Source: Oscillospiraceae bacterium
GTDB taxonomy: Bacteria; Bacillota; Clostridia; Oscillospirales; Ruminococcaceae
Length of the DNA stretch: 45,220 nt
Assembly: GCA_018434245.1 (NCBI GenBank)
Contig: JAHDPQ010000068.1
Location: 1-45,220 of the forward strand
Direction: 5' to 3'
Part shown: piece by piece, positions 1 through 45,220 of the stretch
Position numbering within the stretch: position 1 is the stretch's first letter
How the letters are laid out: each line of letters starts with the position of its first letter
Position numbers and translations under genes: made by a program
Notes under the pieces: generated by a model
What the model was told of the DNA's origin: nothing
The model's input: the letters and a program-made list of their open reading frames with translations, nothing else
Databases searched by the model: none

Positions 1-930
1 ACCTACATCCTCACCCCTTTGGGGGCAAAGTACATCCAAATGGCGGACCGGGTGATGGGCCGGCGCAGCCGGTACCTCTTCGAAACCATTAGCCCCCTGA
101 CCTTTAAGGCGGATACGGTGGAGATGGCCTTGATGATTGCCAAGGGGGGCGGCAGCCTGAGCATCGCGCCGATGGCAATGGGAATGGCTACGGCTCCTGT
201 CACGGTGGCGGGCACTCTGGCGGTGGAAACGGCCGAATGTCTGGCCAGCGCCTATCTGGTCCATGTCATGACGGGGGAGTTCCCTTCCTTTTCCATGTCC
301 TGTCACTCTCTGGACCCTAGGAGTATGCTTTGCTCCTTCGGCTCCCCCAATCAGGCCCTGTTTGCGGTAGCCGCTGCCCAGATTGCCCGGTTTTACGGCA
401 TCCTTGGGGACAGCAACTCCGGGCTTACCGACGGGATGCTTCCCGACTTTCAGGCAGGCTTTGAAAAGGCCCTTTCCGCTGTGATGGCGGGCTTTTCCGG
501 GATGAAGAACATCGGCTGTCAGGGAATTGTAGGTGCCGATCAGGGCTTTTCTTTTGAGCAGCTGGTCATCGATAACGAGTGGCTGGATTGTTATAATTAT
601 TTAGTCAAAGGCTTTGAGGTCACCCCGGAAACCTTGGGATTCGGCACCATCCAAGGGGTGGGAGTGGCCGGCAATTATCTGGGCGAAGAACATACGGTAG
701 AGCATATGAGGGATAGCTACTGGGTCTCCCAGTTGTTTGGCCGGATGGATTGGGGCAACTGGGAAGCGGCCGGACATCCTGATCTTTGCCAGCGGGCTTA
801 CGCTTATGTGGAATCGGCAACCCAGGGCTATCGGGAGATGGAGCCGGTTCCGGACGCAGCAGTATGCGCCCGGCTGGACGCCATTGCGGACGAAGCCTAT
901 GCAGAATTAAAGGCGGGGAAAGAGGCATGA
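1..930 (+). CDS. MttB-family corrinoid methyltransferase, C-terminal part (5' truncated by window)
   Basis: The frame is open from base 1 and ends at TGA 928-930, so the gene starts before the window. The roughly 309 visible residues match the C-terminal part of the trimethylamine methyltransferase (MttB) family, with the glycine-rich stretch GDSNSGLTDGMLPDFQAG. Family members transfer a methyl group from a quaternary or tertiary amine to a cobalamin-binding corrinoid protein in the cytoplasm. No in-frame TAG is visible, so the seen part has no pyrrolysine codon and the protein resembles the non-Pyl branch (for example glycine-betaine methyltransferases). The stop overlaps the next start by ATGA, implying translational coupling with an amino-sugar-phosphate enzyme and, further on, a sugar importer. 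That context is unusual for the family and leaves the substrate open. No corrinoid protein gene is in view. Confidence 0.8.
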   Translation, partial: TYILTPLGAKYIQMADRVMGRRSRYLFETISPLTFKADTVEMALMIAKGGGSLSIAPMAMGMATAPVTVAGTLAVETAECLASAYLVHVMTGEFPSFSMSCHSLDPRSMLCSFGSPNQALFAVAAAQIARFYGILGDSNSGLTDGMLPDFQAGFEKALSAVMAGFSGMKNIGCQGIVGADQGFSFEQLVIDNEWLDCYNYLVKGFEVTPETLGFGTIQGVGVAGNYLGEEHTVEHMRDSYWVSQLFGRMDWGNWEAAGHPDLCQRAYAYVESATQGYREMEPVPDAAVCARLDAIADEAYAELKAGKEA

Positions 931-1685
931 AGATTCAAGTAGCGGATACTCCCCAAGAGGTAGGAGCGGCAATTGGCGCAGAAATCTGCCGTCTTGTGGC
1001 GCAAAAGCCGGATGCGGTTCTCTGTCTGGCCGCGGGGCACACATCCTTGGAAACCTTTGACTACCTTGTGCAGCAAAAAAGCAAGGGCAGGTGCGATTTT
1101 TCTAAGATACGAATCGTCGAGCTGGACGAGTGGACCGGCATGGGAATAGAGCAACCGGAAAGCTGTACCGGATTTTTGGAGCAGCATTTATTCTCCCGGC
1201 TAAAGCTTGATCTCCATCAGATTTTTCTCTTTGACGCAAAAGGCGATCCCGAGGCAGAGTGCCTGCGCATGGAGCGCCTGGTGGAGGAACTGGGCGGCAT
1301 TGACTTTATGTTCCTCGGTATTGGAATCAACGGCCATCTGGGGCTCAACGAGCCGGGCTGCGATTTTGAGCAGGGGCCCCACTCCACCGCCCTTTCGGAA
1401 ACTACAAAAACGGTGGGGCAAAAGTATTTTTCCTCCCACGCCGATCTGCAGGGAGGCATTACCTTAGGCATCCGGGATATTATGAACTCCCGCAGGGTGG
1501 TGCTGGCGGCAACCGGCAGCCACAAAAAAGAGATTGTCCGGCGGCTGCTGTCCGAAGAAGTCGGCTCTCATCTTCCTGCTACGGTGCTGCGCAGGCACGG
1601 CAGCGCAGCCCTGTATCTGGATGCCGCCGCGGCACAGGGTATACAAGGCACCAGCTTAATTGCTTCCGGTTCGGAAGTGAAATAA
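927..1685 (+). CDS. Glucosamine/galactosamine-6-phosphate deaminase-isomerase family (NagB/AgaI-like)
   Basis: A 252-residue protein of the NagB/RpiA/SolI fold, close to the usual family length. Recognisable motifs are the phosphate-binding LAAGHTS near residue 30, ELDEWTG (family DEY-G motif, catalytic Asp) near 70, and GIGINGHLGLNEPG near 130 with the ring-opening His and the following Glu. NagB usually has DGH where this protein has NGH, a variant closer to AgaI-type enzymes. It probably converts an amino-sugar 6-phosphate to a ketose phosphate with release of ammonia, in the cytoplasm. The ATG start overlaps the stop of the methyltransferase gene (ATGA). The binding-protein gene starts 25 bases after its stop. 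The substrate is not determined by the sequence. Confidence 0.8.
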   Translation: MKIQVADTPQEVGAAIGAEICRLVAQKPDAVLCLAAGHTSLETFDYLVQQKSKGRCDFSKIRIVELDEWTGMGIEQPESCTGFLEQHLFSRLKLDLHQIFLFDAKGDPEAECLRMERLVEELGGIDFMFLGIGINGHLGLNEPGCDFEQGPHSTALSETTKTVGQKYFSSHADLQGGITLGIRDIMNSRRVVLAATGSHKKEIVRRLLSEEVGSHLPATVLRRHGSAALYLDAAAAQGIQGTSLIASGSEVK

Positions 1686-1710
1686 TGATGCGAATCTAAG
1701 GAGGTTTACC

Positions 1711-3087
1711 ATGAAAAAGGCATTGAGTCTGCTGCTTGCCCTTCTGGTGACGGTGGCACTGGTGGCTTGCGGCAATGGCGGCAGCGCTGTATCTCAGCAG
1801 CCTGCACCCCAGGAGAAAAGCCCCCCGGCCCAAGGTGGTTCCCCCCAGGCGGCCCCATCGGAAAAGACACTGGCCCAGCAGTTGACGGTAGACCCGAATC
1901 AGGAGGTTACCATTACCGTTATGTCCATGCACCACACCGAGCAGCGCCGGTCTTTGATGGATCAGAACATCGCTCTGCTCAACGAAAAATATCCCAACAT
2001 CAAAGTGGAACACAACCCTGTGGAAGATTACATCAATGCCATTAAAATGGGGTTCGATTCCGGGGACGCTCCCGACATCGTGTACATAGACGACACCACC
2101 CAAAACATGCTGGAGCGGTACGATTATCTCATGGACATTACCGATATCGCCAAGGAAATGAAGTGGGCGGATGTTTCCAAGCCCGGCTCTCTGGAATACC
2201 AGAACGTTCGCCATCCCGGTGTCATTTACAGCGCCCCCTACATCAGCGGCCCCCGGGTAGTCTGGTACAACAAGGAGATTTTTAACAAGCTGAACCTGAA
2301 CGTCCCCACCACTCTGGACGAATTCGACGATGTTTTGGCCAAGGTCAAAGAGGCGGGGTACATCCCCTTTGAGGCCAGCATCCGCACCACCCTATGGCAC
2401 ATTGACGGATGCCTGTTTGGCATGGTTCCCTTTGAGGATATCAGCAAGTGGTACTATCTGGAGGACAGTACCGATATTTACAAGACCGGACGGAAGGAAG
2501 CTCTGGAAAAGGTAGCCGAATGGGTGGAAAGGGGCTACTTCCGGGAAGGGATTACCTCCATTGACCACAACAACCTCAACGTCCTCTTCCCCCGGGGCGA
2601 GACCGTCTTTTATGTTTCCGGCGCATCAGCGGCAGGCCCTCTGGCTTCGGCCAATATGGATGTAGGGGCCTTCCCCTTCCCCAAAAAGAGCAAGGACTTC
2701 CCAACCACTCTGGTGGATGCTTCCGATAGCGGCTGGGCCATTCGGGCCGACCTGCCGGAGGAAAAGCTGGCGGCAGCTGTGGCCTTTATCGACTCCTTCT
2801 TCACAGAACAGTCCGCCCGCCTGTGGACCGAAGGCGGATTTGTCAGCCTGCTGACCTTTGACCAGTCGGATGCCAAGGTGACTCCTCAGCAACTGGCTGC
2901 CATTCAGGCCTGCGAAGGCGCTCAGATGGGCTACTTTCTGGATAATGCCGCCCCCGGGCTGCTGGATGCCATGGAAATTCTCAACGCCCGCCTGCATCTG
3001 AAAGAAATTACAGGTGCCGACTACGATGCGCTGATTGACCAGCAATATGAAGAGCTAAAGGCCGAAGAACTTTCCAAGCGGTCTTAG
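1711..3087 (+). CDS. ABC transporter extracellular solute-binding lipoprotein (sugar type)
   Basis: A 458-residue family 1 extracellular solute-binding protein. The N-terminus is a lipoprotein signal peptide with lipobox LVAC and Cys20 as the lipidation site, followed by a Gln/Pro/Ser-rich linker to about residue 50. The mature domain shows typical carbohydrate-binding-protein features such as PDIVYIDD near residue 120 and a WYNKEIFNKL stretch. AAGGAGG lies 5 bases before the ATG. It should deliver a sugar or sugar derivative to the two permeases that follow. No ATPase is encoded here, so a shared MsmK/UgpC-type ATPase elsewhere would be needed. The upstream amino-sugar enzyme suggests an amino sugar or methylated derivative as cargo, which is inference only. 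Confidence 0.9.
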   Translation: MKKALSLLLALLVTVALVACGNGGSAVSQQPAPQEKSPPAQGGSPQAAPSEKTLAQQLTVDPNQEVTITVMSMHHTEQRRSLMDQNIALLNEKYPNIKVEHNPVEDYINAIKMGFDSGDAPDIVYIDDTTQNMLERYDYLMDITDIAKEMKWADVSKPGSLEYQNVRHPGVIYSAPYISGPRVVWYNKEIFNKLNLNVPTTLDEFDDVLAKVKEAGYIPFEASIRTTLWHIDGCLFGMVPFEDISKWYYLEDSTDIYKTGRKEALEKVAEWVERGYFREGITSIDHNNLNVLFPRGETVFYVSGASAAGPLASANMDVGAFPFPKKSKDFPTTLVDASDSGWAIRADLPEEKLAAAVAFIDSFFTEQSARLWTEGGFVSLLTFDQSDAKVTPQQLAAIQACEGAQMGYFLDNAAPGLLDAMEILNARLHLKEITGADYDALIDQQYEELKAEELSKRS

Positions 3088-3172
3088 GGCCGGCGGTCCG
3101 GGGGGAAAACATCCCCCTGGATCCCATTGGATATACAGAGCAAGCCATGGACAGAAGGGGGTGGATTCAGGG

Positions 3173-4081
3173 ATGAACAGAGGGAGATTGACCTGCGGAG
3201 TATTGCGAAAGCACATGATCTGTTACCTGCTCCTTGCACCCACCCTCCTGATGTTTGTGATTTTTGTGCTGGTTCCGGCGGTGCAGACGGTGTATATCAG
3301 CTTGACCCAGTGGGAGGGAATCGGCCCGAAAACCTGGGTCGGACTGAGCAACTACAAAACCATGCTGCTGGGCAACGCCGTTTATCTAACTGCTTTGCGC
3401 AATACCGTGGTCTGGACTCTGGTCACCATGACGGTGCCTGTGGCAATTGGATTGTTTCAGGCAAACCTGCTGGTTCGGGGCAGCCTGCCCCACCGGCTGG
3501 CCAAGTTGTACCAGCTGATCTACTTTCTGCCTCAGGTGATCAGCACCGTAGTGGCCGCCATTGCCTGGAAGTTTATCTACGACCCGGTGATGGGGCCTCT
3601 CAACGATGTCCTGCGGGTGGTGGGGATGAATCAGTATGCCAACATTGGCTGGCTGGGCAATCCCAAAACGGTTATGACGGCATTGTGTGTGGTCAACGTC
3701 TGGATTCACAGTGGGTTTTGCTGCGTGGTGTTTGCGGCGGCCATGCAGGGCATTGACAAAGAGCTGTACGACGCTGCCATGGTGGATGGAGCCACCAGAA
3801 GCGATCAGTTCTGGCGCATTACCCTGCCCGGCATTCGGGAAAGCATGACCACGGTTCTGGTGCTGACCATGATGTGGTCCTTTAAGGTGTTCGACATCAT
3901 CTGGACCATGACCAAGGGGGGACCGGGGCAGCACTCCTATGTGTTTGCCATTTATGCTTATGTTCAGGGCTTTTCCTACAACCGCCTGGGGCTATCGGCG
4001 GCCATTACGGTTTCTTTGACTCTGATCGCCATGGTTTTTTCCAAGGCATTTACCACCATCCGTGAACGCGGCCGGTATTAG
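3173..4081 (+). CDS. ABC sugar transporter permease, MalF/UgpA type
   Basis: A roughly 302-residue membrane protein with six predicted transmembrane segments and the cytoplasmic EAA loop (ELYDAAMVDGATRSDQFWRITLPG near residues 200-223) that docks the ATPase. The start at ATG 3173 is chosen because AGAAGGGGG at 3151-3159 lies at a workable distance; an in-frame GTG at 3161 is too close to it. The gene follows the binding-protein gene by 85 bases, and its end overlaps an upstream alternative GTG of the second permease, as in a sugar-importer operon. Confidence 0.9.
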   Translation: MNRGRLTCGVLRKHMICYLLLAPTLLMFVIFVLVPAVQTVYISLTQWEGIGPKTWVGLSNYKTMLLGNAVYLTALRNTVVWTLVTMTVPVAIGLFQANLLVRGSLPHRLAKLYQLIYFLPQVISTVVAAIAWKFIYDPVMGPLNDVLRVVGMNQYANIGWLGNPKTVMTALCVVNVWIHSGFCCVVFAAAMQGIDKELYDAAMVDGATRSDQFWRITLPGIRESMTTVLVLTMMWSFKVFDIIWTMTKGGPGQHSYVFAIYAYVQGFSYNRLGLSAAITVSLTLIAMVFSKAFTTIRERGRY

Positions 4082-4094
4082 GGAGGAGCGCAAG

Positions 4095-4925
4095 ATGAAA
4101 GAGACGGCGAGGTTTAAAATCTACAAGCATATTTCTTCTCTACTGCTGGTTGCCTTTACTTTGATTCCCTTTGGAATCTTGATGGTGACATCCCTGCGCT
4201 CCTCGGAGGATTTAGGGCGCAAGGGGCCTATCTCGCTGCCCGACGCCATTGTCTGGAGCAACTACCCCAAGGCATGGGACCTTGGCAACTTTTCTACTTA
4301 CTTTAAAAACAGTATGATTTGTATGGCGGCCACCGTAACCTTTGTGCTGGTGCTGGCCCTGCTGGGAGCTTATGTCCTCAGCTTCCATGAGTTTTTTGGG
4401 AAGCAGGTGCTGATCTCCGTCATCATGCTGGGGGTTCTCATTCCCTTTACCCAGATTATGATCCCCTTGTTCCACACCCTAAAGGGGATGAATCTGCTCA
4501 ACACTTTATGGGCGATTATCCTGCCCCAAACCGCTATGCAGATACCCTTCTCCGTCTTTTTGATGCGGGGGTTCATGCGGGACCTGCCCAAATCTGTGAT
4601 AGAATCCGCCCGCCTGGACGGTGCCAATGAGGTGCAGACCCTGTTTTATATTGTCACCCCTCTGGTTCGCCCCGCTCTGGTGGCCCTGCTGATTTTTACA
4701 GCGGTGTCCAGCTGGAATAACTTTATGCTGCCCACCGTCATGATACAAAAAGACGCCCTGCGCACCGTACCCGTTGGGCTAAACTACTTTAAGGATCAGC
4801 ACTTTACCAACTTCCCCATGATGTGTGCTGCCGCCAATATTATTATTGTGCCGATTCTGCTGGTATACCTCACCTTCCAGCAAAAGATGATTCAAGGGAT
4901 GACGGTAGGCTCCCTGAAGGGGTAA
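4095..4925 (+). CDS. ABC sugar transporter permease, MalG/UgpE type
   Basis: A 276-residue inner-membrane protein with six predicted transmembrane segments. Its EAA motif (SVIESARLDGANEVQTLFYI) lies near residues 165-185. ATG 4095 is chosen over an upstream GTG at 4062 because GGAGGAG at 4082-4088 is correctly spaced before it. It forms the heterodimeric translocation pore with the preceding permease. It is the last gene of the operon and is followed by the terminator at 4974-5005. Confidence 0.9.
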   Translation: MKETARFKIYKHISSLLLVAFTLIPFGILMVTSLRSSEDLGRKGPISLPDAIVWSNYPKAWDLGNFSTYFKNSMICMAATVTFVLVLALLGAYVLSFHEFFGKQVLISVIMLGVLIPFTQIMIPLFHTLKGMNLLNTLWAIILPQTAMQIPFSVFLMRGFMRDLPKSVIESARLDGANEVQTLFYIVTPLVRPALVALLIFTAVSSWNNFMLPTVMIQKDALRTVPVGLNYFKDQHFTNFPMMCAAANIIIVPILLVYLTFQQKMIQGMTVGSLKG

Positions 4926-4973
4926 CCAGCGGTCTTCCCGGTTTCAGCAGCTGGCTCAATCCATAGCAACATA

Positions 4974-5005
4974 AAAGATCCCGCCGAATCAACGGCGGGA
5001 TCTTT
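4974..5005. terminator. Bidirectional intrinsic terminator
   Basis: A perfect 13-bp inverted repeat (AAAGATCCCGCCG and its complement) with a six-base AATCAA loop. It has A and T tracts on its flanks and lies between the convergent sugar-importer operon (+) and ATP synthase operon (-), so it can end transcription from both sides. Confidence 0.85.
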
Positions 5006-5041
5006 GGTTTATCCATAGCCTTGCAGACTTTCCAAGAGGAC

Positions 5042-5479
5042 TTACGGTTCTGCAGAGGGTGGCGCAGGCGGGTCCAACTGCAGCTTGCGGATGCGCCAGG
5101 CGGCAATATAAGCCGCCGGCTGCAGGGCGATGATGCCCGCTACCGTGCCCAGCAATCCGATGACATTGCGGAAGAACACTGCCAACACCAGCACGGCAAT
5201 GGTGAGGAAGTACCGGGCCGCCATCTGCAGGTTGGTGTAGTCCTTGGCCACCTTGCCCTCCATATCCAGAGATTTTACAAGGCTCTTTTCCAGCAGCACC
5301 ACCTTGGAGGCGGAAAGAAGGCTGCCGGCCAGCAGGCCTACGGCAAAGGGCAGAGGTTTTTCGAAGGGGTAGAGGAAAAAATACACCACAAGGCCCAGAA
5401 TCAGCAGCATCGGGTAGAGGGCGGCCAAGGCCTTGCACATCATCTGAGCGGTGACGGAAAGCTCGCGAAACCTGCGCAT
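5042..5479 (-). CDS. AtpI-like ATP synthase assembly protein
   Basis: A 145-residue membrane protein with four predicted hydrophobic segments (about residues 14-34, 42-58, 88-104 and 108-126). The layout matches the AtpI / ATP synthase I family, which helps assemble the c-ring. Its ATG directly abuts the stop of the AtpZ gene (TAGATG), so the two are translationally coupled. It is the last gene of this minus-strand operon, 36 bases before the terminator. In most bacteria AtpI leads the atp operon; here it ends it. An AtpR-like role, as in N-ATPase operons where AtpQ and AtpR follow epsilon, is an alternative. Confidence 0.65.
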   Translation of the reverse strand: MRRFRELSVTAQMMCKALAALYPMLLILGLVVYFFLYPFEKPLPFAVGLLAGSLLSASKVVLLEKSLVKSLDMEGKVAKDYTNLQMAARYFLTIAVLVLAVFFRNVIGLLGTVAGIIALQPAAYIAAWRIRKLQLDPPAPPSAEP

Positions 5480-5698
5480 CTACTTCATTTCCTCCTTGAT
5501 CACCATATCGTACATCACTTTGAGGGAGGCGCCGCCGCCGATGAAGGAACAAAGCACCAACAGCCAGGGGGATGTGCCCAGCTTGCTGTCCAGAAAGCGG
5601 CCGGCGGCCACTCCGATCAAAACGCAGCAGGCCATAGAAAGCCCCAGCTGCGTCATCAGGCCCAACGCCCGGATAATCCTGCGGCGTTCACCCTTCAT
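5480..5698 (-). CDS. AtpZ/AtpI family F0F1-ATPase accessory protein (ATPase gene 1)
   Basis: A 72-residue protein with two hydrophobic helices (about residues 11-33 and 41-63) separated by RFLDSKLGTSPWL, the hallmark of the small AtpZ / 'F0F1-ATPase gene 1' family. ATG 5698 is preferred over a TTG at 5713, with GAGGA just upstream inside the epsilon gene. It overlaps the end of epsilon by 11 bases. Known family members act with AtpI in ATP synthase assembly and possibly divalent-cation handling. Confidence 0.75.
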   Translation of the reverse strand: MKGERRRIIRALGLMTQLGLSMACCVLIGVAAGRFLDSKLGTSPWLLVLCSFIGGGASLKVMYDMVIKEEMK

Positions 5699-6149
5699 CC
5701 TGCTCGTCCTCAAAGGCGCCGTTTTCCAGATGGTCCATCACCGAGTAGGGAGAAGCCTCGCTGTGCACCAGCATCCGGCGCAGTGCGGTTTCCGCCCGGT
5801 GAATTTCCAGAGCCGAGCGCTTTTCCTGCGTGGCCTTTTCCTGCCGCTGACGCTCCAGATCAGCCAGCAAAGCTTCCAGCCGGTCAGGCCGCTCGGCAAT
5901 GGGAGAGAGGACGGTCACCCGGTTGTCCTGCACCAAGGCAAAGCCCCCCAGCACCGCGAGGCTGCCCGTCTCCTCCTTGCCCTGATAGAGCTTGGCAATG
6001 CCTTCCGCCAGCTCCACGCAGCAAGGCTCGTGGCCGGGCAGAATACCCATATCCCCTTCCCGGGTGCGCAGAATCACAAAGTCGGTGTCCTGCTCCAGCA
6101 CCGTTCGGTCGGGGGTGACGGCGGCAAAGTGCAGCCTGCCTTTGGCCAT
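5688..6149 (-). CDS. atpC: ATP synthase epsilon subunit
   Basis: A 153-residue protein with the N-terminal beta-sandwich of F1 epsilon (FAAVTPDRTVLEQDTDFVIL and GDMGILPGHEP near residues 7-45) and a C-terminal helical region. ATG 6149 has GGAGGT six bases upstream; an upstream in-frame ATG at 6179 has no ribosome site. The C-terminus carries an acidic extension beyond the two-helix domain. Epsilon couples the gamma rotor to the c-ring and can inhibit hydrolysis. It lies 87 bases after beta, and that gap contains a hairpin. Confidence 0.92.
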   Translation of the reverse strand: MAKGRLHFAAVTPDRTVLEQDTDFVILRTREGDMGILPGHEPCCVELAEGIAKLYQGKEETGSLAVLGGFALVQDNRVTVLSPIAERPDRLEALLADLERQRQEKATQEKRSALEIHRAETALRRMLVHSEASPYSVMDHLENGAFEDEQDEG

Positions 6150-6188
6150 AGACCACACCTCCAATCCAACAAAAATCATCTGCTTACA

Positions 6189-6217
6189 GGGCAGCGCTAA
6201 AAGCGCCTCTCTTGCCC
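6189..6217 (-). other. Hairpin in the beta-epsilon intergenic gap
   Basis: Within the 87-base gap, GGGCA 6189-6193 pairs with TGCCC 6213-6217, and an inner GCGCT 6194-6198 pairs with AGCGC 6201-6205. There is no T tract, so it is not a terminator. It could set mRNA processing or the relative expression of epsilon. Confidence 0.4.
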
Positions 6218-6236
6218 GGGAAATGGTATCTACACG

Positions 6237-7649
<1,413 letters not shown>

Positions 7650-8516
7650 TCACTCCCCTTCCCGGCGAACTGCGCCTGCTCCGGTTACAATTTCGGTAAT
7701 TTCCTGGGTGATGGCTCCCTGCCGGGCCTGATTGTAAAGCAGCTGGAGGGACTCCATCATCTCATCGGAGTTTTTTACCGCGCTGTCCATGCTGGTGATG
7801 CGGGCACTCTGCTCGCAGGTGGCGGCCTCCAGCAAAACCCCATACAAAAAGCTGGCCGCATAAAAGGGCACGGTGCGGCTGAGCAGCGCAGGGCCTGTCG
7901 GCTCGCAGCGCACCGTGCCCGGCCATGGCTCCCCCTCCGGCAGGTCCAGAGGCAGCAGCCGCTGCACCCGGACGTGCTGAGACAGCATGGAGACAAATTG
8001 GGTGGAAACCACCAGAATCTCGTCTACCTCCCCGGCGTCGTACCAGTCCAGAAGCAGGCGAGCAATTTCCGCCCCGTCATCAAACATAGGGGTTTCGGAA
8101 ACCCCGGTAAAGCTGGCGGCAATGGCCGGCTTTTTGCGGCGCCTGCAGTAGTCCCGGGCCTTGGAGCCCACCGTCACCAAGCGGACATCCCCCGGCAGCT
8201 CCTTGATGAGCTGGTAGGCCTTGCGGATGACGTTAATGTTGTATCCCCCGCACAGCCCCCGGTCCCCGTTGACCACCACCACCGCCGTGGTCTTAACTTC
8301 CTGCCTTGGGGTAGCGTAAGGATGCTGTTCCCCTTCCAGATTTTGCAGGGCGGCGGCAATCAGGCGGCGGTTTTCCTCCAAAAAAGGGGCAGCAGCGCTC
8401 ATCCGGGCACGGCAGCGCTGCACCTTGGCTGTGGACACCAGCCGCATGGACTGGGTGATCTGCCGGGTGCTGGCAATAGAGCCGATTCGCGTTTTTAAAA
8501 GCTGTATGGACTGCAT
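7650..8516 (-). CDS. atpG: ATP synthase gamma subunit
   Basis: A 288-residue F1 gamma with the conserved N-terminal coiled coil (IGSIASTRQITQSMRLVST, residues 12-30), central VVNGDRGLCGGYN near 80, and the C-terminal helix (AVKNSDEMMESLQLLYNQARQ) that forms the rotor shaft. ATG 8516 is preceded by GGGGGA and by a good promoter, so gamma is the first gene of this transcript. Normally atpA precedes atpG; here only about 450 bases of noncoding DNA and a divergent hydrogenase gene lie upstream. Confidence 0.95.
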   Translation of the reverse strand: MQSIQLLKTRIGSIASTRQITQSMRLVSTAKVQRCRARMSAAAPFLEENRRLIAAALQNLEGEQHPYATPRQEVKTTAVVVVNGDRGLCGGYNINVIRKAYQLIKELPGDVRLVTVGSKARDYCRRRKKPAIAASFTGVSETPMFDDGAEIARLLLDWYDAGEVDEILVVSTQFVSMLSQHVRVQRLLPLDLPEGEPWPGTVRCEPTGPALLSRTVPFYAASFLYGVLLEAATCEQSARITSMDSAVKNSDEMMESLQLLYNQARQGAITQEITEIVTGAGAVRREGE

Positions 8517-8540
8517 AACTGTCCCCCTTATAACTCAATT

Positions 8541-8569
8541 ATTATAGCAGTTCACCGGGGAAAAGGCAA
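8541..8569 (-). promoter_or_regulatory. Promoter of the atpG-atpD-atpC-atpZ-atpI operon
   Basis: Read on the minus strand: TTGCCT (8564-8569), a 17-base spacer, and a perfect TATAAT (8541-8546) preceded by TGC, an extended -10. It lies about 25 bases upstream of the atpG start. It shows that the split ATP synthase cluster has its own start of transcription. Confidence 0.7.
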
Positions 8570-8968
8570 ATAAACCCCATTGTTCCCAAGACCGGAAAAG
8601 CCCCGTTTTTTCGGCAAAAACCCTACCTTGGGGCGGTGGTTTTTCCGACTGCTTTCCGCCGGGGGGAGACTTTGGCTCCCTGCGCAAAACCTGTACGGGA
8701 CTAGGTTTTGCCAATCCTCGGGAAAAAACCCGGGAATAATCCCACAATAATTTAAGGGAAAACTCCGGCTTTTTAAACGATAAGTAGATATCGATATTTC
8801 TTTATTAAATCTTTACATTTATAGAGGCTTTTCCCATTGTAAATCCCGGCATATCTTGTTAAGATAAGAGGGGAGAAAGAGGAAGACAAAAGGGAAAATA
8901 GCCTTTTTCCTTCTTGAGTAAGAAGGGTAAACGCAACCATGTTCCGCAAATTTTTATGAGGTATTTTC
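8570..8968 (+). promoter_or_regulatory. Divergent intergenic region with a candidate hydrogenase promoter
   Basis: This 400-base gap separates atpG (-) and the hydrogenase gene (+). A candidate plus-strand promoter is TTGTAA (8837-8842), a 17-base spacer and TAAGAT (8860-8865), giving a leader of about 95 bases. The stretch 8580-8760 is GC-rich with short inverted repeats and no T tract. I see no gene in it, and in particular no trace of atpA. Confidence 0.4.
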
Positions 8969-10408
8969 ATGCGAATGAATCGAAAGTTCGATACAAAAGT
9001 TCAGTACATCAAATACAAGGTGCTGCGGGAAGTAGCCCGCAAAGCATGGGAGGAGGACCTGCCCCGGAGCATTCTGGAACTGCCCCGGCAGATCATCCCC
9101 GACGGCGAGGCCACCATGCGCTGCTGCATCTACAAGGAGCGGGCCATCATCACCGAGCGGATCAAACTGGTGCTGGGAGGCAACCGTCAAAACCCCAACA
9201 TCGTGGAAGTGATCAACATCGCCTGCGACGAGTGCCCTGTGGGAGGGTACGAGGTTTCTACCGCCTGCCGGGGCTGCATTGCCCACCGCTGCGAGGAAGT
9301 CTGCCCCCGGGACGCCATTGTCTTTGACCACACACAAAAAGCCCACATCGACAAGAATAAGTGCATCAGCTGCGGAAAGTGCGCCGCTGTCTGCCCCTAT
9401 AGTGCCATCCGCAACAACCGCCGCCCCTGCGAAAATGCCTGCAAGGTAAATGCCATCTCTATGGGAGAGGACAACGTAGCCGTCATTGACGAGAGCCTGT
9501 GCATCGCCTGTGGAGCCTGCGTCTATCAGTGCCCCTTTGGTGCCATGCAGGACAAATCCTACATTCTGGACGCCATTGATATGATTCAGAAAAGCGGAGA
9601 AAACCAAAACTACAAGGTTTATGCTGTGGTGGCCCCGTCCATCTCCAGCCAGTTTACATACGCCAAGCTGGGACAGGTGATTTCCGGCATTAAGGCTCTG
9701 GGCTTTTACCATGTGGTGGAGGCTGCCCTAGGAGCTGACATGGTGGCTTGGAAGGAAGCGGACGAGCTGGCGGAAAAGGGATTCTTAACCAGCTCCTGCT
9801 GCCCTGCCTTTGTGTCCTATATCCACAAGTCCTTTCCCGGAGTGAAGGAGCATATCTCCCACAACCTTTCCCCCATGGCGGAAATCTCCAAGTACATCAA
9901 GGAGACTACTCCCGGGGCAAAGGTAGTGTTTATTGGCCCCTGCACCGCCAAAAAAGAGGAAGCTCAGCTGGAAAGCGTCCGTCCCTATGTGGACTGCGTC
10001 CTGACCTTTGAGGAGCTTCAGGCCCTGTTTGACAGCCGGGATTTGGACATCACCTCTCTGGAGGAGGATGTGCTGGACAACGCCTCTTACTTTGGCAGAA
10101 TTTTTGCCCGCAGCGGCGGCTTGTCCGAGGCGGTGGCGCAGGCTCTCACCGAAAAGGAGCTGGATTTTGACCTGCGCCCCATCTCCTGCGACGGTATTGA
10201 GCAGTGCCGCATCGCCTTGCTCAAGGCGGATAAGGGCCGTCTGGAGGAGAACTTTATCGAGGGAATGGCCTGTGTGGGGGGCTGTATCGGCGGCGCAGGA
10301 TGCCTTAGCCATGGCCCCAAAGATAAGGGTGAGATCGATAAGTACGGGCGGCAAGCCTTTGAAAAAGGTATCTCCGGTGCTGTCAGCCGTCTTTCCCCTG
10401 TTCGCTAG
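8969..10408 (+). CDS. [FeFe] hydrogenase, group B-like, monomeric
   Basis: A 479-residue iron-sulfur enzyme. The N-terminal half holds Cys-rich cluster motifs: CDEC and C-G-C arrangements near residues 76-112, then two ferredoxin-type motifs CISCGKCAAVCP near 131 and CIACGACVYQCP near 180. The C-terminal half carries the H-cluster motifs TSCCPAFV (near 273), GPCTAKKEE (near 325) and GMACVGGCIGG (near 433), which place it among [FeFe] hydrogenases, probably group B rather than the A-type (ferredoxin- or NAD-coupled) enzymes. It would make or use H2, or sense it, in the cytoplasm. ATG 8969 is preceded by GAGG; ATG 8975 is also possible. It is a single-gene transcript ended by the terminator at 10510-10555. 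No maturases (HydE/F/G) are in view. Confidence 0.85.
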   Translation: MRMNRKFDTKVQYIKYKVLREVARKAWEEDLPRSILELPRQIIPDGEATMRCCIYKERAIITERIKLVLGGNRQNPNIVEVINIACDECPVGGYEVSTACRGCIAHRCEEVCPRDAIVFDHTQKAHIDKNKCISCGKCAAVCPYSAIRNNRRPCENACKVNAISMGEDNVAVIDESLCIACGACVYQCPFGAMQDKSYILDAIDMIQKSGENQNYKVYAVVAPSISSQFTYAKLGQVISGIKALGFYHVVEAALGADMVAWKEADELAEKGFLTSSCCPAFVSYIHKSFPGVKEHISHNLSPMAEISKYIKETTPGAKVVFIGPCTAKKEEAQLESVRPYVDCVLTFEELQALFDSRDLDITSLEEDVLDNASYFGRIFARSGGLSEAVAQALTEKELDFDLRPISCDGIEQCRIALLKADKGRLEENFIEGMACVGGCIGGAGCLSHGPKDKGEIDKYGRQAFEKGISGAVSRLSPVR

Positions 10409-10509
10409 GGATTGCGCTGATTCTCCCTCAAAAACTAAGCCTTAGGACAATCTAAAGATGCGTGGAGTGAAGCTTTTTGTAACCGCTTTGCCCCTGAACA
10501 GAACACTAA

Positions 10510-10555
10510 AAAACCCATCCCCCGCCCCGCCTGAGGCCTAAGGGGGATGGGTTTT
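10510..10555 (+). terminator. Intrinsic terminator of the hydrogenase gene
   Basis: AAAACCCATCCCCC (10510-10523) pairs with GGGGGATGGGTTTT (10542-10555), a perfect 14-bp stem with an 18-base loop, followed by more T. It lies about 100 bases after the hydrogenase stop and could also serve the convergent deacetylase gene. Confidence 0.85.
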
Positions 10556-10618
10556 GTTTTGCGTATAGGAACCCTCCAACCGATCCTGTTTATTTGGTGT
10601 TTCACCGGATTTAAGCAT

Positions 10619-11425
10619 CTAATTGGTTTTGGAAGTATCCTGATTCTGTTTTATAGGGTGCTGCCGTCCTTCAAAATCCACTTGGTAGGGGCGGGGGTGC
10701 ACCAGCTCCGACACCATGACAAAGTCGTAGCCTTCCCCCCGAATGGCCTCGATGATTTGGGGCAGGGCCGCAGGGGTGTACTTGGCCCCGCTATGAAAGA
10801 GCAAAATGGAGCCGTTACGCAGCTTTTTAAAAATGCGCTGCTGCATTTCATCGGGGGTAAGATTCCGGTAGTCCAGACTGTCGCAGTCCCACTGGATGGG
10901 GAAGAGGCCTTCGGCTTCGATTAGCTCGATCACCTGATTATTGTAAGCTCCCGATGGCGGCCGGAACAACGTGGGGGCCTTTCCGGTTAGGGCCTTCATT
11001 TTTTCATTGCTCACCCGGATTTCCCGCAGAATGCCCTCCCGATCCAGCTTGGTCATGTCGGCGTGGGTGTCGGAGTGGCTGCCCAACTCATGGCCGGCTG
11101 CATCAATCTGCCGCACCGAATCGGGGTAGCGGTCGCACCAGTCCCCCACCAAAAAAAAGCTGGCCTTTACGTTGTACTGATCCAAGGTCTCCAGAAGCCG
11201 CTCAATATCCTCGTTGTCCCACGCGCAGTTGATGCCCAAAGCCACCTTTTTTTCCGGCGTTTCCACCGAGTAGATGGGGTGTCTGGCAGGCTGGGCCGCC
11301 ACCTGCACCGCCTTTCCCGCCAGCCCGGTCAGCAGGCCGATGGCAGCCATGCCGCACAGCAGTATAGCCAGAGCGGGTCCTCGGCGGGTCACCCGGTAGA
11401 TTCCTCTTTTGTTTGTTCGTTTCAC
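10619..11425 (-). CDS. Polysaccharide deacetylase (NodB/CE4) family protein, membrane-anchored, altered motif 1
   Basis: A 268-residue protein with an N-terminal transmembrane anchor (about residues 17-39) and an extracellular NodB-homology domain. Motif 2 is SHSDTH (metal-binding His pair), motif 3 is RPPSGAY, then DCDSLDY, and motif 5 is ILLFHSG. Motif 1, normally TFDD or PdaB-like TFD, reads GINCAWDNED, so the usual catalytic-base Asp is Asn. The GTG start at 11425 is chosen because AGGAGGG lies upstream; a TTG at 11476 lacks one. The closest known relatives are the sporulation PdaB-type proteins of Firmicutes, acting on cell-wall or spore-wall glycan. Activity is uncertain given motif 1. 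Confidence 0.75.
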   Translation of the reverse strand: MKRTNKRGIYRVTRRGPALAILLCGMAAIGLLTGLAGKAVQVAAQPARHPIYSVETPEKKVALGINCAWDNEDIERLLETLDQYNVKASFFLVGDWCDRYPDSVRQIDAAGHELGSHSDTHADMTKLDREGILREIRVSNEKMKALTGKAPTLFRPPSGAYNNQVIELIEAEGLFPIQWDCDSLDYRNLTPDEMQQRIFKKLRNGSILLFHSGAKYTPAALPQIIEAIRGEGYDFVMVSELVHPRPYQVDFEGRQHPIKQNQDTSKTN

Positions 11426-11528
11426 CCTCAGCCCTCCTGTCGTCCGGCGCAGCGTCAAAGTGTCAAAAGGGGACAATCCTTCCTTCTACTATATGAGGAA
11501 AGCCCTGAAAATATGAGGGTTGCAGGCA

Positions 11529-11575
11529 AAAAAGAATGCACGCATCTCCCCGCTATAGGGAGAATACGTGCATTT
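11529..11575 (-). terminator. Intrinsic terminator of the small exported-protein gene
   Basis: On the minus strand an imperfect stem of about 15 bp (11535-11550 with 11558-11575, GC-rich inner part CTCCC/GGGAG) is followed by a run of six T. It lies 16 bases after the stop of the gene at 11591. Confidence 0.7.
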
Positions 11576-11590
11576 TCAGGAAGGAATATG

Positions 11591-12088
11591 CTACTTTTTC
11601 GCTTTTTGGCCGATGTACAGGGTGATGTCCCGCTCCTCGCTGCCGCTGGGCTCCAGAGTTTCCGGATCAAAGGCGGTGATCTGAGCCACACACTGATAAA
11701 TTCCATCCGGCAGCTGGATATGCAGAGCGGCTTTTTCTCTGCTTTGGCCGGGCTTGATGAAGCCGGTGTAGAGAAGGTTTTCTCCGGTATCCGGCTTGAT
11801 GACGGTAACCGTCATATAAAATTCGTTGGTTTCGGGGTTGTGAATCTGGAAGTTCCCCTGAGACTGGGGACTGTCCAAGTTGACCTTGCGGCTGATGGTA
11901 TAGGGAAACAGCCCGGATTCTTCCTCGGATAAGGCCAGAGACGTCTCATCGGGGGCCGCCAATACCGTCACCGCCAGCTCGCTGAACACTGTCAGGCGCA
12001 GCAGCAGTGAGGTCAAAGTCACGCAGACGATGGCCACGCAGAAAAGTGAGGTCATTCGCTTCATATTAGAATACAGTTTACGCTTCAT
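11591..12088 (-). CDS. Uncharacterised exported protein
   Basis: A 165-residue protein I do not recognise. Residues about 12-45 form a hydrophobic N-terminal signal or anchor with Ala-Ala at its end. The rest is a soluble domain of alternating strands (FQIHNPETNEFYMTVTVI, then LHIQLPDGIYQCVAQI), suggesting an Ig-like or beta-sandwich extracellular domain. ATG 12088 has GGGAG upstream. It stands alone between two minus-strand transcription units and has its own terminator. The dispersed element copy 1 lies immediately upstream in the same orientation, so this gene may be transcribed from the element's promoter. Confidence 0.65.
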   Translation of the reverse strand: MKRKLYSNMKRMTSLFCVAIVCVTLTSLLLRLTVFSELAVTVLAAPDETSLALSEEESGLFPYTISRKVNLDSPQSQGNFQIHNPETNEFYMTVTVIKPDTGENLLYTGFIKPGQSREKAALHIQLPDGIYQCVAQITAFDPETLEPSGSEERDITLYIGQKAKK

Positions 12089-12109
12089 GGCTACACTCCC
12101 GAACTATGT

Positions 12110-12845
12110 AATAAATGGACGGTGGTTCTTTCGCCAACTGGCGATGTGGATGTTGGCTCTACGTGGGAGCCACTGCAGCGGGCGTCGTTTGCCAACGTGG
12201 CGGATGTTGGTTCCGCGTGGGTGCCCCGTTCTTTCAGCGACGGCCGGGCCGAAGTTGTCGCTGCCGCGACGGGCGTTACTTTTCCCCACGGAAAAGTAAC
12301 CAAAACGTGTTTTAAGACCTGTGCAGGGAGGCCTAGCCGGCCCCCCTCGCAACCCCCCGCATCAAAGAAACTGCCACGAAAAGGTTACCTTCTCCCGAGT
12401 GTCCTCACCTTAGGTGATCGGGCCGTAAACGTCGCTTCGCGACAACGGCCACCGGAAGAAAAGGAACTTCTTAGGTTTGCATATCCTTACCGCTCGTCGT
12501 CCTCGTTCCTCGGACTCCTCGCGGCGGTCAAGGTAAAATCACACATTGCCCTTTCTCTTTGTTCGCACTCACGTACCCAAGCATTGATGCTGCCAAGGCA
12601 TACAACCCTCCAACAAACATCGAGCAGGAGTAGCGTCTACAGCTTTGCAGCTACGGAACGCGGGGTTACAAAGGGGTGTCAAACCCCTTTGAGAGGGGGC
12701 CGGGGACCCATCCCCGGCGTGTTTTGCCTCCTTTTGCACGAACAAAAGGAGGGGCCCTGCCGCGGCCTGAGCGGCAAGTGCGGCTGCGATGCTCTTCGCG
12801 GAGGAATCGCCTGCTTCGCCAAAGCATTCACCACAGACATCCTGC
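12110..12845 (-). repeat. Dispersed structured element, copy 1 (candidate large ncRNA or leader)
   Basis: This is the minus-strand copy of a roughly 600-bp core shared with 15100-15815 and 21430-22270. In minus-strand order the core holds these hairpins: CCTCCTTTTG/CAAAAGGAGG (12727-12752), CCGGGGA/TCCCCGG (12700-12717), CAAAGGGGT/ACCCCTTTG (12669-12691), a two-part stem GGCCGT/ACGGCC around GTCGC-GAA-GCGAC (12421-12450), GGGGGGCC/GGCCTCCC (12326-12346), an 11-bp GTTACTTTTCC stem (12275-12300) and GTCGC/GCGAC (12257-12270). The 3' flank toward 12110 holds two degenerate repeats of a unit with ACATCC and GTTGGC. No transposase or conserved protein frame is present. The promoter at 12874-12902 reads into it, and the next gene (12088) is co-oriented. 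Confidence 0.8.
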
Positions 12846-12873
12846 CTAAAAATATCCCCACTATATTACGACT

Positions 12874-12902
12874 ATTGTATCATAAGCAACGACAGGATTC
12901 AA
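12874..12902 (-). promoter_or_regulatory. Promoter reading into element copy 1
   Basis: On the minus strand: TTGAAT (12897-12902), a 17-base spacer, and TACAAT (12874-12879) preceded by TGA (extended -10). The core of copy 1 begins about 74 bases downstream. It lies in the gap after typA, so it is not needed for any other visible gene. Confidence 0.6.
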
Positions 12903-12905
12903 CTG

Positions 12906-12948
12906 TTTTCCACAGGATTTTCCACAAAAGGCACCCTTGTTGTGGAAA
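12906..12948. promoter_or_regulatory. Cluster of three DnaA-box-like sites
   Basis: TTTTCCACA occurs at 12906-12914 and 12918-12926, and the inverted TTGTGGAAA at 12940-12948. The same variants (TTTTCCACA, TTGTGGAAA) recur around dnaA at 42551-42664 and 44104-44224 in this window. The cluster directly abuts the -35 of the copy 1 promoter and lies 9 bases after typA. The outer and middle sites also form an inverted repeat that could be a typA 3' hairpin, but there is no T tract. Confidence 0.5.
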
Positions 12949-12956
12949 GTTGGGCT

Positions 12957-14771
12957 TTACTTCTTGGCATTGGCCCGCATCCGGGTGGTTTTGTCCAGAA
13001 GCCGCTTGCGCAGCCGAATGCTGCTTGGAGTCACTTCCAGCAGTTCATCGTCGGCCAAAAACTCCAGCGATTCCTCCAAGCTCATCTTCTTGGGAGGGGT
13101 CAGCCGCAGTGCATCGTCGGAGCCGGATGCACGCATGTTGGTGACGTGCTTCTTTTTGCAGACGTTGACCGCCATGTCGTCTGTTTTGGGAGAAGCACCC
13201 ACAATCATTCCCTCATAGACAGGGGTTCCCGGGCCGATGAACAGAATTCCCCGCTCTTGGGCGTTGTGGAGTCCATAGGTCACGGCCTCTCCCGCCTCAA
13301 AGGCAATCAGGGAGCCGGTGCTTCTGGTGGGAATCTCCCCCTTGTAGGGAGCATAACCGGCAAACAGGGTGTTGAGCACGCCTTCTCCCCGGGTGTCGGT
13401 CATAAACTCGCTGCGGTAGCCGAACAGGCCCCGGGCGGGAATGGTAAACTCCAAACGCATCCGGTTGCCCATAGGGGACATGGAGCCCAACTCTCCCTTG
13501 CGGCGGCTTAGTTTTTCAATGACAGCGCCGGCATGTTCTTCGGGAACGTCCACCGTTACCTGCTCCATGGGCTCCTGCCGAATATCATCAACGGTTTTGT
13601 AGAGCACCCGGGGCGTGCTGACCTGAAACTCGTAGCCTTCCCGGCGCATGGTTTCGATCAGGATGGAAAGGTGCATCTCACCCCGGCCTGCCACCCGAAA
13701 GGCCTCGGTGGTTTCGGTTTCCTCCACCCGCAGGGAAACATCTTTGAGTAGCTCCCGCATCAGACGGTCCCGCAGGTGGCGGGAGGTGACGAACTTGCCC
13801 TCTCGTCCCGCAAAGGGGGAATCGTTGACCGAAAAGGTCATCTCCATGGTGGGCTCGGAAATTTTGACAAAGGGCAGAGGCTCAGGGGTATCCGCCGCGC
13901 AGATGGTCTGCCCAATGGTGATGTTCTCAATCCCCGAGACACAGACAATATCCCCCACCTGGGATTCGGTGATGGGAGAGCGGCTCAGCCCCTCGATGGC
14001 GTAGAGGTTGGCCACCTTTCCCTTATAGGACTGCTCACTGTGCCAGTCGCAAACAGTGATATCCATCCCCTGGCGGATGACGCCTCGCTCCACCCGGCCG
14101 ATGCCGATCCGGCCAACATACTCGTTGTAGTCGATGGAGCTGACCAGCATCTGCATGGGGCCCTGCTCGTCCCCTTGCGGAGCGGGGATATGGCTGACAA
14201 TCATGTCGAAGAGGGGGGTGAAGTCCTTCCCCGGCTCGGTAGGAGACAGGGAGGCGGTTCCCTGTCGGGCAGAGCAGTAAATAATAGGGCTGTAGAGCTG
14301 CTCTTCGCTGGCTTCTAAATCCATCAGAAGCTCCAAAACTTCTTCCTCGATTTCCTCACTTCTGGCGTCGGGCCTGTCTACCTTGTTGACTACTACAATC
14401 ACCTTGTGGCCTAGCTCCAGCGCCTTTTGCAGGACAAAGCGGGTTTGAGGCATGGTGCCCTCAAAGGCGTCTACCACCAGCAGAACGCCCCCCACCATCT
14501 TGAGTACCCGCTCCACCTCGCCGCCAAAGTCGGCGTGCCCGGGGGTGTCTATAATGTTGATTTTGGTATCCTTCCAGTGGATGGAGGTGTTCTTTGCCAG
14601 AATGGTGATGCCCCGCTCCCGCTCCAGGTCGCCGGAATCCATCACCCGATCCTCCACCTGCTGGTTTTGGCGGAACAGGCCGCTCTGCTTGAGCATTTCG
14701 TCCACCAGGGTCGTTTTTCCGTGGTCTACGTGGGCAATAATTGCCACGTTGCGCAAATCGTTACGAATCAA
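12957..14771 (-). CDS. typA: Ribosome-associated GTPase TypA/BipA
   Basis: A 604-residue translational GTPase of full family length. It has AHVDHGKTT (G1, near residue 10), GITI (G2), DTPGH (G3), NKVD (G4), an EF-G-like domain arrangement and the BipA-specific C-terminal domain. It binds the ribosome near the A site and helps 50S assembly and stress adaptation. The start is TTG 14771 (protein begins [20 protein letters not shown] as in orthologues) with AGAGGA 7 bases upstream; the longer frame to 14903 has no homology. It is monocistronic and flanked by inverted copies of the dispersed element. Confidence 0.95.
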
Positions 14772-14809
14772 AAGAAAGTCCTCTTTTCGAGATTTATCTT
14801 GGTGCAGTA

Positions 14810-14922
14810 TTTGCACCACGTTCGGGCCTGTTGACCGCCGTCTTTTGGGACACATTCCCCTTATCCAAACCAGACCTGAAACATCAACAACATAATATAT
14901 CATAAATCGGCATAAAACGCAA
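14810..14922 (-). promoter_or_regulatory. typA promoter and hairpin leader
   Basis: The promoter on the minus strand is TTGCGT (14917-14922), 17 bases, TATATT (14894-14899) with TGA before it (extended -10). The roughly 115-base leader ends with a 7-bp hairpin TGGTGCA/TGCACCA (about 14810-14828) shortly before the ribosome site, which could affect initiation. Confidence 0.6.
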
Positions 14923-15042
14923 TGGAGAGGATTGGAATTTGCTCATTAGATAGGGCTTTTTGCGTCTGCCCTCTGCTTGGAATCAAAGAAAAGCTCCCGG
15001 CGGAGTCTTGCCCTCGCCCGATGGCTTTATGGAGCCATTCTG

Positions 15043-15051
15043 TGTTATAAT
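15043..15051 (+). promoter_or_regulatory. Extended -10 promoter reading into element copy 2
   Basis: TGTTATAAT at 15043-15051 is a perfect extended -10. No good -35 is seen at 16-18 bases. It points to the right, away from typA, and the copy 2 core begins about 155 bases downstream, before the acetyltransferase gene at 15887. Confidence 0.5.
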
Positions 15052-15099
15052 AACCTCATCCCTTGTGAAAATGATCAGATTAAAATGGGTTTTCTCGCT

Positions 15100-15815
15100 A
15101 GTGGCGGTTTTCTTTCAGTGAAGGACATCGCAGTGCCAGCTTGCCCCCAGGCGAGGTACTTTGCCGAAGCGGCGGCTTCCTCTATTACCAGAGTAGGTTC
15201 TTCTTCCGCGAAGAGCATCGCAGCGCCAACTTGCCGCTCAGGCCGCGGCAGGGCCCCTCCTTTTGTGCGTGCAAAAGGAGGCAAAACACGCCGGGGATGG
15301 GTCCCCGGTCCCCTCTCAAAGGGGTTTGACACCCCTTTGCATCCCCGCATTCCGTAGCTACTTAGCTGTACATGCTACTCCTATTGAACGTTTTCCGGAG
15401 GGTTGTATGCATTGGCAGCATCAATGCTTGGGTACGTAGGTGCGTACAAAGGGAAAGGGCAATGTGTGATTTTACCTTGACCGCCGTGAGGAGTCCGAGG
15501 GACGAGGACGACGAGCGGTAAGGATATGCAAACCTTAAGAAGTTCCCTTTCTTCCGGTGGCCGTTGTCGCAAAGCGACGTTTACGGCCCGATAGCCTGCA
15601 GAGTGAACAGTCGGGAGAAAGTAACTTTGTGCGATGCTTCCTTGACGCGGGGGGTTGCGAGGGGGGCCGGCCAGGCCTCCCTGCGCAGGTCTTAAAACAC
15701 GTTTTGGTTACTTTTCCGTGGGGAAAAGTAACGCCCGTCGCGGCAGCGACAACCTTCGGCCCAGCTCCAGCTGAGAAATCGTGGCTCCAACGTGGAGCTA
15801 CCATCGGTTGACAAC
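15100..15815 (+). repeat. Dispersed structured element, copy 2 (candidate large ncRNA or leader)
   Basis: The plus-strand copy has the same hairpin order as the other two: CCTCCTTTTG stem 15256-15281, CCGGGGA stem 15291-15308, CAAAGGGGT stem 15317-15339, two-part GGCCGT stem 15559-15588, GGGGGGCC/GGCCTCCC 15661-15681, 11-bp GTTACTTTTCC stem 15707-15732, GTCGC stem 15737-15750. Upstream of the core (about 15102-15255) are two diverged copies of a unit containing CATCGCAG-GCC-CTTGCC. The copy differs from copies 1 and 3 mainly in loops and linkers. It is in divergent intergenic DNA between typA and the acetyltransferase, co-oriented with the latter. Confidence 0.8.
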
Positions 15816-15886
15816 ATCATCAACACCATAGGCGGATCGCCTACTCAAGGATTCTTCCGCCGTTTTAAAATAGGAGGTCTTTTGTT

Positions 15887-16327
15887 ATGATTCGCAAAAT
15901 CCAACCCCAAGACCGAGAGGCCTTTATCGCCCTTGGCCAAAAGTTCTATCACTCCGAAGCGGTGCTTTCTCCCATACCGGAGGAGCACTTTGCCCGCACC
16001 TTTGACGAGGTGCTTTCCGGCAACCCCTACGCCGACGCTTTGATGGTGGAGTGGGAGGGCCAAACCGTGGGATACGCCATTCTGGCTCTTACCTGGTCCA
16101 ACGAGGCAGGGGGTATGGTGCTCTGGCTGGAAGAGCTTTACATCCTGCCTGACTTTCAGGGTAAAGGGCTGGGCAGAGAGTTTTTTGCCTACGTGGAGGA
16201 ACAATACGCTCAAAAGGCCCTGCGGTTCCGCTTGGAAGTGACGGAAGACAACACCGGAGCCATCCGGCTTTACAACAAGCTGGGGTATCAAGATTTTGAT
16301 TACCGCCAGATGATCAAGGAGCTGTAA
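15887..16327 (+). CDS. GNAT family N-acetyltransferase
   Basis: A 146-residue single-domain GNAT protein. The acetyl-CoA pyrophosphate loop is LPDFQGKGLGREFF (motif A, near residues 88-101), and the C-terminal signature is LEVTEDNTGAIRLYNKLGYQ. ATG 15887 has AGGAGGT 8 bases upstream. The substrate cannot be inferred. It follows element copy 2, which may be its leader, and is separate from the rimI operon, which has its own promoter. Confidence 0.85.
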   Translation: MIRKIQPQDREAFIALGQKFYHSEAVLSPIPEEHFARTFDEVLSGNPYADALMVEWEGQTVGYAILALTWSNEAGGMVLWLEELYILPDFQGKGLGREFFAYVEEQYAQKALRFRLEVTEDNTGAIRLYNKLGYQDFDYRQMIKEL

Positions 16328-16333
16328 TTTCTG

Positions 16334-16362
16334 TTGCCGCTCCCCTGCTTTTGTGCTATGAT
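16334..16362 (+). promoter_or_regulatory. Promoter of the rimI-tsaD-comF operon
   Basis: TTGCCG (16334-16339), a 17-base spacer, and TATGAT (16357-16362) preceded by TGC. The leader of about 105 bases contains a GC-rich region with a T run (16380-16412) that could form a weak hairpin. Confidence 0.55.
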
Positions 16363-16473
16363 ATTTTCTAGGGAAAAAGGGATTCCCGTCCCATTGGAGG
16401 GGGATTTTTTCCTCCAACTTTTAAATGCTAACCTTCCATCTCCTTGCTTTGCCCTCTCCCAGAAAGGAATTGT

Positions 16474-16926
16474 ATGCATATCTATCCCATGACAGTCGAA
16501 ATGTTGCCCCACATAGCCATTCTGGAGCACCTTTGTTTTTCCGATCCCTGGAGTCAGGCATCCCTGGAGGAAGAGCTGCGCAACCCCTTATCTACCTGGC
16601 TGGTGGCAGAAGTTTCCGGACAAACGGCAGGCTACGCCGGAATGCACCGGGTGCTGGACGAGGCCTGCGTCACCGATGTGGCGGTAAGCCCTGCTTACCG
16701 CAGAAAGGGCGTGGGCAAAGCTCTGATGCTGGCTTTGGAGGATATTTGCCGCCGGGAAGGCTCCGCCTTTCTCACCTTGGAGGTTCGGGAGTCCAATCTG
16801 GGGGCCATCGCCCTTTACCGGGGCCTTGGCTTTGAAAAAGCCGGACGACGCAAATATTACTACACCCATCCCACCGAGGATGCGTTGTTGCTTACGAAAT
16901 TCTTTGCCCGGGAGGCGACCCTGTGA
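16474..16926 (+). CDS. rimI: Ribosomal protein S18-alanine N-acetyltransferase RimI
   Basis: A 150-residue GNAT protein. VTDVAVSPAYRRKGVGKALM (motif A) and LEVRESNLGAIALYRGLGFE are typical of RimI. ATG 16474 has AAGGAA upstream; an earlier in-frame start is out of range of it. The stop overlaps the tsaD start (GTGA), matching the common rimI-tsaD pairing of Firmicutes. It acetylates the N-terminus of S18 or related targets. The usual companions tsaB and tsaE are not next to it here. Confidence 0.85.
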   Translation: MHIYPMTVEMLPHIAILEHLCFSDPWSQASLEEELRNPLSTWLVAEVSGQTAGYAGMHRVLDEACVTDVAVSPAYRRKGVGKALMLALEDICRREGSAFLTLEVRESNLGAIALYRGLGFEKAGRRKYYYTHPTEDALLLTKFFAREATL

Positions 16927-17930
16927 AAATCCTAGCCATCGAGTCCTCGTGTGACGAAACTGCCGCCGCTTTGGTGGAGGACGGCAGAACCGTCCTTTCC
17001 TCGGTGATTTACTCTCAAATTGAAGAACACCGCCTCTATGGCGGCGTGGTTCCGGAAATTGCCTCCCGCCGCCACACCGAGCAGATCGCTCAGGTGACCC
17101 GCCGGGCTCTGGAGCAGGGGGGTATCTCCCTGTCCCAAACCGATGCCATTGCCGTCACCTTTGCCCCCGGGCTCATCGGTGCCCTGCTGGTGGGTGTAAA
17201 CTTTGCTAAAGGTCTTGCTCTGGCCACCGGCAAGCCTCTCATTCCCGTCCACCATATCCGGGGACACATTGCCGCTTGCTATCTGGCCCACCCCGATCTT
17301 AAGCCGCCTTTCCTCTGTCTGGTGGTGTCGGGGGGCCACAGCCATATTGTGGAGGTGCTGGACTACACCTACTTCCGGGTGATCGGCCGCACCTGGGACG
17401 ACGCGGCGGGAGAAGCCTTTGACAAAGCTGCCCGGGTGATGGGTCTTTCCTATCCCGGGGGAGTACAGCTGGACAAGCTGGCTGCAACCTCCCGGCCCGG
17501 GACGTATTCGCTTCCCACCCCTAAGGTGGAGGGGCATCCTTACGACTTTTCCTTCTCCGGCCTCAAAACCGCCGTGGTGAATTTGGTCCACAACGCCAAT
17601 CAAAAGGGGGAGCCTTTGGACAAGGCCGCTCTGGCCGCCGACTTTGCCGAAACGGTGGCACAGGTGCTTTCCTCCCGGCTGATGGCCGCCGCCAAGGAGC
17701 TGGGCTACCGGACTCTGGTCTGCTCCGGCGGAGTCAGCGCAAACTCTCAGCTGCGGGCCAAGCTAAAGGAAAAGGCTGCCAAAGCGGGAACCTCCCTGTA
17801 CCTGCCGCCTCTAAGCCTTTGCGGGGACAACGCCGCCATGATCGGTTCTCAGGCCTATTACGAGTATCTGGCAGGGAATCTGGCGGGGATGGAGCTCAAT
17901 GCCCGAGCCAGTCTGGATGTCTCCCGATGA
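16923..17930 (+). CDS. tsaD: tRNA t6A37 threonylcarbamoyltransferase TsaD
   Basis: A 335-residue protein of normal length for TsaD (formerly Gcp/YgjD). It begins ILAIESSCDETAAA, has the metal-binding HHIRGH near residue 110 and the ASKHA-fold SGGHSH near 135, then CSGGVSANSQLR near 262. It transfers the threonylcarbamoyl group to A37 of ANN-decoding tRNAs, normally with TsaB and TsaE, which must be encoded elsewhere. The GTG start overlaps rimI, and its end overlaps comF by ATGA, so the three genes are translationally coupled. Confidence 0.96.
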   Translation: MKILAIESSCDETAAALVEDGRTVLSSVIYSQIEEHRLYGGVVPEIASRRHTEQIAQVTRRALEQGGISLSQTDAIAVTFAPGLIGALLVGVNFAKGLALATGKPLIPVHHIRGHIAACYLAHPDLKPPFLCLVVSGGHSHIVEVLDYTYFRVIGRTWDDAAGEAFDKAARVMGLSYPGGVQLDKLAATSRPGTYSLPTPKVEGHPYDFSFSGLKTAVVNLVHNANQKGEPLDKAALAADFAETVAQVLSSRLMAAAKELGYRTLVCSGGVSANSQLRAKLKEKAAKAGTSLYLPPLSLCGDNAAMIGSQAYYEYLAGNLAGMELNARASLDVSR

Positions 17931-18628
17931 GAGGGGACCTCTTTGACCGGATGATCAGCTTGGTGTTTCCCAGGGGCTGCGTCCTCTGCGGAGCCACCGT
18001 TGCCTTTGACGATCTGGTCTGCTCCCGCTGTGTTCCCGACCGAATCCGGGAGGAGTCTTGCCTTTTTTGCGGAAAGCCTCGCAGTTCCTGCCACTGCGAG
18101 GGGGAACAGTGGGCCTTTGAGGGAGCCGCAGCCGCCCTTTATTACCGGGAGGAAACCCGGGGAGCCCTGCTCCAGCTGAAGAAGCTACCCGACCGCAGAA
18201 TCGCCCGTTATCTGGCGGGGGAAATGTTTCTCTGCCAACGCCGGGAGTTCCCCGGGGTCCCCTTTGATGTGATCACCGAGGTTCCTATGCACCCGCAAAA
18301 GCTAAAAAAGCGGGGCTTTAATCAGGCGGAGCTGCTGGCGGGACAGCTTGCAATTCTTGGCGGCATCTTTCACCGGATGCGCCTGCTGACCTGTTCCGGC
18401 CCGGTGCAGTCCCAGCACACCCTTGGCCGGAAGGAGCGGTTTGCCGCCGCCCGGGAGCGGTATTCTCTTGCAGGCGATGTCCGGGGGAAAACCGTGCTGT
18501 TGGTGGATGATGTGTTTACCACCGGGGCCACCGCTCAGGCCTGTGCCGCCTGCCTCATGGCCGGGGGCGCCCGGGAAGTGTACGTATTGACGGCGGCAGC
18601 CACGCCCTTTTTGGCAACGCTGCCGTGA
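17927..18628 (+). CDS. ComF family phosphoribosyltransferase-like protein
   Basis: A 233-residue ComFC-type protein. The N-terminal Cys pairs (CVLCG, CSRC, CLFCGK, CHC within residues 17-60) form a zinc-finger region. The C-terminal PRTase fold has the PRPP-binding motif VLLVDDVFTTGAT near residue 187. In naturally competent bacteria ComFC works with the ComFA translocase in DNA uptake; comFA is absent here, so the role may be different. ATG 17927 overlaps the tsaD stop. It is probably the last gene of the rimI-tsaD transcript. Confidence 0.85.
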   Translation: MRGDLFDRMISLVFPRGCVLCGATVAFDDLVCSRCVPDRIREESCLFCGKPRSSCHCEGEQWAFEGAAAALYYREETRGALLQLKKLPDRRIARYLAGEMFLCQRREFPGVPFDVITEVPMHPQKLKKRGFNQAELLAGQLAILGGIFHRMRLLTCSGPVQSQHTLGRKERFAAARERYSLAGDVRGKTVLLVDDVFTTGATAQACAACLMAGGAREVYVLTAAATPFLATLP

Positions 18629-18699
18629 ATCCATTTGCCGGTTCCGGATGTTTTAAACAGGAGCCAGCTCCACAGAAACTGTAAAGTTGAGGGAACAAC

Positions 18700-20043
18700 A
18701 TGCAGACCATGACCAGCCTGGCCTTTTTATATGTGATACTGCCTGCGGCCATGGCGTTTTTTTTGCTCTGCCCCCCGGTTTGGAGGCAGGGCGCTTTGCT
18801 GGCGGTTTCTTTGGGGTTTTTCCTCATGGTGCAGCCCTCCACCTTTCCCCTTCTGCTGGCCTGTCTGGCCACCGACCGTCTGATTCTGGCTCTCATCTAC
18901 CGCTACGACCATTCCGAGGCTCTGCGTAAGGGCTGTGTGGCGGCCTCGGTAATCAAGAATCTGCTGGTGATGCTGGTGATGGAAGCTCTCTTTCAGATGA
19001 ACAGGCTGGTGGAGGCCCCTTGGGGCCTGCGGATTTACGCCCTTTCTTCTTTGAGCTGCGTGCTGGAAGCCTATCGGGGCCAGATTCCCCGGGAGCGTAG
19101 CACCCTTTCCTATCTGCTGTACTGCAGCTTTTTCCCCCGACTGGAGGCCGGCCCCCTGCTGCCTTACCGGGATTTTGCCCCCCAGCTGGAGTATCTGAAC
19201 CCCACCCTGACAGAGATTGGGGCTGGCTTTGGAGTGTATCTTCAGGGGGCGGTCAAGGCCGGAGTGCTGGGCCAGTCCCTGCAGGTGACCTACGATGCCC
19301 TGCGGGCCTTTCCCCCCGAGGATGTGACGGTGGCAGGAACCTGGTGCACCGTGCTGATATTGGCGCTTGCGGTGTATTACCGGCTGTCCGGCCTTTCGGA
19401 AATGGCCCGGGGCGTGGGGCAAATGATGGGGATTTCCCTGCCTAAGAACTTTTACTTCCCCTATCAGTCTCAGGGAGTCACCGACTTCTTCCAGCGGTTT
19501 AACATCAGCGTTTCCGCTTTTATCCGCAATAATGTCTACCGTCCCTTGCAGACCGAGGAGGACAGCGTCTTTGCTGACTGCCTCAACCTTATTCTCTGGG
19601 GAGTGCTAATGGGCCTGTGGTTTGGGCTGCGGATTAACTATATGCTGTGGGGTGCTTATCTGGCCCTGTTCCTTATTTTAGAAAAGCATGTTTTTTCCCA
19701 TATGGAGGACAAGATCCCCCCTCTGTTTATGCGCATTTACACCTTGTGTGTCATTTTGTCCAGCTTTACCATCTTCGGTGGGGCTTCCCCCAGAGCCAGC
19801 GCTGCCACCATCGCCTCAATGTTCAGCTTTCAGCGGCTGGAACTTTACAACGATCGGCTGGTCTACCTGCTTTCCTCCAACTGGCTGCTGCTGGTGGTGA
19901 GCTTGCTCTTTGCCACCAGCGCCGTCAGTCTGGTGATGAGCTTTTTACGCCGGATTCTGCCCCGCTTTTCCGCCCTGCTCACCACGGCGGTCAACGCCGC
20001 TTTGCTGGTGATGTTCACCATCTTTACCATCCGGGTGGGATAA
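18700..20043 (+). CDS. MBOAT-family membrane protein lacking both conserved histidines
   Basis: A 447-residue polytopic protein with about 10 hydrophobic segments. It aligns by eye with DltB/AlgI-type O-acyltransferases: SFFPRLEAGPLLPY near residue 145, then YYRLSGLSEMARGVGQMMGI near 228, then the two signature regions. The first, normally FWRRWHISLS, reads FFQRFNISVS near 263 (His to Asn). The second, normally GLWHG, reads GLWFG near 307 (His to Phe). Both residues held to be essential for acyl transfer are therefore replaced, although the frame is intact. ATG 18700 has GAGGGA upstream. The next gene is a DHHW-type partner, also without its catalytic residues. A non-catalytic transport, scaffold or sensing role is inferred. 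Confidence 0.8.
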   Translation: MQTMTSLAFLYVILPAAMAFFLLCPPVWRQGALLAVSLGFFLMVQPSTFPLLLACLATDRLILALIYRYDHSEALRKGCVAASVIKNLLVMLVMEALFQMNRLVEAPWGLRIYALSSLSCVLEAYRGQIPRERSTLSYLLYCSFFPRLEAGPLLPYRDFAPQLEYLNPTLTEIGAGFGVYLQGAVKAGVLGQSLQVTYDALRAFPPEDVTVAGTWCTVLILALAVYYRLSGLSEMARGVGQMMGISLPKNFYFPYQSQGVTDFFQRFNISVSAFIRNNVYRPLQTEEDSVFADCLNLILWGVLMGLWFGLRINYMLWGAYLALFLILEKHVFSHMEDKIPPLFMRIYTLCVILSSFTIFGGASPRASAATIASMFSFQRLELYNDRLVYLLSSNWLLLVVSLLFATSAVSLVMSFLRRILPRFSALLTTAVNAALLVMFTIFTIRVG

Positions 20044-20085
20044 CCCGGAAGCCATTTTAACCCTTTTGTCCAAGGAGGTGGGAGT

Positions 20086-21210
20086 ATGAAGCGAATATCG
20101 TCGGTTCTGCTGGGAGCGGCGCTGCTGCTTCTGCCCTTTTTCCTGTTGGGAGCAGGGGGGGGCGATTCCCTGCCTCTCTCCTCCGCCCTATGGATGGGAA
20201 GCGGCAGGCTGACCTCCTATCTGGAGGGCTACCTCAACCTTCATCTGCCTTGGGTGGATCAAATGGCCCAGTGGAATCTTTCCATCCGGGCGTTTGGCGG
20301 TCAGCGGGAGTATAATCAGGTGTTTATCTGCGGGGATGAGCTGATTCGGGATATCGATCCCCCGGTGGAGTATTCACTGCGGGAAAACGCAGCCTCAATT
20401 CTGGAGTTTGCCGAGCGGGGAAGCATCCCCACCTACTGTATGATTGTTCCCACTGCCAGTGCCATCCGGCAGCAGAGCCTTCCCCCCTTTACTCAGACCC
20501 AGATGGTCAACCAAAAGCAGATCATCGAGGATGTCTACTCCGAAATGGTGGGACGGGTGACGGTGGCCGACACCTATCCGGTGCTGTTCAACGCTCGGGA
20601 TCAGTATCTCTACTACCGCACCGAGGATAATCTCACCTCTCTGGGGGGATTTTATCTGTATACCGTGCTGGGTCCCAAGCTGCTGGAAGGAGTGGCTCGT
20701 CCCTCTTTGGCCGACTATGACATCGAGTTTGTTAAGAACGACTTTTATGGCAGCTTGTATCAGAAATCTCCCTACAAGGATGCCCGGGCCGACAGCTTGG
20801 CCATCTTCCGGTACACCAAAAACCCTAGGCAGTATCTGGTGAAGAAGGATCAGGACGGGGCCCTCAAGACCTATCACACTCTGTATCCTCTCCACATGCT
20901 GGACCTGAGCCGGGAAATGGATGTTTTTCTGGGAGGGCTCAGCGCCATTACCACCATAGAAGCCAACTCTCCCTATCGGGCCAGCCTGTTGGTGTTTGGT
21001 GACAAGACAGCCCTTGCTTATCTTCCCTTTCTGGTCAACCACTACAGTACCGTTACTCTGGTGGATTTGTTCCAGCTCAGCTCACAGGGATACGATTCCC
21101 TTTCCCTGCTGGATTACGATCAGGTGCTGTTCGGCTACAGCATCGAAACCTTTATGCACTACAACATTCCCTCCCGGGCCAACCGCCTGCTGGATACCTT
21201 GGATGACTAA
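20086..21210 (+). CDS. DHHW/AlgJ-X-like exported protein lacking its catalytic motifs
   Basis: A 374-residue protein with an N-terminal signal/anchor (about residues 4-24) and an extracellular SGNH-like domain. The overall pattern matches the DHHW family that pairs with MBOAT proteins. However, the motif usually read as TDHHWT after YYR is TEDNLT here (near residue 184), and the GDS motif that supplies the catalytic Ser is GDKTALAYLPFL (near 305), so Ser is replaced by Lys. The frame is otherwise intact. AAGGAGG precedes ATG 20086, 43 bases after the MBOAT gene, so they form one operon. Co-loss of active-site residues in both partners argues for a retained joint non-enzymatic role. Confidence 0.7.
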   Translation: MKRISSVLLGAALLLLPFFLLGAGGGDSLPLSSALWMGSGRLTSYLEGYLNLHLPWVDQMAQWNLSIRAFGGQREYNQVFICGDELIRDIDPPVEYSLRENAASILEFAERGSIPTYCMIVPTASAIRQQSLPPFTQTQMVNQKQIIEDVYSEMVGRVTVADTYPVLFNARDQYLYYRTEDNLTSLGGFYLYTVLGPKLLEGVARPSLADYDIEFVKNDFYGSLYQKSPYKDARADSLAIFRYTKNPRQYLVKKDQDGALKTYHTLYPLHMLDLSREMDVFLGGLSAITTIEANSPYRASLLVFGDKTALAYLPFLVNHYSTVTLVDLFQLSSQGYDSLSLLDYDQVLFGYSIETFMHYNIPSRANRLLDTLDD

Positions 21211-21217
21211 AAAAGGC

Positions 21218-21245
21218 GGGAGGAAACGACAAAGCGCTTCCTCCC
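21218..21245 (+). terminator. Probable terminator of the MBOAT-DHHW operon
   Basis: GGGAGGAA (21218-21225) pairs with TTCCTCCC (21238-21245) across a 12-base loop, 8 bases after the stop. The following bases are only moderately T-rich (ATTTAT). Confidence 0.6.
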
Positions 21246-21340
21246 ATTTATATGATCGCAAAAGCCTCTTTGGAACAGGCTCTGCGTTCAGGCGGGGCCA
21301 TATGCCCGACAACCATCTATATGCCAATTGCCATGGAAGG

Positions 21341-21402
21341 GTGACATCGCCGCCGCTTTGTGGTATAATATCCGCCAAGTGAATAGGAGCCGAAATGCGG
21401 CT
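21341..21402 (+). promoter_or_regulatory. Strong promoter reading into element copy 3, with early hairpin
   Basis: GTGACA (21341-21346), a 17-base spacer and TATAAT (21364-21369) preceded by TGG: a 5/6 -35 plus a perfect extended -10. The expected start is near 21376. A small hairpin GAGCCG/CGGCTC (about 21386-21402) followed by four T lies just inside the transcript and could be an early pause or attenuator. The element core starts about 205 bases downstream of the -10. Confidence 0.7.
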
Positions 21403-21429
21403 CTTTTCCGTAAGCCCAAGGTGGCTTTT

Positions 21430-22270
21430 CTTCCGCAAGTGGCGGGAATTGTTCCCGATACCGGGGGCGGTTCTTCTTCCGCGAGGGGCATCGCGGTGCA
21501 GCTTGTCCCTCGGGCCGGGGCGGGGTGCTTGTGCCAAGTGGCGACTTCTTCCAATGCCGGAGCGGGTGATTCTTCCGCGAAGAGCATCGCGGTCACACTT
21601 GCCCCTCAGGCCGGGGCGGGGCCCCTCCTTTTGTTCGTGCAAAAGGAGGCAAAACACGCCGGGGATGGGTCCCCGGTCCCCTCGCAAAGGGGTTTGACAC
21701 CCCTTTGTATCCCCGCGTTCCGTATCAGTAGAGCCAAAGGTGCTATTCCTATTAAACGTTTGTGGGAGGGTTGTATACCTTGGCAGCATCAATGCTTGGG
21801 GACATGAGTGCGAACAAATGGAAAGGGCCGCGAGGAGTCCGAGGAACGAGGACGACGAGCGGTAAGAGAATGCAAACCTAAGAAGTTCCCTTTCTTCCGG
21901 TGGCCGTTGTCGCAAAGCGACATTTGCGGCCCGGTAACGTAGAGAGCGAACAGTCGGGAGAAGGCAACTTTTCACGATACTTCTTTGCCGCGGGGGGTTG
22001 CGAGGGGGGCCGGCCAGGCCTCCCTGCATAGGTCTTAAAACACGTTTTGGTTACTTTTCCGTGGGGAAAAGTAACGCCCGTCGCGGCAGCGACAACCTTC
22101 GCTCCAGCGCTAGCTGAGAAATCGTGGCTCCAATGTGGAGCTTACATCCACGCCATGCGTTGGCGACGAACCCCGTCGCGGCAGCGACAACCTTCGCTCC
22201 AGCGCGCTAGCTGAGAAATCGTGGTTCCCACGTAGGGTGACATCCCCGCCACAGGTTGGCAAACGAACCC
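21430..22270 (+). repeat. Dispersed structured element, copy 3 (candidate large ncRNA or lysS leader)
   Basis: The longest copy. Core hairpins: CCTCCTTTTG 21624-21649, CCGGGGA 21659-21676, CAAAGGGGT 21685-21707, two-part GGCCGT/GCGGCC 21902-21931, GGGGGGCC/GGCCTCCC 22004-22024, 11-bp GTTACTTTTCC 22050-22075, GTCGC/GCGAC 22080-22093. The 5' end has two diverged units of about 95 bp (about 21437-21535 and 21539-21625). The 3' end has a tandem duplication of about 100 bp: CCCGTCGCGGCAGCGACAAC occurs at about 22077 and again at about 22173, with CGTGGNTCC and TTGGCNAACGAAC-like parts in each. lysS starts 126 bases after it in the same direction, with no terminator seen between. Confidence 0.8.
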
Positions 22271-22392
22271 ACCACACGCTACCTCATTCCGTAGGAAAAT
22301 TAAATCTGCCTTTACGTGGCCAAAAGACCCACCCTAATCAAGGCAAAGTCTGCGGCCTTTCTAGGGATATTTGCAGATGCAAAGGAGAATGA

Positions 22393-23889
<1,497 letters not shown>

Positions 23890-24041
23890 CAGACTAGCAC
23901 TCTGTTCCTTGGCAGCGCCAAAACTAAAAACTGCCGTTATCCCATGCCGAAAGACAACAGGGTAAGGCCGTTTTTACCAAAACTCTTAGCAGAACTTGAA
24001 ATTTTGAAAGACGTTTGTTAGAAAATTTCAAATAAACCTTG

Positions 24042-24070
24042 CGGAGGGCTACTAAAGCCCTCCGTTTTTT
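24042..24070 (+). terminator. Intrinsic terminator after lysS
   Basis: CGGAGGGCT (24042-24050), loop ACTAA, AGCCCTCCG (24056-24064), then six T. The 150 bases before it, after lysS, hold a second AT-rich inverted repeat TTGAAATTTT/AAAATTTCAA (23996-24031) and no gene. Confidence 0.9.
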
Positions 24071-24078
24071 GTTATAAT
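24070..24078 (+). promoter_or_regulatory. Extended -10 promoter of the purine permease
   Basis: TGT followed by TATAAT (24073-24078), no good -35. It sits on the T tract of the lysS terminator, giving a leader of about 55 bases without a recognisable purine riboswitch. Confidence 0.5.
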
Positions 24079-24138
24079 TAAGAGCGTGGCTTTGCGGTTG
24101 AATATCAGTCACATATTTGATGAAGGAGGTTTGTACTT

Positions 24139-25515
24139 ATGATGGAAAAACTGGATCAGCTATTCCACGTCTCCGAGAAGGGATCGTCGGTAAAGGTGGA
24201 AATTCTGGCGGGTCTTACCACCTTTGCAACCATGGCCTATATTCTGCCGGTTAATATGAATATTCTCTCGGCAGGCGGGCTGGAGGCAGGCGCTGTATTT
24301 ATGGCCACCGCTTTGGGCGCGGTGATCGGCACCGTCTTGATGGCGCTGCTGGCAGGACTGCCCTTTGCTCTGGCTCCCGGTATGGGACTCAACGCCTTTT
24401 TTGCTTTCTCTGTTGTCATTGGGTTTGGCTATTCCCCTGCGTTTGCGTTGGCCGCTGTTCTCACCGAAGGCATTATCTTTATCATTATGAGCCTGACCGG
24501 TGTGCGCTCGGCTCTTTTTAACGCCATTCCACCGGAACTGCGGTATGCGATCTCGGCGGGTATCGGTCTATTTATCATGTTTATTGGCCTGCAGAACGCC
24601 GGGTTCATTGTGGGAGATCCCGCCACTTTGGTAGCCATCAATCACGATCTTTCCAGTGCCGCGGTAGCTCTGGCCATCATCGGCATTGCCATTACTCTGG
24701 TTCTGTGGATCAAAAAGGTAAAGGGCGCTCTGCTTCTGGGCATCCTCATCACCTGGGCCCTTGGCATAGTTGCCCAACTGGCTGGATGGTATGTGGTGGA
24801 CATCGAGGCAGGAGCCTTCTCCCTTATCCCTGCCGGACTGTTGTCTGCTCCTCCCAGCTTGGCCCCCACCTTTGGCCTTTGCTTCCAGGGATTTGGAGAG
24901 GCCTTCTCCAGCGGAGCCAACATCGGCCGCTTCCTCATTATCACCCTGACCTTCCTATATGTAGATATTTTTGATACTTTGGGTACCCTTTCCGGCGTGG
25001 CCACCAAGGCCAAAATGCTGGATGAAAACGGAGAACTGCCCGGTGTACAGGGAGCTTTGACCGCCGACGCCATCGGCACCTGCGCCGGAGCCATTCTGGG
25101 AACCTCCACCATCACTACCTTTGTGGAATCCGCCGCCGGCGTGGAAGAGGGCGGACGCACTGGTCTCACCGCTATGACCACCGCCGCCTGCTTCCTCCTT
25201 TCCATCTTCCTCTTCCCCATTGTGGGAACCATTCCCGGCTTTGCCACCGCCTGCGCCCTGGTGGTTGTGGGCATTATGATGATGGAGCCCCTGCAGTATC
25301 TGGAATTCAGCAATCCCATTCACTTGATTCCCGCTTCTATCACCATCGGCTTTATGGTGATGGGCTACTCCATCAGCGCCGGCCTTCAGTGGGGTATTTT
25401 GGCCTATCTGCTGGTCAAGATCGCTGCCGGTAAGAGCAAGGATGTCAACAAGGTGATGTGGGTGCTGGGAGTTCTCTTCCTCCTCAAGATCATCATCCTG
25501 GACCGCCTTGTGTAA
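24139..25515 (+). CDS. NCS2-family purine permease (PbuG/PbuO/AzgA type)
   Basis: A 458-residue polytopic protein with about 12-13 hydrophobic segments. Family signatures include EILAGLTTFATMAYILPVN near residue 21, MGLNAFFAF near 84 and GTSTITTFVESAAGVEEGGR near 320, which define the adenine/guanine/hypoxanthine (COG2252) branch of NCS2. It imports purine bases by proton symport. AAGGAGG precedes ATG 24139. It is monocistronic with its own terminator. Confidence 0.9.
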   Translation: MMEKLDQLFHVSEKGSSVKVEILAGLTTFATMAYILPVNMNILSAGGLEAGAVFMATALGAVIGTVLMALLAGLPFALAPGMGLNAFFAFSVVIGFGYSPAFALAAVLTEGIIFIIMSLTGVRSALFNAIPPELRYAISAGIGLFIMFIGLQNAGFIVGDPATLVAINHDLSSAAVALAIIGIAITLVLWIKKVKGALLLGILITWALGIVAQLAGWYVVDIEAGAFSLIPAGLLSAPPSLAPTFGLCFQGFGEAFSSGANIGRFLIITLTFLYVDIFDTLGTLSGVATKAKMLDENGELPGVQGALTADAIGTCAGAILGTSTITTFVESAAGVEEGGRTGLTAMTTAACFLLSIFLFPIVGTIPGFATACALVVVGIMMMEPLQYLEFSNPIHLIPASITIGFMVMGYSISAGLQWGILAYLLVKIAAGKSKDVNKVMWVLGVLFLLKIIILDRLV

Positions 25516-25537
25516 ACAAGCCTGAATCTTCCCAACA

Positions 25538-25575
25538 AAAACGCCCCTGCCTTCTTTGGAAGGCAGGGGCGTTTT
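25538..25575. terminator. Bidirectional intrinsic terminator
   Basis: A perfect 17-bp stem: AAAACGCCCCTGCCTTC (25538-25554) and its complement (25559-25575) with a TTTG loop. It ends the purine permease transcript and, on the other strand, whatever reads leftward from 25584. Confidence 0.92.
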
Positions 25576-25583
25576 GATGCCGG

Positions 25584-25959
25584 TCAGGCTTCGGCTTCCC
25601 ACAGGCGGGAAGGTTCGGGCAGAGGCTTTGGGGGTTCCGGTTTCCCTTCCCGGACCAGAAGCTTGCGGTGGGTCGGGTCGATGCCCATAGTTACCCAGTG
25701 GTACTGTAATCACAATGGCCCACCATCACCGCCAAAATAGTGCGGCGGGAATTGCAAGGGAAAGAGGGATGCCGCCGATAGCCATCTGCACCGTGGCTTT
25801 GGGAGGCATCCACCGCGAGTTTTGGAAGGATAAACAAATGGGTGTACCCAGCAGCAGCAAAACCTTTACGGTATCCCGCATGTGGACTCTGCGAAACTGC
25901 CCTGCATCCCCAATCCGGTGATTGGCTAGGGGAATCTTCAGAAGGCTCAGGGCATCCAA
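25584..25959 (-). pseudogene. Possible decayed small membrane-protein gene
   Basis: No intact gene is evident between the DUF92 gene and the terminator. The most protein-like minus-strand frame runs to a stop at 25726 (77 residues from a TTG at 25959) and has two hydrophobic stretches (VKVLLLLGTPICLSF and AIGGIPLSLAIPAALFW). A different minus frame is open from about 25712 to a TGA at 25584, only 9 bases before the terminator, and encodes a proline-rich tail (MGIDPTHRKLLVREGKPEPP and on). A gene end so close to a terminator suggests one original gene broken by frame changes near 25713-25728. I do not recognise the family. Confidence 0.3.
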
Positions 25960-26024
25960 ATTCCTGCCCCATACCCGGGGAAACAGGATGTTTTGGGCAA
26001 TACTGCAGCAGATTTTTCCAGAGC

Positions 26025-27455
26025 TTACAGCCCCGTTAGAGCAGTGCAGAGAACTCCGCAGAGGAGTATACTCAAAAAGTTAATCATATCGTTGTTGATC
26101 CAGGAGATACCCCCTGCCAAAGGCAGTAAAACCCCATCCGCCCGGGGGCGCTCGGTCAGTCCACCGGAGGGGAGGCGGTACTTTGCCTGCAGCAGCGCCC
26201 CCATCAGGGAATCCAGCAGGGAGCCCACCATTCCGCACAGCCAAACCACAAGGCCCCCCACCCGGCCAAAGGCCATCAGGGCAGGCAGGGCAATGAGCAG
26301 GGAGCCCAAGGCTCCGGCGAAAAATCCCAGAGGGGTGACGCCGCCGGAAATTCCTTTGGGGACCGGCTTTCCCGTAAGGATAGAAATCGGTGCCCGGGCA
26401 GAGAGCATCCCAATTTCTGAGGAAAAAGTGTCGGCAGTGGCAACGGCAAAGGCGGCCAGAGCCGCCAGCAAGAAGAGCTGGTTCCCGGTAAAATGGCTGA
26501 GAGCCACAAAGATCAGGGGGGGCAATCCGTTGGCCATCACCTGTACCGGGCTGCGAGGCCCCTGCCGCTGATGAAGGGAGGACGCAAGAAGCTTTTGCCT
26601 TCTTCCAATTTTGCTCACCACGCTGCCCGAGACAAAAAACAGCAGCAACGCTTGAAAGGCAAGGCCTCCCCCCCAAGCGTATAACAGGGTTCCCAACAGG
26701 GTGGCCCAGTGGACCCCCGGCAAAGTGAGGGCTCCCAGAAAAAAGGCTGCCAGCAAAATTCCCAAGGCAAGGGCCAGCCCATCCAGATAGGGAAAGACGG
26801 CGGGTTTGGTGGCCATAAGATAGGTGGCAGCCGCCACGGAAAGAGGCAAAGTCAGATTATCGATACCCCCGGGGGAATAGAGCTCCACCGCCGCAGCCAA
26901 GGCTCCGCAGCAGAGGGCGGCTCGCAGCGCCACGGCGGGAGCGTACACCAGGCAGAGGGCTCCCACCGCCACGGCGGTAAAGAAGGCCACCGTCAGAGTT
27001 CCCTCCAGACTTTTATGATCGAAGGGCTGGGGAAATTGATGTCGGGCTTTTCGCATCCCCACCAGGGCAGCCAATCCGTCTCCATACCCCATGGACAGCA
27101 TTCCGCAGGCAGCAACCCAGGGCGCGCCCAAGGACCACCCCGCCAGACAAAGCACCAGCAGAGAAACCGCATACCACACGGTGCCGGGAGTGTTGTTCTC
27201 CTGCCGCTCGATGGCAGAAAACAGTCCCTTGCGGTAGGAGATGTAGTTGAGAATTACAAAGCAAGCGGGAGGGATGCTCACCGCCCACGTTTCGGTAAAG
27301 AGAACGAGAGCCAGCAAAATCCAGTTGGACAGGAGGATGTGAACCAGCTTGCGGGCGGGTTCATCCCCCAATCCCCGTTGTTTGAGGAGCGCAACTCCTC
27401 CCAGCACCGCAAACACCGCGGCAAAGGATAAGGCAATACCGATTCCCTGATGCAT
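26025..27455 (-). CDS. Two-domain membrane protein: dolichol/phytol-kinase-like domain fused to DUF92
   Basis: A 476-residue, very hydrophobic protein. Residues about 1-205 resemble the CTP-dependent dolichol/phytol kinase (VTE5-like) family: DEPARKLVHILLSNW near 27, SMGYGDGLAALVG near 120, then a KSLEGTL element near 148. Residues about 240-470 match DUF92 (VTE6-like): VSGSVVSKIGRRQK near 280, AVATADTFSSEIGML near 338, GISGGVTPLGF near 367. In plants and cyanobacteria the two families phosphorylate phytol and then phytyl phosphate. A fusion would catalyse alcohol to monophosphate to diphosphate, an isoprenoid salvage route; the substrate is inferred. ATG 27455 has GGGAG upstream. Confidence 0.75.
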   Translation of the reverse strand: MHQGIGIALSFAAVFAVLGGVALLKQRGLGDEPARKLVHILLSNWILLALVLFTETWAVSIPPACFVILNYISYRKGLFSAIERQENNTPGTVWYAVSLLVLCLAGWSLGAPWVAACGMLSMGYGDGLAALVGMRKARHQFPQPFDHKSLEGTLTVAFFTAVAVGALCLVYAPAVALRAALCCGALAAAVELYSPGGIDNLTLPLSVAAATYLMATKPAVFPYLDGLALALGILLAAFFLGALTLPGVHWATLLGTLLYAWGGGLAFQALLLFFVSGSVVSKIGRRQKLLASSLHQRQGPRSPVQVMANGLPPLIFVALSHFTGNQLFLLAALAAFAVATADTFSSEIGMLSARAPISILTGKPVPKGISGGVTPLGFFAGALGSLLIALPALMAFGRVGGLVVWLCGMVGSLLDSLMGALLQAKYRLPSGGLTERPRADGVLLPLAGGISWINNDMINFLSILLCGVLCTALTGL

Positions 27456-27474
27456 ACAGTCTCCCTTTCGGCCT

Positions 27475-27583
27475 ACCGGAATGATAAAGTTTCTTCTTTC
27501 AAAGTGGAACCGCCCAGCCTTTGGGGGCATATTCTTCGGCTCCACGCTTGTTACATGTTAGCATTATCATTGGATTTTTGCAA
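27475..27583 (-). promoter_or_regulatory. Promoter and hairpin leader of the DUF92 fusion gene
   Basis: On the minus strand: TTGCAA (27578-27583), 17 bases, TAACAT (27555-27560) preceded by TGC. The roughly 95-base leader can form a 9-bp stem, GTGGAGCCG with CGGTTCCAC, containing one G-U pair, around a 24-base loop, shortly before the start codon. Confidence 0.45.
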
Positions 27584-27749
27584 CCGGAATAAACAAACTT
27601 TCCCTGGCGATGGAAGGCTTTGGGGGTTCTGGTGCCGACATCCTCTTTTCATCCAAGCGGCACAAGATCCCAACATCCCCCTGGTTTGCGGGCCCTCCCC
27701 TTCCCCGAATAATCTCCACGGCAGAAGCTTTCCCTGTGGATTGGAACGC

Positions 27750-27787
27750 AAAAAAGCCCTGTTGGGCCATCACCCCACAAGGCTTTG
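27750..27787 (-). terminator. Terminator of the minD-like/mgsA operon
   Basis: On the minus strand an imperfect GC-rich stem (AAGCCTTGTGGG against CCCAACAGGGCTT) is followed by six T (27750-27755), 16 bases after the mgsA stop. The rest of the gap to 27583 (about 165 bases) shows no gene. Confidence 0.65.
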
Positions 27788-27802
27788 CAATCGGCGGCTT
27801 TG

Positions 27803-28207
27803 TTACCGGGAGGGCTTTACAATGTCCCGCCAGTCCAAATCTCCCCGCTCCATGGCATGGATCAGGGCTTCGGCGGTAGCAATGTTGGTGGCCACCGGAA
27901 TGTTGTGCACGTCGCACAGGCGCAGCAGGTTATACTCGTTGGGCTCGCTGGCCTTGGCAGAAATGGGGTCCCGGAAGAAGAGGAGCAGATCCACCTCGTT
28001 GCAGGAAATACGGGAAACAATTTGCTGATCTCCGCCCTGAGAACCGGAAAGGAACTTCTCAATATCCAGACCGGTGGCCTCGCTGACCATTTTGCCGGTA
28101 GTTCCCGTGGCGCAGATGTGGTGGCGGCTTAAAATACCGCAATAGGCAATGCAAAACTGAACCATCAATTCTTTTTTACTATCATGAGCGATAAGTGCGA
28201 TCGTCAA
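27803..28207 (-). CDS. mgsA: Methylglyoxal synthase
   Basis: A 134-residue protein of normal family length. It has ALIAHDSKK near residue 4, the phosphate-binding GTTG near 35, GSQGGDQQ with the catalytic Asp near 59 and FFRDP near 77. It converts dihydroxyacetone phosphate to methylglyoxal. The start is TTG 28207, with TGAGGT 7 bases upstream; no ATG fits. It lies 41 bases after the MinD-like gene. In many Clostridia mgsA closes a minC-minD-minE-rodA cluster; here only a MinD-like gene remains. Confidence 0.95.
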   Translation of the reverse strand: MTIALIAHDSKKELMVQFCIAYCGILSRHHICATGTTGKMVSEATGLDIEKFLSGSQGGDQQIVSRISCNEVDLLLFFRDPISAKASEPNEYNLLRLCDVHNIPVATNIATAEALIHAMERGDLDWRDIVKPSR

Positions 28208-28248
28208 GAGTGATACCTCATTTCCTTGTAGATATATTGCAGGGAATG

Positions 28249-28959
28249 TCAGCGGACCAAAAGCGGCATCCGCCGCCCCATAAGCCTTCCTGCTATATGT
28301 TCGAATACCTTCAGCGTCAGGGAACCGTTATCCAGAGGCATGCCGCTGTTGGCACAGCATCTCAGTTTGGGGCTTTGGGGAATAATACCCACCAGCTGAG
28401 CGCCGATTATGTCAAGCACATCGTCAAAATCCTCCGCCCCTTCAATCGGCGGAACCCGGGCAGGCACATCGTTGATCACCAGGCGAATTTCTTTGGCACC
28501 ACCAGCATAAAGCCGCCGGGAAACTTCGGCACAGGCCCGTACACCAAGGGAATCGGGGGTGGTCACCATCAAAAACAGGTCCACAGCCTTTGCCGGAATG
28601 CTTTGGAATGCCGCGCCGTCCACCAGAATAAAGTCAAACTCCGGCTCCAGAGTGTGGAGCAGATGTTCCACTTCTGCCGCCTCAATGGGTGTTTCACAGC
28701 CGGGGGGCATTAAAAACAGCCCGGCGGTGCGCTCCACAGGAGAGACAGCTTCTTCCCACCGGCAAAGCCCGGACAGCACATCCCCTGTGCCAAAAGCGGT
28801 GGCGGACACCCCCAGAATCAGGTCCAGAGAGCGCAGGTCCTGCCCCAGCTCCAGCAGCAAAGTTTTGCGCCCGGCTCTGGCCAGAGCCTCGGCGATATAG
28901 GCCGCCGCACAGGACTTGCCTGTTCCTCCCTTACCCGAACACATTACGATTGACTTCAC
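28249..28959 (-). CDS. Orphan MinD/ParA-like ATPase
   Basis: A 236-residue P-loop ATPase of the MinD/Mrp/ParA group. The deviant Walker A GKGGTGKS lies near residue 9, the DLRSLDLILG element near 38, and Walker B FDFILVDGAAFQ near 110. MinD usually reads IDSPAGIE at the last site, so this protein is divergent. No amphipathic MinD membrane-targeting helix is obvious at the C-terminus. GTG 28959 is the first start that gives a family-like N-terminus; CTG 28965 is closer to the AAGGAAGGA site and is an alternative. minC and minE are missing. A role in division-site or spore-related positioning is possible but unproven. Confidence 0.7.
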   Translation of the reverse strand: MKSIVMCSGKGGTGKSCAAAYIAEALARAGRKTLLLELGQDLRSLDLILGVSATAFGTGDVLSGLCRWEEAVSPVERTAGLFLMPPGCETPIEAAEVEHLLHTLEPEFDFILVDGAAFQSIPAKAVDLFLMVTTPDSLGVRACAEVSRRLYAGGAKEIRLVINDVPARVPPIEGAEDFDDVLDIIGAQLVGIIPQSPKLRCCANSGMPLDNGSLTLKVFEHIAGRLMGRRMPLLVR

Positions 28960-29018
28960 CGGCAGAATGGTCCTTCCTTTCCCAATGCTCAGCCAACAAA
29001 TGCGGTTGCACAAAACTC

Positions 29019-29067
29019 AAAAACCGCCCTTGCAGAACAAGGGAGCACCTTGCAAAAAAAGGCTCCC
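29019..29067 (-). promoter_or_regulatory. Attenuator-like alternative hairpins in the MinD-like gene leader
   Basis: On the minus strand, CCCTTG/CAAGGG (29027-29043) followed by CGG and five T (29019-29023) looks like a small terminator 60 bases before the start codon. An alternative hairpin, GGGAGC/GCTCCC (29041-29067), uses the same three bases 29041-29043, so the two cannot form together. This is the usual layout of a terminator and antiterminator. Confidence 0.45.
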
Positions 29068-29075
29068 GTTACAAT

Positions 29076-29313
29076 TCCACCTTATCAGTTTAACACAAAA
29101 TTTGTAAAAAGAATAGACCCTGTTCAATTTTCTATAATATACGAAAAATATTTCCATTAATGTAGATAGTATGCACAATATTTAGATGCAGTAGTCAAAT
29201 CGTTAGATAAAATGTTGGAAAATCCGGGCTTTCAGATTCTTCCTGCGTACATATTGGTCAAAACCGGTGGGAAAATGACAATATAAACTTTACTGCAAGG
29301 GGGCTCATTTGAG
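29076..29313. other. AT-rich divergent gap between the MinD-like operon and spoVA
   Basis: About 240 bases without a gene. It is AT-rich and must hold the spoVA promoter. I see no convincing sigma-A promoter for spoVAC; a CAATATA sequence at about 29278-29284 weakly resembles a sporulation sigma-G -10, without a good partner -35. Confidence 0.4.
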
Positions 29314-29760
29314 ATGGAAACTGTAACCAATCAATCCTACGATCAAATGGTGAAAAAGGCCTCTCCACCCTCCAAAAGCGCGCGGAATATTTCCATGGCT
29401 TTTTTGGTGGGGGGAGCCATCTGCACTTTAGGTCACGCACTGATCAGGCTTTACATGAGTATGGGGGTGCCGGAAGAAACTGCGTTTCCTGCCGCCTCCA
29501 TTACTTTGGTGTTTTTGTCGGCTCTCTTTACCGGGCTCAACATCTACGACAAGCTGGCCAAATGGGGCGGCGCAGGCACTCTGGTCCCCATTACCGGATT
29601 TGCAAACGCCATCACTGCTCCAGCTCTGGAGTTTAAAAGCGAGGGCTATATTATGGGACTAGGCGCCAAGATGTTTATCATCGCAGGCCCAGTTATCGTC
29701 TACGGGATCGCCGCCGGTGTGGTATACGGCGTCATCCTCTATCTGTTTCAATTGTATTAG
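29314..29760 (+). CDS. spoVAC: Stage V sporulation protein AC
   Basis: A 148-residue membrane protein with about four hydrophobic segments, including SMAFLVGGAICTLGHAL near residue 27 and LGAKMFIIAGPVIVYGI near 115, matching SpoVAC. It forms part of the spore inner-membrane channel that moves dipicolinic acid into the forespore and out at germination, and SpoVAC itself can act as a mechanosensitive channel. AGGGGG precedes the ATG. First gene of spoVAC-D-E, with 12 bases between its stop and spoVAD. Confidence 0.95.
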   Translation: METVTNQSYDQMVKKASPPSKSARNISMAFLVGGAICTLGHALIRLYMSMGVPEETAFPAASITLVFLSALFTGLNIYDKLAKWGGAGTLVPITGFANAITAPALEFKSEGYIMGLGAKMFIIAGPVIVYGIAAGVVYGVILYLFQLY

Positions 29761-29772
29761 GAGGGGATGAGC

Positions 29773-30816
29773 ATGTCTACCAAGATTGGAAAGTACACTC
29801 TGAGGCTGGACACAAGCCCCAGCATTATCGGCAGTGCGGCCATCGGAGGAAAAAAAGAAGGCGAAGGCCCCATCGGAAAGATGTTCGACCTTGTTAACTA
29901 CGACGCCTTATTCGGACAGAAAAGCTGGGAGCTTGCCGAAAGCGAGATGCAGCGGCAGGCCGCCCAGAAGGTTCTGGATAAGTGCTCTCTTTCCCCCGGG
30001 GATATTCAGTATCTCTTTGCGGGGGACCTGCTCAATCAGATTGTGGCAAGCCACTACGGCCTGCGGGAGCTGGGCATTCCCTTTTTTGGACTCTACGGCG
30101 CCTGCTCCACCATGGCGGAAAGCCTGATTCTCTCCTCCATGATGATCGAAGGAGAATTGGCCAAAAAAGTGATGGCCATCACCTCTTCCCACTTTTGCTC
30201 GGCGGAGCGGCAGTTCCGCTTTCCGCTGGAATATGGGGGACAGCGGGCTCCTACCTCCCAGTGGACCGCCACCGCCGCAGGAGCCTGCATTGTGGCGGAA
30301 AACAGCCAGCCTCCCTACGTCAAAGCGGTGACGGTGGGATGCATTGAAGACAAGGATATCAAGGACCTGAACAACATGGGGGCTGCCATGGCTCCGGCGG
30401 CTTCTACCACCATCAAACGGTACTTTCAGGACACCCTTACCGGGCCGGATAACTACGATTTAATCCTCACCGGGGATTTGGCTCAGGTAGGCTCTGATCT
30501 TTTGGCCGAGCTGCTGCTGCGGGAGGACTACGACATCAAAAAGAAACATGCCGACTGCGGGCTGATCCTCTACGACCGGGGTACGCAGGATGTGGAGGCG
30601 GGGGGTTCCGGCTGCGGATGCGCGGCGGGAGTGCTCTGCTCCTATATCATCCCCGCCATCAGAGAGGGCAAAATCAAGGATATGCTGTTTGTGGCCACCG
30701 GGGCGCTGATGTCCCCCGTCAGTGTGCAGCAGGGGCAGAACATTCCCGGCATTGCCCACCTGCTCCATTTGTCCTCTACCCCTAACCCCACCACACAGCA
30801 GGGAGGAAACGCATAA
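29773..30816 (+). CDS. spoVAD: Stage V sporulation protein AD
   Basis: A 347-residue thiolase-fold protein of the usual length. Landmarks are FAGDLLNQIVASHYGLRELG near residue 80, FFGLYGACSTMAESL near 104 and HFCSAERQFRFPLEYGGQR near 145. SpoVAD binds dipicolinic acid on the outer face of the spore inner membrane. ATG 29773 is chosen over ATG 29767 because the AGGAGGGG site directly touches the earlier codon. The stop overlaps the next start by one base (TAATG). Confidence 0.96.
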   Translation: MSTKIGKYTLRLDTSPSIIGSAAIGGKKEGEGPIGKMFDLVNYDALFGQKSWELAESEMQRQAAQKVLDKCSLSPGDIQYLFAGDLLNQIVASHYGLRELGIPFFGLYGACSTMAESLILSSMMIEGELAKKVMAITSSHFCSAERQFRFPLEYGGQRAPTSQWTATAAGACIVAENSQPPYVKAVTVGCIEDKDIKDLNNMGAAMAPAASTTIKRYFQDTLTGPDNYDLILTGDLAQVGSDLLAELLLREDYDIKKKHADCGLILYDRGTQDVEAGGSGCGCAAGVLCSYIIPAIREGKIKDMLFVATGALMSPVSVQQGQNIPGIAHLLHLSSTPNPTTQQGGNA

Positions 30817-31187
30817 TGGAACTGTTTTGGGAATACGCCAAGGCCTTTTTGGTAGGAGGCGCCATCTGTGCCGTGGGCCAAGTGCTTATCGACTTCACCA
30901 AGCTGACTCCCGCCCGGATTCTGGTCATCTTTGTGGTGCTGGGAGTGGTGTTGGGAGCGCTGAAAATTTATCAACCTCTGGTGGACTGGGCCGGTGGCGG
31001 AGCCAGCATCCCTCTCACCGGATGGGGCAGCACCATTGCCAAAGGAACTCGGGACGCTGTGGCGGAAAAAGGCATTTTCGGGGCCCTTTCCGGCGGTCTG
31101 ACCGGCTCGGCGGCAGGGGTGGCGGCAGCTATCTTTTTTGGATTCTTGTCGGCAGTAGCCTTTAAACCCAAAGCTAAGGAAGAATAA
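30816..31187 (+). CDS. spoVAE: Stage V sporulation protein AE (SpoVAEb)
   Basis: A 123-residue membrane protein homologous to SpoVAC. It shares AFLVGGAICAVGQ near residue 10 and has a Gly-rich GALSGGLTGSAAGVAAAIFFG segment near 90, typical of SpoVAEb. With SpoVAC and SpoVAD it completes the minimal three-gene spoVA set common in Clostridia. It is the last gene of the operon, followed by a strong terminator. Confidence 0.94.
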   Translation: MELFWEYAKAFLVGGAICAVGQVLIDFTKLTPARILVIFVVLGVVLGALKIYQPLVDWAGGGASIPLTGWGSTIAKGTRDAVAEKGIFGALSGGLTGSAAGVAAAIFFGFLSAVAFKPKAKEE

Positions 31188-31249
31188 GTGGTGGATAGGA
31201 GCGAAAGCACCACCAAGTTCCGCCGCTCTTTCTAAAGTTTAGGATACCC

Positions 31250-31287
31250 AAAAAAGCTAGGCTCTGCTGACAGAGCCTAGCTTTTTT
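31250..31287. terminator. Bidirectional intrinsic terminator after spoVAE
   Basis: A perfect 17-bp stem with arms 31250-31266 and 31271-31287, loop CTGA, and A6/T6 flanks. It serves spoVA on the plus strand and the DUF975 gene on the minus strand. Confidence 0.93.
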
Positions 31288-31308
31288 GCAGTGATAGTGT
31301 TTAACGAA

Positions 31309-32196
31309 TCACTTGATAGGATGCCACTCCTGAGTAGTGTCGGGCTCGCTGAGGCGGTTTTTCTCCACCAGATAGCGGCTGAGCAACATGGTAGCGGCGT
31401 TGTAGTAGGGAACCACAAACAGCAACAGCAAAAACATAGTGAAGGGAGTCAGCAGGTACCATCCCAAAAAGGAAAGGGAAAAGAGGAGGAGAAGCACCCG
31501 GTGGCTCTTGGTGTAGCGAATGGAGGTCTTCAGGGCGGAGGATACACTGACGGCATCGGATTCACAGAGGAAGTAGGAGGTCAGAGCGTACCGGTTGATA
31601 AAAATCATATAAAGGGCGGCGGCCAAAAAGAACAGGGCACAGGCCATCACTACCCCTACACTGGCGGCGGAGCGGGTTTGGTCTGAGATTCCCTCGGTGC
31701 CCAAAAACCACAGGCTGACCCCCAACACCCCCCCGGGCAGAAAAAAGAACCCAAGGCTCCACAAAAAGCTGCGCAGACCAAGCTGAACCGTATACCACAC
31801 CGCACGCAAATACCGCTGCAGGGTCTCGAAGAAGTGAAAAATCTCCCCAAAGGGGGCAGCGTTTCCCCGAATCAGGGTGTAATACCAGCGGGTAAGCCCC
31901 AGCTGCAGGGGGGAAAGAAGAAGAAGCGTCAGTAGCATAAACAGGGTGGAGATCAGCATTTCCGCCCGGCTGCCGATCAGCAGCTCCCGGGTCAGCTGGG
32001 CCAGATCATAGGCCGGGGGTTCCATGGTGGGATTTTGCAGCAACGGGTCCACCACAAAAATCCGCAGGGCCCAATGCTCCAGCCCCGCCAGCAGAGCTCC
32101 CACTCCTGCCACCAGCAGAAAGGTTCCTATGGCAGCGCCCCAACGCCCGCTCAGGGCCATTTTTGCGTTTCTTTTAATGGTAGAAAATAATGACAT
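31309..32196 (-). CDS. DUF975 family integral membrane protein
   Basis: A 295-residue protein with about six hydrophobic segments. The N-terminus (KRNAKMALSGRWGAAIGTFLL) and the C-terminal SALKTSIRYTKSHRVLLLLF region followed by FVVPYYNAATMLLSRYL are characteristic of DUF975, common in Clostridia and of unknown function. ATG 32196 has AAGGAG upstream. It lies 70 bases after the adenosyltransferase gene on the same strand and may share its transcript. Confidence 0.8.
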   Translation of the reverse strand: MSLFSTIKRNAKMALSGRWGAAIGTFLLVAGVGALLAGLEHWALRIFVVDPLLQNPTMEPPAYDLAQLTRELLIGSRAEMLISTLFMLLTLLLLSPLQLGLTRWYYTLIRGNAAPFGEIFHFFETLQRYLRAVWYTVQLGLRSFLWSLGFFFLPGGVLGVSLWFLGTEGISDQTRSAASVGVVMACALFFLAAALYMIFINRYALTSYFLCESDAVSVSSALKTSIRYTKSHRVLLLLFSLSFLGWYLLTPFTMFLLLLFVVPYYNAATMLLSRYLVEKNRLSEPDTTQEWHPIK

Positions 32197-32266
32197 GGTC
32201 TATTCTGTCTCCTTTTGGCAGATGAGTGGCACCCGGCGGCACTGAGCCGATGAGGTCACTGGAATA

Positions 32267-32788
32267 TTAGTACTCGATGCCTTCCCGGGCGGGAACTCCC
32301 CTTTGATAAGGGTGCTTGCGGCAGACAAACTCGGTGTAATAGTCGCTGCGCTTTACAATTTCCTCGGGGGGATTGCGTCCGGTCAGGACCACTTCTACGG
32401 TATCCGGTCGATGATCCAGCAGCGCCGTCAGCTGCTCCAGAGGGACCACCCCGCTGTTGACAGCGTCCACTACCTCGTCCAGAATCACCAGATCAAACCG
32501 GCCGGAGGCTATTTCCTCTCCAATTTCCGCCAGCGCCTGGGTGTGGAGGCGAACCGACTCCGCCTTTTCTTCCGGGCTTAGCTGAAAGATAAACTTTTCC
32601 CCCGACTTTGCCCGCAGAATCTTTGCCCCAAGTTGGGCCAGGGAGGCAATTTCCCCGGTGGGCCGCCCCTTGAGGAACTGCCCGAACAGTACCCGCTTTC
32701 CGCAGCCCAGAGCCCGCATGGCAAGGCCTGCCGCAGCGGTGGTCTTGCCTTTTCCGTCCCCTACATAAAGGTGAATCAATCCTGACAT
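32267..32788 (-). CDS. cobO: Cob(I)yrinic acid a,c-diamide adenosyltransferase (CobA/CobO/BtuR)
   Basis: A 173-residue protein. The P-loop GDGKGKTTAAAG lies near residue 10, VILDEVVDAVNSG near 104 and LTGRNPPEEIV near 134, all diagnostic of the CobA/BtuR family. It transfers the adenosyl group of ATP to cobalt(I) corrinoids, making adenosylcobalamin. GGGAGGA precedes the ATG. It fits an organism with corrinoid enzymes such as the MttB-type protein at the left end, though methyltransferases use methyl- rather than adenosyl-corrinoid. No other cobalamin synthesis genes are present here. Confidence 0.93.
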   Translation of the reverse strand: MSGLIHLYVGDGKGKTTAAAGLAMRALGCGKRVLFGQFLKGRPTGEIASLAQLGAKILRAKSGEKFIFQLSPEEKAESVRLHTQALAEIGEEIASGRFDLVILDEVVDAVNSGVVPLEQLTALLDHRPDTVEVVLTGRNPPEEIVKRSDYYTEFVCRKHPYQRGVPAREGIEY

Positions 32789-32875
32789 TGCTACAATCCT
32801 CCCAAAGGGGTTCTAATGGGGACAACCCCTTCATATTAATAGTATGGGTACAATTGAATGGATTCAAACGGCGGT

Positions 32876-33535
32876 TTACTCGTTGAAGTATAGCCCGTAC
32901 ATCCCCATGTCGTCCTCAATGCTCTGGTCGGGAATAAAGGAAAATACTTCGGCGCAGCGGTCCCGCATCCACATCTGGGCGCTGGTGAGCAGGGTGTAGC
33001 CGCAGCCGTTGTTGGCCGCCCACTGGTGAAGGGGCAGCCGGGGGAGGGCGATGGCCGCCATCAGGGACATGACCACGCCGCCGTGGGTAATGATGGCCGC
33101 CGACTGGGTTTTCCGCTCCATCATCTGGCGGACCACACCATCCAGAGCTGTTACCACACGGGCGGTAAAATCCTCGGTTTTTTCTCCGCCGGGAGGGGTG
33201 TTTTTGAAGGAGTCGGCCAGCCAGCGGGAAAAGGCTTCCTCCCCCCGCAGTTCGTCAAAGGTTTTGCCTTCAAAGGTTCCTAGATTCATGTCCTTGAGGC
33301 CCTCCACCACTATGGGCTGATGGTCGGGATAGAGAATATCCGCCGTCTCGATACAGCGGCCTAAGGGGCTTGCATACACCGCCTGCACCGGCGGATAGGT
33401 AAACTCCTGATGAAGCTGCTCCAACGCTTCCCGCCCTTTGTCACAGAGAGGAATATCGCTCTGACCCACATAGCGCTTCCAGGGATTTGCGGAGGTGCTG
33501 CCAGTTCGAATCAGGTGGATTTTGTAGGTAATCAT
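32876..33535 (-). CDS. Histidine phosphatase superfamily protein with RTG in place of RHG
   Basis: A 219-residue phosphoglycerate-mutase-like protein. YVGQSDIPLCDKGREAL near residue 21, ASPLGRCIETADIL near 52 and ITHGGVVMSL near 151 are all conserved. The N-terminal signature, which should be LIRHG with the phospho-accepting His, reads LIRTG at residues 8-12 (codon ACT at that place). The protein may thus be inactive, or use another mechanism. Neighbouring cobO recalls CobC, the alpha-ribazole phosphatase of the same superfamily, but that is only context. ATG 33535 has GAGGGG upstream. Confidence 0.75.
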   Translation of the reverse strand: MITYKIHLIRTGSTSANPWKRYVGQSDIPLCDKGREALEQLHQEFTYPPVQAVYASPLGRCIETADILYPDHQPIVVEGLKDMNLGTFEGKTFDELRGEEAFSRWLADSFKNTPPGGEKTEDFTARVVTALDGVVRQMMERKTQSAAIITHGGVVMSLMAAIALPRLPLHQWAANNGCGYTLLTSAQMWMRDRCAEVFSFIPDQSIEDDMGMYGLYFNE

Positions 33536-33596
33536 TAAAATACCCCTCTTTCTGAAATATACGTCGAAAATAATCACATTGGCCCGCGATATGCTG

Positions 33597-33625
33597 TTTA
33601 CAAAATGTTTTTGGTATCTTATAAT
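33597..33625 (+). promoter_or_regulatory. Promoter of the XRE regulator
   Basis: TTTACA (33597-33602), a 17-base spacer and a perfect TATAAT (33620-33625), about 40 bases before the gene. A TATACGT word occurs just after the -10 and again near 33558 in the divergent gap, possible operator half-sites for the regulator itself. Confidence 0.7.
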
Positions 33626-33664
33626 ATACTATACGTAACAAAAGCCAGCCGGGGGGGATTATGC

Positions 33665-34351
33665 ATGAATAACGACTTTCCGCGGATATTAACCTTGCTG
33701 CGAAAGGAAAAAGGCACCAGCCAAAAAAGTGTTGCCGCTGAACTTGGCATCTCCCAGGCTCTGCTTTCCCACTACGAAAAGGGAATCCGGGAGTGTGGGC
33801 TGGACTTTTTGGTCCGCTGTGCCGATTACTACGGGGTTTCCTGCGATTACCTGCTGGGGCGCTCGCCCGACCGCCACGGAGCCACCCTGACAGTGGAGGA
33901 TATTCCCGAGGCCGACGCAGAGGGTGGCGAAAGCAGGATGCCTCTGCTGCCCATGCTCAGCAAAAAGCTGATTGCAAACTCCCTCAACGTGTTATACAGC
34001 CTGCTGAGCAAGGCGGAAAGCAAATCTCTGGTGGGGGAAGTCTCTTCCTTTTTGATGCTGGCGGTCTATCGGATGTTCCGGCTGGTTTACGCCGTCAACG
34101 CCAAAAATCAGGAGGCCATGTTCAGCCTTTCCCTACCGGTGGCCCTGCGCTATGCCGACGGCGCCATGCAGGTCTGTGAGGCCAACGCTCAGGCCATTGC
34201 GGCAGGCACACCCCAGCCGGGCCACGACCCGGTGGCCGAACCGGAGCTGCTGGCTCTTTCTACCCAGAGCCTTGGCGAAGAATACCCTCTTTGGTCGTCC
34301 AGCCTCCTCAACCTGATCCAAAATGCGGAAAAGCGGCTGGGACCCAAGTAA
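33665..34351 (+). CDS. XRE-family transcriptional regulator
   Basis: A 228-residue protein. Residues about 5-65 form a Cro/C1-type helix-turn-helix (KGTSQKSVAAELGISQALLSHYEKG as the core, split here by eye into helices 2 and 3). It is followed by an acidic linker and a roughly 140-residue helical C-terminal domain that I do not recognise and that probably mediates dimerisation or ligand sensing. ATG 33665 is used; it has a G-rich site 7 bases upstream. It is divergent from the histidine-phosphatase/cobO/DUF975 operon, which it may control. Confidence 0.8.
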   Translation: MNNDFPRILTLLRKEKGTSQKSVAAELGISQALLSHYEKGIRECGLDFLVRCADYYGVSCDYLLGRSPDRHGATLTVEDIPEADAEGGESRMPLLPMLSKKLIANSLNVLYSLLSKAESKSLVGEVSSFLMLAVYRMFRLVYAVNAKNQEAMFSLSLPVALRYADGAMQVCEANAQAIAAGTPQPGHDPVAEPELLALSTQSLGEEYPLWSSSLLNLIQNAEKRLGPK

Positions 34352-34489
34352 TACATACAGTTTACCATACCAAATGCCGCCGCACAAGCATGCAATCAAG
34401 GGCTAAACCGGGAATTTGCAGATGAGGCAATTCCCCCACCATCCGCGGCTTTGCTTCTGGGGCCATTCAATTGAATCACAGCTTCTTCC

Positions 34490-34515
34490 AGTGGCCTTGC
34501 GGGGCCACTTTTTTT
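34490..34515 (+). terminator. Intrinsic terminator after the XRE gene
   Basis: AGTGGCC (34490-34496) pairs with GGCCACT (34503-34509), followed by a T run to 34515. The 138 bases between the gene and this terminator contain a small GGGAATT/AATTCCC hairpin and no gene. Confidence 0.8.
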
Positions 34516-34968
34516 GTCCCTGCAGTCAAGGCGACAAAGAACATCTCCCCACCGAGTCGTCATCCCAAAATTTTAGCCAAAGGGGAAAATCTTTTCTCTT
34601 TTTTCTCTTTTGATAAAAATAATCTCGTATTTTTTATGGTATTTCCAATTGATAACCCAAGCTTCGTTACATTGTGAATAGTAAAACAAGTAATTTTTAT
34701 CCAACTTTGTCAATTTCTTTTTGTTATATAATGCGGTATAATGGTATGTATTGGAGCATTTTCCAATTTAAAGCTGGAAAAAATGTTAATTTGAGAAATT
34801 CTGCAAAGGCGCTGGGAGGTGGCCAAACAGCCCCAAGGTTTCTCCTGTTGGAGCGGATTCCCCTGATGAACAACTACAAAGCGGCATTTCGGCTCATGGG
34901 TACGTTGAGGTGATCCAACATAAGGTTTTAGATGCAATGGGTATTGCAAAACTGGGAGGAGGCTTTTT
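34516..34968 (+). promoter_or_regulatory. Promoter region and long structured leader of the chemoreceptor gene
   Basis: The AT-rich stretch 34516-34742 carries two TATAAT sequences (34727-34732 and 34737-34742), the likely -10 of the chemoreceptor gene. The transcript would have a leader of about 220 bases. Inside it GAGAAA near 34793 can pair with TTTCTC near 34840, enclosing a GC-rich segment, and a second hairpin (CCC-ATGA with TCAT-GGG) lies near 34860-34900, then TGCAAT/ATTGCA near 34935-34951. The length and structure suggest a cis-regulatory RNA, but I cannot assign it to a known riboswitch. Confidence 0.4.
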
Positions 34969-37050
34969 ATGAAATCGATTAAGTTGAGATTAATTACAAT
35001 GTTTACGCTGATTATTCTGGTTGTGACAGCGGTGCTGGGGCTGATCTCCACAAACATTGTTAAAAATACACTAATGGAAACGGCTCTCTATGATCTGGAA
35101 ATCATGGCCCAGACGGAGGCCAAGTATATGGCTACCAAGCTGGATGAAGAGCGGCGCTACATCGACACCCTTGCGCAGAACTCCACCATCATCAGCGAAT
35201 CCATTCCCATTGGCCGGAAAATCTCCTACTGCGAGGTGGAGGCCAACCGGTCCGGTTACCTGTATTTTGCCTTGGCAGACACCAAGGGCAACTCCCTGAT
35301 CTTAAACAACACTAAGGAAAAGGAAGTTGTTTCTGAGCGAGACTATTACCTTGGGGCTATGGAGGGAGAAGTTGCGGCCTCCGACCTGCATTTCAGTGAG
35401 AAGGACAATCAGCCTGTGATCATCTTCTCCGCTCCCGTTATCCTTAACGGCAGGCAAACCGGGGTGTTCTATGGCTGCAAAGATGGATTAGAGCTGAGCC
35501 GTATGGTTCAGGAAATTACTTATAAGGACACCGGCTACGCCTACCTCATCAACGGCGAGGGCACCACCGTAGCTCATCACGACACGAATTTGGTGGTCAT
35601 GCAGGATAACGATATCCTCAACGCTCAAAACGATCCGGCCTTTCAGCAACTGGGTGCTTTAACGGAAAGAATGGTCACCCGGGAGGTAGGTAGCGGCGAG
35701 TATACCTATGGCGGAATCAGCAAGCTGTCCGGCTTTGCCCCCATCGAAGGCAGCCCTTGGGTTGTGGTTATCACTGTAGACACCAATGAGATACTGGCAC
35801 AGGTCAATGCCCTGGTCAAAACCCTGATCACCATCTGCCTGATTGTTCTGGTTGCAGGCGCGGTGTTTTCCTTCTTTGTCAGTGCCAGCATTGCAAGGCC
35901 CATTCAGAAGGTGACCGAGGCAGCCCAGCAAATTGCCGACGGCAACTTTGACGTATTGCTGAAGATAAAGACCAAGGACGAAGTGGGCAAGCTGGCAGAC
36001 GCTTTTGGGCGCACCATCGACCAGCTGGTCAACTATCAGGGATATATCGATGAGATTTCCGACGCGCTGCAAAGTGTTTCCCAAGGGGATCTTATGGTTG
36101 AGCTTCAGCGGGAGTATACCGGCGAGTTCCAGAAGATTAAAAACAACATGCAGGCCATGTTGGATAACCTGAACTCTACCCTGCTGCAGATCAACCAGTC
36201 GGCCCTTCAGGTGGACAGCGGCGCTCAGCAGGTGGCTCACAGCGCTCAGGCCCTTTCTCAAGGAGCCACCGAGCAGGCAAGCTCCATTGAACAGCTTTCT
36301 GCCGCCATCACCGAAGTGACCGGTCAGGTGCAGGAAAACGCCGAGAACGCCAATCTTGCCCACAAAAAGGCGGAGTCTGCCGGCGCCGAGCTGCAGAGCA
36401 GCAACCAACAGATGAAAGACATGGTTTCTGCCATGAGCGAAATCACTCACAAGTCCTCAGAAATCTCCAAAATCATCAAGATCATCGACGACATCGCCTT
36501 CCAGACCAACATTCTGGCCCTCAACGCTGCGGTGGAAGCCGCCCGGGCCGGGGCCGCCGGCAAGGGCTTTGCCGTAGTGGCCGACGAGGTTCGCAATCTG
36601 GCGGGAAAATCGGCAGACGCTGCCAAGAACACCACCGTTCTGATCGAAGAGAGTCTGGTGGCGGTACAGCATGGCACCAAGGTGGCGGATTCCACCGCCA
36701 AGTCTCTGGCTCAAAGTGCCAAGGAAACGCAGGAAACCATTCTTCTGATCAACAAGATCGCTCAGGCTTCCCAGGATCAAGCCACTGCCATTCACCAAAT
36801 CAATCAGGGGGTGGATCAAATCTCGGCGGTGGTCCAGACCAACGCTGCCACCTCCGAAGAAAGCGCTGCCGCCAGCGAAGAGCTTTCCGGTCAGTCCGGC
36901 CTGCTCAAGGGCCTGATCTCCAAGTTCCGCCTGCGGCAAGGCAACAGCTCCGGCTACTTGGAATATGAGGCGGCAGACGATCACGCCGCCGAGGAGGAAG
37001 CTGCCTTTACCGACGCTTTTGCCGTCAGTCTGCACGGGGACAAGTACTAG
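34969..37050 (+). CDS. Methyl-accepting chemotaxis protein, dCache type
   Basis: A 693-residue chemoreceptor. It has transmembrane helix 1 (about residues 9-30), an extracellular double-Cache (dCache_1) ligand domain (about 35-275), transmembrane helix 2 (about 285-307), HAMP (about 308-360) and a long cytoplasmic coiled coil. The kinase-contact hairpin tip, beginning [18 protein letters not shown], lies near residue 507. Gln/Glu-rich methylation heptads flank the tip. There is no C-terminal pentapeptide for CheR tethering. The ligand is unknown; dCache domains often bind amino acids or carboxylates. GGGAGGAGG precedes the ATG. Monocistronic, with a structured leader and a terminator. Confidence 0.93.
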
Positions 37051-37094
37051 TCCCTGCGAACAGCAATTCTATGAACATCAATATCTCAACAAAA

Positions 37095-37126
37095 CGGCTG
37101 CGGAGAAACCTTCCGCAGCCGTTTTT
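37095..37126 (+). terminator. Intrinsic terminator after the chemoreceptor gene
   Basis: CGGCTGCGGA (37095-37104) pairs with TCCGCAGCCG (37112-37121), followed by five T. Confidence 0.9.
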
Positions 37127-37311
37127 GCTCTGTAGCAAATCTACCCTGTGATGGGAGGAGTAAATGTGGCCCCAGCCCCAAAGTTTTGCCAGAACTGGGA
37201 TGCACTCTCTTCCCCTTGGTATGGAATGCCGGGTTCTTTTCCACATGATGCACTCCGGCAGTGGAAAGGCCCCCCGTTGAAGCTCAGGTAGCGGAAAAGC
37301 CCACTACCACA

Positions 37312-37341
37312 AAGGCAGGCGACATGATTGCCGCCTGCCTT
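37312..37341 (-). terminator. Hairpin terminator after mnmE
   Basis: A perfect 10-bp stem AAGGCAGGCG/CGCCTGCCTT with a 10-base loop, 13 bases after the mnmE stop on the minus strand, followed by a short T run. The 185 bases between it and the chemoreceptor terminator contain no gene I can support. Confidence 0.7.
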
Positions 37342-37354
37342 ATCCCAAAGCCTG

Positions 37355-38737
37355 CTATTTTCCCACGCAAAACCGAGAGAACACCTGATCCACCACAGCA
37401 TCAGTCACCCGCTGGCCGGTGAGAGCCAGCAGACGGTCCAATGCCCCATCTAGGCAGACCCCCACAGCATCCAAAGTTATTCCCTGCTCCAGAGCCTCCA
37501 CTGCCTCCCGGAGAAAGTCAGCCGCCTTGCGCAGGCAATCCATCTGCCGCTCTCCCATAGCCATGGTCTCGGTGGCATCTACCTGATGAAGCTCCAGCAC
37601 CTGCAAAATCGCCTGCTCCAGCTCCTGCCGACCCTTGCCGGTATAGGCGGAAATTTCCACCACCCGGCCCAGAGACTGTTGAATTTTCTCCCGGTCGATG
37701 CGGGAGGGAAGATCGTTTTTGTTGATTACACCGATAGAGTGTTTGCCCCGCAACAACTCCAGAAGCTTGCCGTCCTGTTCCGAAAGAACATCGGAGCCGT
37801 CAAATACCGCCAAAATCAAATCTGCGCTTTCCAGTCGACTCAAAGAACGCTCTACGCCGATCTGTTCCACCATGTCCTGAGTGTCCCGGATGCCGGCGGT
37901 ATCCATTAGGTTGAGCAAAATCCCCCCAACGGTGACGGTTTCTTCCACCACATCTCGGGTGGTTCCCGGAATCTGGGTGACAATGCTCCGCTCGGCTCCC
38001 ACCAGCAGGTTCATCAGGGTGGATTTTCCCACGTTTGGCTTGCCGATAATGGCGGTGGAAGCTCCTTCCCGGATGAGGCGGCCCTGCTCTCCTTTGGCCA
38101 GCAGAGAATCCAGCTGGAACAGCAGCTCCTCCAACTCCTGTTGCAGCAGTTCTGAATCCACTGGGATCAAATCCTCCTCGGGATAATCGGACCAGGCCGC
38201 TATGTGGGAGGAGTGCTCCAGCAGGGCCTGAGAAAAGGCCTCTGCCTGCCGGGAAAGGCTGCCCTCCCGGATGGAAAGGGCCGCACGCAGAGCCGCTTCC
38301 CCCTTGGCGCCGATGAGGTCCATTACCCCTTCGGCCTGAGCAAGGTCCATCTTGCCGTTGAGGAAGGCCCGGCGGGTGAATTCGCCGGGTCCGGCAGGAG
38401 AAGCTCCCGCCTCCAAGCAGAGGCGCAGCACCTGCCGCACCGCCCAGGTTCCACCGTGGCAGCAAAGCTCTACCACATCCTCCCCGGTGTAGCTTTTGGG
38501 GGATCGGTAGACAAAGGCCACCGCTTCGTCCACCGGGGTGCCGTCAAAGCGGCAGATTTTGCCCAAAACGCCGCTGTATCCCCCCAAATGCGCAAGGCTG
38601 CGCTCCTGGTCTAAGGGTGTAAAAATCCGCCCCGCCACCGAAATTGCATCCTTTCCGGTGAGGCGTATCATCCCCACCGCGCCCACGCCGGAGGGGGTGG
38701 ATATGGCTGCGATGGTGTTTTGCTGTAAAATGGACAT
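37355..38737 (-). CDS. mnmE: tRNA modification GTPase MnmE (TrmE)
   Basis: A 460-residue protein of normal length. The N-terminal folate-binding domain begins MSILQQNTIAAISTPSGVGA. The helical domain contains an inserted G domain with IIGKPNVGKS near residue 229, GTTRD near 253, DTAG near 274 and NKND near 337. The C-terminal FCVGK motif carries the essential Cys. With MnmG it makes the cmnm5U34 modification of tRNA; mnmG is not visible. It follows jag on the same strand after 290 bases. Confidence 0.97.
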   Translation of the reverse strand: MSILQQNTIAAISTPSGVGAVGMIRLTGKDAISVAGRIFTPLDQERSLAHLGGYSGVLGKICRFDGTPVDEAVAFVYRSPKSYTGEDVVELCCHGGTWAVRQVLRLCLEAGASPAGPGEFTRRAFLNGKMDLAQAEGVMDLIGAKGEAALRAALSIREGSLSRQAEAFSQALLEHSSHIAAWSDYPEEDLIPVDSELLQQELEELLFQLDSLLAKGEQGRLIREGASTAIIGKPNVGKSTLMNLLVGAERSIVTQIPGTTRDVVEETVTVGGILLNLMDTAGIRDTQDMVEQIGVERSLSRLESADLILAVFDGSDVLSEQDGKLLELLRGKHSIGVINKNDLPSRIDREKIQQSLGRVVEISAYTGKGRQELEQAILQVLELHQVDATETMAMGERQMDCLRKAADFLREAVEALEQGITLDAVGVCLDGALDRLLALTGQRVTDAVVDQVFSRFCVGK

Positions 38738-38991
38738 GATCGTTCCCCCAAGTTTTGCTGGTACTTCCCATCGGCGTCCTCGCCGGATGGGGCCTGCTTT
38801 CTGACTTCAAATAGCGCGTAATCTTGTGCGGAAGGCTGATCCTCAGCGCGGTTCTAAGATTATTGGTATCAAGGGGCAGAAAAGCCCCCTCGATCTATGC
38901 GCTGCCATGTTTTGCGGAAAGCTGACTTCATGGGCTCTAAGTCGGATTCCCAAAAAAGGCAAGGCAGTCCCCCCGCTTCAGCAGATAAAGA

Positions 38992-39020
38992 GAGGGAGAA
39001 GGGCTACACCCCACTCCCTC
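38992..39020 (-). terminator. Possible terminator in the jag-mnmE gap
   Basis: On the minus strand GAGGGAG and CTCCCTC (38992-38998 with 39014-39020) form a 7-bp stem with a 15-base loop, 10 bases after the jag stop, followed by a weakly T-rich tract. The rest of the 290-base gap to mnmE holds no gene; the mnmE promoter must lie there but is not clear to me. Confidence 0.45.
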
Positions 39021-39029
39021 GCAACTTTG

Positions 39030-40151
39030 CTATTCCAGATCGATCTTGCCGTACAAAGGCTGGTCGGCAGCCTCGCTGGGCGGGGAGCTGAGGTCTCTGG
39101 CCGGCTGCTGATATGCCGCCGGCTTACGTTGCTCCCGCACACCTTTTCCGCCGCCACTCCCACTGCTACGGCGATCGCCGCCTCTGTCCCGATCACGATC
39201 CCGGCCTCTGCCGCCTCTGCGCTCCAGTCTCTCTCCCCGGTCGGAACGCCCCGACGAGGATTTGCCGCCTCTGCGGCTGCTTTTGGCGGTGGGTGTGGTG
39301 ATGACCACCCGGCGGTTGGGCTCTTCCCCTACAGAGGTGGAACTGACGCCCTCAATGGTGGAGACGGTAGCGTGGATAATCCGCCGCTCAAAGGGATTCA
39401 TGGGCTCCAGGGTCTTGCTGATATCGGTTTTAAGTACCTGCTCCGACACCCGATGAGCCAAAGCTTCCAAAGTGGCTTTCCGCTTGACCCGGTAATCGCC
39501 GCAATCTACGGTAATGCGCAGGTAGTCGCCTTCCATGCGGTTGGCCACCAAGCCGGAAAGATACTGCAGAGCGTCCAGAGTTTCGCCCCGGCGGCCAATG
39601 ATGGCCCCCAGACTGCTGCCCTGCACGGAAAGGCAGACGCCGCCCTCTTCCCAAATGGGCTGGATGCTCACTTCGCTGAGGTTGAGATGCTGGAAAATTC
39701 CTTCCAGATAAGCGGTGGCTGCCGCTGCTTTTTCCATCATTTCGGGGGTGATGACGCCCTCGCCAATTAGGATCTTTTCGTCCGAACTCCTAACCTCTAC
39801 AGCCTTAGCTTCGGGCTGCCGCTCTTTCACCGGTTTTTGCTCTTTTGCCCTGACAGAAGGAGCCTGCCTTGGTTTTCTTCTCTCTCTTCCTTCCGGGCGG
39901 GGCTGAGGTTCCGCCCTTTTGGCCTCGGCCTGCTGCACAGCCTGTGAAGCAGCCTTTTCTTTGGCCCGGACCACTTCTTCTTTGAGGTAGACACGTACCT
40001 TTGCAGGGATGTTTTTCAGTCCCAGAAAGCCCTTTTTAGGAAAATCGATAATTTCGAAATCACAGCTTTCCAGATCGTGCCCCAGTTTGTGACACGCCGA
40101 CCTGATGGCTTCATCAACGGTTCTACCGGTTTCGATGATTTCGGTTACCAT
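39030..40151 (-). CDS. jag: RNA-binding protein Jag/KhpB/EloR with a long RG-rich tail
   Basis: A 373-residue protein, clearly longer than the usual 200-250. The order is Jag_N (about residues 1-50), a charged Ala/Lys/Pro-rich linker (about 60-125), KH domain with IIGRRGETLDALQYL near 184, R3H domain (about 225-290), then a disordered C-terminal tail rich in Arg, Gly, Ser and Asp, including RDRDRDRGGDRR. Jag/KhpB works with KhpA in RNA binding and in control of cell elongation. The gene lies 31 bases after yidC on the same strand, the standard order. Confidence 0.92.
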   Translation of the reverse strand: MVTEIIETGRTVDEAIRSACHKLGHDLESCDFEIIDFPKKGFLGLKNIPAKVRVYLKEEVVRAKEKAASQAVQQAEAKRAEPQPRPEGRERRKPRQAPSVRAKEQKPVKERQPEAKAVEVRSSDEKILIGEGVITPEMMEKAAAATAYLEGIFQHLNLSEVSIQPIWEEGGVCLSVQGSSLGAIIGRRGETLDALQYLSGLVANRMEGDYLRITVDCGDYRVKRKATLEALAHRVSEQVLKTDISKTLEPMNPFERRIIHATVSTIEGVSSTSVGEEPNRRVVITTPTAKSSRRGGKSSSGRSDRGERLERRGGRGRDRDRDRGGDRRSSGSGGGKGVREQRKPAAYQQPARDLSSPPSEAADQPLYGKIDLE

Positions 40152-40182
40152 GCGCCTCTCTCCTTATCTCTAGGCGGGAATG

Positions 40183-41277
40183 TTACAAATCGTCGTCGCT
40201 GACATCCTCGTATATCTCGCCATATTTTTCCGCGTCCCGTTTGCGAGCTTCCGCCAGCTTGCGGCGGCTCTGCTCTTTTTTGGAAAGGGCGGTAATGTCC
40301 TCCTCACCCTGTTCCTTTGCTCGCTTTTTGGCTTCTATGCGTTCCTGACGCTCCCGCTCTCTGCGCTCTTCAAATTCTTTCTGTGCTTTTTCGGCCATAT
40401 CTTTGGGATTGTAGAATTTGTAAACCACAATGTTCTGAAGGAAACCAATGATGTTGGAATAGGTCCAGTACAGACCGACACCGGCCGGCACACTAAAGGT
40501 AAAGGCGGTGGAGAAGATGGGCATGGTCAGCATCATGGCTTTCATGCTACCAGCTCCGGCCTGGCCCTCGGTGGTTGCAGAGGTATTCTTCAGAGTGTTG
40601 ATGGAAAGCATCAGGGAGGTGATACCCGACAAAATGGGGATGAGAATCACAGGGTTAAATTGTCCCTTGAACAGGTTAAAGAACATACCGGTTTCGGGCT
40701 GGCCGATGAGGTCGACGCCCAAAAACATCAGCTTGGGGGCAAATTCCTGGATTTTGGCTACACATTCCGGTCCATAGCTCAGGTTCATAAAGGGTTCGGG
40801 GTTGCTGATCAGCTCCTTGACAATGGGCAGATGGGAGCTCATGGCCCGGGCGCCGTACTGGGAAATATCGGGAAGCAGCTTCTGTGCTTCTGCAATAAAC
40901 TCTGCCGGCAGCCGCAGAATGTGCTTTAGGGGCTTGTAAATGACGTCGATGATGCCAAAGAGAATCAAAAACTGAACCACCATGGGCAAACAACCCGACA
41001 TGGGGTTATAGTTTTCTTTGCTGTAAAGCTCCATCATTTCTTCGTTGAGCTTTTGGCGGTTGTTGGCGTATTTCTTTTGAATTTCCTCCATCTGAGGACG
41101 AAGCATAGCCATTTTGGCAGTGCTTTTTTGCTGATTGATGGTGACAGGTAGCATAATCAGCCGGGAAAACAGGGTGAATAGCAACAGTGCCACACCGTAA
41201 TTTTTCACCATGTAGTAGAGAAGCCACATGACCCATCCCAAGGGGATACCGATCAGTGAATTGATTGCATTAAACAT
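40183..41277 (-). CDS. yidC: Membrane protein insertase YidC/Oxa1
   Basis: A 364-residue YidC without the large periplasmic domain of Gram-negatives and without an obvious lipobox. It has a conserved first transmembrane region (YGVALLLFTLFSRLIMLPVT near residue 27, with the hydrophilic-groove Arg), then QFLILFGIIDVIYKPL, and late transmembrane segments around residues 205-290. A highly charged, Lys/Arg/Glu-rich C-terminal tail (from about 300) may contact the ribosome. It inserts membrane proteins, alone or with Sec. The ATG directly follows the yidD stop. Confidence 0.96.
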   Translation of the reverse strand: MFNAINSLIGIPLGWVMWLLYYMVKNYGVALLLFTLFSRLIMLPVTINQQKSTAKMAMLRPQMEEIQKKYANNRQKLNEEMMELYSKENYNPMSGCLPMVVQFLILFGIIDVIYKPLKHILRLPAEFIAEAQKLLPDISQYGARAMSSHLPIVKELISNPEPFMNLSYGPECVAKIQEFAPKLMFLGVDLIGQPETGMFFNLFKGQFNPVILIPILSGITSLMLSINTLKNTSATTEGQAGAGSMKAMMLTMPIFSTAFTFSVPAGVGLYWTYSNIIGFLQNIVVYKFYNPKDMAEKAQKEFEERRERERQERIEAKKRAKEQGEEDITALSKKEQSRRKLAEARKRDAEKYGEIYEDVSDDDL

Positions 41278-41538
41278 CTACGATTCCTCCGTACATGCAA
41301 GGTGATGTTGGAATTGAGAAGCTTTGGACGGTGGAACGGGATCGTAGCCACCGGGATGCAGGGGGTGGCATTTGAGGATGCGCGCAAGCGCGTAAAACCC
41401 GCCCCGCAACGCCCCGTGAACCTTGATGGCCTCGTAGGCGTAGGCGGAACAGGTTGGGTAAAAACGACAGGACCGCACCGTAAGGGGCGATATAAACTTC
41501 TGGTAAAACCGAAGCAGGAGCAATAAAATAAACTTCAT
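41278..41538 (-). CDS. yidD: Membrane protein insertion efficiency factor YidD
   Basis: An 86-residue protein with an N-terminal hydrophobic stretch and the family core [19 protein letters not shown] and [15 protein letters not shown]. It supports YidC-dependent insertion. It lies between rnpA and yidC, 43 bases after rnpA, in the classical origin-linked order. Confidence 0.95.
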
Positions 41539-41581
41539 TGACTATCCTTACTATAGCACTTGCCCACCCCACGAGGCAGCA

Positions 41582-41935
41582 CTATTGTTTGCCGGCAGCC
41601 GACGGACGGCGACCGGGCAGTTTTTTTAAAACTCCCTCCAGCTCCGCCTTTACCACCTGCATCTTGACGTTGGCAGCTCTGGTGCGGGCTACAATGACAA
41701 AATCCCAGCCGGAAGGAATCTCATCCTCCAACAGGCGGTAAGATTCTAAAATCACCCGCCTGGCCCGGTTGCGTTCTACCGCTTTGCCAATTTTCTTGGT
41801 GGTGGTAATTCCCAGCCTGTTTGTTTTACCCCCTCGGCTATAATAAACAGCCATACAAGGGGTCACCTGAGTCCTGCCCTTGCGGTAAAGACGGCGAAAC
41901 AGGTAGTTTTCCCGAATCATGGAAGTTTTCTTCAT
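41582..41935 (-). CDS. rnpA: Ribonuclease P protein component
   Basis: A 117-residue protein. It has the conserved RNR region (KAVERNRARRVILES near residue 52) and an N-terminal IRENYLFRRLYRKGR. It binds the catalytic RNase P RNA and aids removal of pre-tRNA leaders. It follows rpmH on the same strand, with an internal terminator-like hairpin between them. Confidence 0.95.
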   Translation of the reverse strand: MKKTSMIRENYLFRRLYRKGRTQVTPCMAVYYSRGGKTNRLGITTTKKIGKAVERNRARRVILESYRLLEDEIPSGWDFVIVARTRAANVKMQVVKAELEGVLKKLPGRRPSAAGKQ

Positions 41936-41975
41936 CTTTAATATGCGCAGAATGCGCCTGTTTTTTCACTGGACG

Positions 41976-42003
41976 AAAAAGAAAAGCCACAGGTTGCTGT
42001 GGC
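41976..42003 (-). terminator. Internal terminator/attenuator between rpmH and rnpA
   Basis: On the minus strand GCCACAG (41997-42003), loop CAAC, CTGTGGC (41986-41992), then TTTTCTTTTT. It lies 12 bases after the rpmH stop, so only part of the transcripts may reach rnpA, matching the higher need for L34 than for RnpA. Confidence 0.75.
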
Positions 42004-42015
42004 CGCGCTTTTGGT

Positions 42016-42150
42016 CTAGTGAGTCAGGCGCGCCCTGCCTTTGAGCCTTCTGGAGGCCAGCACCTTTCTCCCACTTTTGTTTTTCATCCTTTTGAGAAAG
42101 CCATGCTCTTTTTTACGCTGCAACTTTTTGGGTTGATAGGTTCTTTTCAC
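42016..42150 (-). CDS. rpmH: 50S ribosomal protein L34
   Basis: A 44-residue Lys/Arg-rich protein, MKRTYQPKK at the start, HGFLKRM in the middle and GRARLTH at the end, the classical L34 sequence. The start codon is GTG 42150 with AGGAGG 8 bases upstream. First gene of the rpmH-rnpA-yidD-yidC-jag series, divergent from dnaA. Confidence 0.97.
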
Positions 42151-42209
42151 GCCGATACCCTCCTTTCGGGGAAAACGGGACAAAGACACCCTTGCCCCTA
42201 CAAAGTGAT

Positions 42210-42239
42210 ATTATATCTTATGCCTTTGCCATATGTCAA
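42210..42239 (-). promoter_or_regulatory. Consensus promoter of rpmH
   Basis: On the minus strand a perfect TTGACA (42234-42239), 18-base spacer and a perfect TATAAT (42210-42215): the strongest sigma-A promoter in the window, as expected for a ribosomal protein gene. Confidence 0.92.
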
Positions 42240-42550
42240 GGGATTGTCCTGAAAAACAGAGTTTTTAAAATTTCACTCACCCAAAGCCCCAAAACGCAAC
42301 ACCGCCGCAGACTATTTTTGCAGCCCCGCCTTGCACGTTTCCATAGGAATTGAGGCGGGGAGCCTTCCCCCTTGCTTTTGTATATGATATACCATGCGGG
42401 GTGTTTTGGGCTCATTTATCTTCCGGGTAGAAGCCGCGGCATCCTTTCCCTTTCAGGATGCCCCTTTTCGCCTTTTTTCATCCTTTGGACAAGGGCTTTT
42501 CCGGAAAAAGCGCTCTTTCTTACCCTATTATATAATGTATCAAAAATCGG

Positions 42551-42664
42551 TTGTGGAAAACCTTGAAAAGATATGGGTTTTATGCTACAATTAACTTCGG
42601 GTAAAGTCTGTGAATAACTTGTTTTCCACCATCATTCACCCACTTTTTCCTCACCTTTTCCACA
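42551..42664 (+). promoter_or_regulatory. dnaA promoter with upstream DnaA boxes (origin, left part)
   Basis: The 500-base gap between rpmH and dnaA holds the dnaA promoter TTGAAA (42563-42568), 17 bases, TACAAT (42586-42591) preceded by TGC. DnaA boxes flank it: TTGTGGAAA (42551-42559), a perfect inverted box TGTGAATAA (42609-42617) and TTTTCCACA (42656-42664), consistent with autoregulation and an origin incA-like half. The part 42240-42540 is pyrimidine-rich with short palindromes and no gene. Confidence 0.8.
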
Positions 42665-42743
42665 GACCTTTTAGATGTGGCGCTTACGTTGCCGCATTTT
42701 TATTTTTAACCCATTTTTATTTGGGTTGCGCAAGGAGAGAGTT

Positions 42744-44051
42744 ATGGATTCACTGGAAAGTTTTGACCAGGTATTTGAATGGGTAAGCAACTATTGCAAA
42801 GGGCAGCTTTCGGAGATTGCCCACACACTTTGGATCAAGGACATCGAACCGGTAGGGTTTTCCGATTCCACCGCCTATTTACGGGTAAAGACCAAATTTA
42901 AACAAAACATTGTGCAAGAAAAATACGCCGATCTTTTGGCGAAAGGTTACGAACAGGTTTTGGGCTTTCCTGTTGCCATTTCGGTGGATTGCGAGGAAGA
43001 GACCCCCGCCCCGGTAGAAACCCCCGAACTGGGCCCCGAATACGAATATACCTTTGAAACTTTTATTGTGGGCAACTCCAACAAGTTTGCCCACGCCGCT
43101 TCTCTGGCGGTTGCGGCCAACCCCGGAGGCGCCTACAATCCACTGTTTATCTACGGCGCGTCGGGACTGGGCAAAACCCACCTCCTCACCGCCGTTTATA
43201 CCGAAATTTCCAAAACTTTTCCGGAAAAAAAGCAAATCTTTGTCAAGGGTGAAGAATTCACCAACGAGCTGATCAACGCCATTTCCGAGCAGACCACCAA
43301 AGCGTTTCACGAAAAATACCGCTCCGCCGACGTGCTCCACATGGACGACGTTCAGTTTATCGGGGGCAAGGAAAGCACCCAGGAGGAGTTCTTCCACACC
43401 TTTAACTCCCTGTATCAGGAGGGCAAGCAGATCATCCTCACCTCCGACCGGCCTCCCAAGGAAATCAAAACGTTGGAGGACCGGCTGCGCACCCGCTTTG
43501 AATGGGGCCTTTTGGCTGACGTGCAGCCCCCCGACTTTGAAACCAGAACCGCCATCATCCGCCGCAAGGCAGAGCAGATCGGCATCGAAGTGCCTACAGA
43601 AGTGGCGGAATACATCGCCAACCGGCTGAAAACCAACATCCGTCAGCTGGAAGGCGCAGTGAAGAAGCTAAAGGCCTACAAGATGCTGCAAAACTCTCCC
43701 CCCTCCATTATGGTGGCTCAAAACACCATCCGGGACATTCTCAACGACAACCAGCCCGTTCCCGTCACCATCGACCGGATTATCTCGGAGGTGGGCAGAA
43801 CCTTTGGCATTTCCCCCACCGACATCCGCTCCAACAAGCGCAGTGCCAACATCTCCAACGACCGGCAGATCAGCGTCTATGTGGTGCGGGAAATCACTCA
43901 AATTTCCATGCAGGCCATTGGGGAGGAGTTTGGCGGCAGAGACCATTCCACCATGGTTTACGCTGTTCAGCAGGTAGAAAAGAATATGGCCAAAGACCCC
44001 CGCTACAAGGAAACGGTGGAGGATATCATCAAAAACATCCGCTCCAGCTAA
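42744..44051 (+). CDS. dnaA: Chromosomal replication initiator DnaA
   Basis: A 435-residue initiator. Domain I spans about residues 1-80, a short domain II linker about 80-100, and AAA+ domain III has Walker A GASGLGKTHL near 139 and Walker B VLHMDDVQFI near 198. Domain IV has the DNA-binding signature GGRDHSTMVYA near 395. It binds DnaA boxes and opens the origin. ATG 42744 is chosen, with AAGGAGAGA upstream; the frame extends further but without homology. DnaA boxes flank the gene on both sides. Confidence 0.98.
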   Translation: MDSLESFDQVFEWVSNYCKGQLSEIAHTLWIKDIEPVGFSDSTAYLRVKTKFKQNIVQEKYADLLAKGYEQVLGFPVAISVDCEEETPAPVETPELGPEYEYTFETFIVGNSNKFAHAASLAVAANPGGAYNPLFIYGASGLGKTHLLTAVYTEISKTFPEKKQIFVKGEEFTNELINAISEQTTKAFHEKYRSADVLHMDDVQFIGGKESTQEEFFHTFNSLYQEGKQIILTSDRPPKEIKTLEDRLRTRFEWGLLADVQPPDFETRTAIIRRKAEQIGIEVPTEVAEYIANRLKTNIRQLEGAVKKLKAYKMLQNSPPSIMVAQNTIRDILNDNQPVPVTIDRIISEVGRTFGISPTDIRSNKRSANISNDRQISVYVVREITQISMQAIGEEFGGRDHSTMVYAVQQVEKNMAKDPRYKETVEDIIKNIRSS

Positions 44052-44410
44052 CCCACCGTTTGACGCGAGCGGCCCGCGGGATTCCACATTCAACATTTCA
44101 CTTCTTTCCACAATTCACAGCGGAAATTTTTGTCCCTTGGGTTTTCCACGGGGTTTTGCACTTTCTTTCCCCTTTCCACAAGGGCTTATCCACGGGTTTC
44201 CCCTGCGAACATTTATTTTCCACCCCTGAGCTTTTCTTTCCCGGTCTTATGAAGAATCTTTAAATGTGAATTTTTCTTTTCATAATCACTGTTTCTCCGG
44301 TCATTTGACATTTGAACAGCCCCTACTATTACTACTAAATATTATTATGCTTTGCTTTGCTAACAGAGCGTTTTAAAAACTTGTTAAAAAAAACCGCCGG
44401 GAGGTACCCA
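44052..44410 (+). other. Replication origin oriC (dnaA-dnaN gap)
   Basis: Box-like sites, all in one orientation: CTTTCCACA (about 44104-44112), TTTTCCACG (44142-44150), CTTTCCACA (44172-44180), TTATCCACG (44186-44194) and TTTTCCACC (44216-44224). An AT-rich stretch follows (about 44255-44400). It contains five successive CTA/TTA triplets (44323-44337), which on the minus strand read TAG/TAA, the DnaA-trio pattern, next to a GC cluster CAGCCCC on the box side. This is the expected order boxes, GC cluster, trios, unwinding region. The dnaN promoter was not resolved. Confidence 0.85.
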
Positions 44411-45220
44411 ATGAAATGTATCTGCAATAAGATTGTTTTGCGAGAGGCTCTCACCAATGTATCCCGGGTTATTGCCTCCAAAAGCAGTATCCCTGCTCTG
44501 GAAGGAGTGCAGCTCAAAGCTTACGGCAACTCTCTTACCCTAACGGGCTATGATATGGAAGCCGGTATTACTACCACCATAGATGCTCAGGTTTTGGCAG
44601 AAGGGGAAATCGTTCTGCCCGCCCGGCTGTTCTCGGATATGATCCGCAAAATGGCCGCTGAAGACATCAGCATCTCTGTGGGGGAAAAACTTCTCACCGA
44701 AGTGGTGGGGGGCGCCGCCCGCTTTACCATTATGGGAATTGCCTCGGAAGAATTTCCCGAGCTTCCCCGGGTGGAAGAAGGAGAGGGCATCTCCCTTCCC
44801 CAAGATAAGCTCAAATCTATGATCGAGCAAACCTTATTTGCAATTGCCCAAACCGATACCAAGCCGGTCCACACCGGCAGCCTGTTTGATCTGGCGGAAG
44901 GAAAGCTCCATGTGGTCTCGGTAGATGGATACCGTCTGGCCCTGCGCAGCGAAGTGGTGGGCGGCGACCAGACCATGAGCTTTGTGGTCCCCGGAAAGGT
45001 GCTGGGGGAAATTGTAAAACTTTTGAAGGATGACGGAGAGAATCCTGCATCTTTGACGGTGAGCCGCCGCCATATCGTGTTTTCCATCGACAGCTACAAC
45101 GTGATCAGCCGCCTGCTGGAAGGGGAATTTTTGGACTATAAGGTATCTATTCCCCAGGGAGGCAAGACCACCGTCATCGCCAACACCCGAGAGTTTATCG
45201 AAGGGGTGGAGCGGGCGTCT
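44411..45220 (+). CDS. dnaN: DNA polymerase III beta sliding clamp (3' truncated by window)
   Basis: The first 270 residues of the clamp, open to the window end. KIVLREALTNVSRVIASKSSIP near residue 8, then PALEGVQLKA, GEIVLPARLFSDMIRKM near 65 and SVDGYRLALR near 177 match DnaN domains I and II. It tethers the replicative polymerase to DNA. ATG 44411 has GGGAGG 7 bases upstream. Position directly after dnaA is classical. Confidence 0.97.
   Translation, partial: MKCICNKIVLREALTNVSRVIASKSSIPALEGVQLKAYGNSLTLTGYDMEAGITTTIDAQVLAEGEIVLPARLFSDMIRKMAAEDISISVGEKLLTEVVGGAARFTIMGIASEEFPELPRVEEGEGISLPQDKLKSMIEQTLFAIAQTDTKPVHTGSLFDLAEGKLHVVSVDGYRLALRSEVVGGDQTMSFVVPGKVLGEIVKLLKDDGENPASLTVSRRHIVFSIDSYNVISRLLEGEFLDYKVSIPQGGKTTVIANTREFIEGVERAS

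Follow-up and report, generated by a model that had tools for sequence, protein, structure and literature searches.

What is the large non-coding sequence that occurs three times within about 10 kb of an Oscillospiraceae genome, and does it act as an RNA or as a piece of mobile DNA? The window analysed here is the whole 45,220-nt stretch of contig JAHDPQ010000068.1, for which an earlier note had offered two explanations, a multicopy structured RNA family or a new class of non-autonomous repeat. Judging from sequence comparison, we consider it likely that the repeat is a non-autonomous, transposon-like (MITE- or BOX-like) interspersed non-coding DNA element.

Three copies of a modular repeat in the window

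Repeat finding recovered direct and inverted blocks among all three copies, at the positions and in the orientations first reported for them (Table 1). The direct blocks span 275 and 232 bp with 90% and 87% identity, and the inverted blocks span 307, 274, 146, 116, 116, 98 and 33 nt with 85-97% identity. The reported shared core with long near-identical blocks was recovered as well, copies 1 and 3 matching copy 2 at 90% and 85% identity over ~530 bp. Since the element extends beyond this core and its ~90-bp outer units repeat in varying number, the outer edges are fuzzy. Each end consists of a GC-rich hairpin followed by an A/T-cored hairpin and CAAAAC, and the two ends are mutually inverted; terminal inverted repeats, made up of the hairpin and CAAAAC module at both ends, are present but imperfect. 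In copy 2, the CACG of CAAAACACG complements CGTG of the 5' hairpin loop. By eye, an additional outer inverted repeat of ~75 nt can be seen in the same-genus genome G005.

Table 1 Coordinates of the three copies and their surroundings in the window
Feature	Position	Strand	Remark
Copy 1 with arms	12110-12845	-	outer edges approximate; core 12252-12756
Copy 1, 5' terminal hairpin	12727-12752	-	CAAAACACG next at 12718-12726; sequence reading
Copy 1, 3' terminal hairpin and CAAAAC	12275-12306	+	inward on +; pattern match
TACAAT, -10-like box upstream of copy 1	12874-12879	-	not exact TATAAT; outside the 12 of 16
Reading frame 3' of copy 1, codirectional	11591-12088	-	no Pfam match
Copy 2 with arms	15096-15815	+	edges approximate; left arm units 15096-15136, 15186-15226
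Copy 2, 5' terminal hairpin	15256-15281	+	CAAAACACG next at 15282-15290; sequence reading
Copy 2, 3' terminal hairpin and CAAAAC	15701-15732	-	inward on -; pattern match
TATAAT, ancestral promoter at copy 2	15046-15051	+	also at element-free G006 site
GNAT acetyltransferase gene 3' of copy 2, codirectional	15887-16327	+	Pfam
Copy 3	21430-22270	+	edges approximate; left arm units 21459-21499, 21555-21595
Copy 3, right arm unit, two times	from 22077 and from 22172	+	
Copy 3, 5' terminal hairpin	21624-21649	+	CAAAACACG next at 21650-21658; sequence reading
Copy 3, 3' terminal hairpin and CAAAAC	22044-22075	-	inward on -; pattern match
TATAAT upstream of copy 3	21364-21369	+	
Class II tRNA synthetase gene (lysS by eye) 3' of copy 3, codirectional	22396-23889	+	Pfam

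Copy number, coding potential and mobility genes

The window's genome (G000) holds 24 matches to a 532-bp probe, of which 16 reach 350 bp or more. Many of these matches lie at contig ends because the assembly broke on the repeat, so that copies coincide with assembly breaks. The claim that no reading frame is conserved proved right in that there is no coding signature, but not to the letter, as stop-free stretches are common in frame to all 12 aligned copies, the longest cases reaching 67 codons on the minus strand and 35 on the plus strand. Variable columns in these shared stretches are spread evenly over the three codon positions (16, 16, 15 and 13, 16, 16), and of the variable codons, 26 out of 30 and 21 out of 25 alter the amino acid. 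Because the variation falls evenly on codon positions, we rejected an element-encoded protein. The longest stop-free run per copy was 75-167 codons among the 12 copies, three of which exceeded the 95% point of 135 codons from 300 mononucleotide shuffles of one copy (median 92, maximum 165).

As first noted, no transposase, integrase or reverse transcriptase lies nearby: none was present among ten proteins scanned around the copies in the window, one of which gave no Pfam match. An autonomous version was found neither beside the window copies nor within four inward-facing hairpin pairs 1.7-4.8 kb apart, in a search that was not exhaustive; by eye, these four pairs enclose host-like genes (recD2-, rarA- and GNAT-like) and no shared recombinase.

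Fold of the core and the question of an RNA family

The core folds more stably than its dinucleotide shuffles on both strands (z of -4.56 on plus and -4.28 on minus). As a whole it is predicted to form a four-way junction, with pairing between the outer arms and between CAAAAC at one end and GUUUUG at the opposite end. Additionally, across relatives the loop of the end hairpin is complementary to the bases that follow CAAAA more frequently than in shuffles, in a set of 75 that keeps L070 and L095, two cases with no real hairpin that look like chance matches. Pairing between the two ends as the sole cause of this loop-flank complementarity was rejected, because the arms of the Pseudomonas copy L240 differ from each other, each keeping its own loop-flank match.

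Within species, a change on both sides was seen in 2 of the 124 predicted pairs among 12 copies, with a covariation term of +0.26. One helix keeps its pairing between G000 and G004 despite a change of sequence (GGCCGT/ACGGCC to GGCCGC/GCGGCC), and L035 and L020, two related copies, carry one internal hairpin in the opposite orientation. The data do not support a dedicated RNA family, because so few pairs (2/124) change on both sides; the about equal folding of the two strands and the inverted internal hairpin likewise speak against the multicopy structured RNA family proposed earlier.

In line with the earlier failure to recognise a named large RNA, Rfam gave no match above the gathering score in the window; the element is nonetheless not entirely separate from named RNAs, since its Pseudomonas relatives contain TwoAYGGAY. 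At a relaxed threshold the best hit for copy 2 was msiK, with an E-value of 3 and below threshold, and nothing credible was returned for this copy or for copies L001 and L005. With respect to a group I or II intron or a retroelement, there was no Rfam match in the window and no reverse transcriptase among the ten neighbouring proteins. A literature search, largely of freely accessible papers, returned no description of the element or its end motif.

Copies behind promoters and sites without the element

In G000, a TATAAT in sense orientation lies 60-400 nt ahead of the left hairpin in 12 of 16 copies; antisense in the same zone the box occurs in 1 of 16 copies, and downstream in 1 of 9. By our reading, the gene 3' of the element runs in the same direction in 11 of 14 copies and in the opposite direction in two, with one case unclear, the context of L010 resting on a frame that begins inside the element. 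Genes downstream of the copies look like housekeeping genes, with a tRNA synthetase, a GNAT/TsaD operon and, by eye, purA-, purL- and arcC-like genes. Since 12 of the 16 copies have a -10 box of sigma-A type ahead of them, the element is probably co-transcribed in G000 as part of mRNA leaders.

We compared three orthologous sites lacking the element in the same-genus genome G006, all three of which carry the promoter TATAAT at the matching place. The typA/GNAT intergenic region measures 104 bp there and 945 bp with the element, the purA-like leader 174 and 894 bp, and the region upstream of the purL-like gene 316 and 975 bp. Only the typA/GNAT site is clean, because at the two others G006 has different non-coding sequence, which may be a remnant. 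As the -10 box is present at these three element-free sites, it is ancestral there, and we rejected the box as the element's own promoter. At the purL site there is a second promoter downstream of the element, which counts against our favoured reading. No consistent target-site duplication was found at the three sites compared; separately, one flank of ~59 nt at copy L203 of G005 looks duplicated by eye. L013 seems to have its copy in common with G004 L031, in what is by eye the same promoter context, which would make at least one insertion old. The sequence TGTGTTATAATAACCTC occurs in identical form at L001 and L005, two unrelated loci of G000, and the ancestral promoter does not fully explain it.

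In G005, of the nine copies that have both flanks, one has TATAAT upstream and two have it downstream, the upstream count leaving out L202, L206, L207, L209, L211 and L213, which lie less than 60 nt from a contig end. The leader position as a general rule was rejected, since the copies in G005 and those of Alistipes type differ from it.

Distribution of the end hairpin in other bacteria

The exact end hairpin is patchily distributed, occurring in two of 197 genomes from the order and being absent from the same-genus genomes G001 and G008. It is present 116 times in Alistipes G067 and 17 times in Gastranaerophilales G068 (both drafts), and recurs in Sphingobacterium, Pseudomonas, Lysobacter and others. 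A chance origin of the match was rejected, as the reversed pattern gave no hit in 13 genomes and none in the 197. Among Alistipes-type copies with both flanks judged, 14 of 20 lie between convergent genes, a placement to be expected if insertions persist where they are tolerated.

Mobility, transcription and rival explanations

The second of the two original proposals, a new class of non-autonomous repeat, is supported by the many copies, the inverted hairpin ends, the empty sites in a relative, the patchy distribution and the lack of a coding signature. A putative trans-acting recombinase would copy or move the element by recognising its folded ends, probably as single-stranded DNA. In the window's lineage the element would land, or survive, some tens of bases past sigma-A -10 boxes, and transcription would then make it a long 5' leader. 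By pairing with each other, the two ends could close this leader into one domain, which would leave the native ribosome-binding site and gene usable and the insertion tolerated.

A functional cis-regulatory leader RNA, a single class kept before many genes to control their expression, appears quite unlikely to us. It would account for most G000 copies following a -10 box and preceding a codirectional gene, for the housekeeping look of those genes, for the stable fold of the core (z -4.56) and for the helix that keeps pairing between G000 and G004 across a sequence change; yet it is at odds with the scarcity of two-sided changes (2 of 124 pairs in 12 copies, covariation term +0.26), the comparable folding of the opposite strand, the same promoters in G006 without the element, the lack of leader bias in G005 and downstream genes that have no apparent common pathway.

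Y1 enzymes act on hairpins, and the paired inverted hairpins, together with Y1_Tnp matches in G000 (six) and in G004, G005, G063 and G064 (one each), would suit an IS200/IS605 derivative, or a REPIN-like element that a REP-associated (Y1) transposase mobilises. However, five element motifs of 9-15 bases are absent within 1.5 kb of the six G000 matches, a sixth, the 9-mer AAAAGGAGG, is found at four of the six loci and may be a ribosome-binding site, and the drafts of Alistipes G067 and Gastranaerophilales G068, with their 116 and 17 ends, contain no Y1_Tnp, all of which makes this origin very improbable. Strong hairpins and the convergent flanks of the Alistipes-type copies (14/20) would also be seen if hosts maintained bidirectional terminators or nucleoid sites that spread by selection and not by mobility of their own. 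We regard this as very unlikely, given that most G000 copies lie between promoter box and gene, where a terminator would silence the gene, that the end hairpins have no T-run after them, and that the distribution is patchy.

Reading the repeat as a non-autonomous, transposon-like DNA element makes a testable family out of what was unexplained, with the same end module marking repeats in several phyla. The end module predicts an enzyme that reads the hairpin together with the loop-flank pairing. In this lineage, the long leaders placed between promoters and housekeeping-like genes may alter expression. A broader possibility, which we hold to be doubtful, is one ancient mobile-DNA class over Bacillota, Bacteroidota, Pseudomonadota, Cyanobacteriota and Campylobacterota (phyla as we infer them), with a pseudoknot-forming end and moved by a putative recombinase, of which the TwoAYGGAY 'RNA' would be one lineage's internal part, and which in the window's lineage would target newly transcribed DNA behind active promoters. 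In the pseudoknot, the hairpin loop would pair with the bases directly following CAAAA. The target could then be, for example, the non-template single strand in the transcription bubble.

Comparison with known systems

MITEs share with the element non-coding content, inverted ends, many copies and intergenic location, whereas for the element neither a parent transposon nor a consistent target-site duplication was found in the sites compared. BOX elements are modular, with a variable number of units. Together with RUP and SPRITE of pneumococci they are described as small interspersed repeats judged parasitic, strongly structured and in some cases expressed (PMC3049150). Compared by description and not by sequence, the core in the window is longer and has inverted hairpin ends. 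In REPINs, two inverted hairpins bound a non-coding unit. The element differs from REPINs and RAYTs (PMC3116915) in its core of ~500 bp, its end motif and in that no associated Y1 transposase was found.

Multicopy intergenic families are also known from P. fluorescens, where they include R178 (101 bp, with an 11-bp internal inverted repeat) and R200 (320 bp), and where a tail-repeat-tail bias is reported for several families (PMC2718517). Like the element, R178 and R200 are multicopy and intergenic, in a host of a different phylum; our guess that they are identical with the Pseudomonas arms of the element comes from comparing descriptions, not consensus sequences.

The TwoAYGGAY RNA (Rfam RF01731; PMC2864571) differs in having no match above the gathering score in the window, G000 or G005, but in the Pseudomonas records L050 and L107 it lies inside an arm that, like the ends of the element, combines a GC hairpin, a GTTACTTTTG-type hairpin and CAAAAC of a similar kind. 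In two Pseudomonas genomes, 16 of 50 TwoAYGGAY matches form eight inverted pairs with starts 429-1,100 bp apart, and the six pairs inspected carry GC and GTTACTTTTG-type hairpins, with spelling variants, in both arms. A family defined by the end module would explain why the TwoAYGGAY motif is multicopy and partly arranged in inverted pairs.

Mosaic copies with inverted hairpin ends

Repeat finding bore out the three structured copies proposed in the earlier note, with direct and inverted blocks linking 12.25-12.82, 15.15-15.81 and 21.52-22.15 kb. A 532-bp probe yielded 24 matches in the own genome (G000; 3.11 Mb, 185 contigs); 16 span 350 bp or more, and many matches stop at contig ends. The 16-copy alignment and the 12-copy core alignment (A1) both give one order of parts. 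On the left side, arm units of about 90 bp lead into the hairpin CCTCCTTTTG-loop-CAAAAGGAGG, then CAAAACACG and a core of about 430 bp, built of alternative blocks that the copies share as a mosaic. Reading inward from the right along the opposite strand, the hairpin GTTACTTTTCC-loop-GGAAAAGTAAC is followed by CAAAACGTG, and the right arm units lie outside. Arm units number at most two in window copies and three in a contig of same-genus G004 (L038).

Coordinates of features and exact end hairpins per genome
Sequence	Feature	Coordinates (strand)	Exact end hairpins
Window	Copy 1	12110-12845 (-)	
Window	Copy 2	15096-15815 (+)	
Window	Copy 3	21430-22270 (+)	
Window	Promoter locus L001	15036-15056	
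L127	Lysine riboswitch match	2287-2458 (-)	
G067	Alistipes, 2.0-Mb genome		116
G005	Same genus		50
G000	Own genome		17
G068	Gastranaerophilales		17
G064	Sphingobacterium		10
Five genomes	Gammaproteobacterial		1-4 each
G004	Same genus		1
G008	Same genus		0
G001	Same genus		0

Position close to promoters in the own genome

The typA-GNAT intergenic region measures 104 bp in same-genus G006 versus 945 bp in the window; promoter box TGTGTTATAAT is present in both, and the window element lies between this box and the GNAT start codon. At sites named by eye as purA and purL, 174 and 316 bp in G006 compare with 894 and 975 bp where the element is present; both G006 sites have a TATAAT box, and at purL a second promoter follows the element on its downstream side. 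The two G006 regions are not clean empty sites, because other non-coding sequence lies there. By eye, pieces of it (L253, CTGGCAAGTGTGGA; L256, CGCGAGGCAATCGGGAC) look arm-like and may be what is left of a lost copy. G000 and G004 share at least one insertion (L013 and L031), by eye in the same promoter context.

Of the 16 G000 copies with a left end, 12 have an exact sense TATAAT 60-400 nt upstream of the 3' arm of the left hairpin, and one (L002) has it there in antisense, twice. On the downstream side, where 9 copies have enough sequence to judge, one has TATAAT. The background is 15 TATAAT on both strands of the 45-kb window, or about 0.06 expected per 340 nt, though intergenic DNA would be richer. 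Window copy 1 has TACAAT instead. By our own reading, the downstream gene is codirectional with the element in 11 of 14 judgeable copies, opposite in two (L019, L021) and unclear in one (L018); a codirectional gene follows all three window copies. The unrelated loci L001 and L005 (purL-like) share an identical promoter stretch of 17 nt, TGTGTTATAATAACCTC, and both promoters look ancestral. The promoter bias was not seen in G005: among 9 copies flanked on both sides, TATAAT lies upstream of 1 and downstream of 2.

The end module recurs across phyla

The element probe matched 7 of 61 genomes, own included; four of the others are same-genus (G002-G005), and G014 and G049 gave short, weak matches. 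The G005 element is diverged with the same part order and, by eye, has an outer inverted repeat starting TGTGCCTAC. A recurrent CCTATAATCCGCCC block about 113 nt inside its left end could be an internal promoter. At L203 in G005, a near-identical copy of about 59 nt of one gene's end stands, by eye, on both element flanks, an arrangement resembling either a long target duplication or the trace of an old tandem duplication.

Named genomes yielded at least 116 stretches with the exact end-hairpin pattern (GTTACTTTN{8,14}AAAGTAACCAAAAC). Titles are listed for 80 of these, and the matches listed include Oscillospiraceae, Alistipes, Sphingobacterium, Pseudomonas, Lysobacter, Xanthomonas, Acinetobacter, Gastranaerophilales and Campylobacteraceae. 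The stretches L070 and L095 look spurious. The reversed control pattern gave none in all 13 counted genomes. Within the own order, the exact pattern is present in 2 of 197 genomes, one being G000; diverged ends would escape it. The only match in viral records comprises two stretches (L163/L164) of the 16.7-kb putative viral contig IMGVR_UViG_3300007961_000281. Convergent genes flank 14 of 20 judged copies at Alistipes-type loci (L051, L055, L064 and others), and the contig with the riboswitch match (74.7 bits) also bears two end hairpins.

Pairing between the loop and flank was scored between the loop and the 8 bases from the last C of CAAAAC, counting at least 4 contiguous Watson-Crick pairs. 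Among 75 distinct combinations, found with the flank unconstrained and from lineages that are not independent, 25 paired to this extent, against a mean of 6.6 and a maximum of 13 in 1000 shuffled pairings; 28 had only 1-2 pairs, Acinetobacter-type ends (TTTCGG with CCAT) among them. Across 23 distinct Pseudomonas arms, mean best pairing was 4.13 versus 3.59 in 1000 shuffles (sd 0.16, max 4.04). The Pseudomonas L050 and L107 arms belong to both sets, and four scanned Xanthomonas loci give no listed row. Pseudomonas arms hold compensating variants (AAGCACC/GGTGCTT, AAAGCC/GGCTTT, AGCG/CGCT), and the two differing arms of L240 each keep their own pairing. Together, these observations make a pseudoknot-like end module, as RNA or single-stranded DNA, a well-supported prediction.

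RNA, palindromic DNA or coding sequence

The core folds more stably as RNA than shuffles on either strand (z -4.56 and -4.28). In the predicted fold, the outer arms pair with each other, CAAAAC pairs with GUUUUG, and the terminal hairpins form the remaining branches of a four-way junction. The structured RNA family considered earlier gained little from covariation across copies, which is negligible within species (both-sided change in 2 of 124 pairs). One helix did change on both sides between G000 and G004 (GGCCGT/ACGGCC to GGCCGC/GCGGCC), and the same internal hairpin (GGCCGCAGTCGCC..) is inverted relative to the main family in L035 (G004) and L020 (G000), which fits palindromic DNA better than strand-specific RNA. 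The right terminal hairpin of L035 has a wholly different yet paired stem.

The window, scanned whole, matches no Rfam family; a relaxed search with one copy returned only msiK (E = 3). On the earlier note's claim that no reading frame is conserved, in-frame stop-free stretches are common to 12 of 12 copies, but variation bears no coding sign. The longest found measure 67 codons (minus strand) and 35 codons (plus strand; at least 40 with another reference copy), and the stop-free run exceeds 95% of shuffles in 3 of 12 copies. Variable columns spread evenly over codon positions (16, 16, 15 and 13, 16, 16 in 12 copies) and the residue is altered in 26 of 30 and 21 of 25 variable codons, from which the stretches are read as non-coding.

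Proposed mobility and comparison with known repeats

No recombinase was found among ten proteins scanned around the window copies, in line with their description as transposase-free. The element's longer end motifs are absent near the six Y1_Tnp matches in G000, and the draft genomes G067 and G068 gave no Y1_Tnp match. Four wider-spaced inward end pairs enclose host-like genes, as do two arms of Pseudomonas L237.

Rfam TwoAYGGAY falls within an arm of Pseudomonas L050 and L107, scoring 49.8 and 41.2 bits; the gathering score being 43, the first match exceeds it and the second narrowly misses it. At E <= 0.001, two Pseudomonas genomes hold 15 and 35 matches and a Xanthomonas genome 2; none occurred in a Lysobacter genome, G000, G005 or 14 well-known control genomes. 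Eight inverted pairs account for 16 of the 50 Pseudomonas matches, and the six pairs inspected have end hairpins of the element kind in both arms. The entry on TwoAYGGAY in PMC2864571 gives it as probably RNA, not cis-regulatory, from human gut, gamma-Proteobacteria and Clostridiales. Two repeats of P. fluorescens that PMC2718517 presents, R178 and R200, are candidates for identity and may be the same arms as those of the Pseudomonas relatives.

What is most unusual is that the end module recurs in several phyla and that the element sits close to promoters in G000. Membership of the MITEs is not proven, because neither a parent transposon nor a target duplication was found; the element is best filed as a patchy, proliferating, non-coding repeat with inverted, pseudoknot-prone hairpin ends, MITE/BOX-like in behaviour.
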